Below, one piece after another: positions 1 to 47,701 of a stretch of DNA of 47,701 nucleotides. The position numbers and the translations under genes were made by a program. Location: contig PBLC01000009.1 of NCBI GenBank assembly GCA_002721675.1, forward strand, positions 7,063 to 54,763, given 5' to 3'. Every line of letters starts with the position of its first letter. The first letter of the stretch is position 1. The stretch comes from Chloroflexota bacterium (GTDB taxonomy: Bacteria; Chloroflexota; Dehalococcoidia; Lucifugimonadales; Lucifugimonadaceae). The notes beneath the pieces were generated by a model. The model was not told the DNA's origin. It saw only the letters and a list, made by a program, of their open reading frames with translations, and searched no databases.

Positions 1-438
1 AATGAGGTAGCGATAGATGCTTTTTCCGGGGTTGGAACTTTTGCAGTACTTTTATCAAAATATGTAAAAAAAATATATGGAATTGAATCATCTCAATCAT
101 CAATAAATGATGCAATTTATAATTCAAAATTAATTCAAAACATAGAATTTATTCACTCAGAAGTAGAAAATGTATCATCTGATTTTTTTAATGAAAATAT
201 TGATTTTGTTATTTTAGATCCTTCGAGAAAAGGAGTTCATGAAGTAGCTTTGGATTGGATTGAAAAATTATTGCCAGATCGTATAGTATATGTTTCGTGT
301 GAACTCAAAACTTTGAAAAGAGATCTGGGTAGATTGACTAATAATTATTCCATTCGTAAAGTCATTCCTGTAGATATGTTTCCTCATACAAAGCATGTTG
401 AGTGTATAGTATCTCTAGATAGGACAAGTAAATTATGA
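1..438 (+). CDS. RNA (uracil-5-)-methyltransferase, RlmD/TrmA family, 5'-truncated
   Basis: Reading frame 1 is open from the first base, so the start lies outside the window. The 145 visible residues are the SAM-binding catalytic end of an RNA m5U methyltransferase. They show the SAM-binding loop DAFSGVGTF near the edge, LDPSRKG (family LDPPR.G), YVSCELKTLKRDL (family YVSC.P.TL.RD, carrying the catalytic Cys), and the C-terminal DMFPHTKHVECI. Whether the target is 23S rRNA (RlmC/RlmD type) or tRNA cannot be settled from this fragment. The ORF track lists only an internal ATG at 250. The stop overlaps the tatA start (ATGA), which suggests translational coupling. Confidence 0.88.
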   Translation, partial: NEVAIDAFSGVGTFAVLLSKYVKKIYGIESSQSSINDAIYNSKLIQNIEFIHSEVENVSSDFFNENIDFVILDPSRKGVHEVALDWIEKLLPDRIVYVSCELKTLKRDLGRLTNNYSIRKVIPVDMFPHTKHVECIVSLDRTSKL

Positions 439-650
439 ATATTTTAGGAATAGGTCCATTTGAATTATTAATAATTTTCCTTGTTGCCTTTTTGTTCCTA
501 GGTCCTGATAAATTATCAAAATTCTCTAAAGATTTCGCCAAATACATAAGAGGATTTAATAAGCAAAAAGATGAATTGAATGATTTAATTAATTCAGAAA
601 TAGATATTATTGATGAAGATATAAATGATAAAAAAGATTTCAAAAAATAA
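435..650 (+). CDS. tatA: Sec-independent protein translocase TatA/TatB-like
   Basis: This 71-residue protein has a short N-terminal membrane helix (ELLIIFLVAFLFLGP), the hinge FLGPDKLSKF and an amphipathic helix, followed by an acidic tail. That is the standard TatA/TatB layout. Such proteins oligomerise with TatC to move folded twin-arginine substrates across the cytoplasmic membrane. The ATG overlaps the stop of the upstream methyltransferase by 4 bases, and the 3' end overlaps tatC. TatA and TatB cannot be separated reliably by eye. It is one of two such genes here, the other being at 1375-1575 on the opposite strand. Confidence 0.85.
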   Translation: MNILGIGPFELLIIFLVAFLFLGPDKLSKFSKDFAKYIRGFNKQKDELNDLINSEIDIIDEDINDKKDFKK

Positions 651-1374
651 GACTAACCCTAAAGATACTAATTCTTTTATGGGACACTTTTCTGAATTAA
701 GAAAAAGGATAATTTTTATTCTAATAATTTATTTGATTTCAACAATTATAGGATTTGTATTACATAGAGAAATACTAGAAGTAATCGTAAAGCCAGTTGA
801 GCAAATTAATGAATTAACTCAAGGCTTGCCAATATTTACTAATATTACTGAATTTTGGGGAGTAGTTATGAAAGTTTCACTACTTGCAGGTTTACTAATT
901 TCATTTCCATTTATTAGTTTTCAAGCACTTGCTTTTGTTCTTCCAGGGCTTAGATCAAACGAAAAAAAATTTACATTAATTGTACTTCCTGGATCAATAA
1001 TTTCATTCTATCTAGGTTCAGCATTTGGTTTTTTTGTACTTGTCCCACCCGCAATAAAATTTCTTGTATTTTTTGGTGGAGATATTTCCACACCTCTTAT
1101 TCGGATAGGCTCTTTGGTGCAACTGACAACGAACCTAATGATATGGATGGGTATTTCATTTCAGTTACCTATTATTATGTATTTATTAACTGTTCTGAGA
1201 GTTGCAGATCATAATAGATTTAAGGCTCTTAGGAAATGGTTTATTGTTATTGCTTTTATATTAGGTGCAATAATTACACCTACTTTTGATCCTGTTAATC
1301 AACTTATAGTAGCAATACCTATAATTGTTCTTTACGAGGTAGGGTTCTTATTATCTTGGATTTCTAAAAAGTAA
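625..1374 (+). CDS. tatC: Sec-independent protein translocase TatC
   Basis: This 249-residue multi-span membrane protein begins with the TatC signature HFSELRKRI and ends LYEVGFLLSWISKK. The hydrophobic profile fits six membrane segments. TatC is the twin-arginine signal receptor of the Tat translocase. Two ATG starts are possible: 625, inside tatA (26-base overlap), or 679, which begins just before the signature. The first adds a charged 18-residue leader, and neither has an obvious ribosome-binding site. The stop is directly followed by the stop of the convergent tatA2, with no base between. Confidence 0.9.
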   Translation: MIKKISKNKTNPKDTNSFMGHFSELRKRIIFILIIYLISTIIGFVLHREILEVIVKPVEQINELTQGLPIFTNITEFWGVVMKVSLLAGLLISFPFISFQALAFVLPGLRSNEKKFTLIVLPGSIISFYLGSAFGFFVLVPPAIKFLVFFGGDISTPLIRIGSLVQLTTNLMIWMGISFQLPIIMYLLTVLRVADHNRFKALRKWFIVIAFILGAIITPTFDPVNQLIVAIPIIVLYEVGFLLSWISKK

Positions 1375-1575
1375 TTATTTTTTACTTTTAGTAGTTTTTG
1401 AGGCTAAATCCTTGTCTTTTTCTTCTTCTTTACCCGCTAGAGAATCTTTGAATAATCTTATTCCTCTACCTAATCCTTGCCCTACTTCAGGTAACTTTCC
1501 TACACCAAAAACAACCATTATTATTACAAATATTAAAAATATCTCTAATGGACCTATTCCTCTTAAAAAATTCAT
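1375..1575 (-). CDS. tatA: Second TatA/E-family translocase protein
   Basis: This 66-residue protein has one membrane helix (GPLEIFLIFVIIMVVFGVGKLPEVGQGLG), the FGxxKLP hinge typical of TatA/TatE, an amphipathic helix and a Lys-rich tail. It is closer to the textbook TatA form than the plus-strand copy at 435-650, so the pair may split TatA and TatB roles, or both may be TatA. It lies 9 bases downstream of lexA on the same strand, probably cotranscribed, and abuts the convergent tatC exactly. Confidence 0.85.
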   Translation of the reverse strand: MNFLRGIGPLEIFLIFVIIMVVFGVGKLPEVGQGLGRGIRLFKDSLAGKEEEKDKDLASKTTKSKK

Positions 1576-1584
1576 ATTTATATC

Positions 1585-2244
1585 CTAATTTAGATAATTC
1601 CTTATTAATCCTACGACTTTTCCTTCAATAATAACATTATTATTCTTTGTAATTATAGAAGAATATCTTTTATTTGAAGGTCTGAGTTCAACTTTATTCC
1701 CATTTTTATATATTCTTTTTAATGTGGCTGTATCTTCTTCCACTCTTGCTACCACTATATCTCCTTGCCTAGGCTTATAGGAATTATTATTAGTGCAATC
1801 TATAATAATTATATCTCCGTCTTCAATGGAATCTTCAATCATTGAGTCCCCCATTATTCTTAATGCTAATAATTTATTATTGTTATTAAACATAGATTTA
1901 GACAAACTAACCCTTTCTTCTCCAAAAGAAGAGTTGTAAGCAATTTCATCGGTAGAGAGAAGATCAAGAGGTATTCCTGCAGATATTGTACTAACTATCG
2001 GAACAGAAAAAGATTCAGATTCCTCATTTGATCTTATTATGCTCCTAGCTACACCTTTTCTTCTGTCTAGCAATCCCTTTTTTTCTAAAATATCTAGATT
2101 ATAAGAAACAACTGACTTAGAACTTATGTTGCAACCAATTTTTACGTCTTCAATGGTTGGAGATATCCCGTTTTGGTCAAGATATTCACATATGAATTCA
2201 TATATGAGAGTTTGCTTATAAGATAATTCTAAGTACTTTTCCAT
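1585..2244 (-). CDS. lexA: LexA-family SOS repressor (S24 autopeptidase)
   Basis: This 219-residue protein has an N-terminal winged-helix domain (about 1-70) and a C-terminal S24 peptidase domain. The self-cleavage pair is A89-G90 in STISAGIPLD. The catalytic serine is S134 in MGDSMI, and the general-base lysine is K176 in TATLKRIYK. On RecA activation the protein cleaves itself and releases the SOS genes. The recognition helix region (SSKSVVSYNLDILEKKGLL) differs from the common SxSTVHyHL form, so the operator may not be the usual one. A strong promoter sits directly upstream, with a small inverted repeat in its spacer. Confidence 0.9.
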   Translation of the reverse strand: MEKYLELSYKQTLIYEFICEYLDQNGISPTIEDVKIGCNISSKSVVSYNLDILEKKGLLDRRKGVARSIIRSNEESESFSVPIVSTISAGIPLDLLSTDEIAYNSSFGEERVSLSKSMFNNNNKLLALRIMGDSMIEDSIEDGDIIIIDCTNNNSYKPRQGDIVVARVEEDTATLKRIYKNGNKVELRPSNKRYSSIITKNNNVIIEGKVVGLIRNYLN

Positions 2245-2252
2245 GTTTGAAA

Positions 2253-2281
2253 AGAGTAAACAACCTAAAGTTTAGTGTCAA
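2253..2281 (-). promoter_or_regulatory. lexA promoter with an inverted repeat in the spacer
   Basis: On the minus strand TTGACA (2281-2276) and TACTCT (2258-2253) are separated by exactly 17 bases, a good housekeeping promoter. The spacer holds CTAAACTTTAG (2265-2275; arms CTAAA/TTTAG around one base). Placed between -35 and -10, it is a plausible LexA self-repression site. The operator role is inference. Confidence 0.6.
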
Positions 2282-2305
2282 CCATATTTTGACGTTTGTA
2301 ATAGA

Positions 2306-2566
2306 TTATTTTTTTATGCTGGAGGATAATTTCTTTATCAATCTAGATTTCTTTCTAGCAGCATTATTTTTATGTAAAACTCCTTTTTGAGATGCTTTAT
2401 CAAGAGAAGAGATTGCCTCTTTTATCTTATTCTTTGTAGATTCACTATTTGGATCTTTTTCTATTGATTCTTTAGCAGATTTCACAAGAGTTTTGGCAGC
2501 CGAAACTATAGGTCTGTTATAAGTTGCATTTTTTTTAGATGTTCTTAAACTTTTTTTGCTAGGCAT
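2306..2566 (-). CDS. rpsT: 30S ribosomal protein S20
   Basis: This 86-residue, Lys/Ser-rich, all-helical protein has the S20 signatures MPSKKSLRTSKK at the start and KNNAARKKSRLIKKL near the end. S20 binds 16S rRNA early in small-subunit assembly. The ATG lies inside the last codons of rel (8-base overlap), so its translation is probably coupled to the alarmone enzyme. Confidence 0.93.
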   Translation of the reverse strand: MPSKKSLRTSKKNATYNRPIVSAAKTLVKSAKESIEKDPNSESTKNKIKEAISSLDKASQKGVLHKNNAARKKSRLIKKLSSSIKK

Positions 2567-4493
2567 TATTTCTATTTATCGTTTCAATATTATCTACGCC
2601 ATCTATTGTTTCTATAATGGAGTAAATTTTATTCTGTTGTTCTAAACCGTTAGAGTCTACTGTAATTAGAATACTTTTTCCAGTATCTATTTCATTTGTA
2701 GATATTCCAGTTATATTTAACCCCTCATTAGATATTATGTTTGTTACATCTCTAATTAAGCCAACTCTGTCGGCAACATCTATCTTTATTGTGATATTTT
2801 TAATTTGTTGATTTAAAAAGCCAGATAACTTTTTCACAAGAGTAGGAGTGTTTATAACACCTGACCCAACTAGTAAAGCCAATTCATCTAATGATTCATA
2901 AGATAATTCATTAGATAATTCTCCTAAAGGAGTATTTATTTTTAATCTGCTTACTAGTCTATTTATGACATCAACCCCTCTTTCAATATTCAAGGCTTTT
3001 TCTTCTTTTCTGAACCATTGTCTAATTTTGAATCTAGATTTATTTGTGCTTACATAACCCAGGTCAGGATTTAGCCAGTCAAGTTTTGGTCCTTGGTTTT
3101 TAGATTTAATTATTTCGATTGTATCTCCATTTGAAATAACTGCATTTAGAGGCATATTCTGTCCATTTATTAAAGCAGAAGAAGCATTATTTCCTAGTTC
3201 TGTATGGACTTCATATGCGAAATCTATAGGAGTGGATCCTTCAGGAATTGATTTTATATCTCCTGCTGGGGTATAGCAGTAAATTCTTTCCTTAAGAATA
3301 TCTGTTTTGATTGAGTCAATATAGTTTTCATCTTCTGGTAACTCAATTTGCCAGTCAATTAAATTCCTAAACCAATTCAATTTATTCATATATGCTCCGT
3401 CTAAATTTTCTGGAATGTCTTTATATTGCCAATGAGCTGCAATTCCTCTTTCTGCAATTTCATGCATTTCTTTAGTTCTGATTTGTATTTCGACAGGGTA
3501 ACTATCGAGGCACATCACAGTTGAATGTATAGATTGATACATGCTTTCTTTAGGATTTGCTATGTAGTCATCAAATTCACCAGGAATAGGTCTCCATAAT
3601 TCATGCAAAACTCCTAAAGATGCATAACAATCTTGAACTGAATTAACTATTATTCTAACGGCTATAAGATCATGTATTTCGTCAAATTTTTTACCTAAGA
3701 TAGAATATTTTTCTATCTTCTTATATATGCTGTATAAGTGTTTTGCTCTTCCTTCTACTAGGCAATTAATTGATGATTTTGCTAGAGCCTCTTCTAATAA
3801 TGAAGTTGCTCTTTTTGCATAATTTTCCCGTTCTTTTCTTTTGCCAGAGATTAACTTTGCTATTTTTTTGTAAGAATTAGGGAGCAGGTACTTAAAAGCT
3901 TCGTCTTCTAATTTCCACTTAAATTCCCATATTCCTAGCCTATGAGCCAAAGGAGCAAATATTTCCATTGTTTCTAGGGCAATTCTGGATTGAGATTTTT
4001 CATCTAATGCAAATAGAGTTTGCATATTGTGCAATCTGTCAGCTAACTTAATTAATATTACTCTTGCATCCTCAGTAGTTGAAAGTAGAAGTTTTCTGAT
4101 AGTAGCTGCTCTTGAAATATCTGAAGTAGAATCTGATATAAGATTTTCTTGGGTCGAGGAAGTTATTTTTATAGTTGGAAGTTTGGTAACACCATCGACC
4201 AAGGCAGCGACCTCTTTTCCAAATTTATTCTCTAATTCTTCATACTCTACTTCACAGTCTTCAATAACGTCATGTAGTAGAGCTGCAGAAATCGTAGGCC
4301 AATCCATTTTCATTTCCGCAAGATATATGGCTGTGTTAATTGGGTGAGTTATATAAGGCTCGCCCGTTTTCCTTTTTTGATCTTTATGACTTTCGGTTGC
4401 AAATTCAAGAGATTGTCGAATTTTTTCAAGATCTTTCCCAGATAGATATTTTTCAACTTTAGTTATTAAGTTTGTTTTATCAGTTGTAACCAT
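2559..4493 (-). CDS. rel: Bifunctional (p)ppGpp synthetase/hydrolase, RelA/SpoT family
   Basis: This 644-residue stringent-response enzyme has three recognisable parts. The HD hydrolase domain spans about 35-200, with H50, HD at 74-75 and KLADRLHNM. The synthetase domain spans about 235-360, with GRAKHLYSIYKK, DLIAVRI and VEIQIRTKEMHEIAERG. The TGS domain spans about 402-463. A helical region and a C-terminal ACT domain (about 567-640) follow. Both catalytic domains look intact, so synthesis and hydrolysis are expected. The protein is shorter than the usual 720-750 residues because the Cys/His zinc-finger segment normally found before ACT is missing. It overlaps rpsT by 8 bases. Confidence 0.93.
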   Translation of the reverse strand: MVTTDKTNLITKVEKYLSGKDLEKIRQSLEFATESHKDQKRKTGEPYITHPINTAIYLAEMKMDWPTISAALLHDVIEDCEVEYEELENKFGKEVAALVDGVTKLPTIKITSSTQENLISDSTSDISRAATIRKLLLSTTEDARVILIKLADRLHNMQTLFALDEKSQSRIALETMEIFAPLAHRLGIWEFKWKLEDEAFKYLLPNSYKKIAKLISGKRKERENYAKRATSLLEEALAKSSINCLVEGRAKHLYSIYKKIEKYSILGKKFDEIHDLIAVRIIVNSVQDCYASLGVLHELWRPIPGEFDDYIANPKESMYQSIHSTVMCLDSYPVEIQIRTKEMHEIAERGIAAHWQYKDIPENLDGAYMNKLNWFRNLIDWQIELPEDENYIDSIKTDILKERIYCYTPAGDIKSIPEGSTPIDFAYEVHTELGNNASSALINGQNMPLNAVISNGDTIEIIKSKNQGPKLDWLNPDLGYVSTNKSRFKIRQWFRKEEKALNIERGVDVINRLVSRLKINTPLGELSNELSYESLDELALLVGSGVINTPTLVKKLSGFLNQQIKNITIKIDVADRVGLIRDVTNIISNEGLNITGISTNEIDTGKSILITVDSNGLEQQNKIYSIIETIDGVDNIETINRNNA

Positions 4494-4533
4494 AGTTAGA
4501 TTTTCAACTACTTTTTCAAGTATTACAAGATTA

Positions 4534-5376
4534 TTAATCTAATGATGGTTTTCCCGGAAATAGTAATCCTGATGAGAATTTTCCTATTAGGTCTAAAAAT
4601 TGTTTTGGAAATCTATAAGTCTTTCCAGTTTTATCTTCTATTATCCCCTTAGGTGATCCATCACTACATATTGCATAAAGTCCAATATTTTCATTTTCTA
4701 ATTCAAATTGTATTTGATATAAAAATATACATTTTTCTTCGTAATTCTGATTTAAGGGAATGTCGATTGTTTTAATTAGATCATTTTTTTCATCTTCATT
4801 TAATATTTTTAATTCTTCATAAACTCCACCTGTGAGTCTACTAATTATGATTTTTTTTGAGTTATCTAAATTCAAAGACTCAACTAAATTTTCTGTCTCG
4901 TCCCAACTTATAGTTGAGCAGTTTACGTAATACGACCCATCTAAATTAGAATGAATTTCATAGTTTTTGTTATTTGTATTAAATATAATTATCCACCCTG
5001 GTGTTACAACTTGAGCATATAATTCTCCTGGTTTTGGGCATTCTAAACTTGCATTACTAAAAACATATTCTTTGTAAGATTCAACTTGAATATCTGATGG
5101 AGGAATATTTAATTCAACAGATAGTTCTGCAATAAATAGTCCTCCAAAACTTGGAATTTGAGGTGTAGGAGTCGGAATTGGAGTCGGAATTGGAGTCGGA
5201 GTTTTTATAACTTTAACTTCTGGAATTGGAGTCGGAGTTGCAAACATAGGGCTCATTTCACCTTTGCCTTCTTTTTCATTATTTATAAGTGCTTGAAAAA
5301 TAATTAAAAATACAATTGCAACAGAAAATATTACTATAATAATTGTTCCAATAATTTTAAATAGGGTTTTATCCAT
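4534..5376 (-). CDS. Hypothetical membrane-anchored extracytoplasmic protein with TP-rich stalk
   Basis: I do not recognise a family. The protein (280 residues from this ATG) has an N-terminal membrane helix (about 6-28), a Thr/Pro-rich stalk (repeated TPIP units) and then a globular domain of about 200 residues with three or four cysteines. The layout suggests a cell-surface domain held off the membrane by a flexible linker. The ORF-track start at 5415 is a TTG that only adds residues before the hydrophobic segment, so I prefer the ATG at 5376. It may be cotranscribed with the DUF454 gene upstream. Confidence 0.7.
   Translation of the reverse strand: MDKTLFKIIGTIIIVIFSVAIVFLIIFQALINNEKEGKGEMSPMFATPTPIPEVKVIKTPTPIPTPIPTPTPQIPSFGGLFIAELSVELNIPPSDIQVESYKEYVFSNASLECPKPGELYAQVVTPGWIIIFNTNNKNYEIHSNLDGSYYVNCSTISWDETENLVESLNLDNSKKIIISRLTGGVYEELKILNEDEKNDLIKTIDIPLNQNYEEKCIFLYQIQFELENENIGLYAICSDGSPKGIIEDKTGKTYRFPKQFLDLIGKFSSGLLFPGKPSLD
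5168..5203. repeat. Three 12-bp tandem units encoding a Thr-Pro stalk
   Basis: The plus strand reads GGAGTCGGAATT twice and then GGAGTCGGAGTT. A further copy of the last unit lies at 5228-5239. The units keep the reading frame and encode the TPIP repeats of the anchored protein. In-frame tandem units of this kind can change copy number by slippage. Confidence 0.8.
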
Positions 5377-5445
5377 ATTATAATTATAATTCAAAATTGA
5401 AATCAGTTCTTTCAAAAACTCTGAAGATTAATAATTAAATTATTA

Positions 5446-5874
5446 CTAATCTTTCTTTAAAGGGACTCTAAAACTAACATAATAAAATCCAATCATTCCT
5501 GCCATTAAGACGATTATTTTAATTATGTTGTTAGGTATAGCGATTGGCGAAATAGGCAGTACAGCTAATAATATAAAAATTGTCATCATTGAAAGAGCGG
5601 TGATTTTTGCTCTTATAGGCATTCCTTTTCCTTCTCTGAAATCTTTTATATATTTTCCAAAAGTTTTATTTCTTATTAGCCAGTTGTATAACTTTTCTGA
5701 TGATCTTATATAGCAAGCAGCGGCTAGGATTAAGAAAATAGTTGTTGGGAGCCCAGGCACAAATATGCCAATAGCCCCTATTCCTACAAAAATACTACCT
5801 AGAGATATCCAAAAAAGCCTTACGAGAAGAAATCTACTTTTCTTCATTTCATGAGGCGAATTATTTTCCGGCAT
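5446..5874 (-). CDS. DUF454 (YbaN-like) inner-membrane protein
   Basis: This 142-residue membrane protein carries the DUF454 hallmarks: GAIGIFVPGLPTTIFLILAA, CYIRSSEKLYNWL, then a short loop FGKYIKDFREGKGMP and two more membrane helices. The function of the family is not established. The ORF-track start (5892) is a GTG with no ribosome-binding site. The ATG at 5874 follows AAGAGGAAT, so I use that one. It overlaps the end of hemH by 14 bases and is likely translated from the same message. Confidence 0.8.
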   Translation of the reverse strand: MPENNSPHEMKKSRFLLVRLFWISLGSIFVGIGAIGIFVPGLPTTIFLILAAACYIRSSEKLYNWLIRNKTFGKYIKDFREGKGMPIRAKITALSMMTIFILLAVLPISPIAIPNNIIKIIVLMAGMIGFYYVSFRVPLKKD

Positions 5875-6958
5875 ATTCCTCTTCTTTTTCACTCAAATAT
5901 TCTGCAAAATTTCTCACCCAGTCCTCATTATCATTTAGACTTGGTATAAGTTTTACATATTCGCCGCCATTTTTTTCAAAATCTTCATGATTTTCTACTG
6001 CAATTTCTTCAAGAGTTTCTAAACAATCTGCAGTAAATGAGGGGCAAGCAACAGACACCTTTTTAATCCCTTGTTTAGCTAAATCTTCTAACACATCAAT
6101 GATATTTGGTTGAATCCATTTTTCAGGACCAAAAGTGCTTTGATAGCAAATTTTAAAGGGTTTATCAGGGTCAAGTGATTCTGAAAGTTTCATTACTGTT
6201 TTAACACAATGAGATTTATAGCAAAATTCATTATTCTCGCTGTCTTTTTCGCAGCAATTATCTACTTCTTGGCAATGTGATTCTGAAATATCTGCTTTTC
6301 TTAATTGCCTTACAGGAAGACCATGAAAACTGAAGAGCAAATATTCACTATTTTTATATTCCTCTGATTCGATAATACTTTTCTTAAGTGAGTCTAGGTA
6401 AAATTCTTCATTATAATAATGATTAATTTTAATTAAACTAGGGCTGTAATTTTCTTTTTTCAATACATTTTCAACCTCAGTAAATGTCGATCCTGAAGTC
6501 GCTTCAGCATATTGAGGGAACATAGATACAAGAAAAATTTTATCTGTGCCGTTTTCTTTAAATGTTTTTATTGCTTTACCTATGGAAGGGTTTCCATATC
6601 TCATACCAATTTCGACGTTATTATTTGTATATTTTTTTAATTTTTCTGCAAATTTAATTGTATTAACAAGTAATGGGGAACCTTCTTTTGTCCAAATGCC
6701 TTTGTATTTAGATTGTATCTTGCCTGGCCTAAAAGGCAGAACAATAAGATTAACTATCATCCATCTTAAAACTGAAGCTACAATATTTCTCAATACATCA
6801 ATTCCTTTAGAGTATTCTTTTGGCCTTTTGGAAGGATAATCAAGCATATCTGGATCCGACAAAAATTGTTTTAAGTATCTCCTTAGCGCCGGGATGCTCG
6901 TTTCATCTGGAGTTCCAGTGTTCATAATCAGGTAGCCAACTTTATTTTTCTCTTTCAT
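5861..6958 (-). CDS. hemH: Ferrochelatase
   Basis: This 365-residue class II chelatase inserts ferrous iron into a porphyrin at the end of heme synthesis. It shows MNTGTPDE near the N-terminus, LPFRPGKIQSKYKGIW, the catalytic His in FSFHGLP, and the Glu-bearing SFTADCLETLEEI near the C-terminus. Between these lies a cysteine-rich stretch (ESHCQEVDNCCEKD, then FCYKSHC) resembling that in Bacteroidetes-type enzymes. Whether it binds an Fe-S cluster or stays apo is not visible. The gene is divergent from the iron importer fbpABC across a shared 222-bp region. Confidence 0.93.
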   Translation of the reverse strand: MKEKNKVGYLIMNTGTPDETSIPALRRYLKQFLSDPDMLDYPSKRPKEYSKGIDVLRNIVASVLRWMIVNLIVLPFRPGKIQSKYKGIWTKEGSPLLVNTIKFAEKLKKYTNNNVEIGMRYGNPSIGKAIKTFKENGTDKIFLVSMFPQYAEATSGSTFTEVENVLKKENYSPSLIKINHYYNEEFYLDSLKKSIIESEEYKNSEYLLFSFHGLPVRQLRKADISESHCQEVDNCCEKDSENNEFCYKSHCVKTVMKLSESLDPDKPFKICYQSTFGPEKWIQPNIIDVLEDLAKQGIKKVSVACPSFTADCLETLEEIAVENHEDFEKNGGEYVKLIPSLNDNEDWVRNFAEYLSEKEEEYAGK

Positions 6959-6989
6959 AGAAGATGCAATTAGATACTAGTTAAGTAGT

Positions 6990-7001
6990 TGTTTTAAAAC
7001 A
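6990..7001. promoter_or_regulatory. Perfect 12-bp palindrome upstream of hemH
   Basis: TGTTTTAAAACA is a perfect palindrome 32 bases upstream of the hemH ATG, probably in the leader or near the transcription start. It is a candidate operator in the hemH-fbpA divergent region. AT-rich palindromes of this size also arise by chance. Confidence 0.35.
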
Positions 7002-7109
7002 GTCTGTGAAATATATACATTATTTTATTATTTTTTAGCAAATAAATTGTTGTGAAAAACAAGAATTAACAAAAAGTTAACATAATATTTAGTAAATTAG
7101 TAGAAATGT

Positions 7110-7130
7110 ACTTGACTTAAGTGGTCAAGT
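7110..7130. promoter_or_regulatory. Inverted repeat upstream of fbpA, candidate iron-regulator site
   Basis: ACTTGAC-N7-GTCAAGT has perfect 7-bp arms and lies 51 bases upstream of the fbpA start. The left arm contains TTGAC, usable as a -35 element, so a bound regulator would block the promoter. The sequence does not match the classic Fur or IdeR consensus, so the regulator is unknown. Confidence 0.5.
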
Positions 7131-7180
7131 TTAATAAAAAGTATATCAAATTAGTCAACTATAACAGAAAGGTTTAGGCT

Positions 7181-8326
7181 ATGAAGAATTTATTTATAAG
7201 TATATTTATCTCTTCTTTGGCTCTTTTTGCTTTAGCTTGTGGATCTACTGAGGCGGAAGTTCAAGTAGTAAAAGAAGTCCAAGAAGTTGAAGTTATTAAA
7301 GAGGTACCCGTAGAAGTTGTTAGAGAAGTCGCGGTTGTAGAAGAGAGGGTAAAAGAAGTTGAAGTTATTAAAGAAGTAGAAGTTGAGAAAACTCCAAAAA
7401 CTTTAGTAATTTACTCTGGAAGGAGCGAGTCATTGGTTGGTCCAATTATTGCTCAATTCTCAGAGGCAACTGGAACTCCAGTTGAAGTAAAATATGGAAA
7501 AACAGCTGCTATGGCTGCTACTTTATTAGAAGAGGGAGATAAGACTCCAGCTGATGTGTTCTTTGCACAAGATCCGGGAGGATTAGGTGCTGTTGAATCA
7601 ATGTTGGCAACTCTTCCAGCAAATATTACAGAGTTAGTACCTGACTGGGCAGATTCTCCTGATCGTAAATGGACAGGTATCTCTGGAAGAGCAAGGGTGG
7701 TAGTGTACAACACGGATGCAATTAGTGACCCTGCCACTCAGCTCCCTGATAACATTTATGATTTTATTGATCCTAAATGGAAAGGAAAGATTGGATGGCC
7801 TCCAACCAATAGCTCTTTTCATGCTATGGTTACCGGAATGAGGCAAACTTGGGGTGAAGAAAAGACAAAGACTTGGCTTGAAGGAATAGTAGCCAATGGA
7901 GCCAACGTTTATGCTAAAAATACTCCAACAGTTGAAGCAGCAGGAGCTGGTGAAATTGAAGTAGGATTTGTTAATCACTACTATTTGCACAGATTCATAG
8001 CTGCTAATACAGAAAGCTTCAAAGCAAGAAACTACTTCCTTCCTGGAGGTGGACCTGGTTCGGTTGTTTTGGTTGCAGGTGCAGGGGTATTAGAAGCATC
8101 TGATAACTCAGATGGAGCAGAAGCATTCATTAAATTTATGCTTTCTAAGCCAGCTCAGGCATACTTTGCTAACGAGACTTATGAGTATCCTCTTGTTGAA
8201 GGTGTTAAGAAAAATCACCTTCTTCCAGATCTTGATACATTAAATCTTCCAGATATTGATATATCTGATTTAGGAGATATAGCGGCCACTCAAAAGTTAT
8301 TGCAAGAAACAGGAGCTCTTCCATAA
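7181..8326 (+). CDS. fbpA: Ferric iron ABC transporter, substrate-binding lipoprotein
   Basis: This 381-residue protein has a lipoprotein signal peptide ending LFALAC (lipobox, C20), a stalk of about 45 residues made of Val/Glu/Lys repeats (KEVEVIKEV-like), and then the periplasmic-binding fold starting KTLVIYSGRSESLVGPII. The tandem tyrosines in VNHYYLHRF match the iron-ligand pair of FbpA-type ferric-binding proteins. It should capture Fe3+ outside the membrane and hand it to FbpB. An intrinsic terminator directly after the stop would leave fbpA transcribed more strongly than fbpBC. The stalk style is common in Chloroflexota binding proteins. Confidence 0.9.
   Translation: MKNLFISIFISSLALFALACGSTEAEVQVVKEVQEVEVIKEVPVEVVREVAVVEERVKEVEVIKEVEVEKTPKTLVIYSGRSESLVGPIIAQFSEATGTPVEVKYGKTAAMAATLLEEGDKTPADVFFAQDPGGLGAVESMLATLPANITELVPDWADSPDRKWTGISGRARVVVYNTDAISDPATQLPDNIYDFIDPKWKGKIGWPPTNSSFHAMVTGMRQTWGEEKTKTWLEGIVANGANVYAKNTPTVEAAGAGEIEVGFVNHYYLHRFIAANTESFKARNYFLPGGGPGSVVLVAGAGVLEASDNSDGAEAFIKFMLSKPAQAYFANETYEYPLVEGVKKNHLLPDLDTLNLPDIDISDLGDIAATQKLLQETGALP
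7281..7378 (+). repeat. Pair of 26-bp direct repeats inside fbpA encoding the stalk
   Basis: AAGAAGTTGAAGTTATTAAA plus GAGGTA (7281-7306) recurs at 7353-7378 with a single mismatch (GAAGTA). Both copies are in frame and encode the same EVEVIKEV-type stalk segment, consistent with repeat expansion of a spacer region. Confidence 0.8.
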
Positions 8327-8356
8327 TTAATTAGAACATTTCGTTTCTTCATTTTA

Positions 8357-8390
8357 AAAGAGAGAGAATTAACGTTCTCTCTCTTTTTTT
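8357..8390 (+). terminator. Intrinsic terminator between fbpA and fbpB
   Basis: A perfect 12-bp stem (AAAGAGAGAGAA / TTCTCTCTCTTT) with a 6-base loop is followed by a run of T. It lies 30 bases after the fbpA stop and 15 bases before the fbpB ATG. It probably acts as a partial terminator that keeps the binding protein in excess over the membrane complex. Confidence 0.85.
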
Positions 8391-8405
8391 ATATACTTGA
8401 CCAAC

Positions 8406-10001
8406 ATGATTAAGTTTAGAAATATTGATATAAATTATTATTGGCTTTCAACACTTTCTACTATTGTAGCGACTGGAGTGTCAATTCCTATTATATATTT
8501 AATTTTTAGAGCTATTAATGCTGAAAATTTTGTTGAACTTTTATTTAGAGAAAGAGTTTTATGGATTATTATTAGATCAATTATATTAATCTTATTTGTA
8601 ACCTTTTTTTCGATAGTAATATCATATTTATTATGTCATTTTTTAATAAAAACTAATGTACCTCTTAAAAAATTTTTAACAGTATTTTGTTGCCTTCCTA
8701 TAGTTATTCCTAGTTATGTATATGGAATGGTTTTTGTAGATTTATTGGGTCCTAAAGGTAAAGTTAATAAGATTTTAAGTAACCTAAATATTACAGACTA
8801 TTTTCCTGATTTATATGGGTTTTGGGGTGCTGCCATTGTATTAACTTTTTTATCTTATCCCTATGTTTTTTTGCCTTTAAGGGCTGCAATGCTTAGACTT
8901 GATAGTTCTTTTGAAGATGCTTCTAGGAGTCTAGGAAGAGGAAGATTTAAGACTTTTTTCTATATTTCTCTTCCGCTTTTATTTCCAGCCATAAGATCAG
9001 GAGGTATTCTGGTTGCCTTGTATACACTAAGTGATTTTGGAGCAGTTGCATTATTGAGATACGAAACATTTACTTGGGCAATCATGACCCAATATGAAAC
9101 AGGATTCAATCGAATTGCTGCTGCAATTCTTTCATTAGTCTTAGTAATTATTGCAATTTTATTATTAGGTTTGGATAGTTTATTTAGTGGCCCAAAAAAT
9201 TATCATTCTTCATCTTCATCTCTTAAATCTCCAAGTGTAGAGATATTAGGTTATAAGAGGTGGTTAATATTTTTTGGTATTTGCATAGTACCATTTATAG
9301 GCGTTGTAATTCCTTTTATTGGATTGCTTTATTGGTTATTAAGAGGAGTGTTCATTGGCGGGGTTTTTACTTTTAATTTGAGTTTTAGCACTATATTTAA
9401 TTCGCTATATGTTTCTGCGTTAGCTTCAATTTTTACTTTAATAATTGCTATTCCAATTGCCTTTTTTGCAGTAAAGCATAAGGGAAAATTTAGCCTTATT
9501 TTAGAAAAAATTTCTTATATAGGTTTTGGTTTGCCAGCTATAGTAGTAGCACTTTCTCTTGTTTATTTCTCAATTAATTTTGCTTTCCCTGTTTATCAGA
9601 CTATTTTTGTTTTGACTTTTGGGTATGGAGTACTATTCCTGCCGGTAGCAGTAAGTGCACTAAAGACAACTTTAATGCAAGTTAATCAAAACCTTGAAGA
9701 TGCCTCAAGAGGTCTTGGAATAGGATATTGGGTTACGATGTGGAGGATAACCATACCTTTGATAATGCCAAGTGTTTTAGCTGGAGGATTATTAGTTTTC
9801 CTTCTTACATTAAAAGAATTGCCTTTAACCATGATTCTTTCTCCACTAAATTTTGATAGTCTGGCATTGAAAGTTTGGGGCTACGCTTCAGAGGCCTTTT
9901 TTGCAGAAGCAGCACTTCCTGCTTTGATCTTGATATTATTATCAGGCCCTGCATCCGCATATTTAGTTTTAAAGAGAAATGATATTGAAACGAGCACTTA
10001 A
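8406..10001 (+). CDS. fbpB: Ferric iron ABC transporter, fused two-domain permease
   Basis: This permease of about 531 residues has two homologous halves. Each half has a cytoplasmic EAA-type loop that docks the ATPase: SFEDASRSLGRGRFKTFFYI in the first and NLEDASRGLGIGYWVTMWRI in the second. The fused arrangement matches FbpB/ThiP-type permeases, and its place between an FbpA and an ATPase fixes the role as iron uptake. The ORF-track start (8397) is a TTG three codons before this ATG. Neither has a strong ribosome-binding site and I prefer the ATG. The stop is immediately followed by the fbpC ATG. Confidence 0.9.
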   Translation: MIKFRNIDINYYWLSTLSTIVATGVSIPIIYLIFRAINAENFVELLFRERVLWIIIRSIILILFVTFFSIVISYLLCHFLIKTNVPLKKFLTVFCCLPIVIPSYVYGMVFVDLLGPKGKVNKILSNLNITDYFPDLYGFWGAAIVLTFLSYPYVFLPLRAAMLRLDSSFEDASRSLGRGRFKTFFYISLPLLFPAIRSGGILVALYTLSDFGAVALLRYETFTWAIMTQYETGFNRIAAAILSLVLVIIAILLLGLDSLFSGPKNYHSSSSSLKSPSVEILGYKRWLIFFGICIVPFIGVVIPFIGLLYWLLRGVFIGGVFTFNLSFSTIFNSLYVSALASIFTLIIAIPIAFFAVKHKGKFSLILEKISYIGFGLPAIVVALSLVYFSINFAFPVYQTIFVLTFGYGVLFLPVAVSALKTTLMQVNQNLEDASRGLGIGYWVTMWRITIPLIMPSVLAGGLLVFLLTLKELPLTMILSPLNFDSLALKVWGYASEAFFAEAALPALILILLSGPASAYLVLKRNDIETST

Positions 10002-10685
10002 ATGTATTCTAAGATAAAAGAAAAAACTACAAATTACGGCAGGATTCAGTTAGAAGAAGTAAGCACCTCATTTAATGACGCTAAAATACTTGATGAATTC
10101 TCTCTAGCTATAGATCCTAGTCAATTTGTTTCTATATTAGGTACTAGCGGAATAGGAAAAACAACCCTACTAAGAGTTATATCTGGGTTTAAAAGAATTT
10201 CAAGTGGTTATTTAAGAATTAATGGGCAATTAGCATCTTCAAATTTTTTGCACATAGCTCCTGAAAGAAGGAATTTGGGGTTTGTATTTCAGGACTACGC
10301 TCTTTTTCCTCATTTAAATGTTTTTGAGAATATTGGATATGGAATCAGCAAGAAGGACTCAAATAGACAAATAAAGATAAAAAAAATGTTGGACATTTTA
10401 GATCTTTCAAATCATCAAAAAAAGATTCCTAGCCAATTGTCTGGAGGTCAGCAACAAAGAGTTGCTATTGGTAGAGCCATGGCTATTAATCCCTCTGCCA
10501 TTTTAATGGATGAGCCTTTTTCTAACTTAGATTTTAGCCTGAAGAAAACTTTATCTTCTGAAATAAAAAAAATAATTAATAGATCAGGAACATCTACAAT
10601 AATGGTCACTCATGATGAGAATGAAGCAGAAAGATTATCTGATAAATGCTACTTAATGGAAAATGGAAAATTAAGAGACATTTAG
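10002..10685 (+). CDS. fbpC: Ferric iron ABC transporter, ATP-binding protein
   Basis: This 227-residue ABC ATPase has Walker A GTSGIGKTTLL, the Q-loop FQDYALFPH, the signature LSGGQQQRVAIGRA, Walker B ILMDEPFSNLD and the switch His in MVTHD. It powers the FbpAB importer. FbpC proteins are usually near 350 residues. This one stops soon after the H-loop and lacks the C-terminal TOBE/regulatory domain. Its stop lies one base from the stop of the convergent MFS gene. Confidence 0.9.
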   Translation: MYSKIKEKTTNYGRIQLEEVSTSFNDAKILDEFSLAIDPSQFVSILGTSGIGKTTLLRVISGFKRISSGYLRINGQLASSNFLHIAPERRNLGFVFQDYALFPHLNVFENIGYGISKKDSNRQIKIKKMLDILDLSNHQKKIPSQLSGGQQQRVAIGRAMAINPSAILMDEPFSNLDFSLKKTLSSEIKKIINRSGTSTIMVTHDENEAERLSDKCYLMENGKLRDI

Positions 10686-10686
10686 A

Positions 10687-11880
10687 TTATTCATTTTTTA
10701 ATGACAATATTAATGGGATGGCTAGAAAAACCAATAAAGACCCGACGGCGAAAGATACCCGGTAAGTTTCGAATAAATCATAAATTAGCCCACCTAATAT
10801 AGGAGCAATTGCTGAGAAAATACCTCCAATAGTACTCATCATTCCAACCGCGGTACCATAATTTTTTCTCCCAAAAAAGTCTGCTATCATGGAAAGTCTC
10901 AATGGAATTGATGCTCCAAAACCTCCTCCCCAACAAAGTCCAAAGATTATAATTAAAGCATTAGTATTTATTGTTATTCCAAAAATTTCTTTGTCTATCA
11001 TACTTAATGAAAGCGATCCTATACCTAGAAATAGAACAGCAATTGACATTAGATATTTTTGATTAATTTTGTTACCAGAAAATCCAACCATTAATCTGCT
11101 TGATACATCAGCAAAAGCAATAATAGCGATAGAAAATCCAGCCAAGGAAAGAGATACATTGAAACTAGTTAATGCAGGGATGTGTAGCAAATTTAGAGCA
11201 AATAATCCTTGAGTTAGACTAGTAGCTATTGCAAATTTCCAAAAAGTGGCTGATTTAAATATTTCTTTAACAGATTTATCATTATTATTTTTTGTATTCT
11301 TACCTGACTGAAGATCTTCTTCGATTTTAATTTCTCCATCTGGCAGTAATCCATAATCTTCGGGAGTTGATCTCATAATCAAAGTAGCAGGAAAACCAAT
11401 AACCCAAAAGCCAATTCCAGAAAAAATGATTATTGGCCTCCATCCGTAATTACTTATTAGAATTACTAGTAATGGAACTAATAATCCTCCTATGCCTGAA
11501 GCAGACATCATTAATGAAAGCGCTAGTTTTCTTTTTTTGACAAACCAATTTCCAACAGTTGCTACCAGAACAATAAAAGTGCCAAATGACATCCCAACTG
11601 TTAATAGCGATATACAAAGATAAAAGTGCCAAAGCTTTGTAATAAATCCCATTAGAATAAAACTTAGTCCAGTTGTAAAAATACCAAATGCCATAACCTT
11701 TTTTATTCCAAATTTATTCAGAATAATACCTACGAAAGGAGATATCATTCCGCCTTCAGACCTTTGTATTGACATCCCTGCAGCAGTTAAAGCTCTACTC
11801 CATCCCATAGATTCAACAATAGGATCAAAGAAAGCAGTAAATCCTCTCCAGAAAACTGTAGAGGCATATCCTTGGACCAT
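10687..11880 (-). CDS. Major facilitator superfamily transporter
   Basis: This protein of at least 397 residues has about 12 membrane segments and the MFS loop GIILNKFGIKKVMAFG, resembling monocarboxylate/oxalate-formate antiporter-type MFS members. The substrate is unknown. The ATG at 11880 cuts into the first membrane helix. The same frame continues upstream as FFYGWKIVGAGA, a typical start of TM1, back to an AGGAGG ribosome-binding site (11942-11947) that overlaps the fabI stop. No ATG, GTG or TTG lies in that stretch, so the true start is probably near 11935 with a rare codon. It is likely coupled to fabI. Confidence 0.82.
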   Translation of the reverse strand: MVQGYASTVFWRGFTAFFDPIVESMGWSRALTAAGMSIQRSEGGMISPFVGIILNKFGIKKVMAFGIFTTGLSFILMGFITKLWHFYLCISLLTVGMSFGTFIVLVATVGNWFVKKRKLALSLMMSASGIGGLLVPLLVILISNYGWRPIIIFSGIGFWVIGFPATLIMRSTPEDYGLLPDGEIKIEEDLQSGKNTKNNNDKSVKEIFKSATFWKFAIATSLTQGLFALNLLHIPALTSFNVSLSLAGFSIAIIAFADVSSRLMVGFSGNKINQKYLMSIAVLFLGIGSLSLSMIDKEIFGITINTNALIIIFGLCWGGGFGASIPLRLSMIADFFGRKNYGTAVGMMSTIGGIFSAIAPILGGLIYDLFETYRVSFAVGSLLVFLAIPLILSLKNE

Positions 11881-11945
11881 AGCCCCTGCACCAACTATTT
11901 TCCATCCATAAAAAAATTTATTTTTTTTATTAGACGTAATACCTC

Positions 11946-12713
11946 CTATAGTCCCATAATTCCATAACCACTATCTACTGGTATGGTTGCTCCTGTAATT
12001 CCAGATGATAAGTCGCTTAATAGAAAACTTGATGTATTTGCTACTTCTTCATGAGTTACATTTCTTTTAAGAGGAGATCTGTCTGCATGAGCTTTTCTCA
12101 TTTCATTAAATCCGGCTATACTTCTAGCAGCGAGAGTTGGCAAAGGGCCTGCAGAAACTGCATTCACTCTAATATTATTTTTGCCATATTCAAATGCTAA
12201 TTGTTTTACACAATTTTCTAATGCTGCTTTTGAGGTGCCCATAATATTATAACCAGGATAAACTTTTTGAGAAGCCTCAAACGAAAGAGTAATAATAGAT
12301 CCTCCTTCTGGATTCATAATCTTAGAACCTAATTTTGTTATTGGAATTAAACTATAAGCGCTAGTTTCAAGAGCAGTAGAGAATCCATTTTTAGTTACAT
12401 CGGAAAAATTGCCCCCTAAATCTTCCCTTTCTGCAAATGCAATACTATGAACTATAAAATCTATTTGGTTCAATTTTGCTTTTGAAACTTTAAAAAAATT
12501 ATCAAGACTTTTTTGATTTAATACATCACATTCTTGTATAAAAGATGGATTCAGGTCCTTTAAGGATTTTTCTACACTCCCTAACACTCTTTCATTTTGA
12601 TATGAATAACCAATTTTAGCCCCTAAACTCGAAAGTTCCTTTGCTATGTAGTAGGCAATACTACGATGGTTTGCTACACCAAAAATTAATCCTTTTTTTC
12701 CATTAAACTCCAT
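11946..12713 (-). CDS. fabI: Enoyl-[acyl-carrier-protein] reductase (NADH)
   Basis: This 255-residue atypical short-chain dehydrogenase performs the last reduction of each fatty-acid elongation cycle. The dinucleotide motif is GVANHRSIAY. The catalytic pair is Y155-x6-K162 in YNIMGTSK, and VSAGPLPTLAARSI follows. At the place of E. coli FabI Tyr146 it has Phe (SFEASQK), as in InhA. The length matches the family. AAGGAGGT lies just upstream of the ATG. It sits in one minus-strand run with the dehydratase upstream and the MFS gene downstream. Confidence 0.92.
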   Translation of the reverse strand: MEFNGKKGLIFGVANHRSIAYYIAKELSSLGAKIGYSYQNERVLGSVEKSLKDLNPSFIQECDVLNQKSLDNFFKVSKAKLNQIDFIVHSIAFAEREDLGGNFSDVTKNGFSTALETSAYSLIPITKLGSKIMNPEGGSIITLSFEASQKVYPGYNIMGTSKAALENCVKQLAFEYGKNNIRVNAVSAGPLPTLAARSIAGFNEMRKAHADRSPLKRNVTHEEVANTSSFLLSDLSSGITGATIPVDSGYGIMGL

Positions 12714-12723
12714 TTTTACCTCC

Positions 12724-13926
12724 TTACCAATTTGTTACCGATCCATCGATTCTTTTTAATTGAGGAGGGTCCCATTTCTTAAATTTACTTTCTTTGAGTA
12801 TTTCCTCATTTACAGATATTCCTAAACCCGGTGTATCTGCTACTCTAAACATTGCATTTTCTATCTTATGATCTATATTAATTATTTCGTCGTTAGAAAA
12901 TCCAGCATTTTCGGATGCTGATTCTCTTGTTTCGAGCCATGCAAAATTTGGTATAGAAGCTCCAAAATGTATTGATGCAGCAGTACATACTGGTCCTAAT
13001 GGATTATGAGGCATCATATCTATATAATGACTTTCACACCAACCAGCAACTTTTAAAGATTCAGTTATACCTCCAACGTTGCATATATCTACTCTAGCAA
13101 ATTGAGTTAAATCATTTTCAATATAAGGAACAAATTGCCATTTTGAAGAAAATTCTTCTCCTATTGCAAATGGAATATTGGTCATTTTTCTTAGGGCTTC
13201 GTAAGCGCTTGGAGTTTCATCTCTGATTGGCTCTTCTACAAAATCTAATGTTCCGTTAGGAAGTTTATTACAGAAAGACGCCGCCTCTGCAACAGAGAAT
13301 CTATGATGCAGATCAACACCTAAAACCACTTCACTGCCTAATTCATTCCTTGCTTTGACTATCCACTCTGCAGTTTTATTGAGAGACTCCCTGGGCTCAA
13401 AAATTAATTCTTCATCCTTTAAATTTCTTGATTTTGTATAGATTGATTCAAATTTTCCCGAGCCTCCGTCAGAAGACATACTTAATCTAAATGCTTGCCA
13501 ACCTGATTTAATTAATTTCTTTGCCTGATCTATCATTTCTTGGCTAGGAGGAGCAGATGTAGTAGCAAAAGTTGGAACTAGGTCTCTTTGCTTCCCCCCA
13601 ATTAGTTCATAGACTGGAACTCCTAAGGCCTTGCCTTTAATATCATATAAGGCTAGATCTATTGCAGAGATAGCTGCCGTCAAGGTTCTGCCTCCCTCAA
13701 AATATTGACTTCTATATAATCTCTGCCAAATTTTACCAATTTCAAATGGGTCCATCCCAACCATAATATCTTTATAATGTTCTATTATTCCTGATACTCC
13801 TAATTCTCTCGCTGATAGTCCTGATTCTCCCCATCCAAATACATCGCTGTCAGTTTCTATTTTTACTAATAGTTGATTTCTGCTCCCAATCCAAATTGGG
13901 TAAGGTATAACATTGGTTATTTTCAT
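12724..13926 (-). CDS. Enolase-superfamily sugar-acid dehydratase (mandelate racemase/galactonate dehydratase type)
   Basis: This 400-residue protein has an enolase-superfamily capping domain and a TIM barrel. The metal-ligand series is visible: D205 in GVDLHHRF (with H207 two residues on), E231 in FVEEPI and E257 in IGEEF, followed by H307 in MPHNPLGP. The D-x-H arrangement and the HNPLGP loop resemble D-galactonate or mannonate dehydratases, which convert sugar acids to 2-keto-3-deoxy acids. The exact substrate cannot be read from sequence. It lies 10 bases upstream of fabI and is divergent from the LDH2-family dehydrogenase. Confidence 0.85.
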   Translation of the reverse strand: MKITNVIPYPIWIGSRNQLLVKIETDSDVFGWGESGLSARELGVSGIIEHYKDIMVGMDPFEIGKIWQRLYRSQYFEGGRTLTAAISAIDLALYDIKGKALGVPVYELIGGKQRDLVPTFATTSAPPSQEMIDQAKKLIKSGWQAFRLSMSSDGGSGKFESIYTKSRNLKDEELIFEPRESLNKTAEWIVKARNELGSEVVLGVDLHHRFSVAEAASFCNKLPNGTLDFVEEPIRDETPSAYEALRKMTNIPFAIGEEFSSKWQFVPYIENDLTQFARVDICNVGGITESLKVAGWCESHYIDMMPHNPLGPVCTAASIHFGASIPNFAWLETRESASENAGFSNDEIINIDHKIENAMFRVADTPGLGISVNEEILKESKFKKWDPPQLKRIDGSVTNW

Positions 13927-13943
13927 AATGGATTCCCTTTCTG

Positions 13944-13971
13944 ATTTTACCTTATTATCATAGAGTAAAAT
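13944..13971. promoter_or_regulatory. Inverted repeat in the dehydratase/dehydrogenase divergent region
   Basis: ATTTTAC-N14-GTAAAAT has perfect 7-bp arms and lies 18 bases upstream of the dehydratase ATG. It could be an operator for control of the divergent catabolic genes. It is AT-rich, so chance is a real alternative. Confidence 0.3.
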
Positions 13972-14055
13972 TTAAAAGCCCTGATTAAATTATTTCTGTG
14001 CATTTAAAAAATTATATTTGTAATGTAATATCAAAAAAAATGTTAGGAGGTTTCT

Positions 14056-15150
14056 TTGTTAGATTATTTTAAAGTTCCTGAAGAAGATGTTGTGATTGTA
14101 GATGTTAGTGATTTAAGAAAAACAACTGAACAGATGTTCATTAAATGTGGAGTTCATCCTGAAGAGGCAAAGATAGGAGCTGATGTTTTAATGCATGCTG
14201 ACTTAAGGGGAATAGAAACCCATGGTGTATCTAATTTACTTAGAGGTTACATCAAAAATTATAACTCTGGCCAAACAAATCGAAATCCAAATTGGAAAAT
14301 CGTTAAAGAATCTCCTACTACAGCAACAATTGATGGCGATAATGGCTTAGGATTAATGACAACTTATCATGCTATGAAGGTAGCGATGCAAAAAGCTGCA
14401 GAATATGGCATGGGTGCAGTTTCAATACGAAATTCTGCTCATTGTGGTGCCGTAGGATATTTTGCAATGATGGCATTAGAGCATGATATGGTTGGCACAT
14501 GTATGACTGCAGGCGGGAATACTATGGCCCCAACTTTTGGAGCCGAAGCAAAGTTAGGTACAAATCCTATAGCTATAGCAGTTCCAACAAAATCAAAACC
14601 TCCATTTGTATTTGATGCTGCTACAACAACAATTGCAGGTAATAAAATGGGGCTTTTGGAAAGGATAGGAGCTGATATGCAACCTGGCTGGGTGGCTCAT
14701 GATGATGGAACTCCTGATATGGATGGTGGCGGAGAATTTCAATATGCAAATGGTCCTCAAAGAATGCAATTACCTTTAGGTTCAACAAGGGAACTAGGCT
14801 CCCATAAAGGTTATGGTCTGGGTGTATCTGTAGATATATTGTGTGGGATATTAAGCAATGGAATCGGATTTCCGACTCTTGAAGCTTCGAGAAGAGCACA
14901 TTATGTTTCTGCATTTAAAATTGATGGGTTTTCTGAGATTGATGAATTTAAGAGTTCTATGGACCAAATGTTGGATGGCTTAGAGAAAACAAAACCTGCT
15001 CCAGGGCATGATCGGGTATTATATGCTGGATTAGAAGAATATGAAGAAGAAAAAGAGAGATTAAAGCATGGAATTCCTCTTCATAAAGAGGTAGTTGAGT
15101 GGTATAAGGGAGCGTGTGAAGAAATGAGTATAGATTTTATTTTGACTTAG
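14056..15150 (+). CDS. Malate/L-lactate/ureidoglycolate dehydrogenase family (LDH2) oxidoreductase
   Basis: This 364-residue NAD(P)-dependent dehydrogenase of the LDH2/MDH2 fold shows HADLRGIETHGVSNL with the catalytic His, RNSAHCGAVGYFA, GTNPIAIAVP and SHKGYGLGVSVDILCG. Family members oxidise malate, lactate, 2,3-diketogulonate, sulfolactate or related 2-hydroxyacids, and the substrate is not determinable here. The start is TTG at 14056, set by a perfect AGGAGG five bases upstream. No ATG lies nearby in frame. It converges on the small subunit gene with a 4-base overlap of the two stops. Confidence 0.88.
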   Translation: MLDYFKVPEEDVVIVDVSDLRKTTEQMFIKCGVHPEEAKIGADVLMHADLRGIETHGVSNLLRGYIKNYNSGQTNRNPNWKIVKESPTTATIDGDNGLGLMTTYHAMKVAMQKAAEYGMGAVSIRNSAHCGAVGYFAMMALEHDMVGTCMTAGGNTMAPTFGAEAKLGTNPIAIAVPTKSKPPFVFDAATTTIAGNKMGLLERIGADMQPGWVAHDDGTPDMDGGGEFQYANGPQRMQLPLGSTRELGSHKGYGLGVSVDILCGILSNGIGFPTLEASRRAHYVSAFKIDGFSEIDEFKSSMDQMLDGLEKTKPAPGHDRVLYAGLEEYEEEKERLKHGIPLHKEVVEWYKGACEEMSIDFILT

Positions 15151-15593
15151 AATTTTTTCCAGAAAGGCTCAATTTTTTTAACCTTTGCTAATATTGATGG
15201 ATCCCATTTAGGCTCAATTTTTTTAACCTTTTCTTGACCCCAATTAATTTTTCTGACTACCCTATCATCATTATAATAGACTGCAAAAATTGATTCTTTG
15301 AACTTATTAAAATCATCTATCATATTTTTTTCATGCCACTTTATAATTTCTATTTTTTCTATAAGATCTATTGAAAAGAAACTACCTGAAATTCTTACAT
15401 TAGGATGCAAATTAATTGATTCTAGAATATTAAGTATAGATTTTTTATGATTCTTTGAACTAAGAAAATACTTTTCTATTTGTTTATATAGCCCCATATC
15501 TCCCGCTGCAGGTATTTCGTCATTTTTCGGGATCATAATATTCATTATGTCTTTTAATAATCTCTGATTGAATTCTGATATTTTATTTTCCAT
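15147..15593 (-). CDS. Gluconate 2-dehydrogenase subunit 3-like protein
   Basis: This 148-residue protein resembles the small subunit that partners GMC-type dehydrogenases. The IMNIMIPKNDEIPAAGDMGLY stretch corresponds to the family segment IIPxDxxPGAxeaGv. It starts 11 bases inside the upstream GMC gene, so the two are coupled and probably form a complex. Family members often have a Tat signal, but none is seen here. The C-terminus carries a recent-looking duplication: KVKKIEP occurs twice, 15 residues apart. Confidence 0.7.
   Translation of the reverse strand: MENKISEFNQRLLKDIMNIMIPKNDEIPAAGDMGLYKQIEKYFLSSKNHKKSILNILESINLHPNVRISGSFFSIDLIEKIEIIKWHEKNMIDDFNKFKESIFAVYYNDDRVVRKINWGQEKVKKIEPKWDPSILAKVKKIEPFWKKF
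15165..15231. repeat. 22-bp direct repeat, 45 bp apart, in the small subunit gene
   Basis: AGGCTCAATTTTTTTAACCTTT occurs at 15165-15186 and again at 15210-15231 with no mismatch. The 45-bp period is 15 codons, so the duplication preserves the frame and repeats KVKKIEP at the C-terminus. Confidence 0.9.
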
Positions 15594-17148
15594 TTTTTGA
15601 TAAGTTGTCCGCTATCATTAGGGCTATTGCTTGTATTGTTGGAGTTGGATTTACTGACGCAGAAGTTACAAATAAGCTACCATCAACAATATATACATTT
15701 TCTAAGTCATGAATTTTACCTAATTTATTTACTACTGATTTTTCTGGATCGTTGCCCATCTTTGCAGTGCCCATCAAATGCCAGCCAGCCTGCCTCATTA
15801 AAGGTGTGTTATAAGTAAATTTTGCTCCCGCCTCTTTTAATACTTCACCTGTTTTTTTTATTGCAAAATCTAATATTTTTCTAGAATTTTCGCTTAATTC
15901 GTAATTTATGTTCACACCAGGAAGACCATCTGAATCTTTTGATCTATTATCCAAACTAATGTAATTTTTTTCTTCTGGAAGATCTTCAGCAATTATAGAA
16001 AAACCTAGGATATTTCCAAAAGATTCAGAGAATTGTTCATGATGATTTTCTCCCCAGTCTAATTCTAATGCAGTCAGTGCCGGGCCGTGATTTCTGACCA
16101 TTTGAAGAGAGAATCCCCTATTAAACCCCCTAGACTTATCAGTCTCATAAAATTGTTGCGACATTAGAATATTGGCGGTAGGGCCATTAAAAAATTTATT
16201 TTTTCCTTCAAAGCATCCCCTAATAAATGCATACGGATGAAACATTAGATTCTTACCCACCAGCCCACTATTATTTCCTAATCCATTTTGATGATTTCTA
16301 GATGAAGACATTAGCAACAGCCTGGCAGTACCTATTGCATTACAGGCTATTACAATATTATTTGCGTTTATTGAAATTTCTCTGCCATCTTTTATATATT
16401 TCACGCCGGTTGCTCTTTGTTGGTCATTCGTGATGATTTTTTTTACTCTTGCGCCTGATATGATTTTTGCCCCATATTTTGTTGCTTCAGGCCAATATTT
16501 ATTATCTGTACTTGAAACTGAAGCCCTGTCCATAAGAGCATGAGAACCTATAAATTCCCATTTATCTTTAAAGTAATTTGAATCTACGTAGTTATCTGAA
16601 GGCCACCAATGCCAATTTAATCTGTCAAAAGCTTTCGCGATTATTTCGCCATCATCCCCTAATGGGACAGGAAGAAGAGGCCTATTTGTCCTTGGTGGGT
16701 TTGCAGGATCTCCTGATATTCCTGAACAACCCATCATAATATCATTTTCATCATAGTATTTTTCTAGATCAGAATAATTTATTGGCCAGTCATCTGCTAC
16801 ACCATCAAGAGTTTTAACTTTAAAGTCAGATGGATGGAATCTAGGTGTATGGGCTGTCCAATGGATAGTGCTTCCTCCAATCGAGTTATACATTAATGGG
16901 TGTATTGGGCTATTTTGGTTATTTATAGGGTAATCAAATTTGCTTTCTCGAAAATTTGGGTTCCAGTTCCACTTTGTAAGCCCTTCAATTTCTAATTTAT
17001 TTTTATTTTTTGGATATGAATCATAATCAATTGGTTCGCCTTGCTCTAAACATACAACTTTGGCACCGTTTTTTGACAATTTCCATGAGAAGGCTGCACC
17101 TGATGCACCTGATCCAATTACTAAATAATCTATTTCATGTTTTTTCAT
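15583..17148 (-). CDS. GMC-family FAD-dependent oxidoreductase
   Basis: This 521-residue flavoprotein has an N-terminal FAD-binding motif (YLVIGSGASGAAFSWKLSKNG) and the C-terminal GMC block GWHLMGTAKMGNDP followed by NVYIVDGSLFVTSASVNPTPTIQAIA. GMC enzymes oxidise alcohol groups of sugars, sugar acids or sterols. With the small subunit gene overlapping its 3' end, it looks like a gluconate 2-dehydrogenase-type pair. No Tat or Sec signal and no cytochrome subunit gene are visible, so the electron acceptor and location are open. The genes around it suggest hydroxy-acid or sugar-acid catabolism. Confidence 0.88.
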   Translation of the reverse strand: MKKHEIDYLVIGSGASGAAFSWKLSKNGAKVVCLEQGEPIDYDSYPKNKNKLEIEGLTKWNWNPNFRESKFDYPINNQNSPIHPLMYNSIGGSTIHWTAHTPRFHPSDFKVKTLDGVADDWPINYSDLEKYYDENDIMMGCSGISGDPANPPRTNRPLLPVPLGDDGEIIAKAFDRLNWHWWPSDNYVDSNYFKDKWEFIGSHALMDRASVSSTDNKYWPEATKYGAKIISGARVKKIITNDQQRATGVKYIKDGREISINANNIVIACNAIGTARLLLMSSSRNHQNGLGNNSGLVGKNLMFHPYAFIRGCFEGKNKFFNGPTANILMSQQFYETDKSRGFNRGFSLQMVRNHGPALTALELDWGENHHEQFSESFGNILGFSIIAEDLPEEKNYISLDNRSKDSDGLPGVNINYELSENSRKILDFAIKKTGEVLKEAGAKFTYNTPLMRQAGWHLMGTAKMGNDPEKSVVNKLGKIHDLENVYIVDGSLFVTSASVNPTPTIQAIALMIADNLSKNGK

Positions 17149-17207
17149 AAATTTAAATTGGTCACTTTTTCATAAATTAACTTAAATGATAGAATCTGAA
17201 AAGCGAT

Positions 17208-17540
17208 ATGTTAATTTCAGTTTTAGTTTCATTCATAATTATAATAGTCTCAGCTGCTATTCCTATAGTTCACTTTCTCGCATTCCCGATAAGCCCATTT
17301 GTATCTGGATTTATAGGAGCGTCAATTGGAGATTTACAGGATGAGAGAATAGTATACTTTGGACTTTTATGTTCTATAGTACTATTTTTACCCTTATTTT
17401 TATTAATGGAATTTACAGGTGTGCTCGGTGAATTAAGATGGTATTATTCATTGGTAATTTCATTTATATTAAGTGGATATGTATGGTTTGGTACCACTGT
17501 TGGAGCCCTATTAAAATTTTGGAGTTCTAAAAAAAGTTAA
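17208..17540 (+). CDS. Small hypothetical membrane protein
   Basis: This 110-residue, highly hydrophobic protein has about three or four membrane segments and a short basic tail (KFWSSKKS). I do not recognise a family. It begins with an ATG, is divergent from the GMC gene, and ends 4 bases before the stop of the convergent FAD/Fe-S oxidoreductase. A glycine-rich loop (FVSGFIGASIGDLQDE) may help a profile search. Confidence 0.65.
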   Translation: MLISVLVSFIIIIVSAAIPIVHFLAFPISPFVSGFIGASIGDLQDERIVYFGLLCSIVLFLPLFLLMEFTGVLGELRWYYSLVISFILSGYVWFGTTVGALLKFWSSKKS

Positions 17541-17544
17541 TAAT

Positions 17545-19746
17545 TTAATTAGCAATATTTTCTGCAATAATTTCTAGTATATGTTTTGGTTCGTGAGCAG
17601 AGAAGTCTTCTATTTGGTGTCTACAAGAAACCCCTGTAATTGCGACTTGTGTATTTCTTTCAATGTTATTTAGATAGGGGATTAGTCTGTCATTAGCTAT
17701 TCTTTTTGAGATATCGTAATGCTCTTTCTCATAACCAAATGCCCCTGCCATTCCACAGCATCCTGATGGGATTTTTTCTACTTTAGAATTAGGTATTAGT
17801 TTTAGTGAATCTACAGATACATTTTCTCCTGAAATAGTTTTTTCGTGACAATGTATTTGGACAGCATATGATTTTTTTTCTGGATTATCTTTAAATTTAA
17901 TTTTATTCAAATTAGTAGGATCAGTAATTATTTCCTGCAATAAATATGTATTATTAGAAATTTGATCTGCTCTTTCATCTTCTGGGAACATATCCGGATA
18001 TTCATCCTTTAAAGCTGAAATACAACTAGGCTCAGCTCCCACCACAATTGCTCCTTCTTTTACATGCTCATATAATTTATCAATATTGTATTTAGCATTT
18101 TTCTTAGCAGACTCTAATAACCCTTTGGAAATTAATGGTCTGCCGCAACACTTTTTATCAATCAAAGTAACATTATAATTTAAAGATTTTAGTATTTTTA
18201 TAGCAGATAATCCTACTTCAGGATGATTATAATTTGTAAATGTGTCATGAAAGAATACAGCAGTTCTATTACTACTATTTGAATCTGATTTATATAATTT
18301 CTCAAATGAATAAGAAGCTATCTTTGGAATGTTTCTTCTTTTATCGATTTTTAATAGATAATCGGAAAAAAGTTTAAAAATAAATAATTTTCTAGTTAAG
18401 TTAAAAATACTTGGAAATATTGATCCAATTTTATTTAGAATTGCTATATTACCAGTTAACCTTGACCTAATAGGAATTTTATTTTTTTTATAATATTGGT
18501 GTAAGAATTCGTATTTGATTTTGGCCATATCTACACCAGAAGGACACTCTGACCTACAAGTTTTACACTCTAAACATAAATCTAAAACATTAAATAATTT
18601 TTTGGAATTTAATTCTTTTATGGGTAGTTTGCCTGATAATGCAGCTCTTAGTGCATTTGCTCTTCCTCGAGTTGAATCTACTTCATCTCTAGTTGCCATA
18701 AATGAAGGACACATATATCCAGAGTTAATCTTTTTGCAAGCAGCTTGACCATTACACATTTCAACAGCCTGAGCAAACCCTCCTTCTTTTTTAAAAGAAA
18801 GAAAAGTATCTGTTATTTCCGTTTTATAATTTTTACCAAATCTAAGATTAGAATCCATAGGAGGTGTTTCTATTATCTTTCCAGGATTCAGTATATTTTT
18901 GGGATCAAATGCCTTTTTTAAATCTTTAAAAGCAGAGTATACTTTTTCTCCGTACATTTTTTTTGTCCATGCACCTCTTACAATTCCATCTCCATGCTCC
19001 CCGCTAAATGCACCTCCAAACTCAAATACTAAATCAGAAATATCACTCGATATTTTTACCATCTTTTTTATATCTGCCTCTGATTTAAGATTTATCAGTG
19101 GCCTTATATGAAGACATCCCACTGAAGCATGTCCATAATATCCCGCTGTAGTTCCATTACTTTTTACGATTTCATCAAACCTTCTAACATATTCAGGTAA
19201 TTTTTCGGGAGATACTGCAGTATCTTCAACAAAAGGAATTGCTTTAGCTTCTCCAGGTTTTTTCATAACTAAACCTAATCCGGCTTTCCTCATATTCCAT
19301 ACTTTTTCTTGCTGGATAGAGTCCATCACAATTGTACTTGATAAAGCTAATTTTGAATTTTGAATTTTTGAATTAAGTTTTTCTATTTTATCTTTAACTT
19401 CAAGTTCATTTTCACCATAAAATTCCGCAACTATTATATCTGTAGGGTCACCTTTTAAATAATCAACTCCTGAAGCAAATTCAGAAGATTTTTTTGCTTC
19501 ATTGATAATAATTTCACCTATATGTTCTACCGCTGAGGGGCCAAATTCAAGAGCATATATTGAAGCTTCCATTGATTTGATAATATCCGAGAATTCTATT
19601 ACTAAAAGTCCTTTATTCTTGGGTAGTTCTACTAAATCTAACTCTGCTTCTATAATTGTAGCTAAGGTGCCTTCAGAACCAACTATTAACTTGGTTAAAT
19701 CAACATCCCCGCCTTTATTAATCTCATCTAAATTATATCCACCCAC
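17545..19746 (-). CDS. FAD-linked oxidase/Fe-S reductase, C-terminal part of a frameshifted D-2-hydroxyacid dehydrogenase
   Basis: This 733-residue frame holds the rest of the FAD-linked oxidase (VGGYNLDE, LIVGSEGTLATI, then SGEHGDGIVRG). A ferredoxin-like region follows, with CNGQAACKK/CPS and CLECKTCRSECPSGVDM cysteines, and then two CCG domains (CCGRPLIS and CCGMAGAFGYE). The architecture matches YdiJ/GlcD-GlcF fusions that oxidise D-2-hydroxyglutarate or D-lactate. The listed start is a GTG in mid-domain with no spaced ribosome-binding site, so it is not a real start. The frame joins the upstream ORF when one A of an A9 tract (19768-19776) is removed. Confidence 0.88.
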   Translation of the reverse strand: MGGYNLDEINKGGDVDLTKLIVGSEGTLATIIEAELDLVELPKNKGLLVIEFSDIIKSMEASIYALEFGPSAVEHIGEIIINEAKKSSEFASGVDYLKGDPTDIIVAEFYGENELEVKDKIEKLNSKIQNSKLALSSTIVMDSIQQEKVWNMRKAGLGLVMKKPGEAKAIPFVEDTAVSPEKLPEYVRRFDEIVKSNGTTAGYYGHASVGCLHIRPLINLKSEADIKKMVKISSDISDLVFEFGGAFSGEHGDGIVRGAWTKKMYGEKVYSAFKDLKKAFDPKNILNPGKIIETPPMDSNLRFGKNYKTEITDTFLSFKKEGGFAQAVEMCNGQAACKKINSGYMCPSFMATRDEVDSTRGRANALRAALSGKLPIKELNSKKLFNVLDLCLECKTCRSECPSGVDMAKIKYEFLHQYYKKNKIPIRSRLTGNIAILNKIGSIFPSIFNLTRKLFIFKLFSDYLLKIDKRRNIPKIASYSFEKLYKSDSNSSNRTAVFFHDTFTNYNHPEVGLSAIKILKSLNYNVTLIDKKCCGRPLISKGLLESAKKNAKYNIDKLYEHVKEGAIVVGAEPSCISALKDEYPDMFPEDERADQISNNTYLLQEIITDPTNLNKIKFKDNPEKKSYAVQIHCHEKTISGENVSVDSLKLIPNSKVEKIPSGCCGMAGAFGYEKEHYDISKRIANDRLIPYLNNIERNTQVAITGVSCRHQIEDFSAHEPKHILEIIAENIAN

Positions 19747-20449
19747 CCTTCTTTGTATTTTTGGGAATTTTTTTTTCTAATTCATCTGTGTATTCCTTAA
19801 ATAAATTTAACGAATTGCTATAAATATTTGACTCCAAAGAACCCTTGTTTAGTAGACTTTCAAATCTATTAAATGATAATTTTTCAAATTTATGGTTATT
19901 ACCGTTTGAAAGGATAGTCTCTAGGCTGGAGACATGGTCAATTGTTTTCCCGTATATTACAGAGTGTGCTCCACAAGAATTATTTCCTATTACTCCACCC
20001 ACAGTTGCCCTATTTGTAGTACTTGGATCGGGTGTAAAGAGCAAATTCATAGGTTTTAGGTAGCTATTTAATGTATCTATTGTGATTCCTGGCTGCGTTA
20101 TTATTTTTTTATTATTTTTATCAAAATCAATAACTGAATTTAAATATTTTGAAAAATCAATTACTATCGCTCTATTTACAGTCTGCCCAGACAGACTTGA
20201 ACCACCACCTCTTGGTAATATAGCGATATTATTTTCATCTGCGATTTGGACTATAGTTTTTACGTCATTAGTATTTTTTGGTATCGCTACACATAATGGA
20301 ATTATTCTGTAAATAGAGGCGTCTGTTGAATATATTTCCCTAGTAATTTCATCAAATCTAACTTCTCCGCTAATTTCTCTTAGAAGTGTCTTTTTTATAG
20401 AATCTTCTATCTCATCTGCAGAGTAATTATTTGATATTTTTTGAACCAT
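19733..20449 (-). CDS. FAD-linked oxidase, N-terminal part of a frameshifted D-2-hydroxyacid dehydrogenase
   Basis: This 238-residue fragment carries the start of the FAD-binding domain: AILPRGGGSSLSGQTVNRAI and GNNSCGAHSVIYGKT are the flavin-binding stretches of GlcD/D2HGDH enzymes. It ends out of frame (KNTKKGGWI) where relatives read PKIQRRVGGYNLDE. Dropping one A from the A9 tract gives EKKFPKIQRRVGGYNLDE and a continuous protein of roughly 970 residues. So this is one gene split by a single-base indel, either real, rescued by slippage, or a sequencing error. The ATG is preceded by AAGGAAAAAG and overlaps the terC end by 23 bases. Confidence 0.85.
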   Translation of the reverse strand: MVQKISNNYSADEIEDSIKKTLLREISGEVRFDEITREIYSTDASIYRIIPLCVAIPKNTNDVKTIVQIADENNIAILPRGGGSSLSGQTVNRAIVIDFSKYLNSVIDFDKNNKKIITQPGITIDTLNSYLKPMNLLFTPDPSTTNRATVGGVIGNNSCGAHSVIYGKTIDHVSSLETILSNGNNHKFEKLSFNRFESLLNKGSLESNIYSNSLNLFKEYTDELEKKIPKNTKKGGWI

Positions 20450-21410
20450 CTTTTTCCTTAATTATATTAGAAAGTAAAATACTAACTGTAATAATACCTA
20501 CTATAGTACCTAAGGAGACATATGTATTTATATGAAAATGGGTAATATATTCACTATTAATTAATGGGCCTATATTTTCGCCAAGATATTCCATAGACAT
20601 TTTAAAGCCAATAAAAACTAATATTAAAGACAATCCGTACTTAAGAAATCTAAACTGGTTCTGTATTTCTTGGATAAGGAAATATAACGGCCTCATACCA
20701 ATAACTGCCATCATATTTGAAGTCCATACTATAAATACATCTTGCGTTATTCCGAAAATTGTTGGAATTGAATCAATTGCAAATACAATATCCGTACTAG
20801 CAAGTACAATAACAACTAGAAACAAAGGTGTAAATTTTTTAACACCATTAATGTTTGTTCTAAATCTTGATCCATCAAATTCACTGCTTACACTAACAAA
20901 TTTATTTGCAATTCTATAAATAAAATTATTTTCGGGATTGGAGTCACTTTCTTTTACTAGAGCAATTTTTATTCCTGTATAAATTAAGAAAATTCCCATA
21001 ACCAATAATACCCATCCAAAATTTGAAAGAATGATAGATCCAAGAGCAATGAATATTGCCCTAGTTATTAAAGCCCCCATTATTCCATAAGTTAAAGCTA
21101 GTGATTGTAATTTTGCTGGGATTTGAAAAAATTCAAAAATGATTATGAATACAAATAAATTATCGAAACATAAGGCTTTCTCTGCAATGTATCCTGCTAA
21201 AAACGAAACTCCTCTTTCATTATTAGTCATTAATGACCCATCTTCCACAAAAAACCATAGTGCCACAATCATTGATATAGATATCCAGCATAAACTCCAA
21301 ATTAATGCTGATTTAAATTTATAAATTTTCCCTTTAGATATGTATAAGTCAAAAATAAGAAGTACTATTACAAATACATTAAAGATTATCCAAGGATAAT
21401 AATCAGCCAT
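20427..21410 (-). CDS. TerC/Alx-family integral membrane protein
   Basis: This 327-residue protein has about nine membrane segments and the two TerC acidic motifs, CFDNLFVF and STDIVFAIDSIP, which carry the conserved Asp residues. Members are linked to tellurium resistance, and Alx/TerC/MeeY members to manganese export. Metal-ion homeostasis is the more likely role here, by family analogy. It lies directly downstream of the GreA-fusion gene (2 bases between) and overlaps the FAD oxidoreductase start, so the three form one minus-strand unit. Confidence 0.88.
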   Translation of the reverse strand: MADYYPWIIFNVFVIVLLIFDLYISKGKIYKFKSALIWSLCWISISMIVALWFFVEDGSLMTNNERGVSFLAGYIAEKALCFDNLFVFIIIFEFFQIPAKLQSLALTYGIMGALITRAIFIALGSIILSNFGWVLLVMGIFLIYTGIKIALVKESDSNPENNFIYRIANKFVSVSSEFDGSRFRTNINGVKKFTPLFLVVIVLASTDIVFAIDSIPTIFGITQDVFIVWTSNMMAVIGMRPLYFLIQEIQNQFRFLKYGLSLILVFIGFKMSMEYLGENIGPLINSEYITHFHINTYVSLGTIVGIITVSILLSNIIKEKDGSKNIK

Positions 21411-21412
21411 TA

Positions 21413-22279
21413 CTATCTATTTGAGCTTGAGGTAATCTTATACTCTAAAGTACCTGAAGGACTCTTAACACTAACGATTTCTCCTTTAGCTTTTCCAAGA
21501 ATTGCTTTGCCGACTGGAGATTCTGATGATATTTTTGAATTTAAAGGATCTGCTTCATGAAAATCTACTACCTGGAAAGAATGAACTTCTTTATTATTTT
21601 GGTTCTCAATAGTTACCTTTGTTCCAATATTTATTTTGCCCTTCAATAAGGATTGAGATCCATCATCTATAATAATTGCACCTCTCATTAAATTTTCTAT
21701 ATCTGTTATTTTAGCCATAACCATACCTTGGGCTTCTCTCGCTGCTTCAAGTGGTGCATTTTCTCTTACGTCACCATCTGCCGCAGCATTTTGAATATCA
21801 ACCGCTAAATCCATCTTTTGTTTATTTAACTTATCTAATTGGCCAATTAAAGTTTTGTATCTACTTCTTGTTAGTTTCGGCCCTTCTTCAAATGTAGAAA
21901 CCTTATTCTTAGTTCTTTTATTGGTTAGGATTCTTTTAGATCTTAAATGTGATGGAATATTTAGATCAGTTTTGATCAATTCATTATTATGTAAAAACCC
22001 CAGAAACTTTTTTACTGAAGCAAGCCTAGATTGGGTGTCAGTATTAGCCATTCTAGAAGTAATTTGTTGGCTATAGTCCCCTACTTCAGGAGGCTTTAAA
22101 TTTGATAATAATTTTTCTTCACCAATATTAGTAACAAAATCAGCTACAACCGCTCTCTCATTCATTCTTTCGGAAATTGGTATTGTTTTTACATAGTACT
22201 TCAAAGCTTCTATCATATTAGATTCTGAAGTTAATTCAATTTCACTTTTTACTTCCTCGATGTTTGTCTTTTTTGCCAT
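21413..22279 (-). CDS. GreA/GreB-type transcription factor with an extra N-terminal integrase-like domain
   Basis: This 288-residue protein is much longer than GreA (about 158). The C-terminal part (about 135-285) is a full Gre module. Its coiled coil has a tip GDVRENAPLEAAREAQ with the acidic pair D170/E173 used to stimulate RNA polymerase transcript cleavage, and a C-terminal FKBP-like domain with SPVGKAILGKAKGE follows. The first 115 residues are foreign to Gre proteins. ALKYYVKTIPISERMNERAV and SRLASVKKFLGFLHNNELI look like the helical core-binding domain of tyrosine recombinases, with no catalytic domain. The gene is divergent from rpmH. Confidence 0.82.
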   Translation of the reverse strand: MAKKTNIEEVKSEIELTSESNMIEALKYYVKTIPISERMNERAVVADFVTNIGEEKLLSNLKPPEVGDYSQQITSRMANTDTQSRLASVKKFLGFLHNNELIKTDLNIPSHLRSKRILTNKRTKNKVSTFEEGPKLTRSRYKTLIGQLDKLNKQKMDLAVDIQNAAADGDVRENAPLEAAREAQGMVMAKITDIENLMRGAIIIDDGSQSLLKGKINIGTKVTIENQNNKEVHSFQVVDFHEADPLNSKISSESPVGKAILGKAKGEIVSVKSPSGTLEYKITSSSNR

Positions 22280-22353
22280 TTTCTATTCCTATATATAATG
22301 TTATTTTTGTCAGTAGTAGTAAACTATTGAAAGTTAGATTACAATATACGAGT

Positions 22354-22388
22354 TTTACAAGAGAATATTATAATCCTATAAAGGATTA
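22354..22388 (+). promoter_or_regulatory. rpmH promoter with an inverted repeat over the -10
   Basis: TTTACA (22354-22359), 17 bases, then TATAAA (22377-22382) fits a housekeeping promoter for the rpmH cluster. The -10 lies inside the inverted repeat TAATCCT-ATAA-AGGATTA (22371-22388), so a repressor could cover it. A TATAAT at 22369 is an alternative -10 with a poorer -35. Confidence 0.45.
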
Positions 22389-22436
22389 AACAACAACAAT
22401 AAGAAATATATATTAATTTTAAGTACGTGACTCGAG

Positions 22437-22586
22437 ATGACTAAGAGAACATATCAACCAAAAAAAAGAAAAAGAGCAAGAACTCACGGTTTTCGTGTGA
22501 GAATGAGAACCAAAAGTGGAAGAAATATTCTTAAAAGAAGGCGAGTCCGAGGAAGGAAGCTTTTAACTGTTGTCTCAAAACAATAG
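22437..22586 (+). CDS. rpmH: 50S ribosomal protein L34
   Basis: This 49-residue, Arg/Lys-rich protein is too short for the supplied ORF track. It reads [19 protein letters not shown], followed by [24 protein letters not shown], the complete L34 pattern. L34 is a late-assembling large-subunit protein. It heads the conserved rpmH-rnpA-yidD-yidC-jag cluster, though dnaA, its common upstream neighbour, is absent. rnpA begins 9 bases after the stop. Confidence 0.97.
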
Positions 22587-22595
22587 TTTAAACCT

Positions 22596-22937
22596 TTGAT
22601 TTCAATTGAAGTCATAAGAAAATCTAAAGAATTTCTAGAGATAATTTCGAATGGTAATAAATTTACTAGACCAGGAATTATTATTTATTACATAAGACCC
22701 AATGGGCTTGATAAATTAAGAGTAGGAATTTCTGTAAAGAAGCAAGTTGGTAACTCGGTAGTTAGAAATAAACTAAGAAGACAAATTAAGAGTTTATTGA
22801 GAGATGTGCCAGCCAGATTTAATGAAGTTTCAATGGTCTTAGTAGTTATGAAAAATAATCAGGGTTTAGATTATTCTTATATTAAAAATATATTAGATGA
22901 ATTTGATGACCTTATTTCTAGAGTTAGTGAACAATAA
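22596..22937 (+). CDS. rnpA: Ribonuclease P protein component
   Basis: This 113-residue basic protein has the RNase P signature VGNSVVRNKLRRQIK (the RNR motif that contacts the RNA subunit) and the earlier VGISVKKQ strand. It assists the catalytic RNA in 5' maturation of tRNAs. The start is a TTG at 22596, chosen because no ATG is available and the length fits the family. The stop overlaps the yidD ATG by one base. Confidence 0.92.
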   Translation: MISIEVIRKSKEFLEIISNGNKFTRPGIIIYYIRPNGLDKLRVGISVKKQVGNSVVRNKLRRQIKSLLRDVPARFNEVSMVLVVMKNNQGLDYSYIKNILDEFDDLISRVSEQ

Positions 22938-23149
22938 TGTTTAAAAAAATAATATTAAAATTTATAAAATTATACATCTTGGTTGCCTCTCCTTATATTG
23001 GCGGCAATTGTAAATATACCCCTTCATGTTCAAATTATGGGTATCAAGCAGTGGCAAAGCACGGAGCTTTAATAGGATCTTGGATGATTTTTGTTAGATT
23101 ATTTAAATGCCATCCATTTTCAAAGGGAGGATATGATCCGGTTAGATGA
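22937..23149 (+). CDS. yidD: Membrane protein insertion efficiency factor YidD
   Basis: This 70-residue protein has the YidD core CKYTPSCSNYGYQAVAKHGALIGSW and the C-terminal CHPFSKGGYDPV, both highly conserved. It is a small amphipathic membrane-associated factor aiding YidC-dependent insertion. It overlaps rnpA by one base and the following lipoprotein gene by four (ATGA). Confidence 0.95.
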   Translation: MFKKIILKFIKLYILVASPYIGGNCKYTPSCSNYGYQAVAKHGALIGSWMIFVRLFKCHPFSKGGYDPVR

Positions 23150-24432
23150 AAATTATTAAAGAAAATAAGATATTACTTCTCGTTATTTTGTTTTTAACAA
23201 CAACTTTATTCGGATGTATGAATGATATGGAGCATCAAGGTAATTGGTCATCTCCAGTAGTTGATGAAAATTACGTATATGCTCCTTCTGATAAAGGAAA
23301 AATTTATAAATTTTCTAAGAAAGATGGATCTTTAGTTAAGGGTTGGGAATTTCCTTCAGGAGATAATTCTTTGGGTTCTTTTTATGGAGAAATGATTATA
23401 AATGATGGAATTTTATATGGTTCAGCATATGGAAATGGAGAAGGAAAAAAATGTCAGAATAGAAAATGTGTTTCTAGTTTATTTGGCATAGATGTGGCTA
23501 ACGGTGATTCAATATGGATGGAAGATTATATAAGTATAAATGGTTCAGTTGTTGGAGGTGTTGTTTATCACAATAGCACTATTTATGTTGCTACCTCTGA
23601 AAATGATAAAGGTAATGATGCAGGAGGATATCTATACGCTATTGACGCTAAGTCTGATTCTAATAAAACTTTAGATGAACTTACTAGCAAGATATTATGG
23701 AGAATCCCTTTAATAGGTGAAGTTTATGGAACACCTCATTTAGACGAAGAGCAAGAAATATTAATTATTGGAGGATTGAATGGGGATATTTCATTAGTAG
23801 ATATTAGGATAGACGATTCTTATAATTCTAATTCACTTAGTAGACTTATTTTAACAAGAGATGGCGAGTATCCAATAATTTCATCTGTTATTAAAGTTTC
23901 TGAAGATTCATACTGCTACGGAGATATAAAGGGTAAATTAAAATGTTTTAAATTAGGTTTATTTAAAAACGATATTTCTGAAATTAATACATTTAATTAT
24001 TGGGGCGAATTGTCACTGGATGGTTGGATTTGGTCTGATATAGAGTCATATAATAATTCATATTATGCGATTACATTATCTGGATGGTTATACAGAATAG
24101 ATATAGATTCTGATTCAGAACTAATATCTATAATTTGGAATAAAGAGTTAAAATTTGATGGAAAACCGGTAGCTGGCCTGTCTCCATATACATTTAGAAA
24201 TCAGGTGCTATTAGCAGTTCCTTTTGACAAAGACAAGATAATTATCATTGAGGATGGCACAGGTTCTACTCTCGGGGAATATCCATTAAAGAATGGTGTT
24301 CAGTCACTTCCAATTGTAGATAATAATCTAATATTTACTATCGACAGAGAGAATAATTTTAGGAGTTATTCAGTTTCTGATAGATCACAGATAATATGTT
24401 TTGATTTAAATGATATGAAAGGCTGTGATTAA
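23146..24432 (+). CDS. Predicted lipoprotein with PQQ-like beta-propeller repeats, unknown function
   Basis: This 428-residue protein has a lipoprotein signal ending TTLFGC (C24), then repeated beta-propeller strands. NWSSPVVDENYVYAPSDKGK, later GSVVGGVVYHNSTIYVAT and VYGTPHLDEEQEILIIGG, have the PQQ/BamB look of an extracytoplasmic propeller. I cannot assign a role. It overlaps yidD by 4 bases and ends 3 bases before yidC, deep inside a cluster devoted to membrane-protein insertion. By context it may be a surface chaperone or assembly partner of YidC, but that is inference. Confidence 0.75.
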   Translation: MKIIKENKILLLVILFLTTTLFGCMNDMEHQGNWSSPVVDENYVYAPSDKGKIYKFSKKDGSLVKGWEFPSGDNSLGSFYGEMIINDGILYGSAYGNGEGKKCQNRKCVSSLFGIDVANGDSIWMEDYISINGSVVGGVVYHNSTIYVATSENDKGNDAGGYLYAIDAKSDSNKTLDELTSKILWRIPLIGEVYGTPHLDEEQEILIIGGLNGDISLVDIRIDDSYNSNSLSRLILTRDGEYPIISSVIKVSEDSYCYGDIKGKLKCFKLGLFKNDISEINTFNYWGELSLDGWIWSDIESYNNSYYAITLSGWLYRIDIDSDSELISIIWNKELKFDGKPVAGLSPYTFRNQVLLAVPFDKDKIIIIEDGTGSTLGEYPLKNGVQSLPIVDNNLIFTIDRENNFRSYSVSDRSQIICFDLNDMKGCD

Positions 24433-24435
24433 TTA

Positions 24436-25371
24436 ATGTTCTCGTTATTATGGAATGAAATAATTATGAAGCCAATGGTTAATATTTTGACTGTATTTTA
24501 TTCACTTTTCTCCGACAATTTTGGATTAAGCATTATTGTATTCACCATATTAATTAGAATACTTATGATCCCTCTTTCATTTAGGCAAGTAAAACAAATG
24601 ATTGGGATGCAATCAATTCAACCTAAATTAAAGCAAATTCAGGAAAAATATAAAGATCGAAAAGATCGAGATAGCAGGCAAAAAATGAGCCAAGAGACTA
24701 TGAATCTTTATAAGCAATCTGGTGTCAATCCTGTTGGGTGCCTAGGCCCTATGGTTATTCAACTGCCAATTTGGATTGGTCTTTATAGGGCTATATTTAA
24801 AGTTGTTCCTCCAACTCCAGAAGGTTTAGCTAATTTATCTGGATATCTCTATTCATGGAATCCCGTTATAAATAAGGTTCCTTTAGATAGTTTTTTTATT
24901 GGGATAGATTTGGTAAATCCTGTCCAGCAGGCAGGAGGATTATTTGCGATATTACTTCCGTTGATTGTAGCAGCCACAACTTTTGCACAACAAAAAGTTT
25001 CGATGTTTAAAAGTTCAGATGCAAGACAAGAACAAACAAATAAAATGATGCTATGGATGATGCCAATAATGTTTGGCTTTTTTACACTATCTTTTCCTGC
25101 CGGCTTGGCAACATACATAATTTTTTCAAACATAGCAGGATTTTTTATACAAATATATGTACTAAAAAAATTAAAAGTAGAACATTCACTTAAAGAAATG
25201 TTAAGTTTTAGATCTTCGAGATCTGATGATATTGATATAAAACAAAATGAAAATTTTGAAGTGCAAGTAAAGGAGGAAAATTATGAGCACTCAACAATTT
25301 CAAGGAAAAACCGTAGAAGAGGCAACAAAACTCGCTCTAGAAGAATTAAAGGTAAATCTAGAAGAGGTTAA
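24436..25371 (+). CDS. yidC: Membrane protein insertase YidC/Oxa1
   Basis: This 311-residue insertase is of the short type without the large periplasmic domain. It shows FGLSIIVFTILIRILMIPLS with the conserved Arg in the first core helix, then the cytoplasmic coiled coil (QPKLKQIQEKYKDRKDR), VNPVGCLGPMVIQLPIWIGLY and the closing helices. It inserts membrane proteins alone or with SecYEG. The C-terminal tail is strongly basic (KNRRRGNKTRSRRIKGKSRRG), as in ribosome-binding tails. Those last codons lie in an 89-base out-of-frame overlap with jag. Confidence 0.93.
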   Translation: MFSLLWNEIIMKPMVNILTVFYSLFSDNFGLSIIVFTILIRILMIPLSFRQVKQMIGMQSIQPKLKQIQEKYKDRKDRDSRQKMSQETMNLYKQSGVNPVGCLGPMVIQLPIWIGLYRAIFKVVPPTPEGLANLSGYLYSWNPVINKVPLDSFFIGIDLVNPVQQAGGLFAILLPLIVAATTFAQQKVSMFKSSDARQEQTNKMMLWMMPIMFGFFTLSFPAGLATYIIFSNIAGFFIQIYVLKKLKVEHSLKEMLSFRSSRSDDIDIKQNENFEVQVKEENYEHSTISRKNRRRGNKTRSRRIKGKSRRG

Positions 25372-25999
25372 AGTTGAAGTAATATCTCCAGGAAAATCTG
25401 GCATTTTAGGATTAGGGGGAGAGCCAGCCTTGATAGAGGTAACGATTGAAGATGATGAAGGCAAATCATCTAAGTCTCAGTCAATCCAAAAATTAAGTAA
25501 TAAAAAAACATCTCCTGTTAGAGAAATGGATGATGTAGATGAGGATACTGAAAAACTTGCAGTAGATTTAGTAAATTACATATTGTCTAGTTTAGAGGTT
25601 GACGTAAAAACTTTTTTCAGAGATCAAGATGATTTTGATAATAAGTCAGTTTATTTTGAGATAGAAGGAGACGATTCAGGTTTAATAATTGGAAGAAAAG
25701 GTGAGACTTTAAGATCTTTAGAATTTTTAATCTCATTTATTATAAAAAGACAATTAGATAAAAAGGTGAGAGTAATACTAGATGTAGAAGGTTACCAGGA
25801 AAGAAGAAGGCAAAATATAACTTCTCTTGCTGAATCTGCTGCTGAAAAAGTAATTAAATCTGGTAAGCCGGTAAAGATGGATCCTATGTCACCGTTTGAC
25901 AGGAGGATAGTTCATTTAGCCTTAGAAAAGGAGTCAAAAATAACTACTGAAAGTCAGGGTAGTGGCTCAAGGCGACAGGTTGTAATTAAATTAAAATAA
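25283..25999 (+). CDS. khpB: RNA-binding protein Jag/KhpB
   Basis: This 238-residue protein has three domains. Jag-N (about 1-50) starts STQQFQGKTVEEATKLALEELK. The KH domain is around GLIIGRKGETLRSLEFL, and the C-terminal R3H domain contains DRRIVHLALEK. It is an RNA-binding partner of KhpA in other bacteria, and its gene typically follows yidC. The start is firm: AGGAGG lies six bases before the ATG. This start is 89 bases inside yidC, in a different frame. Confidence 0.92.
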   Translation: MSTQQFQGKTVEEATKLALEELKVNLEEVKVEVISPGKSGILGLGGEPALIEVTIEDDEGKSSKSQSIQKLSNKKTSPVREMDDVDEDTEKLAVDLVNYILSSLEVDVKTFFRDQDDFDNKSVYFEIEGDDSGLIIGRKGETLRSLEFLISFIIKRQLDKKVRVILDVEGYQERRRQNITSLAESAAEKVIKSGKPVKMDPMSPFDRRIVHLALEKESKITTESQGSGSRRQVVIKLK

Positions 26000-26001
26000 A
26001 A

Positions 26002-26841
26002 TTGGAATCTATTGATATATTAACTATAGGGAATATAACTGAAGATAAAATATTTAAAGAGGGTAAATCTTTTTCTTCAGTAGGAGGGCCCTCATTTTAT
26101 GCATCAAGGGCTTGTATTAGATATGGAGTTAAGGTAGGAATAATATCAGCATCAAATGATGAATTTAATCTTAATGATCATTTGTCCGGAGCAATAATCT
26201 TTCCTCAAAATAGAAAAAGTCATACCATATTTGAAAATCATTACAATGATGATTTAAGAATACAAAAAGTAATTGAATCCCCCAAAAATTTGGATGTTAA
26301 GGATTTTAATTATCCAAGAAATTATCCTCCTCCTAAACTAGTATTTTACTGTCCAGTTTTAGATGAAATTCCAGATGAATTTCTAAACCTATTTCCAGGC
26401 AGTATTAGAGTGGGTAATCTTCAAGGATGGATGAGGAAATTAGACAGCAAAGGAAATGTATCAATTAAAAGAAAAATTCCAGATTTAGATTTTTCAATTT
26501 TTGATGTAGTAATTATGTCAGAGTGTGATATGGATTATGATAAAGCCTTAGAAATTTCAGAAACATGCAAATTAGTGTGTATAACTAAAGGTAAAGAAGG
26601 TTCAACTTTAATAGTAAATAGCAAAGTAAAAAACTATAAAACTATTAAGGTAAAAAATATTGATGAAACCGGAGCAGGTGATGTTTGGGCTATCACATTT
26701 TCAATATTTCATTTTATATTTGAAAAAAATATTGATGAGAGTGCCATGTTTGCTAATACTGCAGCTTCTATTTCCATCCAAGGTTTATCAGATTCTAAAA
26801 TCCCTACTTTAAATAAACTCTTGAATTCAAAAAAATGGTAA
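26002..26841 (+). CDS. PfkB-family carbohydrate/nucleoside kinase
   Basis: This 279-residue protein has the ribokinase fold. The N-terminal glycine motif is SVGGPSFYASRACIRYG and the C-terminal anion-hole/catalytic motif is IDETGAGDVWA (family DTGAGD, with the catalytic Asp kept). The substrate is not evident. The start is a TTG two bases after the jag stop, so translation is probably coupled to jag. Its last codons overlap the tlyA start by 7 bases. Confidence 0.82.
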   Translation: MESIDILTIGNITEDKIFKEGKSFSSVGGPSFYASRACIRYGVKVGIISASNDEFNLNDHLSGAIIFPQNRKSHTIFENHYNDDLRIQKVIESPKNLDVKDFNYPRNYPPPKLVFYCPVLDEIPDEFLNLFPGSIRVGNLQGWMRKLDSKGNVSIKRKIPDLDFSIFDVVIMSECDMDYDKALEISETCKLVCITKGKEGSTLIVNSKVKNYKTIKVKNIDETGAGDVWAITFSIFHFIFEKNIDESAMFANTAASISIQGLSDSKIPTLNKLLNSKKW

Positions 26842-27569
26842 GAAGAATAAGGCTGGACCAATTGATGGTTAAAAAAGGTTTAGTAAAATCAAATAAAGAA
26901 GCAGAGTTAATTATAAATTCAAAAAAAATAAAAGTTAAAAACTTTAAATCAGATAATCTTTTTCCTCACACAATGGTTGGGGTGAGTTCACAATTAATCC
27001 TTGATGATAATAGATTTGTATCAAGAGGTGGTGAGAAATTATTTAATTTTTTTGAAGAAATAGGAATAAATTTTAATTTTGATATGTGCCTTGATATTGG
27101 AGCATCAACGGGAGGCTTTACAGATGTGCTTCTAAAAAATGGCGCAAATAATGTCTACTGTATTGACTCTGGAATAAATCAGATTCACCCATCCTTGCAA
27201 AGCAACCCGAACGTTTTTTCTTATGAGAAGGTAAATGCTAAGCATGAAATAAAATTGCCTATCAAGAAAGTAGATCTAATCGTAATGGATGTTTCTTTTA
27301 TTTCTACTTTAAAAATAATGCCAAATCTAATTAAATTTATGAAGAATGAAAGTAAAATTATAGTACTTATAAAACCTCAATTTGAGGCAGCAAGAAGTCA
27401 GGTAGAGGAAGGAGGGATAATTTCTAATCCTTATATCCATGCCGAAGTACTTAATAATTTATTGATAGAGTACAAAAAATTGGGACTATCTTTTATAGAA
27501 ATTAAAAAATCAAGAGTCTTGGGGAGAAAAGGTAATCAAGAATTTTTTTGTGTATTAAAAATCTTATGA
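26835..27569 (+). CDS. tlyA: TlyA-family rRNA 2'-O-methyltransferase
   Basis: This 244-residue protein has an N-terminal S4 RNA-binding domain (IRLDQLMVKKGLVKSNKEAE) and an FtsJ-like methyltransferase domain. The latter shows FVSRGGEKL, the SAM loop DIGASTGGFTDVLL and the catalytic-region VMDVSFIS and IKPQFE. TlyA methylates 2'-OH groups in rRNA (16S and 23S in mycobacteria) and was first named a hemolysin, a function not implied here. It overlaps the kinase gene and precedes purF by 50 bases. Confidence 0.9.
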   Translation: MVRRIRLDQLMVKKGLVKSNKEAELIINSKKIKVKNFKSDNLFPHTMVGVSSQLILDDNRFVSRGGEKLFNFFEEIGINFNFDMCLDIGASTGGFTDVLLKNGANNVYCIDSGINQIHPSLQSNPNVFSYEKVNAKHEIKLPIKKVDLIVMDVSFISTLKIMPNLIKFMKNESKIIVLIKPQFEAARSQVEEGGIISNPYIHAEVLNNLLIEYKKLGLSFIEIKKSRVLGRKGNQEFFCVLKIL

Positions 27570-27619
27570 TTATTTTTGGGAATATTTATAATTAAGTTTT
27601 AGATTATAAAAACCCTAAT

Positions 27620-29023
27620 ATGCAAGAAAAAAAGTTATCCGAAAAATGTGGAGTTGTTGGAATTTATCATCCAGATGAACAAGTTGCATCTTCAACATTT
27701 TTTAGTCTATTTTCATTGCAACATAGAGGACAAGAATCTGCTGGAATAGCTACGACTGATGGACTCTCTATTTATGAACACAAAAACCTTGGATTAATCA
27801 ACCAAGTTTTTGACGAAGAAAAAATATCGAAATTAAAAGGCAATATTTCTATTGGTCATACTAGATATTCAACTACTGGGTCAAATAATCTTGCAAATTC
27901 TCAGCCCATAAAGGTTTCTGGTGTCGATGGAGATCTTCTTATTGGGCACAATGGAAATATAATTAATACTGAAGAGATTATAGAACTGTTAGATTCATGG
28001 GGCATATCAACTTTTAATACAACTTCTGATTCAGAGTTAATTGCTATGATTTATGTTAATGCACCGGGCGCTAATTGGGCAGAGAAATCTGAATTCTCAA
28101 TGAGTAAATTAAAAGGTGCTTATTCTATAGTAATGCTCAATAAAGATTCATTAATTTGCGCTAGAGATCCTCATGGATTTAGACCTCTGGTACTAGGAAA
28201 ATTTAGAGAGGGTTATATAGTAGCTTCAGAGACTTGTGCATTTGATCATATCGGGGCTTCTTTCATAAGAGAGATAGACCCAGGAGAAACTTTAGTAATT
28301 AACAAAAATGGGTTGACTTCATCTTTAATAAAGAATAATCCTCCTAAGTCACTTTGTTCATTCGAACAAATTTATCTTTCTAGGCCTGATAGCATTTTAG
28401 ATGGAGAATTAACATATTCACGAAGAATGGGCATGGGAGAAATTTTAGCTACGGAACATCCTGTAGACGCTGATTTAGTTATTGATGTCCCTGATTCGGC
28501 AACTGCAGCAGCAGTCGGATACGCCAATAAATCTGGAATTCCATATGTATCTGGTTTAGTTAAAAATAGATATGTTGGGAGAACTTTTATTTCTCCAGAT
28601 CAAAGATTAAGAAATCTAGGTGTGCGGATTAAATTTAATACGCTGGATTCTGTTATATCAGGAAAGAGAATAATTCTTATAGATGACAGTATTGTTAGAG
28701 GTACAACTACGCCTCAAGTTATCAAAATGATTAGAAAGGCAGGCGCAAGTGCTGTACATGTTAGGGTTGCTTCGCCTCCAATAATCTCGACTTGTCATTT
28801 TGGGGTAGATACTGGCAATTTAGATGAGCTTATAGCATCAAGACTATCAATTGGCGAAATAAAAAAAGTTATTGAGGCCGATTCTCTTGAGTTCTTAAGT
28901 ATAAAAGGGTTAGAGAAATCTATGGATTATAAGAATAATTATTGTCTTGGGTGTTTTACAAAAAAATATCCAGTACCAGTTCAACTTGAGATGAATAAGA
29001 TGAAATTAGAAGAGAGAGTTTAA
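27620..29023 (+). CDS. purF: Amidophosphoribosyltransferase
   Basis: This 467-residue enzyme makes 5-phosphoribosylamine, the first step of purine synthesis. C10 of EKCGVVGIYHP is the glutaminase nucleophile after a short propeptide. The N-terminal glutaminase domain (QHRGQESAG, HTRYST) is followed by the PRPP-binding IILIDDSIVRGTTT. Cysteines in SLCSFEQIY, STCHFGVD and YCLGCFTKKYP match the four 4Fe-4S ligands of the Bacillus-type enzyme, so an iron-sulfur cluster is expected. The stop abuts the purM ATG. Confidence 0.95.
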   Translation: MQEKKLSEKCGVVGIYHPDEQVASSTFFSLFSLQHRGQESAGIATTDGLSIYEHKNLGLINQVFDEEKISKLKGNISIGHTRYSTTGSNNLANSQPIKVSGVDGDLLIGHNGNIINTEEIIELLDSWGISTFNTTSDSELIAMIYVNAPGANWAEKSEFSMSKLKGAYSIVMLNKDSLICARDPHGFRPLVLGKFREGYIVASETCAFDHIGASFIREIDPGETLVINKNGLTSSLIKNNPPKSLCSFEQIYLSRPDSILDGELTYSRRMGMGEILATEHPVDADLVIDVPDSATAAAVGYANKSGIPYVSGLVKNRYVGRTFISPDQRLRNLGVRIKFNTLDSVISGKRIILIDDSIVRGTTTPQVIKMIRKAGASAVHVRVASPPIISTCHFGVDTGNLDELIASRLSIGEIKKVIEADSLEFLSIKGLEKSMDYKNNYCLGCFTKKYPVPVQLEMNKMKLEERV

Positions 29024-30034
29024 ATGACTAATAAAAGTTATAAATCTTCTGGAGTTGATCTTTCTTTTTCTAATAATTTAACAGAAAAGATACTGTCTAT
29101 TGTGGGAGATAATAATGAGTTTCAGGATCTTGGATTTTTTTCTTCTTCTTTAAAAATAGATAATAATATTACTGTTTCTGGAAGCGTTGATGGTGTCGGA
29201 ACAAAATCAAAGATCTTTAAATATTTTGGTAATTATTCAAATCTCGGGCATGACATAGTAAATCATTGTGTTAATGATATTTTACCTTCAGGCGCAAAGC
29301 CATTTATGTTTCTTGATTATTTAGCATTTAGTGAAATAGAAGAAGAAAAGATATTAGACGTTGTAAAAGGGATATCAAAAGCTTGCGAGAGTTTAAATTG
29401 CATTTTGGCTGGAGGAGAAACTGCCCAAATGCCTGATATTTACAAGAAAGGAGATTTAGAAGTAGTAGGCTTTATACTAGGAGTAGTAGACAAAGAAAAG
29501 ATTCCTAGGATTAATGATATTAAAGAAGGAGATATAGTAGTTGGAATTCCCTCCAATGGTTTACATACAAATGGGTATTCTCTTGTCAGAGAAATATTTG
29601 ATTTTGATAAAAACCACAGCGAAATGAATATTATAGTTCCTGGAACAAAAATTTCTTTAGGAGAAATGTTAACTAGGCCTCATAAAAATTATTATCATTC
29701 TTTATGGGGCTCATTAGATAAGTTTAAATCTATTGCGCATATAACTGGAGGAGGCATTGGTGAAAATGTCAGTAGGTCTATTCCAGATAACGTAAAAATT
29801 GAGATTGATAGTAGATCATGGGAGATGCCTAAATTATTTAACTTTATTAAAGATAGAGGCGGCATTTACTTAGAAGAGATGTTTAAAGTATTTAACATGG
29901 GAATAGGAATGGTTATTATTGTAGATCCAAGATTTCAAGACATCGCTCTTAGCACCGATAAAGATTCTAAAATTATTGGAAAAATACTCAATAGAAGTAA
30001 TAATGAAGAAAAAGTTAAAATTATAGGAATTTAA
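29024..30034 (+). CDS. purM: Phosphoribosylformylglycinamidine cyclo-ligase
   Basis: This 336-residue AIR synthetase forms the imidazole ring in purine synthesis. Visible signatures are SVDGVGTKSKIF, HDIVNHCVNDILPSGAKPFMFLDY, LAGGETAQMPDIY and AHITGGGIGENVSRSIP, including the ATP-binding loop typical of the PurM/ThiL fold. It is directly downstream of purF with no gap, and purH follows after one base. Length is normal. Confidence 0.95.
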   Translation: MTNKSYKSSGVDLSFSNNLTEKILSIVGDNNEFQDLGFFSSSLKIDNNITVSGSVDGVGTKSKIFKYFGNYSNLGHDIVNHCVNDILPSGAKPFMFLDYLAFSEIEEEKILDVVKGISKACESLNCILAGGETAQMPDIYKKGDLEVVGFILGVVDKEKIPRINDIKEGDIVVGIPSNGLHTNGYSLVREIFDFDKNHSEMNIIVPGTKISLGEMLTRPHKNYYHSLWGSLDKFKSIAHITGGGIGENVSRSIPDNVKIEIDSRSWEMPKLFNFIKDRGGIYLEEMFKVFNMGIGMVIIVDPRFQDIALSTDKDSKIIGKILNRSNNEEKVKIIGI

Positions 30035-30035
30035 A

Positions 30036-31550
30036 TTGAGGGCCCTAGTAAGTGTATATAATAAGCAAGGTATTGCAGACTTTCTAAAAAAAATTCAACA
30101 TGAAATTGGCTTAGAAGTAATTGCGACTGATGGAACTTATCTTCATTTAGAGAAAAATGGAGTTAAAGTAATAAATTTATCTTCAATTACTAATTTTCCT
30201 GAAATTCTTAATGGAAGAGTAAAATCTTTGCATCCTAGCATTTACGGAGGGATATTATTTAATAGAAAAATCAAAGATCATCAAGATGAAATTAATAATC
30301 TGAATATTAAAGAAATTGATGTAGTTATATGTAATTTGTACCCCTTTAAAGAAGTTATTTCTAAAAAAGATTTTATCCATAAAGAGGCTATAGAAAATAT
30401 TGATATTGGAGGAGTTTCAATGATTAGGGCTGCAGCAAAAAACTATGCCGATGTTTTAGTTATTACTGACCCAAGTGATTATGGCTTAATCATAAATAAA
30501 GTTATTGAATCAAGCATATCTGAAAAGGAAAGATCTGAATTTGCAAAAAAAGCTTTTGATTATACTGCAGATTATGATTTCCAAATTGCAAAATATTTTG
30601 AACCTGCAGAGAAAAGTAATGTTGAAGCATTATTAAACTACGAACTTCAATTTAAAGAAGATTTAAGGTATGGTGAGAATCCTCATCAAAAAGGGTCAAT
30701 CTATTCATTTAAAGATAGTAAATTTGGTATAGCGAATTCGAAACAATTAAATGGAAAAGATATGTCATATTCTAACTATCTAGATGCAGATTCAGCCTTT
30801 ATAACATCAAATAGTTTTGATAAGAATTGTGTTTCTATTATCAAGCATACTAATCCTTGTGGTTTGTCTGTAAATGATAATCAGTTGCAGGCATTTAATA
30901 ATGCACTAAAAGGTGACCCTGTTTCTTCATTTGGAGGTATCATAGGCTTTAATTCAGAGTTAACTTTAGAGGTTGCAGAATTGATTTGCGAGTCATTCTA
31001 TGAAGTTGTGGTAGCCCCTAGTTATAATGAGTTAGCTTTAAATAGATTGAAAGAAAAGAAGTCTATTAGAGTTATTCAGGCAGAATATCAATCAGAGCCC
31101 AAACCTATAGTTAGATCAATTTCAGGTGGGATTTTAATTCAGAGTAGTAACTTGATTGATAATTTTGAATTTAAGTATGTAACAAAGAAACAGCCATCAA
31201 GAACCCAGATCGAAGATATGATTTTTTCATGGAAATTGACATCATTTATTAAATCTAATGCTATTGTTTTAGTAAAAAATAATACACTTATTGGTATGGG
31301 GGCTGGACAACCTAACAGATTGATGAGTGTAAAAATTGCAGGGGAAATAGCTGGAGAAGAAAGTAAAGGATCTGTATTAGCATCAGATGCATTCTTTCCA
31401 TTTCCTGATGCCGTAGAGATGGCAGTTGATTTTGGAGTAAGTTGTATTGTTCAGCCTGGAGGCTCAATAAATGATGAAAGAGTGATTGATGTAGCAAACA
31501 ATAATAATATTTCTATGGTTTTTACTGAACAGAGGAGATTCCTGCATTAA
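30036..31550 (+). CDS. purH: Bifunctional AICAR transformylase/IMP cyclohydrolase
   Basis: This 504-residue enzyme performs the last two steps to IMP. The N-terminal cyclohydrolase domain begins RALVSVYNKQGI with LNGRVKSLHPSIYGGIL. The AICAR transformylase domain contains RYGENPHQKGS and the catalytic IKHTNPCGLS. The start is TTG at 30036, one base after the purM stop, and matches the conserved N-terminus of the family. purF, purM and purH are present here but purD, purN and the others are not, so the remaining steps must be encoded elsewhere. Confidence 0.95.
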   Translation: MRALVSVYNKQGIADFLKKIQHEIGLEVIATDGTYLHLEKNGVKVINLSSITNFPEILNGRVKSLHPSIYGGILFNRKIKDHQDEINNLNIKEIDVVICNLYPFKEVISKKDFIHKEAIENIDIGGVSMIRAAAKNYADVLVITDPSDYGLIINKVIESSISEKERSEFAKKAFDYTADYDFQIAKYFEPAEKSNVEALLNYELQFKEDLRYGENPHQKGSIYSFKDSKFGIANSKQLNGKDMSYSNYLDADSAFITSNSFDKNCVSIIKHTNPCGLSVNDNQLQAFNNALKGDPVSSFGGIIGFNSELTLEVAELICESFYEVVVAPSYNELALNRLKEKKSIRVIQAEYQSEPKPIVRSISGGILIQSSNLIDNFEFKYVTKKQPSRTQIEDMIFSWKLTSFIKSNAIVLVKNNTLIGMGAGQPNRLMSVKIAGEIAGEESKGSVLASDAFFPFPDAVEMAVDFGVSCIVQPGGSINDERVIDVANNNNISMVFTEQRRFLH

Positions 31551-31553
31551 ATT

Positions 31554-32264
31554 ATGAACAGATCTATAGATTTAGTTTTACCAGTTTACAACGAATCAAA
31601 ATCACTTTTAAGTAGTTTTGAAAAACTTTATAATTTTATGGAACTACATGTTTCTAGAGATTGGATAATTACAATTTCAGAAAATGGATCTTCAGATAAT
31701 ACACTAGATATTGCTAAAACCATACAAAGAAAATATAAAAAATCTAGAGTAATTTCAAATGAAAATCCCGGTAAAGGATTGGCTCTAAAAAATGCATGGC
31801 TAACTAGTAGTGCTGAAATATTTGCTTATATGGATCTTGATCTTTCTACTGACATAGAGATAATACCTAAATTCTTGGATGAAATTGATAATGGATGTGA
31901 TTTTGTAATAGGCTCTAGGCTTATTAAAGGCTCTAAAGTTATAGGTAGAAGTTTAAAGCGAGAAATAATATCTAGAAGTTATAGTAAAATTTTTAGATTT
32001 TTTTTATCAGTAAATTTTTATGATGCTCAATGCGGATTTAAATTTGCAAAAAAAGAGGCAGTATTAAAAATTTTAGATAATTGTAAAGATGAAGGCTGGT
32101 TTTTTGATACCGAAATACTTTATAAGGCAGAGAAAAATAATTTATCTATACGCGAACTCCCTGTAACATGGGTAGATGATCCTGATTCTAAAGTTAATAT
32201 AGTTTCTACGATTATTAAAGATTTAATTGGTTTAGCAAGATTAAGATCAGAAAAGAATGGCTGA
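31554..32264 (+). CDS. Family 2 glycosyltransferase (polyprenyl-phosphate sugar synthase-like)
   Basis: This 236-residue GT-A fold protein shows SIDLVLPVYNESKSLLSSFEKL at the N-terminus and the metal-binding motif YMDLDLSTDIEI, followed by DFVIGSRLIKGSKVIGRS and FYDAQCGFKFAKKEAV. This pattern is typical of dolichyl- or undecaprenyl-phosphate glucosyl/mannosyl synthases. It has no C-terminal membrane helices, so it is the soluble, short type. It follows purH by 3 bases and overlaps the next gene by 8. Confidence 0.85.
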   Translation: MNRSIDLVLPVYNESKSLLSSFEKLYNFMELHVSRDWIITISENGSSDNTLDIAKTIQRKYKKSRVISNENPGKGLALKNAWLTSSAEIFAYMDLDLSTDIEIIPKFLDEIDNGCDFVIGSRLIKGSKVIGRSLKREIISRSYSKIFRFFLSVNFYDAQCGFKFAKKEAVLKILDNCKDEGWFFDTEILYKAEKNNLSIRELPVTWVDDPDSKVNIVSTIIKDLIGLARLRSEKNG

Positions 32265-33336
32265 AAAATTCGACATAATACAGAAGGTACTTCTTGGTGA
32301 CACCTCAGAGGCAAGCCTTTATAGGACTTCGCAAATTTTAAGAAGCCAAGGTATAAATCCTAAGGTAACTATAGAATTTATTTCTAGGGAAGGTGGTGTG
32401 TTTTGCGGCATTGGAGAAGTAACCCAACTACTTTCCAGGAACCTACCTGAAACATTTAGAGATGAAGTTTCTTCACTTAACGACGGAGATATATTTCAAA
32501 AAAATGAGGTATTGTTAAGAATAAGTTCTACATATGCAGCTATTTCTCAGTTCATTACAGCTATAAATGGTTTTATATCTGCTTCTTCAGGATGGGCAAC
32601 TGCATCAAAGGAATGTGTTGATTCATCTGAAGGTATACCCATAGTCAATTTTGGTGCATCGCAGGTTCATCCTAATGCAGTAGGCGCTATGGACTATTCT
32701 TCTATTCAGGGGGGCGCAAAAGGTTGCTCTTCTTTAATAGGAGGCACTATAACGGACCTTACTCCAGTAGGCAGTATGGATGAAAGTTTAGTTTTATTAT
32801 CTGGAGATGTTGTTGAAGCAGCCGATTCACTAGTAACTAATTTAAATCCAGAGTTACCCAAAGTTGTAAGCATAGGCATTATTGGTGATGAAGCAGAGGA
32901 AGCTAAGAAAATAGTTGAAAACTTTCCTTCAATAAGAGGGTTAAAAATAGAAACCCCTCAAGAAAGAGGAGGGGCAAATGGATTTATAATAAGAGAAGTT
33001 AGAGAAAGGTTGGATCAATTAGGTTTTTCTAATACTCAACTTTCAATATCAGGGGATTTAGACCCTAAATCAATAGCAGTTATAGTTGAGATAGAAAAAG
33101 AATGGCAAAGTGAAATTTCTAAAGTAATAAATCCTGATTCTGATGATAACCAAGTATCTTCAAATCTAAATAGAAGGATTGTTCAGGCTATCGGCATAGA
33201 AAGGTATATTGCTTGTCACAAACCAATTAATATTTCTCCTCATATAAAAACTATTGATGGCAATCCTGTTGCAAAAAGAGGACAGATTCCTGGATTGACT
33301 TCTACTGCAAGACTATCAAAAGTTACCTTTGATTAA
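32257..33336 (+). CDS. Nicotinate phosphoribosyltransferase-like protein with divergent active site
   Basis: This 359-residue protein follows the nicotinate phosphoribosyltransferase family in layout. An N-terminal region has GVFCGIGEV, a mid-section has NFGASQVHPNAVGAMDYSSIQGG, then LSISGDLDPKSIAVI, and the end has HIKTIDGNPVAKRG. Family-typical residues are altered, however. The FGxRRxH-like stretch reads FGASQVH, and GTMAH reads GSMDE, losing the His. It may have a different phosphoribosyl or nucleoside substrate, or be weakly active. The start overlaps the glycosyltransferase, and the end overlaps convergent tilS by 21 bases. Confidence 0.7.
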   Translation: MAEKFDIIQKVLLGDTSEASLYRTSQILRSQGINPKVTIEFISREGGVFCGIGEVTQLLSRNLPETFRDEVSSLNDGDIFQKNEVLLRISSTYAAISQFITAINGFISASSGWATASKECVDSSEGIPIVNFGASQVHPNAVGAMDYSSIQGGAKGCSSLIGGTITDLTPVGSMDESLVLLSGDVVEAADSLVTNLNPELPKVVSIGIIGDEAEEAKKIVENFPSIRGLKIETPQERGGANGFIIREVRERLDQLGFSNTQLSISGDLDPKSIAVIVEIEKEWQSEISKVINPDSDDNQVSSNLNRRIVQAIGIERYIACHKPINISPHIKTIDGNPVAKRGQIPGLTSTARLSKVTFD

Positions 33337-34338
33337 CTTTTTTATTGTAATTCTTGATCTTGATGCAACTAGTTTAATCGGCCCAGGCAAATCAAGGCTG
33401 TAGTTGTTATTTCCGGAATGTGATTTTTTGATTACATAATTTAAATGTTTATTCTCTAAAAAAGTTTCATTAGATAATTTTTCGGAATTAATCTTAAGGA
33501 TAAGTTTTTTATCAAATTCTGGAAGCTGATTAAATAAGGTTCTTGAGAATGAAATTTCATTTTTCTCATCACTTGGCTCTAATTTTTCAAATTCAGAAAT
33601 AACCCTTTCTTTTTCACCCTCATTTACTTGATTTATAATTTTTGTAATTCTGTTTATTGAGTCTAAGAAATTTGGATTCATTTTTTCAAATTCAGGAATT
33701 ATATTATTTCTTACCCTGTTTCTAGAATATTTGTTTGAATTATTAGTGTGATCATAATTTGGATAAACATCATTTCTGTAACAAAATCTAGTTAGTATAT
33801 TCTTTGGAATCTGAATTAAGGGCCTAAAAATTTTTAATCCATTTAATTCTACAAATTCTTTTATCCCTTCCATCCCTTGTAAGCCTGAACCTCTAGTAAT
33901 TTTCATTAGAAAAGTTTCCACATGGTCATTAAGGTGATGGGCTGTGAAAACTCCATTTGAATTAGTATTAATTGCTATTTTTAAGAATTCTTCGTATCTA
34001 GATTCTCGAAAATAATTTTCAATATTTGTAGATTTTAATTTTTCTTTTGAATAAGATCTTTCAATTGTTGTTAAAGGGATGCTTATCTCATCGCAAAGTT
34101 TTTTTATGAATAACTCATCTCTATCTGAGCGTCCTCCCCTTAATTTATGATTTATATGTACTGCTTCTATATCAAGATTAGTTTTTTTTGAAATTGATTT
34201 TAATATTAATAGTAATGCAGTTGAATCATAACCTCCTGATGTTGCGACAAGCATCTTCTTATCTAAAACTTTAAAATCATTTAATTTTTGTTCAACAAAA
34301 TCAACTATATTTGATTTATCTGAGAAATTATCTTGCAT
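33316..34338 (-). CDS. tilS: tRNA(Ile)-lysidine synthetase
   Basis: This 340-residue N-type ATP pyrophosphatase carries the PP-loop ATSGGYDSTALLLIL and downstream AVHINHKLRGGRSDRDE and THHLNDHVE-like GVFTAHHLNDHVETFLMK, both TilS hallmarks. It converts the wobble C of tRNA-Ile(CAU) to lysidine, which is essential for AUA decoding. It has the N-terminal catalytic domain and part of the connecting region. Its end overlaps the convergent phosphoribosyltransferase-like gene by 21 bases, and the CBS protein gene lies 6 bases upstream. Confidence 0.9.
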   Translation of the reverse strand: MQDNFSDKSNIVDFVEQKLNDFKVLDKKMLVATSGGYDSTALLLILKSISKKTNLDIEAVHINHKLRGGRSDRDELFIKKLCDEISIPLTTIERSYSKEKLKSTNIENYFRESRYEEFLKIAINTNSNGVFTAHHLNDHVETFLMKITRGSGLQGMEGIKEFVELNGLKIFRPLIQIPKNILTRFCYRNDVYPNYDHTNNSNKYSRNRVRNNIIPEFEKMNPNFLDSINRITKIINQVNEGEKERVISEFEKLEPSDEKNEISFSRTLFNQLPEFDKKLILKINSEKLSNETFLENKHLNYVIKKSHSGNNNYSLDLPGPIKLVASRSRITIKKLIKGNF

Positions 34339-34344
34339 TATTAT

Positions 34345-35607
34345 TTAATTATCTGGCCTTTTTCTTACTCTAACTTTAGATATTCTCGAACCTTGTTTTT
34401 CAGAAATAGTTATTCTCAAATTATCATAACTGGTTTTGTCACCAATTTCTGGTATTTTTTGATAGTTTTCTATAATAAATCCAGCTATGGTTTCATAGTC
34501 CCCTTCAGGTATATTTAAGGATAATTGGTCGTTGGCTTCATCAATAGTCATTGCCCCATCTATTTCGTATGTATCAGCTCCTAATGTTATAAATTTTTCT
34601 TTTGGTCTTATTCCCTCTTCCCCGGTTGACCCCACAATTTGTTCTATTAAAGTTGTTAAAGTTATTAATCCAGAAATTCCTCCAAACTCGTCTACAATTA
34701 GACTTATTTTATTTCCAGTTTTCCTCATTAATGTAAATAAATTATCAAGTCGCTTAGATTCGGGCACGAATAATGGAGTTCTCATTATTGAATTAACTAT
34801 ATCCTTTTCATTTATTTTTTTTGATGCGAGAGACGTCATTACGTCCTTAGTGGACAATATTCCAACCACATCATCATAATCATCATCGTATATAGGAAAT
34901 CTTGAGTGAGGATGATCTTTATATTTATTAAGAAAATCTTTTAAGGAAGTCTCATAATGTATCCATTGGATATCATTTCTTGGGGTCATAATTTCTTTTG
35001 CTTCTGTTTCCCCAAACCTAAAAACATTTTCTAACATTTCTCCTTGGTCTAGATTTACTGTTCCTTCTTCCTCTCCAACATCAATGAGCATTCTAAGTTC
35101 ACCTGATGTTACTAATGGGTCTGATTCGTCATCTTTAGATTTAAAAAGTGTATTTAGTGATTTTGGTATTAGAGCAAATATGAATACTACAGGACGAGTA
35201 ATTTTCATTAAAAAATTAACCATATCAGATGTTACTAGCGCCCATTTTTCTGGCTTAATTGTAGATAAAGCTTTAGGGGTTAATTCTCCTATTACTACTA
35301 TCACAATAGTTGTGACTATTGACGCAATGACTACAGCAGTAACAGAATTTTCTCCGATTAATTTAATTGTAAGGCTTGTTCCTACAGTTGCTACAGTAAT
35401 ATTTAAAAGGTTCCCAATAAATAGAATTGTTGCAAAAAAATCTTCAAAGTTTTCTTGTATTTTTTGTATTACTTTGGCTCTTCTGCTTCCTTCTTGGGAT
35501 AAATGCTTTATCCTGATTTTATTTACAGCAATTATGCTAGCCTCAGACGCACTAATTAGTGCGCTTAAAAGCAATAAGATTAAAATTATTATTATCGAAT
35601 TATACAA
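34345..35607 (-). CDS. CNNM/CorC-HlyC family CBS-domain membrane protein
   Basis: This 420-residue protein has an N-terminal DUF21 membrane domain (about 1-180: ASEASIIAVNKIRIKHL, GELTPKALSTIKPEKWA), a CBS pair (EIMTPRNDIQWI, then FPIYDDDYDDVVGILSTKDVM and NKISLIVDEFGGISGLITL) and a C-terminal CorC/HlyC domain (EIDGAMTIDEANDQLSLNIPEGDYETIAGFI). Members act in Mg2+ or Co2+ export. The start is TTG at 35607. The only in-frame ATG is far inside the membrane domain. No clear ribosome-binding site is seen. Confidence 0.9.
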   Translation of the reverse strand: MYNSIIIILILLLLSALISASEASIIAVNKIRIKHLSQEGSRRAKVIQKIQENFEDFFATILFIGNLLNITVATVGTSLTIKLIGENSVTAVVIASIVTTIVIVVIGELTPKALSTIKPEKWALVTSDMVNFLMKITRPVVFIFALIPKSLNTLFKSKDDESDPLVTSGELRMLIDVGEEEGTVNLDQGEMLENVFRFGETEAKEIMTPRNDIQWIHYETSLKDFLNKYKDHPHSRFPIYDDDYDDVVGILSTKDVMTSLASKKINEKDIVNSIMRTPLFVPESKRLDNLFTLMRKTGNKISLIVDEFGGISGLITLTTLIEQIVGSTGEEGIRPKEKFITLGADTYEIDGAMTIDEANDQLSLNIPEGDYETIAGFIIENYQKIPEIGDKTSYDNLRITISEKQGSRISKVRVRKRPDN

Positions 35608-35659
35608 ATTAATATTTTAGATTAGAGGTGATTGTATGATGAAGATCAATTAAAGTAAA

Positions 35660-36664
35660 TCAGTTTTCTATAAGAGATTTTCTAATTTTATCGTCAATTT
35701 CATCGGTTAGAGTTTTTTCCTCTTTTAGGAATTTGCGAGCACTTTCTCTGCCTTGGCCGAGTCTTTCTTCACCGTAAGAAAAAAAAGATCCACTTTTTGT
35801 TATAATTTCCTGCTCAACTCCTAAATCAATAATTGAACTTTCTCTGCTTATACCTTCAGAAAATATTATATCTATTTCTGCTTTCCTAAAAGGAGGCGCC
35901 ATCTTATTTTTTACAATTCTTGCCCTCACTTTGTTTCCAACTATATCAGTGCCATTTTTTATTGGTTCCACTCTTCTAAGATCTATTCTTACTGAACTAT
36001 AAAATTTTAGGGCTCTTCCGCCTGGAGTTGTTTCTGGATTTCCAAATACTACCCCTACCTTTTCTCTTAATTGATTGATAAAAACTGCTGTACTATTAGT
36101 TTTTCTTATGGTTCCTGTAAGTTTTCTTAGTGCCTGTGACATCAATCTTGCTTGTAAGCCTATCTGTAATTCTCCCATTTGACCTTCTATTTCAGCAGTT
36201 GGAACTAATGCAGCCACACTATCTACAACAACCAAATCTACATTTCCACTCTTAACGAGATATTCAGTTATTTCTAATGCTTGTTCTGCTGAATCTGGCT
36301 GTGATACTAATAATCTGTCTAAATCTATACCTATTTTTTGTGAGTATGATGGATCTAGTGCATGTTCTACGTCTATATATGCTGCTGTTCCACCTAGTTT
36401 TTGAGCCTGAGCAACCGCTGATAAAGCTAAAGTTGTTTTCCCTGCAGATTCAGCTCCAAATATTTCAATTATTCTACCTCTAGGCAATCCACCTATACCT
36501 AGAGCAAGATCTAAAACTATTGAGCCTGTAGGTATTACGCCTTCATCATAACTAGATCCTGAATCATTCATTAGCATGATTGATCCCTTGCCAAATGTCT
36601 TTTCTAGTCCAGCCAGAGTTTCTTCTATAGATGATTTAGAGTTTTTTATTTCTTTTTTTGACAT
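35660..36664 (-). CDS. recA: Recombinase RecA
   Basis: This 334-residue protein has Walker [11 protein letters not shown], Walker [15 protein letters not shown], loop 1 IEGQMGE, loop 2 with [28 protein letters not shown], and the C-terminal domain. It forms the ssDNA filament that pairs homologous DNA and triggers LexA self-cleavage. The stop of the htrA-like gene is 63 bases upstream. CTAAAGTT lies at 36680-36687 (minus strand), a word also seen in the lexA promoter. Confidence 0.96.
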
Positions 36665-36727
36665 ACATGTTTGTTATTTAACTTTAGAATACTATAAATA
36701 TTAGGATTTTTTTATGCCCTAATGACA

Positions 36728-37783
36728 CTAATTTCGCAAAGGCCTTGAACCTAAAATAATATCTATACTTACGTTTTCATTACCCCTAATCACAGTCAAT
36801 TTAATTTCTTCTCCAGGATTCGAATTTTCAGTAAGGAAATTTACTAATCCGCTAAAGGTATAAACTTCCTCTGTACTTAATTCATTTGAAATGCTTGTAA
36901 TAATATCCCCCTCTATTAATCCCGAATTAATTGCGGGTCCATTTTTAACCACATCTGTTATATATATTACCTGTATTTCAAATGGTATATTCAGTCTCTT
37001 TTTCAATTCTATAACTAGATCTGTTCCGCTAATTCCTAAATAAGGATGCTCGTAGTAATTTTTAGAAATTAATGAAGGGATTACTTTTTTAGCAGTATTT
37101 ATTGGTATGGCAAATCCGATCCCTGAACTACTTCCACTTCCACTCACTATTTGCGCATTTACTCCTATAACTTCACCTTTTTGGTTAAATAAAGGCCCAC
37201 CTGAATTCCCTGGATTAATAGATGCATCATGTTGTATTATTGAACCTATCTGAAAATTAGTTTCTAAGTCAGATCTTGACCTTCCAATCGCACTAATTAT
37301 TCCTTTAGTAAGTGTAAAATTTTCACCATAAGGATTGCCAATCGCTAGGGCAGTTTGCCCAACCTCAACTAACGCACTATCTCCAATTATTAATGGATTT
37401 ATATTGTAATTTTTAGGATAATCGACTTCTAAAATAGCCATATCAGAATATATATCATGAGCGATTAATTTTGCTTCCATTTCGGCCCCATTAGAAAAAC
37501 TAACTATGATATCTCCTAGCATATTTCCAGATTCTCTAACTACATGTGAATTTGTAGCAATCCTTCCTTCCTTATCCCAGACAAATCCTGATCCTGTGCT
37601 TGGGCCCATTGGGGTGCTTGCTCTAATTGCCACTACTCCTGAAACTGCATTTTCATAAAAATCAGTTAATAAATAATCACTATATACAGCGTCCTGATTT
37701 GCGCTACTATCAGAGATATTAGAGTCATTTGAGCATGACACAATTAAAATAAATACAATTAAATTAATAATTATTTTCTTCAT
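36728..37783 (-). CDS. HtrA/DegP-like serine protease, predicted lipoprotein
   Basis: This 351-residue trypsin-fold protease has the catalytic triad H80 (ATNSHVV), D114 (SDMAILEV) and S194 (NPGNSGGPLF), followed by a single PDZ domain (about 245-345). The N-terminus ends in a lipobox, ILIVSC (C17), so it should be a lipid-anchored surface protease rather than membrane-spanning as in DegS. Its ATG overlaps the nadE stop (4 bases). It is likely a quality-control protease. Confidence 0.9.
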   Translation of the reverse strand: MKKIIINLIVFILIVSCSNDSNISDSSANQDAVYSDYLLTDFYENAVSGVVAIRASTPMGPSTGSGFVWDKEGRIATNSHVVRESGNMLGDIIVSFSNGAEMEAKLIAHDIYSDMAILEVDYPKNYNINPLIIGDSALVEVGQTALAIGNPYGENFTLTKGIISAIGRSRSDLETNFQIGSIIQHDASINPGNSGGPLFNQKGEVIGVNAQIVSGSGSSSGIGFAIPINTAKKVIPSLISKNYYEHPYLGISGTDLVIELKKRLNIPFEIQVIYITDVVKNGPAINSGLIEGDIITSISNELSTEEVYTFSGLVNFLTENSNPGEEIKLTVIRGNENVSIDIILGSRPLRN

Positions 37784-38508
37784 TTTTTATTTTTTTTAAA
37801 TACTGGAATTGGTTTCATTTTATGTATATTAGGCTTTCTTATTTCATTATATTTTTTTATATTTTTACTTTTTGAATTTCTCATTGCATCTTCAAGTTCT
37901 TGATAAGTTAGTCCCTTTAATTGATCATAATCTGTTCTGCCATCTTCCCATAGTCCATCCGTAGGAGGAGCATCAATAATTTCTTGTAATATTCTTAGTT
38001 CTTTTCCAATTTCCCATACTTCAGTTTTCATGAGATCCGCTATAGGGGATATATCTACTCCTCCATCACCATATTTTGTAAAAAATCCAACACCAAAATC
38101 TTCTACTTTGTTTCCTGTGCCAACTACTAGCCCAGACTTAGATCCAGAAATTTGATGTAATGCCACCATCCTTAGTCTAGATTTAGAATTAGCAAATGAA
38201 TGCTCAGAATCATATTCTTTAGACATAAGATTATTAAATATTTCATAAACACTACTTAGGTCAATTATTTTATGATTTACATTTGAAAATTTATTAGTTA
38301 GCCAATTGCCGTGAGCTAAACTTAAATCATGTTGTGATGAAATTTGATTAATTGGCATTGAAATTGCATAAACTTCCATTCCAGTTTTAGCGCAAAGTGT
38401 GCTAACTACTGAACTGTCTATCCCCCCTGATATTCCAACCACAAGAGAGGATCTATTATTATCAATTGCATATTTTTTTATCCAATTTGTAATTTTGTTT
38501 ATAGTCAT
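37780..38508 (-). CDS. nadE: NH3-dependent NAD+ synthetase
   Basis: This 242-residue ATP pyrophosphatase has the PP-loop VVGISGGIDSSVVSTLCAK and the acceptor-binding VVGTGNKVEDFGVGFFTKYGDGGVDISPIADLMKTEV. The short form has no N-terminal glutaminase domain, so free ammonia is the nitrogen source. It abuts gltD with no gap and overlaps the protease gene by 4 bases, placing it in the nitrogen-assimilation strand run. It is the only clear NAD-synthesis gene here besides the phosphoribosyltransferase-like one at 32257. Confidence 0.93.
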   Translation of the reverse strand: MTINKITNWIKKYAIDNNRSSLVVGISGGIDSSVVSTLCAKTGMEVYAISMPINQISSQHDLSLAHGNWLTNKFSNVNHKIIDLSSVYEIFNNLMSKEYDSEHSFANSKSRLRMVALHQISGSKSGLVVGTGNKVEDFGVGFFTKYGDGGVDISPIADLMKTEVWEIGKELRILQEIIDAPPTDGLWEDGRTDYDQLKGLTYQELEDAMRNSKSKNIKKYNEIRKPNIHKMKPIPVFKKNKK

Positions 38509-39975
38509 TTAATTAACTTGTAGAGTTCTTGAAAAACCTCTCACTCTGGGTAGTTTAGTTGACCCCATTAGCCATTGATCAATATTTCTAGCACATTCTC
38601 TTCCGCTAGCAATTGCACTAACAACTAATGATTGTCCGTGATTCATATCACCGCAAGCAAAATATTTACTTTTTGATGTCATCATATTCTGGTCAGTTTT
38701 TACATTTCCCAAATTATCAAGTTCCACGTCTAAAGATTGAACAAGACCTTTTTTTTGAGGATGCAAAAATCCCATCGCCAATAATACTAGATCTGCCTTG
38801 ACTGTAAATTCACTATCTGGAATCTCTTGTATTTCTGTTCTACCTTCCGAGTTTTTTATAAATTCTACTTTTACAGCATGAAGAGTTGTTACTTTTCCAT
38901 TTTTTCCAGATAATTTTTTTGTTAATACAGAATAATCTCTTTCACCTCCCTCTTCATGCGCTGAAGAAGTCCTCATAATTAAAGGCCATTCAGGCCAAGG
39001 ATTGTAAATCGATCTTGTCTCAGGTGGGGCACTCATGAGTTCAAGTTGTGTAACTGAACTTGCTCCTTGCCTATGTGAAGTCCCTAAGCAATCTGCTCCT
39101 GTATCTCCTCCTCCAAGAATTACAACATGTTTGTTAAGAGCATGTATTTTATCTTCTTCGCTGACCCCTTTGTGATAATTATTTTGTTGAGTTAAATATT
39201 CCATAGCAAAATGTATCCCATTTAGATCTCTACCCTCAACTTCTAAATTTCTAGGAATTGTTGATCCACCTGCAAGACAAATTGCATCAAAATTATTATT
39301 TAATTCATCTATTGGATAATCTTCTCCTACATTTATATTAGTTTTGAAATCTATCCCCTCCTTCTGCATTAAATCTATTCTTCTTTTTACAACCCATTTT
39401 TCTAATTTAAATTCAGGTATTCCTAATGTAAGCAAACCACCAATAACATTATCTCTTTCAAAAACTGTAACTTTGTGGCCAGCCCTATTTAATTGTTGAG
39501 CGGCAGCTAATCCTGAAGGCCCAGATCCGATAACAGCAATTTTTTTATTTGTTCTGATATCAGGAGGCATAGGTTTTATCCAGCCTTCTGAAAAGGCTTT
39601 TTCGACTATAGTTTTCTCTATGAATTCAATTGCTACAGGTTCTGAGTTTATATTTAGTGTGCAAGAAGCTTCGCAAGGAGCGGGACAAATTCTGCCAGTA
39701 AATTCTGGAAAATTATTAGTTGCATGCAGTTGAGATATAGCTTTTTTCCAATCCCCTTTTGAAACTAAATTGTTCCAATCTGGAATTAAATTACCTAAAG
39801 GACATCCATTATTACAAAAGGGTACGCCGCAGTCCATGCATCTAGACGCTTGCTGGTTTACTTCTCTCTCAGTCCACGGAAAGTAAATCTCTTTCCAGTC
39901 TTTTACCCTTTCTTTAACCCCTCTCCTTTTGAAGTTTTTTCTTTTGAATTCTTTAAATCCTGTAATTTTTGTCAT
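38509..39975 (-). CDS. gltD: Glutamate synthase small subunit (NADPH)
   Basis: This 488-residue protein has two N-terminal 4Fe-4S cysteine clusters (CMDCGVPFCNNGCPLGNLIPDW and GRICPAPCEASC). An FAD site (IGSGPSGLAAAQQLNRAGH) and an NADPH site (VILGGGDTGADC) follow. It feeds electrons to GltB. The ATG is one base downstream of the gltB stop. Confidence 0.96.
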   Translation of the reverse strand: MTKITGFKEFKRKNFKRRGVKERVKDWKEIYFPWTEREVNQQASRCMDCGVPFCNNGCPLGNLIPDWNNLVSKGDWKKAISQLHATNNFPEFTGRICPAPCEASCTLNINSEPVAIEFIEKTIVEKAFSEGWIKPMPPDIRTNKKIAVIGSGPSGLAAAQQLNRAGHKVTVFERDNVIGGLLTLGIPEFKLEKWVVKRRIDLMQKEGIDFKTNINVGEDYPIDELNNNFDAICLAGGSTIPRNLEVEGRDLNGIHFAMEYLTQQNNYHKGVSEEDKIHALNKHVVILGGGDTGADCLGTSHRQGASSVTQLELMSAPPETRSIYNPWPEWPLIMRTSSAHEEGGERDYSVLTKKLSGKNGKVTTLHAVKVEFIKNSEGRTEIQEIPDSEFTVKADLVLLAMGFLHPQKKGLVQSLDVELDNLGNVKTDQNMMTSKSKYFACGDMNHGQSLVVSAIASGRECARNIDQWLMGSTKLPRVRGFSRTLQVN

Positions 39976-39976
39976 A

Positions 39977-42900
39977 TTAATTTATGTATACTTCGTGTTT
40001 TCTATTTAATTTAAGTAGAGCTTTTTCATAGTCTCTTGGGACAACCTTTTTGAATTTTAAAACATAATTTTCCCAATCAGTTAGCATTCTTTTTCCTAAA
40101 GAACTATCAGTTTCTTCAATATGTTTATTAACGATTTTAATCAATATTTTATCATCTTCTGATCCTGTAGATATTTGCTTTAAGTCACATAATTCAGAAT
40201 TAAATTTGCCCTCAAATTTTTTCTCTCCGTCGAATACGTAAGCTATTCCGCCGCTCATTCCCGCTCCAAAATTCCTCCCTGTTTCTCCAAGTATTACTAC
40301 TGTCCCCCCTGTCATATACTCGCAGCCATGATCACCTATTCCTTCTACCACTGCTAATGCAGAACTATTTCTTACGCAGAATCTTTCTCCTGCTAAACCT
40401 GCTATGTATGCTTGACCACCTGTAGCACCATATAAAGCTACATTTCCGATAATAATATTTTTTTCAGCTTCAAAAGTTGATTTTTTATTAGGAAAAATAG
40501 TTAACTTGCCGCCTGATAACCCTTTGCCAAAATAGTCATTAGCGTCACCTTCTAATGTAAAATTAAGCCCTTTGCAAGCAAAAGCCCCAAAACTTTGCCC
40601 AGCACTACCAGAAAAATTCAAATTAATTGTGCCTTCAGGTAATCCTGATTCTCCATGAATTTTTGTTATTTCTGAACTCAATATTGACCCAACTGTTCTG
40701 TTGTAATTATTAATTTTTTCTTTAATAAATATTTTTTTATTCTTACTTATAGAATCTTCTATTTTTCCTAATATTTTGAAATCTAAAGCCTTATCAAGGC
40801 CATGATCTTGTTCTTGGGAAGCAAAAGAATTATCGCCATCTAGTACTGATGGTTTTGCCAACAGTACATCTAAATCTAATTTCGCATCTTGCATACTATT
40901 TGCCCTTATTGAACTCTTTAGTTTGTCAGTTCTTCCAACCATTTCATCTATTTTTCTGAAACCAAGCATTGCCATATAGTTTCTTAAAGATTCAGCAAGA
41001 AACATGAAATAATTTACTACTGCCTCAGGAGTTCCTTGAAATAATTTCGTTAATTCTGGATCTTGAGTTGCAACGCCTACTGAACATGTATTTAAGTGGC
41101 ACTTTCTAAGCATAATACAGCCCATAACAATCAATCCAGCAGTTGCTATTCCCCATTCTTCAGCACCCAATAATGTAGCTATGGCAACATCTCTTCCAGT
41201 TTTCATTTGTCCGTCAGTCTGAACAACTATTCTTCCTCTCAATCCATTTGATACAAGTACCTGATTTGTTTCAGCTAATCCCAACTCCCAAGGAAGACCA
41301 GCATGCCTTATAGATCCAAGAGGGGCTGCACCAGTGCCACCACTCATTCCAGAAATTAGAACAACATCTCCTTTAGCTTTTGCTACACCAGCAGCTATAA
41401 TTCCTACCCCAGCTTCAGAGACTAATTTCACATGTATTCTTGCATGCCTATTTATATTTTTTAGGTCGTGAATAAGCTGCGCTAGATCCTCAATTGAATA
41501 AATGTCATGATGGGGAGGTGGTGATATCAATTCAACACCGGGAGTAGTTTTTCTTATGGATCCAATATATTCAGAAATTTTACTCCCTGGAATTTGCCCA
41601 CCTTCTCCAGGCTTGGCACCCTGAGCCATTTTTATTTGTAAGTCTGTGGAATTCACAAGATAATTAGCAGTAACCCCAAATCTTCCAGAAGCTACTTGTT
41701 TTGTCCTGCTGTTCTTTTCTGAGTTAAATCTTTTTGAATCCTCACCACCTTCTCCAGTGTTACTTCTCGCCCCAATTCTATTCATAGCAACCGCAAGGGT
41801 TTCATGAGCTTCCTTGCTTATTGAACCTAAGGATATAGCTCCTGTAGCAAACCTTTTGACAATATTTAAAGCCGATTCTACCTCTTCAATAGGAATAGAA
41901 TCTTTTTCTGAATAATTAAAGTCTAGCAATCCTCTTAGGGTGTACGCCTCCTCTGTTTCATTATCGGCAATTTTTTCGAATTCATTGAATTTTTCTTGAT
42001 CATTTGTTGCAGTAGAATGTTGCAGTAGAGAAATAGTAGTTGGGTTCCACATGTGAGATTCCCCTGTACCTCTCCACAAATATAGACCGCCAAGATCAAG
42101 TTCTAACTCTTCAGGAATTTTTGATTCTTTGAAGGCACCTATGTAATTTTGAATCATATCCTTTTTTATTCTCTCTTCATCTATTCCGCCAAGTTTATTA
42201 GGTGTCCATGTAAAATAGTTTTCAACAAATTCTTTAGACAGCCCGAGAGATTCAAAAATTTGAGCTCCTTGATATCCTTGTAGAGTAGAAATACCCATTT
42301 TGGACATAACTTTCAGTAGGCCATATTCAGAAGATTTTAGATATTTATTTACAGCTTCTAAATTATTTTCAGAGTTATTTAATACTGTTTCAATTGCAAG
42401 ATATGGATTTATGGCTGATGCCCCATACCCAAATAATGTAGAAAAATGGTGAACTTCGCGTGGCTCACCAGATTCTACAATTAAATCAACCGAAGATCTT
42501 AATCCATCTCTTATTAAATAATGATGAACCGCCGATAATGCTAGTAGGCTTGGAATTGGAATGTATCCTTGCTTAAGCCCTCTATCAGATAGTATTAAAA
42601 TATTAAACCCATCATCTATTGCTTTCTTGCATTCAATTCTTAGTTTTTCAATTGATTCTATTAAGTCAAAGTTATTTTTATTATCTAACTTTATTAATGT
42701 TGATATTGTTTTTACGCTAATATCGTTGTGTTTTATTTTTTTTATAGCTGCAATTTTCTCATTGCTTAGAAGAGGATTATCAATAAATAAGATTGAACTT
42801 TGTTTTTCAGATTCTTCTAAGATATTGAATCTTTTTCCTGCAGGTACTGAGATTTGAGTTACGAGTTTTTCTCTAATAGCATCCAAGGGCGGATTAGAAA

Positions 42901-44500
42901 CTTGAGCAAACATTTGCTTAAAATATGTAAATACATTTTGAGGTCTTTTTGAAAGAATTGGTATTGGGGTATCGCTTCCCATTGAGCCTACAGGATCCTT
43001 AGAAGATTTTGACATTGGGTCAATTAATATTTCTAAATCTTCTTGAGAATAACCAAAAACTTGTTGATATTTAATTATTGGCATATCAAGTTTTTCAGAT
43101 TTTTGGTCTAATAAATTTTTAGTATCAAGGCTGTTATTGTCTAACCATTTTGTGTAGGGGTTTAAACCCGCTAAGGATTTTTTTATTTCTTCGTCTTCAA
43201 TTATCTTCCCTTGCTCAAAATCAATTAAAAACATTCTTCCAGGTCTCAATCTTTCTCTGTATTCAATTTCACTTTCGTTAATATCAATAAGTCCAGTCTC
43301 AGACCCCATTATTAACGTTCCATCTTTAGTAACTGTATATCTAAATGGCCTTAATCCATTTCTATCAAGTACGGCACCTACTTTTTTACCATCAGTGCAA
43401 ACTATTAAAGCAGGGCCATCCCAAGGCTCCATTAGAATACTATGAAATTTATAGAAATCTTTTAGATCTTTGTTCATTGATTCGTGACCATCCCAAGATT
43501 CAGGGATCATCATCGCCATTGCATGTTCCAGATCTCTTCCCCCAAGAGTTAACAGTTCCAGGACATTATCAAATGATGCAGTGTCACTATCGTTTGGTTT
43601 GCAAATAGGGAATAGATCATCCATATCATCACCGAATAATTTACTTGAAATTAGAGGCTCCCTGGCTATCATCCAATTTCTGTTCCCTTTTAAAGTGTTA
43701 ATTTCACCATTATGAGCTACAAATCTATATGGGTGAGCTAATTTCCAGTCTCCTAATGTATTAGTGCTAAATCTTGAGTGAACTAATCCAAAACTACTCT
43801 CCATTTTCTTGTTTTTAAGGTCCAAATAAAATTCTGGCACTTGTTCAGATGTTAATAAACCTTTGTAGATAATTTTGTGAGCTGAAAGGCTACATGCATA
43901 GATTTTTTCAATTTCATCATTGTCAAATTCTTCATTAACTATATATTCAAATTTTTTTCTGATAATAAATAGTTTTTGTTCAAAATTATCTATGTCTTTA
44001 TTATTATTTTTACCTATAAAAACTTGAATAATATTCGGCATCACTTCTTTTGAAAGTTTTCCAATTTTTTTTGAATTTACTGGAACGTCTCTCCAGCCAA
44101 TAACTTGCAATCCTTGATCTTCTGAACATTTCTCAATAATTTTTTTGACATTTTCTGTTGATTTTTTACTACTACCAGCAAAAATAATTCCAGTCCCATA
44201 TTTATCCTTTTCAATATTAAATCCAAGATTAGAAGTTTCTTCAGAAAAGAAATCGTGAGGAATTTGTATTAATATTCCTGCTCCATCTCCAGTGTCAGGG
44301 TCGGCTCCAGATGCTCCCCTATGCTCAAGATTACTCAATGCCGTCAAGCTTTTCTTGATTATTTCATGACTTTTTATACCTTTTATATTGGCCACTAGCC
44401 CTACCCCACATGCATCACGCTCAAAAGTAGGGTCATAAGAACCCTTATCTTTAAGCATTTTAAAATTTTCTTTTATTTTTTTACTGTTAATATTTTTCAT
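39977..44500 (-). CDS. gltB: Glutamate synthase large subunit
   Basis: This 1507-residue enzyme makes two glutamates from glutamine and 2-oxoglutarate. C31 (DACGVGLVANI) is the expected glutaminase nucleophile after propeptide removal. The central and FMN-binding synthase domains follow, with GEGGEDSKRF and AKPGEGGQIPGSKI. The Fe-S cysteines are in CIMLRKCHLNTCSVGVA, and the GXGXG repeat domain closes the protein (GLSGGKLTIFPN). The 59 bases upstream hold a TATAAT (44539-44534) with no good -35, so a weak or activated internal promoter is possible. Confidence 0.97.
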   Translation of the reverse strand: MKNINSKKIKENFKMLKDKGSYDPTFERDACGVGLVANIKGIKSHEIIKKSLTALSNLEHRGASGADPDTGDGAGILIQIPHDFFSEETSNLGFNIEKDKYGTGIIFAGSSKKSTENVKKIIEKCSEDQGLQVIGWRDVPVNSKKIGKLSKEVMPNIIQVFIGKNNNKDIDNFEQKLFIIRKKFEYIVNEEFDNDEIEKIYACSLSAHKIIYKGLLTSEQVPEFYLDLKNKKMESSFGLVHSRFSTNTLGDWKLAHPYRFVAHNGEINTLKGNRNWMIAREPLISSKLFGDDMDDLFPICKPNDSDTASFDNVLELLTLGGRDLEHAMAMMIPESWDGHESMNKDLKDFYKFHSILMEPWDGPALIVCTDGKKVGAVLDRNGLRPFRYTVTKDGTLIMGSETGLIDINESEIEYRERLRPGRMFLIDFEQGKIIEDEEIKKSLAGLNPYTKWLDNNSLDTKNLLDQKSEKLDMPIIKYQQVFGYSQEDLEILIDPMSKSSKDPVGSMGSDTPIPILSKRPQNVFTYFKQMFAQVSNPPLDAIREKLVTQISVPAGKRFNILEESEKQSSILFIDNPLLSNEKIAAIKKIKHNDISVKTISTLIKLDNKNNFDLIESIEKLRIECKKAIDDGFNILILSDRGLKQGYIPIPSLLALSAVHHYLIRDGLRSSVDLIVESGEPREVHHFSTLFGYGASAINPYLAIETVLNNSENNLEAVNKYLKSSEYGLLKVMSKMGISTLQGYQGAQIFESLGLSKEFVENYFTWTPNKLGGIDEERIKKDMIQNYIGAFKESKIPEELELDLGGLYLWRGTGESHMWNPTTISLLQHSTATNDQEKFNEFEKIADNETEEAYTLRGLLDFNYSEKDSIPIEEVESALNIVKRFATGAISLGSISKEAHETLAVAMNRIGARSNTGEGGEDSKRFNSEKNSRTKQVASGRFGVTANYLVNSTDLQIKMAQGAKPGEGGQIPGSKISEYIGSIRKTTPGVELISPPPHHDIYSIEDLAQLIHDLKNINRHARIHVKLVSEAGVGIIAAGVAKAKGDVVLISGMSGGTGAAPLGSIRHAGLPWELGLAETNQVLVSNGLRGRIVVQTDGQMKTGRDVAIATLLGAEEWGIATAGLIVMGCIMLRKCHLNTCSVGVATQDPELTKLFQGTPEAVVNYFMFLAESLRNYMAMLGFRKIDEMVGRTDKLKSSIRANSMQDAKLDLDVLLAKPSVLDGDNSFASQEQDHGLDKALDFKILGKIEDSISKNKKIFIKEKINNYNRTVGSILSSEITKIHGESGLPEGTINLNFSGSAGQSFGAFACKGLNFTLEGDANDYFGKGLSGGKLTIFPNKKSTFEAEKNIIIGNVALYGATGGQAYIAGLAGERFCVRNSSALAVVEGIGDHGCEYMTGGTVVILGETGRNFGAGMSGGIAYVFDGEKKFEGKFNSELCDLKQISTGSEDDKILIKIVNKHIEETDSSLGKRMLTDWENYVLKFKKVVPRDYEKALLKLNRKHEVYIN

Positions 44501-44559
44501 AATTAATAATCATAAAAATTAATGGAAAGACAAATTATACTACGAATATCTGTATAAAC

Positions 44560-45915
44560 CTATAAATTTAAGAAGTTTTTTAATTCAAAATTTGATACTG
44601 TTTTTAGATATTCTGCCCACTCTCTTTTCTTCCCTTTCAGGAAAACGGAATAAGCTTCTTCACCTAAGGCATTTTTTAGGATTGAGCCTTTTTCAGCATT
44701 TTTAATAGAAGTGCCTAAGTCTTGGGCTAACTTTTTTGTATCTTCAAACTCATTTAAGTCTTCTGGTGATAAAGTTGAAAAAGATTCTTCCATTGCAGGT
44801 TCAAGTTTATAATTATTTTGCATCCCCTCGAGCCCAGCAGTAATTATTGCAGCAAAACTTAAGTATGGATTGCATGCGGGGTCAGGTAATCTGAACTCAA
44901 TTCTTGAGGAAATATCACCTATTTTTCTTATTTCAGGAATTGTAATTAGATTGCCATAATCAGTATTTTTTGACCAACAGCGATATGAAGGAGCTTCGTT
45001 CATAGATGCTATTCTTTTGTAAGAATTTACCCATTGGTTTGTTGCTAACATAAATTCATTAACATGTTTTAATAATCCAGCAGTAAAGTTTTCGCCTTGT
45101 TTTGACACGCCAGACTTTGATTTTTTTTCATGAGCAAATAAGTTCTTTTCACCTTCAAATAATGATATATGCAGATGCATTCCATTTCCTTCATACTCCT
45201 CAAAAGGCTTAGGCATGAATGTGGCGAAAACATTTTCACTATTCGCGACTTCTTTGACTAGCAATTTAAAAGTTTGTATGTTGTCAGCTATAGTTAACGA
45301 ATCGTTGTATCTTAAACTAATTTCTTGTTGGCCAGGTGATACTTCGTGATGAAATTTTTGAATTGGAATACCTATTTTTTCGAGGCCAATTACTGTCTTT
45401 CTTCTTAAGTCGGATCCTAAATCGCTGTGAATACCAACTTGGTCAAAATATGTTTTTTCATCTATTGGCTTCATATTTTCTGAATCCTCAAGATAAAAAT
45501 ATTCTATCTCAGGAGCTACATAGAAATTTAAACCTTTTTCCTTGAGTTCATTTAACTTTTTTTTCAATATAAATCTGCTATCTAAAGCGGAGGGAGTGCC
45601 ATCTTTGTTGATAATTTCACATGTAATCTTTGCTACGGAATTTTCTTCTGGTCTCCATGGTAGTATTTCAAAAGTTGTAGGGTCTGGCATTGCTATCATT
45701 TCACTCTCTTGAAATCTTTCTGAGCCAAATATTGATGCTCCGTCGAAACTAGCCCCTTCATTAAGAACTTTTTCTAGTTCATCAATTGTAATGCCAAATC
45801 CTTTTACGCTCCCAAAAATGTCAGTGAACCAAAGCCTAATGAATTTAACATTATTGTCAGTAGCCTTGGTTAGTACGTAACTTATTTGGTTTTCTTTATT
45901 TTCTTTAGTAGTCAT
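44560..45915 (-). CDS. glnA: Glutamine synthetase, type I
   Basis: This 451-residue GS shows FTDIFGSVKGFGI, the substrate loop SFDGASIFG, MPDPTTF, APEIEYFYL, NGMHLHISLF, NEAPSYRCW and the active-site EFRLPDPACNPYLSFAA. The adenylylation loop, YDLppe in enterobacteria, reads SFSTLSPED here. The target Tyr is absent, so covalent inactivation is not expected and control should be transcriptional or by feedback. It lies 14 bases downstream of the GlnR-like regulator. Confidence 0.95.
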   Translation of the reverse strand: MTTKENKENQISYVLTKATDNNVKFIRLWFTDIFGSVKGFGITIDELEKVLNEGASFDGASIFGSERFQESEMIAMPDPTTFEILPWRPEENSVAKITCEIINKDGTPSALDSRFILKKKLNELKEKGLNFYVAPEIEYFYLEDSENMKPIDEKTYFDQVGIHSDLGSDLRRKTVIGLEKIGIPIQKFHHEVSPGQQEISLRYNDSLTIADNIQTFKLLVKEVANSENVFATFMPKPFEEYEGNGMHLHISLFEGEKNLFAHEKKSKSGVSKQGENFTAGLLKHVNEFMLATNQWVNSYKRIASMNEAPSYRCWSKNTDYGNLITIPEIRKIGDISSRIEFRLPDPACNPYLSFAAIITAGLEGMQNNYKLEPAMEESFSTLSPEDLNEFEDTKKLAQDLGTSIKNAEKGSILKNALGEEAYSVFLKGKKREWAEYLKTVSNFELKNFLNL

Positions 45916-45929
45916 ATCACATTCATAAT

Positions 45930-46622
45930 TTATATATTTTTTGCTTTAACAGATTTGAACCGATATCCCACATTCCAAACTGTTTCAATGAAATTATACC
46001 TAATATCATTTATTTTGCTTCTTAATCTTCTTACATGTACGTCGACTGTTCGAGTTCCTCCATAATAGTCGTATTCCCAAACACTATGAAGAAGTGATTC
46101 TCTTGAAAATACTCGCCCTGGTTTTGCGGCTAAATATCTTAGCAGTTCATATTCTTTAAAAGTTAAATCAATCTTTTCGCCTTCTAAGGTTACTTCGTAA
46201 CTTTCTTGATCTATTGTTAGTGGACCTATAATTATTAATTGTCTGTTTTCATGACCTGATTTACCAGTAATATTAATCAATCTAAGAAATATCTCATTAA
46301 CATCATGAGGAGGTAAACAAAAATCAAAAAAAGGCCTTGAGAAATTAGTTATTAGAAGATCCATATCTTTTAATGGCATTAATGCAATAACTCTTCTTTC
46401 TAATTTTTCAGCTTTTTTTAGATTTTCTTTGAAAAGATCTAGGTTCAAGTCTTCGCCAGATATAATATAAGATTCATCATTTTTGCCTTCTTCAGAATCT
46501 AATTCACCTATATTATTTTTGGAAACTATAGTGAAATCAGAATTTTTGAGTTTTAAGTATAATTCCTCCTCTTTAACCTTACTTAAACCAACAATATTTA
46601 CTGTTCTTTTTTCTGTCGTCAT
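45930..46622 (-). CDS. GlnR-like OmpR-family regulator with degenerate receiver domain
   Basis: This 230-residue protein has a C-terminal winged-helix DNA-binding domain (about 128-222: LTFKEYELLRYLAAKPGRVF, then YGGTRTVDVHVRRLRSKI and NVGYRF). This domain is strikingly like actinobacterial GlnR. The N-terminal 115 residues occupy the place of a receiver, but the usual acidic pocket and phospho-acceptor DxxMP are not recognisable, so it probably works without phosphorylation. Directly upstream of glnA and the glutamate synthase genes, it should control nitrogen assimilation. The role is inferred from similarity and position. Confidence 0.85.
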   Translation of the reverse strand: MTTEKRTVNIVGLSKVKEEELYLKLKNSDFTIVSKNNIGELDSEEGKNDESYIISGEDLNLDLFKENLKKAEKLERRVIALMPLKDMDLLITNFSRPFFDFCLPPHDVNEIFLRLINITGKSGHENRQLIIIGPLTIDQESYEVTLEGEKIDLTFKEYELLRYLAAKPGRVFSRESLLHSVWEYDYYGGTRTVDVHVRRLRSKINDIRYNFIETVWNVGYRFKSVKAKNI

Positions 46623-46660
46623 TTTTGTTATTTATACTCTTAATTTTCAACAATAGGGAT

Positions 46661-46703
46661 ATTATAGTATGCCAAGATGAATGTTTTTACTATAGTGATG
46701 TAA
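46661..46703 (-). promoter_or_regulatory. Promoter of the glnR-like/glnA operon with upstream inverted repeat
   Basis: A TATAAT (minus strand, 46666-46661) lies about 40 bases before the regulator ATG. No good -35 lies 16-18 bases upstream. Instead an inverted repeat TTAC-N9-GTAA (46687-46703) is centred near -41, a position used by activators that replace the -35. It fits autoactivation by the regulator but is not a match to the known GlnR box. Confidence 0.4.
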
Positions 46704-46758
46704 TTTCTAAATCCTTATTTTCTTATCAATAAAATCAAAAAAAAACATAAAAAAGTCG

Positions 46759-46787
46759 TTGACGATAACTTCATTCAAATATATACT
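46759..46787 (+). promoter_or_regulatory. Strong housekeeping promoter for rpsL-rpsG
   Basis: TTGACG (46759-46764) and TATACT (46782-46787) are separated by exactly 17 bases, about 80 bases before the rpsL ATG. This is the best candidate promoter of the str operon and leaves a leader of about 70 bases. Confidence 0.65.
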
Positions 46788-46866
46788 CGCTCATTGCGGT
46801 TGAATTTTAGTTTGAAATTCTTATGGATTTTTAACTTGACGCTCAGTATAAAGAGAAAAATATAAA

Positions 46867-47286
46867 ATGCCTACTATAAACCAGTTAGTTAGAAAGCCTA
46901 GAAGGACTCCTTCAAAGAAGTCCAATACACCTGCGTTAGGATTTAACTATAATTCTTTAGAAAATAGGCTCAATACTAAGACTAATAGCCCTCAGAAAAG
47001 AGGGGTGTGTCTTCAAGTAAGAACAGTTACTCCAAAAAAACCTAATTCAGCATTAAGAAAAGTTGCAAGGGTTAGATTAACTAATGGAATGGAAGTTACT
47101 GCTTATATACCTGGAGAAGGTCATAATCTCCAAGAGCACTCAGTCGTACTTTTAAGAGGAGGCAGAGTCCCAGATCTTCCCGGAGTTAGATATCATATTG
47201 TCAGAGGATCTTTAGATACTGAAGGAGTCCAAAATAGGTCACAAGGTCGAAGTAAGTATGGAACCGCCAAACCTTCTGGTAAATAA
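46867..47286 (+). CDS. rpsL: 30S ribosomal protein S12
   Basis: This 139-residue protein starts [19 protein letters not shown] and contains [28 protein letters not shown] and [36 protein letters not shown], the universal S12 core of the decoding centre. It is about 15 residues longer than the E. coli protein because of an insertion around 24-40 before PQKRGVC. It is divergent from the GlnR-like regulator and opens the str operon. Confidence 0.97.
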
Positions 47287-47312
47287 ATAAATGAAAGGTG
47301 CGCTAAAATAAA

Positions 47313-47701
47313 ATGTCCAGAAGAAGAAGAGCAGAGAAAAGAATAGTCGCACCTGATCCTAAATTTAACAGCACTGATTTAGTAAGATTTACTAATAAAC
47401 TTATGGAAGGTGGCAATAAGTCTGTCGTCCAGAAGATTGTTTATCAAGTCCTCGAAGACTTAGAGCAAAAAACTAATAAGCCTGGTAAGGAAGTATTTGA
47501 TCAGGCTATTAAGAACGCAATGCCAACTGTTGAAGTTAAGGCAAGACGGGTTGGGGGAGCAACTTATCAAGTTCCTGTTGAAGTTAAGCCTGCAAGAAGA
47601 TTATCTTTGGCTATCAGATGGCTAGTTGATGCTGCAAGATCTAGATCTGGAATGCCTCTTTCAAGGAAATTATTTCAGGAGTTGCTTGATGCTTCAAATG
47701 G
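47313..47701 (+). CDS. rpsG: 30S ribosomal protein S7, 3'-truncated by the window end
   Basis: This frame was missed by the ORF track because it has no stop in the window. It begins MSRRRRAEKRIVAPDPKFNS and continues with GNKSVVQKIVYQVLEDLE and MPTVEVKARRVGGATYQVPVEV, then RRLSLAIRWLVDAARSRSG. These are unambiguous S7 signatures. S7 nucleates the 30S head. It starts 26 bases after rpsL, as in the usual rpsL-rpsG-fusA order. Confidence 0.96.
   Translation, partial: MSRRRRAEKRIVAPDPKFNSTDLVRFTNKLMEGGNKSVVQKIVYQVLEDLEQKTNKPGKEVFDQAIKNAMPTVEVKARRVGGATYQVPVEVKPARRLSLAIRWLVDAARSRSGMPLSRKLFQELLDASN

Follow-up and report, generated by a model that had tools for sequence, protein, structure and literature searches.

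The usual picture of a Gre factor is a small protein whose one route to RNA polymerase is the secondary channel. GreA and GreB (PF03449 and PF01272; E. coli GreA, 1grj) combine a coiled coil, a globular C-terminal domain, and a D..E pair of acidic residues. In E. coli GreA, D41 and E44 contact the catalytic Mg2+ and account for the activation of cleavage (PMC7527559). Gfh1, a Gre-like factor from Thermus annotated as anti-cleavage, has the same fold, and two NCBIfam families, PRK14720 and PRK06330, hold Gre proteins with large N-terminal extensions. In a different group of proteins, the recombinases XerC and XerD possess a four-helix core-binding (CB) domain, and integrase-type folds also occur in the phage proteins MrpR (8a0a, described as a regulator) and SroF (9rd5, solved on DNA).

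The window analyzed here, a 47,701-nucleotide stretch of a Chloroflexota genome (family Lucifugimonadaceae), encodes a protein in which these two kinds of module are joined. It shares with GreA and GreB the coiled coil, the C-terminal domain, and the acidic pair, but its N-terminus is longer by about 120 residues, which include a CB domain, and its tip reads ENAP where that of E. coli reads ENAE. With XerC and XerD it has in common the four helices, by profile and by fold, and basic positions of the fourth helix; unlike them, it has no catalytic domain, is joined to a Gre, and has changed residues at the invariant Xer positions T22 and Y26. The PRK14720 and PRK06330 models, spanning 906 and 718 positions, likewise have sequence ahead of the Gre, but the window protein matches their Gre end, at 66 and 36 bits against cut-offs of 714 and 697. 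In relation to Gfh1, it keeps the catalytic pair. MrpR and SroF, which emerged from the fold search with the CB domain, are chains of about 320 residues with no Gre, whereas the window protein consists of a CB domain alone plus Gre.

No description of a CB-Gre architecture was found in the literature searched (open-licence PMC). The passages of one paper that deal with GreA of Dehalococcoides mccartyi record the protein as detected and acetylated, with no mention of an extra domain, and place the acetylation of the CBDB1 protein (cbdbA743) at K17, more so in stationary phase (PMC7918482). Residue 17 is not a lysine in the Dehalococcoides-like fused proteins L095, L099, and L102, where a strain or start-codon difference is possible; given this mismatch, the modification was set aside as evidence on the fused Gre.

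A Xer-type core-binding domain fused to GreA

The fused gene is read from the minus strand, with its ATG at 22279 and its stop codon ending at 21413, and encodes 288 amino acids (Table 1). In a single-sequence search of genome contigs, its closest relatives were 69–95% identical across all 288 residues. The gene adjoins terC and is divergent from rpmH-rnpA-yidD-yidC-jag, an arrangement confined to the window's family, so the neighborhood carries little information on function. Promoter and terminator scans returned no more than the level of shuffled sequence. Between the fused gene and rnpA, a 49-residue frame on the plus strand (22437–22586) resembles ribosomal protein L34 (rpmH). Elsewhere in the window, on the minus strand at 17545–20449, a gene for an FAD-linked oxidase/Fe-S protein appears as two overlapping reading frames with a frameshift near an A run; it is unbroken in the relatives L002 and L003, and the split reflects an assembly error or a recent mutation.

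Table 1. Features of the fused gene in window coordinates.
Feature	Coordinates	Strand	Basis
Fused gene, CB domain + linker + GreA	21413..22279	-	ORF, translation
Xer-type CB domain including basic tail, residues 21-116	21932..22219	-	NCBIfam XerC/XerD, hhalign, fold search
CB fourth helix, residues 80-98, with R85 and K90	21986..22042	-	Model, alignment of 99 homologues, Xer alignment
Basic motif N-L-x-x-H-L-R-x-R/K-K/R closing the CB domain, residues 107-116	21932..21961	-	Alignment
Linker, residues 117-134, little conserved, low model confidence	21878..21931	-	Model, alignment
Gre coiled coil, residues 135-202	21674..21877	-	PF03449
Acidic catalytic pair at the tip, residues 170-173 (D-V-R-E)	21761..21772	-	Aligned to E. 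coli GreA D41/E44
Gre C-terminal globular domain, residues 213-284	21428..21643	-	PF01272

A full GreA occupies residues 135–284, with matches to PF03449 (GreA_GreB_N) at residues 136–202 (E 2.5e-12, 47.2 bits against a cut-off of 24.5) and to PF01272 (GreA_GreB) at residues 213–284 (E 7.3e-21, 74.4 bits against 26.9). The solved relatives are GreA, GreB, and Gfh1. The protein falls below every NCBIfam GreA equivalog cut-off, the best score being 126 bits against the 145 of NF001263. Its tip reads DGDVRENAP, with D170 and E173 aligned to D41 and E44 of E. coli GreA, and both acids are kept in all 99 distinct fused homologues.

Identification of the N-terminal region required more than the window protein itself: a Pfam scan matched nothing there, and the XerD model reached only E 0.07 on the isolated N-terminus. 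As the single sequence was insufficient for CB detection, homologues were collected, and profile–profile and fold comparisons were needed. When the isolated N-termini of 29 fused proteins were each scanned singly, 17 matched NCBIfam XerC (best 5.7e-6) and 17 matched XerD (best 1.5e-5). Comparison of the fused N-termini by hhalign with an alignment of 22 XerC/D-type proteins out of related genomes gave a probability of 96% and E 4.5e-9 over 94 columns, covering the CB domain alone. Run against PDB sequences with hmmsearch, the N-terminal profile stayed at chance level, with the integrase domain 3nrw, for one, at E 0.96.

AlphaFold2, supplied with a shallow alignment of five closely related sequences, predicted four N-terminal helices in the full protein (residues 22–32, 35–52, 63–75, and 80–98); the CB domain modelled alone had a mean pLDDT of 73.7 and a pTM of 0.66. 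In a Foldseek search of this model against the PDB, the best 29 matches were all tyrosine-recombinase or integrase-fold structures, none at E 0.001, with probabilities up to 1.00 and TM-scores mostly of 0.5–0.6. The full-length model retrieved Gre structures at the top, followed by weaker matches to lambda Int, Tn1549 Int, XerA, and isolated integrase N-terminal domains, among which HelD and several unrelated proteins also appeared. Domain scans found no recombinase catalytic domain with a nucleophilic tyrosine in the window protein, where the remainder of the chain is Gre.

Residues from about 21 to 116 are thus a Xer-type core-binding domain, with a resemblance far above chance, and the fused architecture is real and well supported. 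An earlier note, prepared from the letters of the window, had described at 21413–22279 a Gre module with an intact acidic tip, preceded by a helical region resembling the core-binding domain of tyrosine recombinases but without their catalytic domain. Its coordinates are exact, with the qualification that the reading frame is on the minus strand, and its account of the tip, the N-terminal resemblance, and the absent catalytic domain agrees with all of the above; the predicted N-terminus is integrase-like, neither unrelated in structure nor disordered. No known standard Gre subfamily with such an extension turned up among the libraries and papers examined; the fusion is, however, standard for the class Dehalococcoidia.

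Distribution and descent in the Chloroflexota

A survey of 400 sampled Chloroflexota genomes with the N-terminal profile (E <= 1e-7) matched 81 of them, almost always with a single copy per genome. The fusion was present in 49 of the 54 sampled genomes of the Dehalococcoidia class, and the other 32 positive genomes belong to a limited set of other Chloroflexota families. The loci recovered have the CB and Gre domains within one reading frame, and the domain order that the earlier note proposed to survey is accordingly shared across the class. Three of the five negatives within the class come from family f45, yet the f45 members inspected do have a more divergent CB domain ahead of the Gre. In the f45 proteins L250, L252, and L253, this divergent domain is itself preceded by a long acidic N-terminal extension.

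The complement of Gre genes differs among families. In the window's family, the GreA_GreB domain scored above its cut-off in 69 of 76 genomes, one copy each and always in the fused form, within frames of 281–366 residues; all 26 high-quality genomes were positive. Complete single-contig genomes of family f39 (taken as Dehalococcoides and relatives) hold the fused Gre only, and the remaining families of the class commonly have one fused and one short Gre.

When only the Gre domains were placed on a maximum-likelihood tree, with 45 sampled fused proteins, short forms, and E. coli GreA included, 44 of the 45 fused proteins formed one group (96/90), with the short forms and E. coli GreA all on the opposite side. 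The exception, a protein of family f113, falls next to the short forms on a very long branch, in an unsure position. A single fused clade fits one origin and largely vertical inheritance, and the tree is consistent with an essentially single origin of the fused Gre followed mainly by vertical descent. An origin as phage cargo lacks support: a search of viral contigs, phages, and plasmids found no relative of the fused protein, their matches fall mainly in the Gre half, none spans 80% of the query, and the widest plasmid match is an ordinary 158-residue GreA.

Two Gre proteins, from G136 (L244) and G137 (L245), bear the fused-type tip DKD[VF]RENAPL without a CB domain. Both outscore other unfused Gre on the Gre profile of the fused clade, and that of G137 retains a lysine-rich N-terminus, which suggests that the CB domain was probably lost at least twice. 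Two lineages without the domain imply that it can be dispensable, and one reading is that the N-terminal region is a relic of evolution that does nothing by itself, in a protein that works as an ordinary GreA. The low identity of the domain to the window copy outside the genus (26–37%) points the same way. Such a reading is nonetheless improbable, given that 49 of 54 sampled class genomes and 32 genomes from other families have retained the CB domain, and that several of its positions are 90–100% conserved between families.

Catalytic acids of the short paralogues

The short Gre proteins of the Dehalococcoidia class differ from the fused form at the residues on which cleavage depends in E. coli GreA. 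None of the 48 sampled keeps both catalytic acids: 40 have neither, 7 the D only, and 1 the E only. The usual tip in these proteins (L035-L064, L172-L190) is GGTV[D/N]NAEY instead of GDLKENAEY. The sample was drawn partly from best Pfam matches and partly from all second copies in the order, with concordant results, and the tips of additional short Gre of the class, read from their sequences, were likewise altered. Elsewhere in the Chloroflexota, 15 of 21 short Gre keep both acids.

Both acids occur in 99 of 99 fused proteins and in 0 of 48 short ones, which apparently leaves the fused protein as the only Gre of the Dehalococcoidia class competent for cleavage. This status, which goes beyond the original observation, is the most interesting part of the analysis. 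Judged by their tips, the short paralogues may be cleavage-dead factors of the secondary channel, and it is the short paralogue, not the fused protein, that may resemble an anti-cleavage factor such as Gfh1 in role.

Possible DNA contact by the core-binding domain

The most constant charged N-terminal positions among the 99 fused proteins are basic: R85 (K/R in 97%), K90 (100%), R113 (99%), K115 (89%), and R116 (94%), accompanied in the tail by N107 (81%) and H111 (89%). Opposite R85, K90, and R116, the aligned Xer positions hold K or R in 100%, 100%, and 86% of sequences; this coincidence of basic columns has a Fisher p of 0.005 in an alignment that is similarity-driven and so not fully independent. 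Tethering to DNA, as the earlier note envisaged, is plausible, since the two helix-4 positions invariantly basic in Xer are 97–100% conserved here. The mean charge of the CB core is +0.6 in fused proteins, compared with +3.7 for the Xer CB domain, and the fused tail adds +4.9.

The explanation favored here, at somewhat better than even confidence, sees the protein as a general cleavage factor that would use its CB domain and basic tail to grip DNA weakly beside the polymerase, probably without strong sequence specificity. Early in the Dehalococcoidia lineage, a general GreA would have been joined to a Xer-derived CB domain. The Gre coiled coil would enter the secondary channel of RNA polymerase and bring D170 and E173 to the active site, where backtracked RNA would be cut through this pair. 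Outside the channel, the CB domain and the basic HLRxRK tail, connected through a flexible linker of some 18 residues, would keep a grip on duplex DNA close to the polymerase; this may make the factor locally more concentrated at stalled complexes or prolong its stay there. This model draws on the identification of both domains by profile and fold, the intact pair, the sole-Gre status, the single clade, and the basic positions shared with Xer. Against it stand the near-neutral CB core, the changes at T22 and Y26, the two CB-less Gre with a fused-type tip, and a fold model built on five sequences.

Several of these same observations bear on the main rival, that the CB domain has become a protein-docking module binding RNA polymerase or a partner protein instead of DNA. 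Eukaryotic TFIIS has an N-terminal helical bundle comparable to such an arrangement. A near-neutral core and the altered T22 and Y26 would suit docking, as would the identity of the most conserved residues besides the basic ones (F48, W51, G53, Y69, F92, and L93), although the helical core alone would explain much of this hydrophobic conservation. Against docking stands the K or R at positions 85, 90, 113, and 116 in 94–100% of homologues, three of them at Xer basic positions, and this reading is considered rather unlikely.

The idea that the domain recognizes a particular sequence, such as dif-like sites, and recruits the Gre to certain genes or the terminus derives some appeal from the homologous domain of XerH, which provides most of the base-specific contacts (PMC5241119). 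It is the least probable of the readings, and the tethering to particular loci raised in the earlier note is not supported. The protein is the only Gre in many genomes, where a general role is required; the invariant Xer residues opening helix 2 are altered; and the gene looks like a vertically inherited housekeeping gene, with no conserved neighbors across the class beyond the window's family.

Taken one step further, the general DNA-gripping factor leads to a tentative proposal, held with limited confidence: a DNA-clamped cleavage factor would have replaced free GreA throughout the class, with rescue dependent on protein–DNA contact and the short Gre acting as a cleavage-dead competitor for the channel. 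If true, this would be a two-part arrangement of rescue and restraint, for which the papers searched describe no counterpart in other bacteria. In practical terms, a protein annotated as "GreA" by length or name in the Dehalococcoidia class may be the degenerate copy. In SAR202, abundant bacteria of the ocean, and in the dechlorinating Dehalococcoides group, the only catalytically intact Gre apparently bears a putatively DNA-binding domain derived from a recombinase, and the paralogue of ordinary size has lost its catalytic acids; the question that follows is whether rescue of RNA polymerase in these organisms depends on contact with DNA, and whether the short paralogue opposes it.
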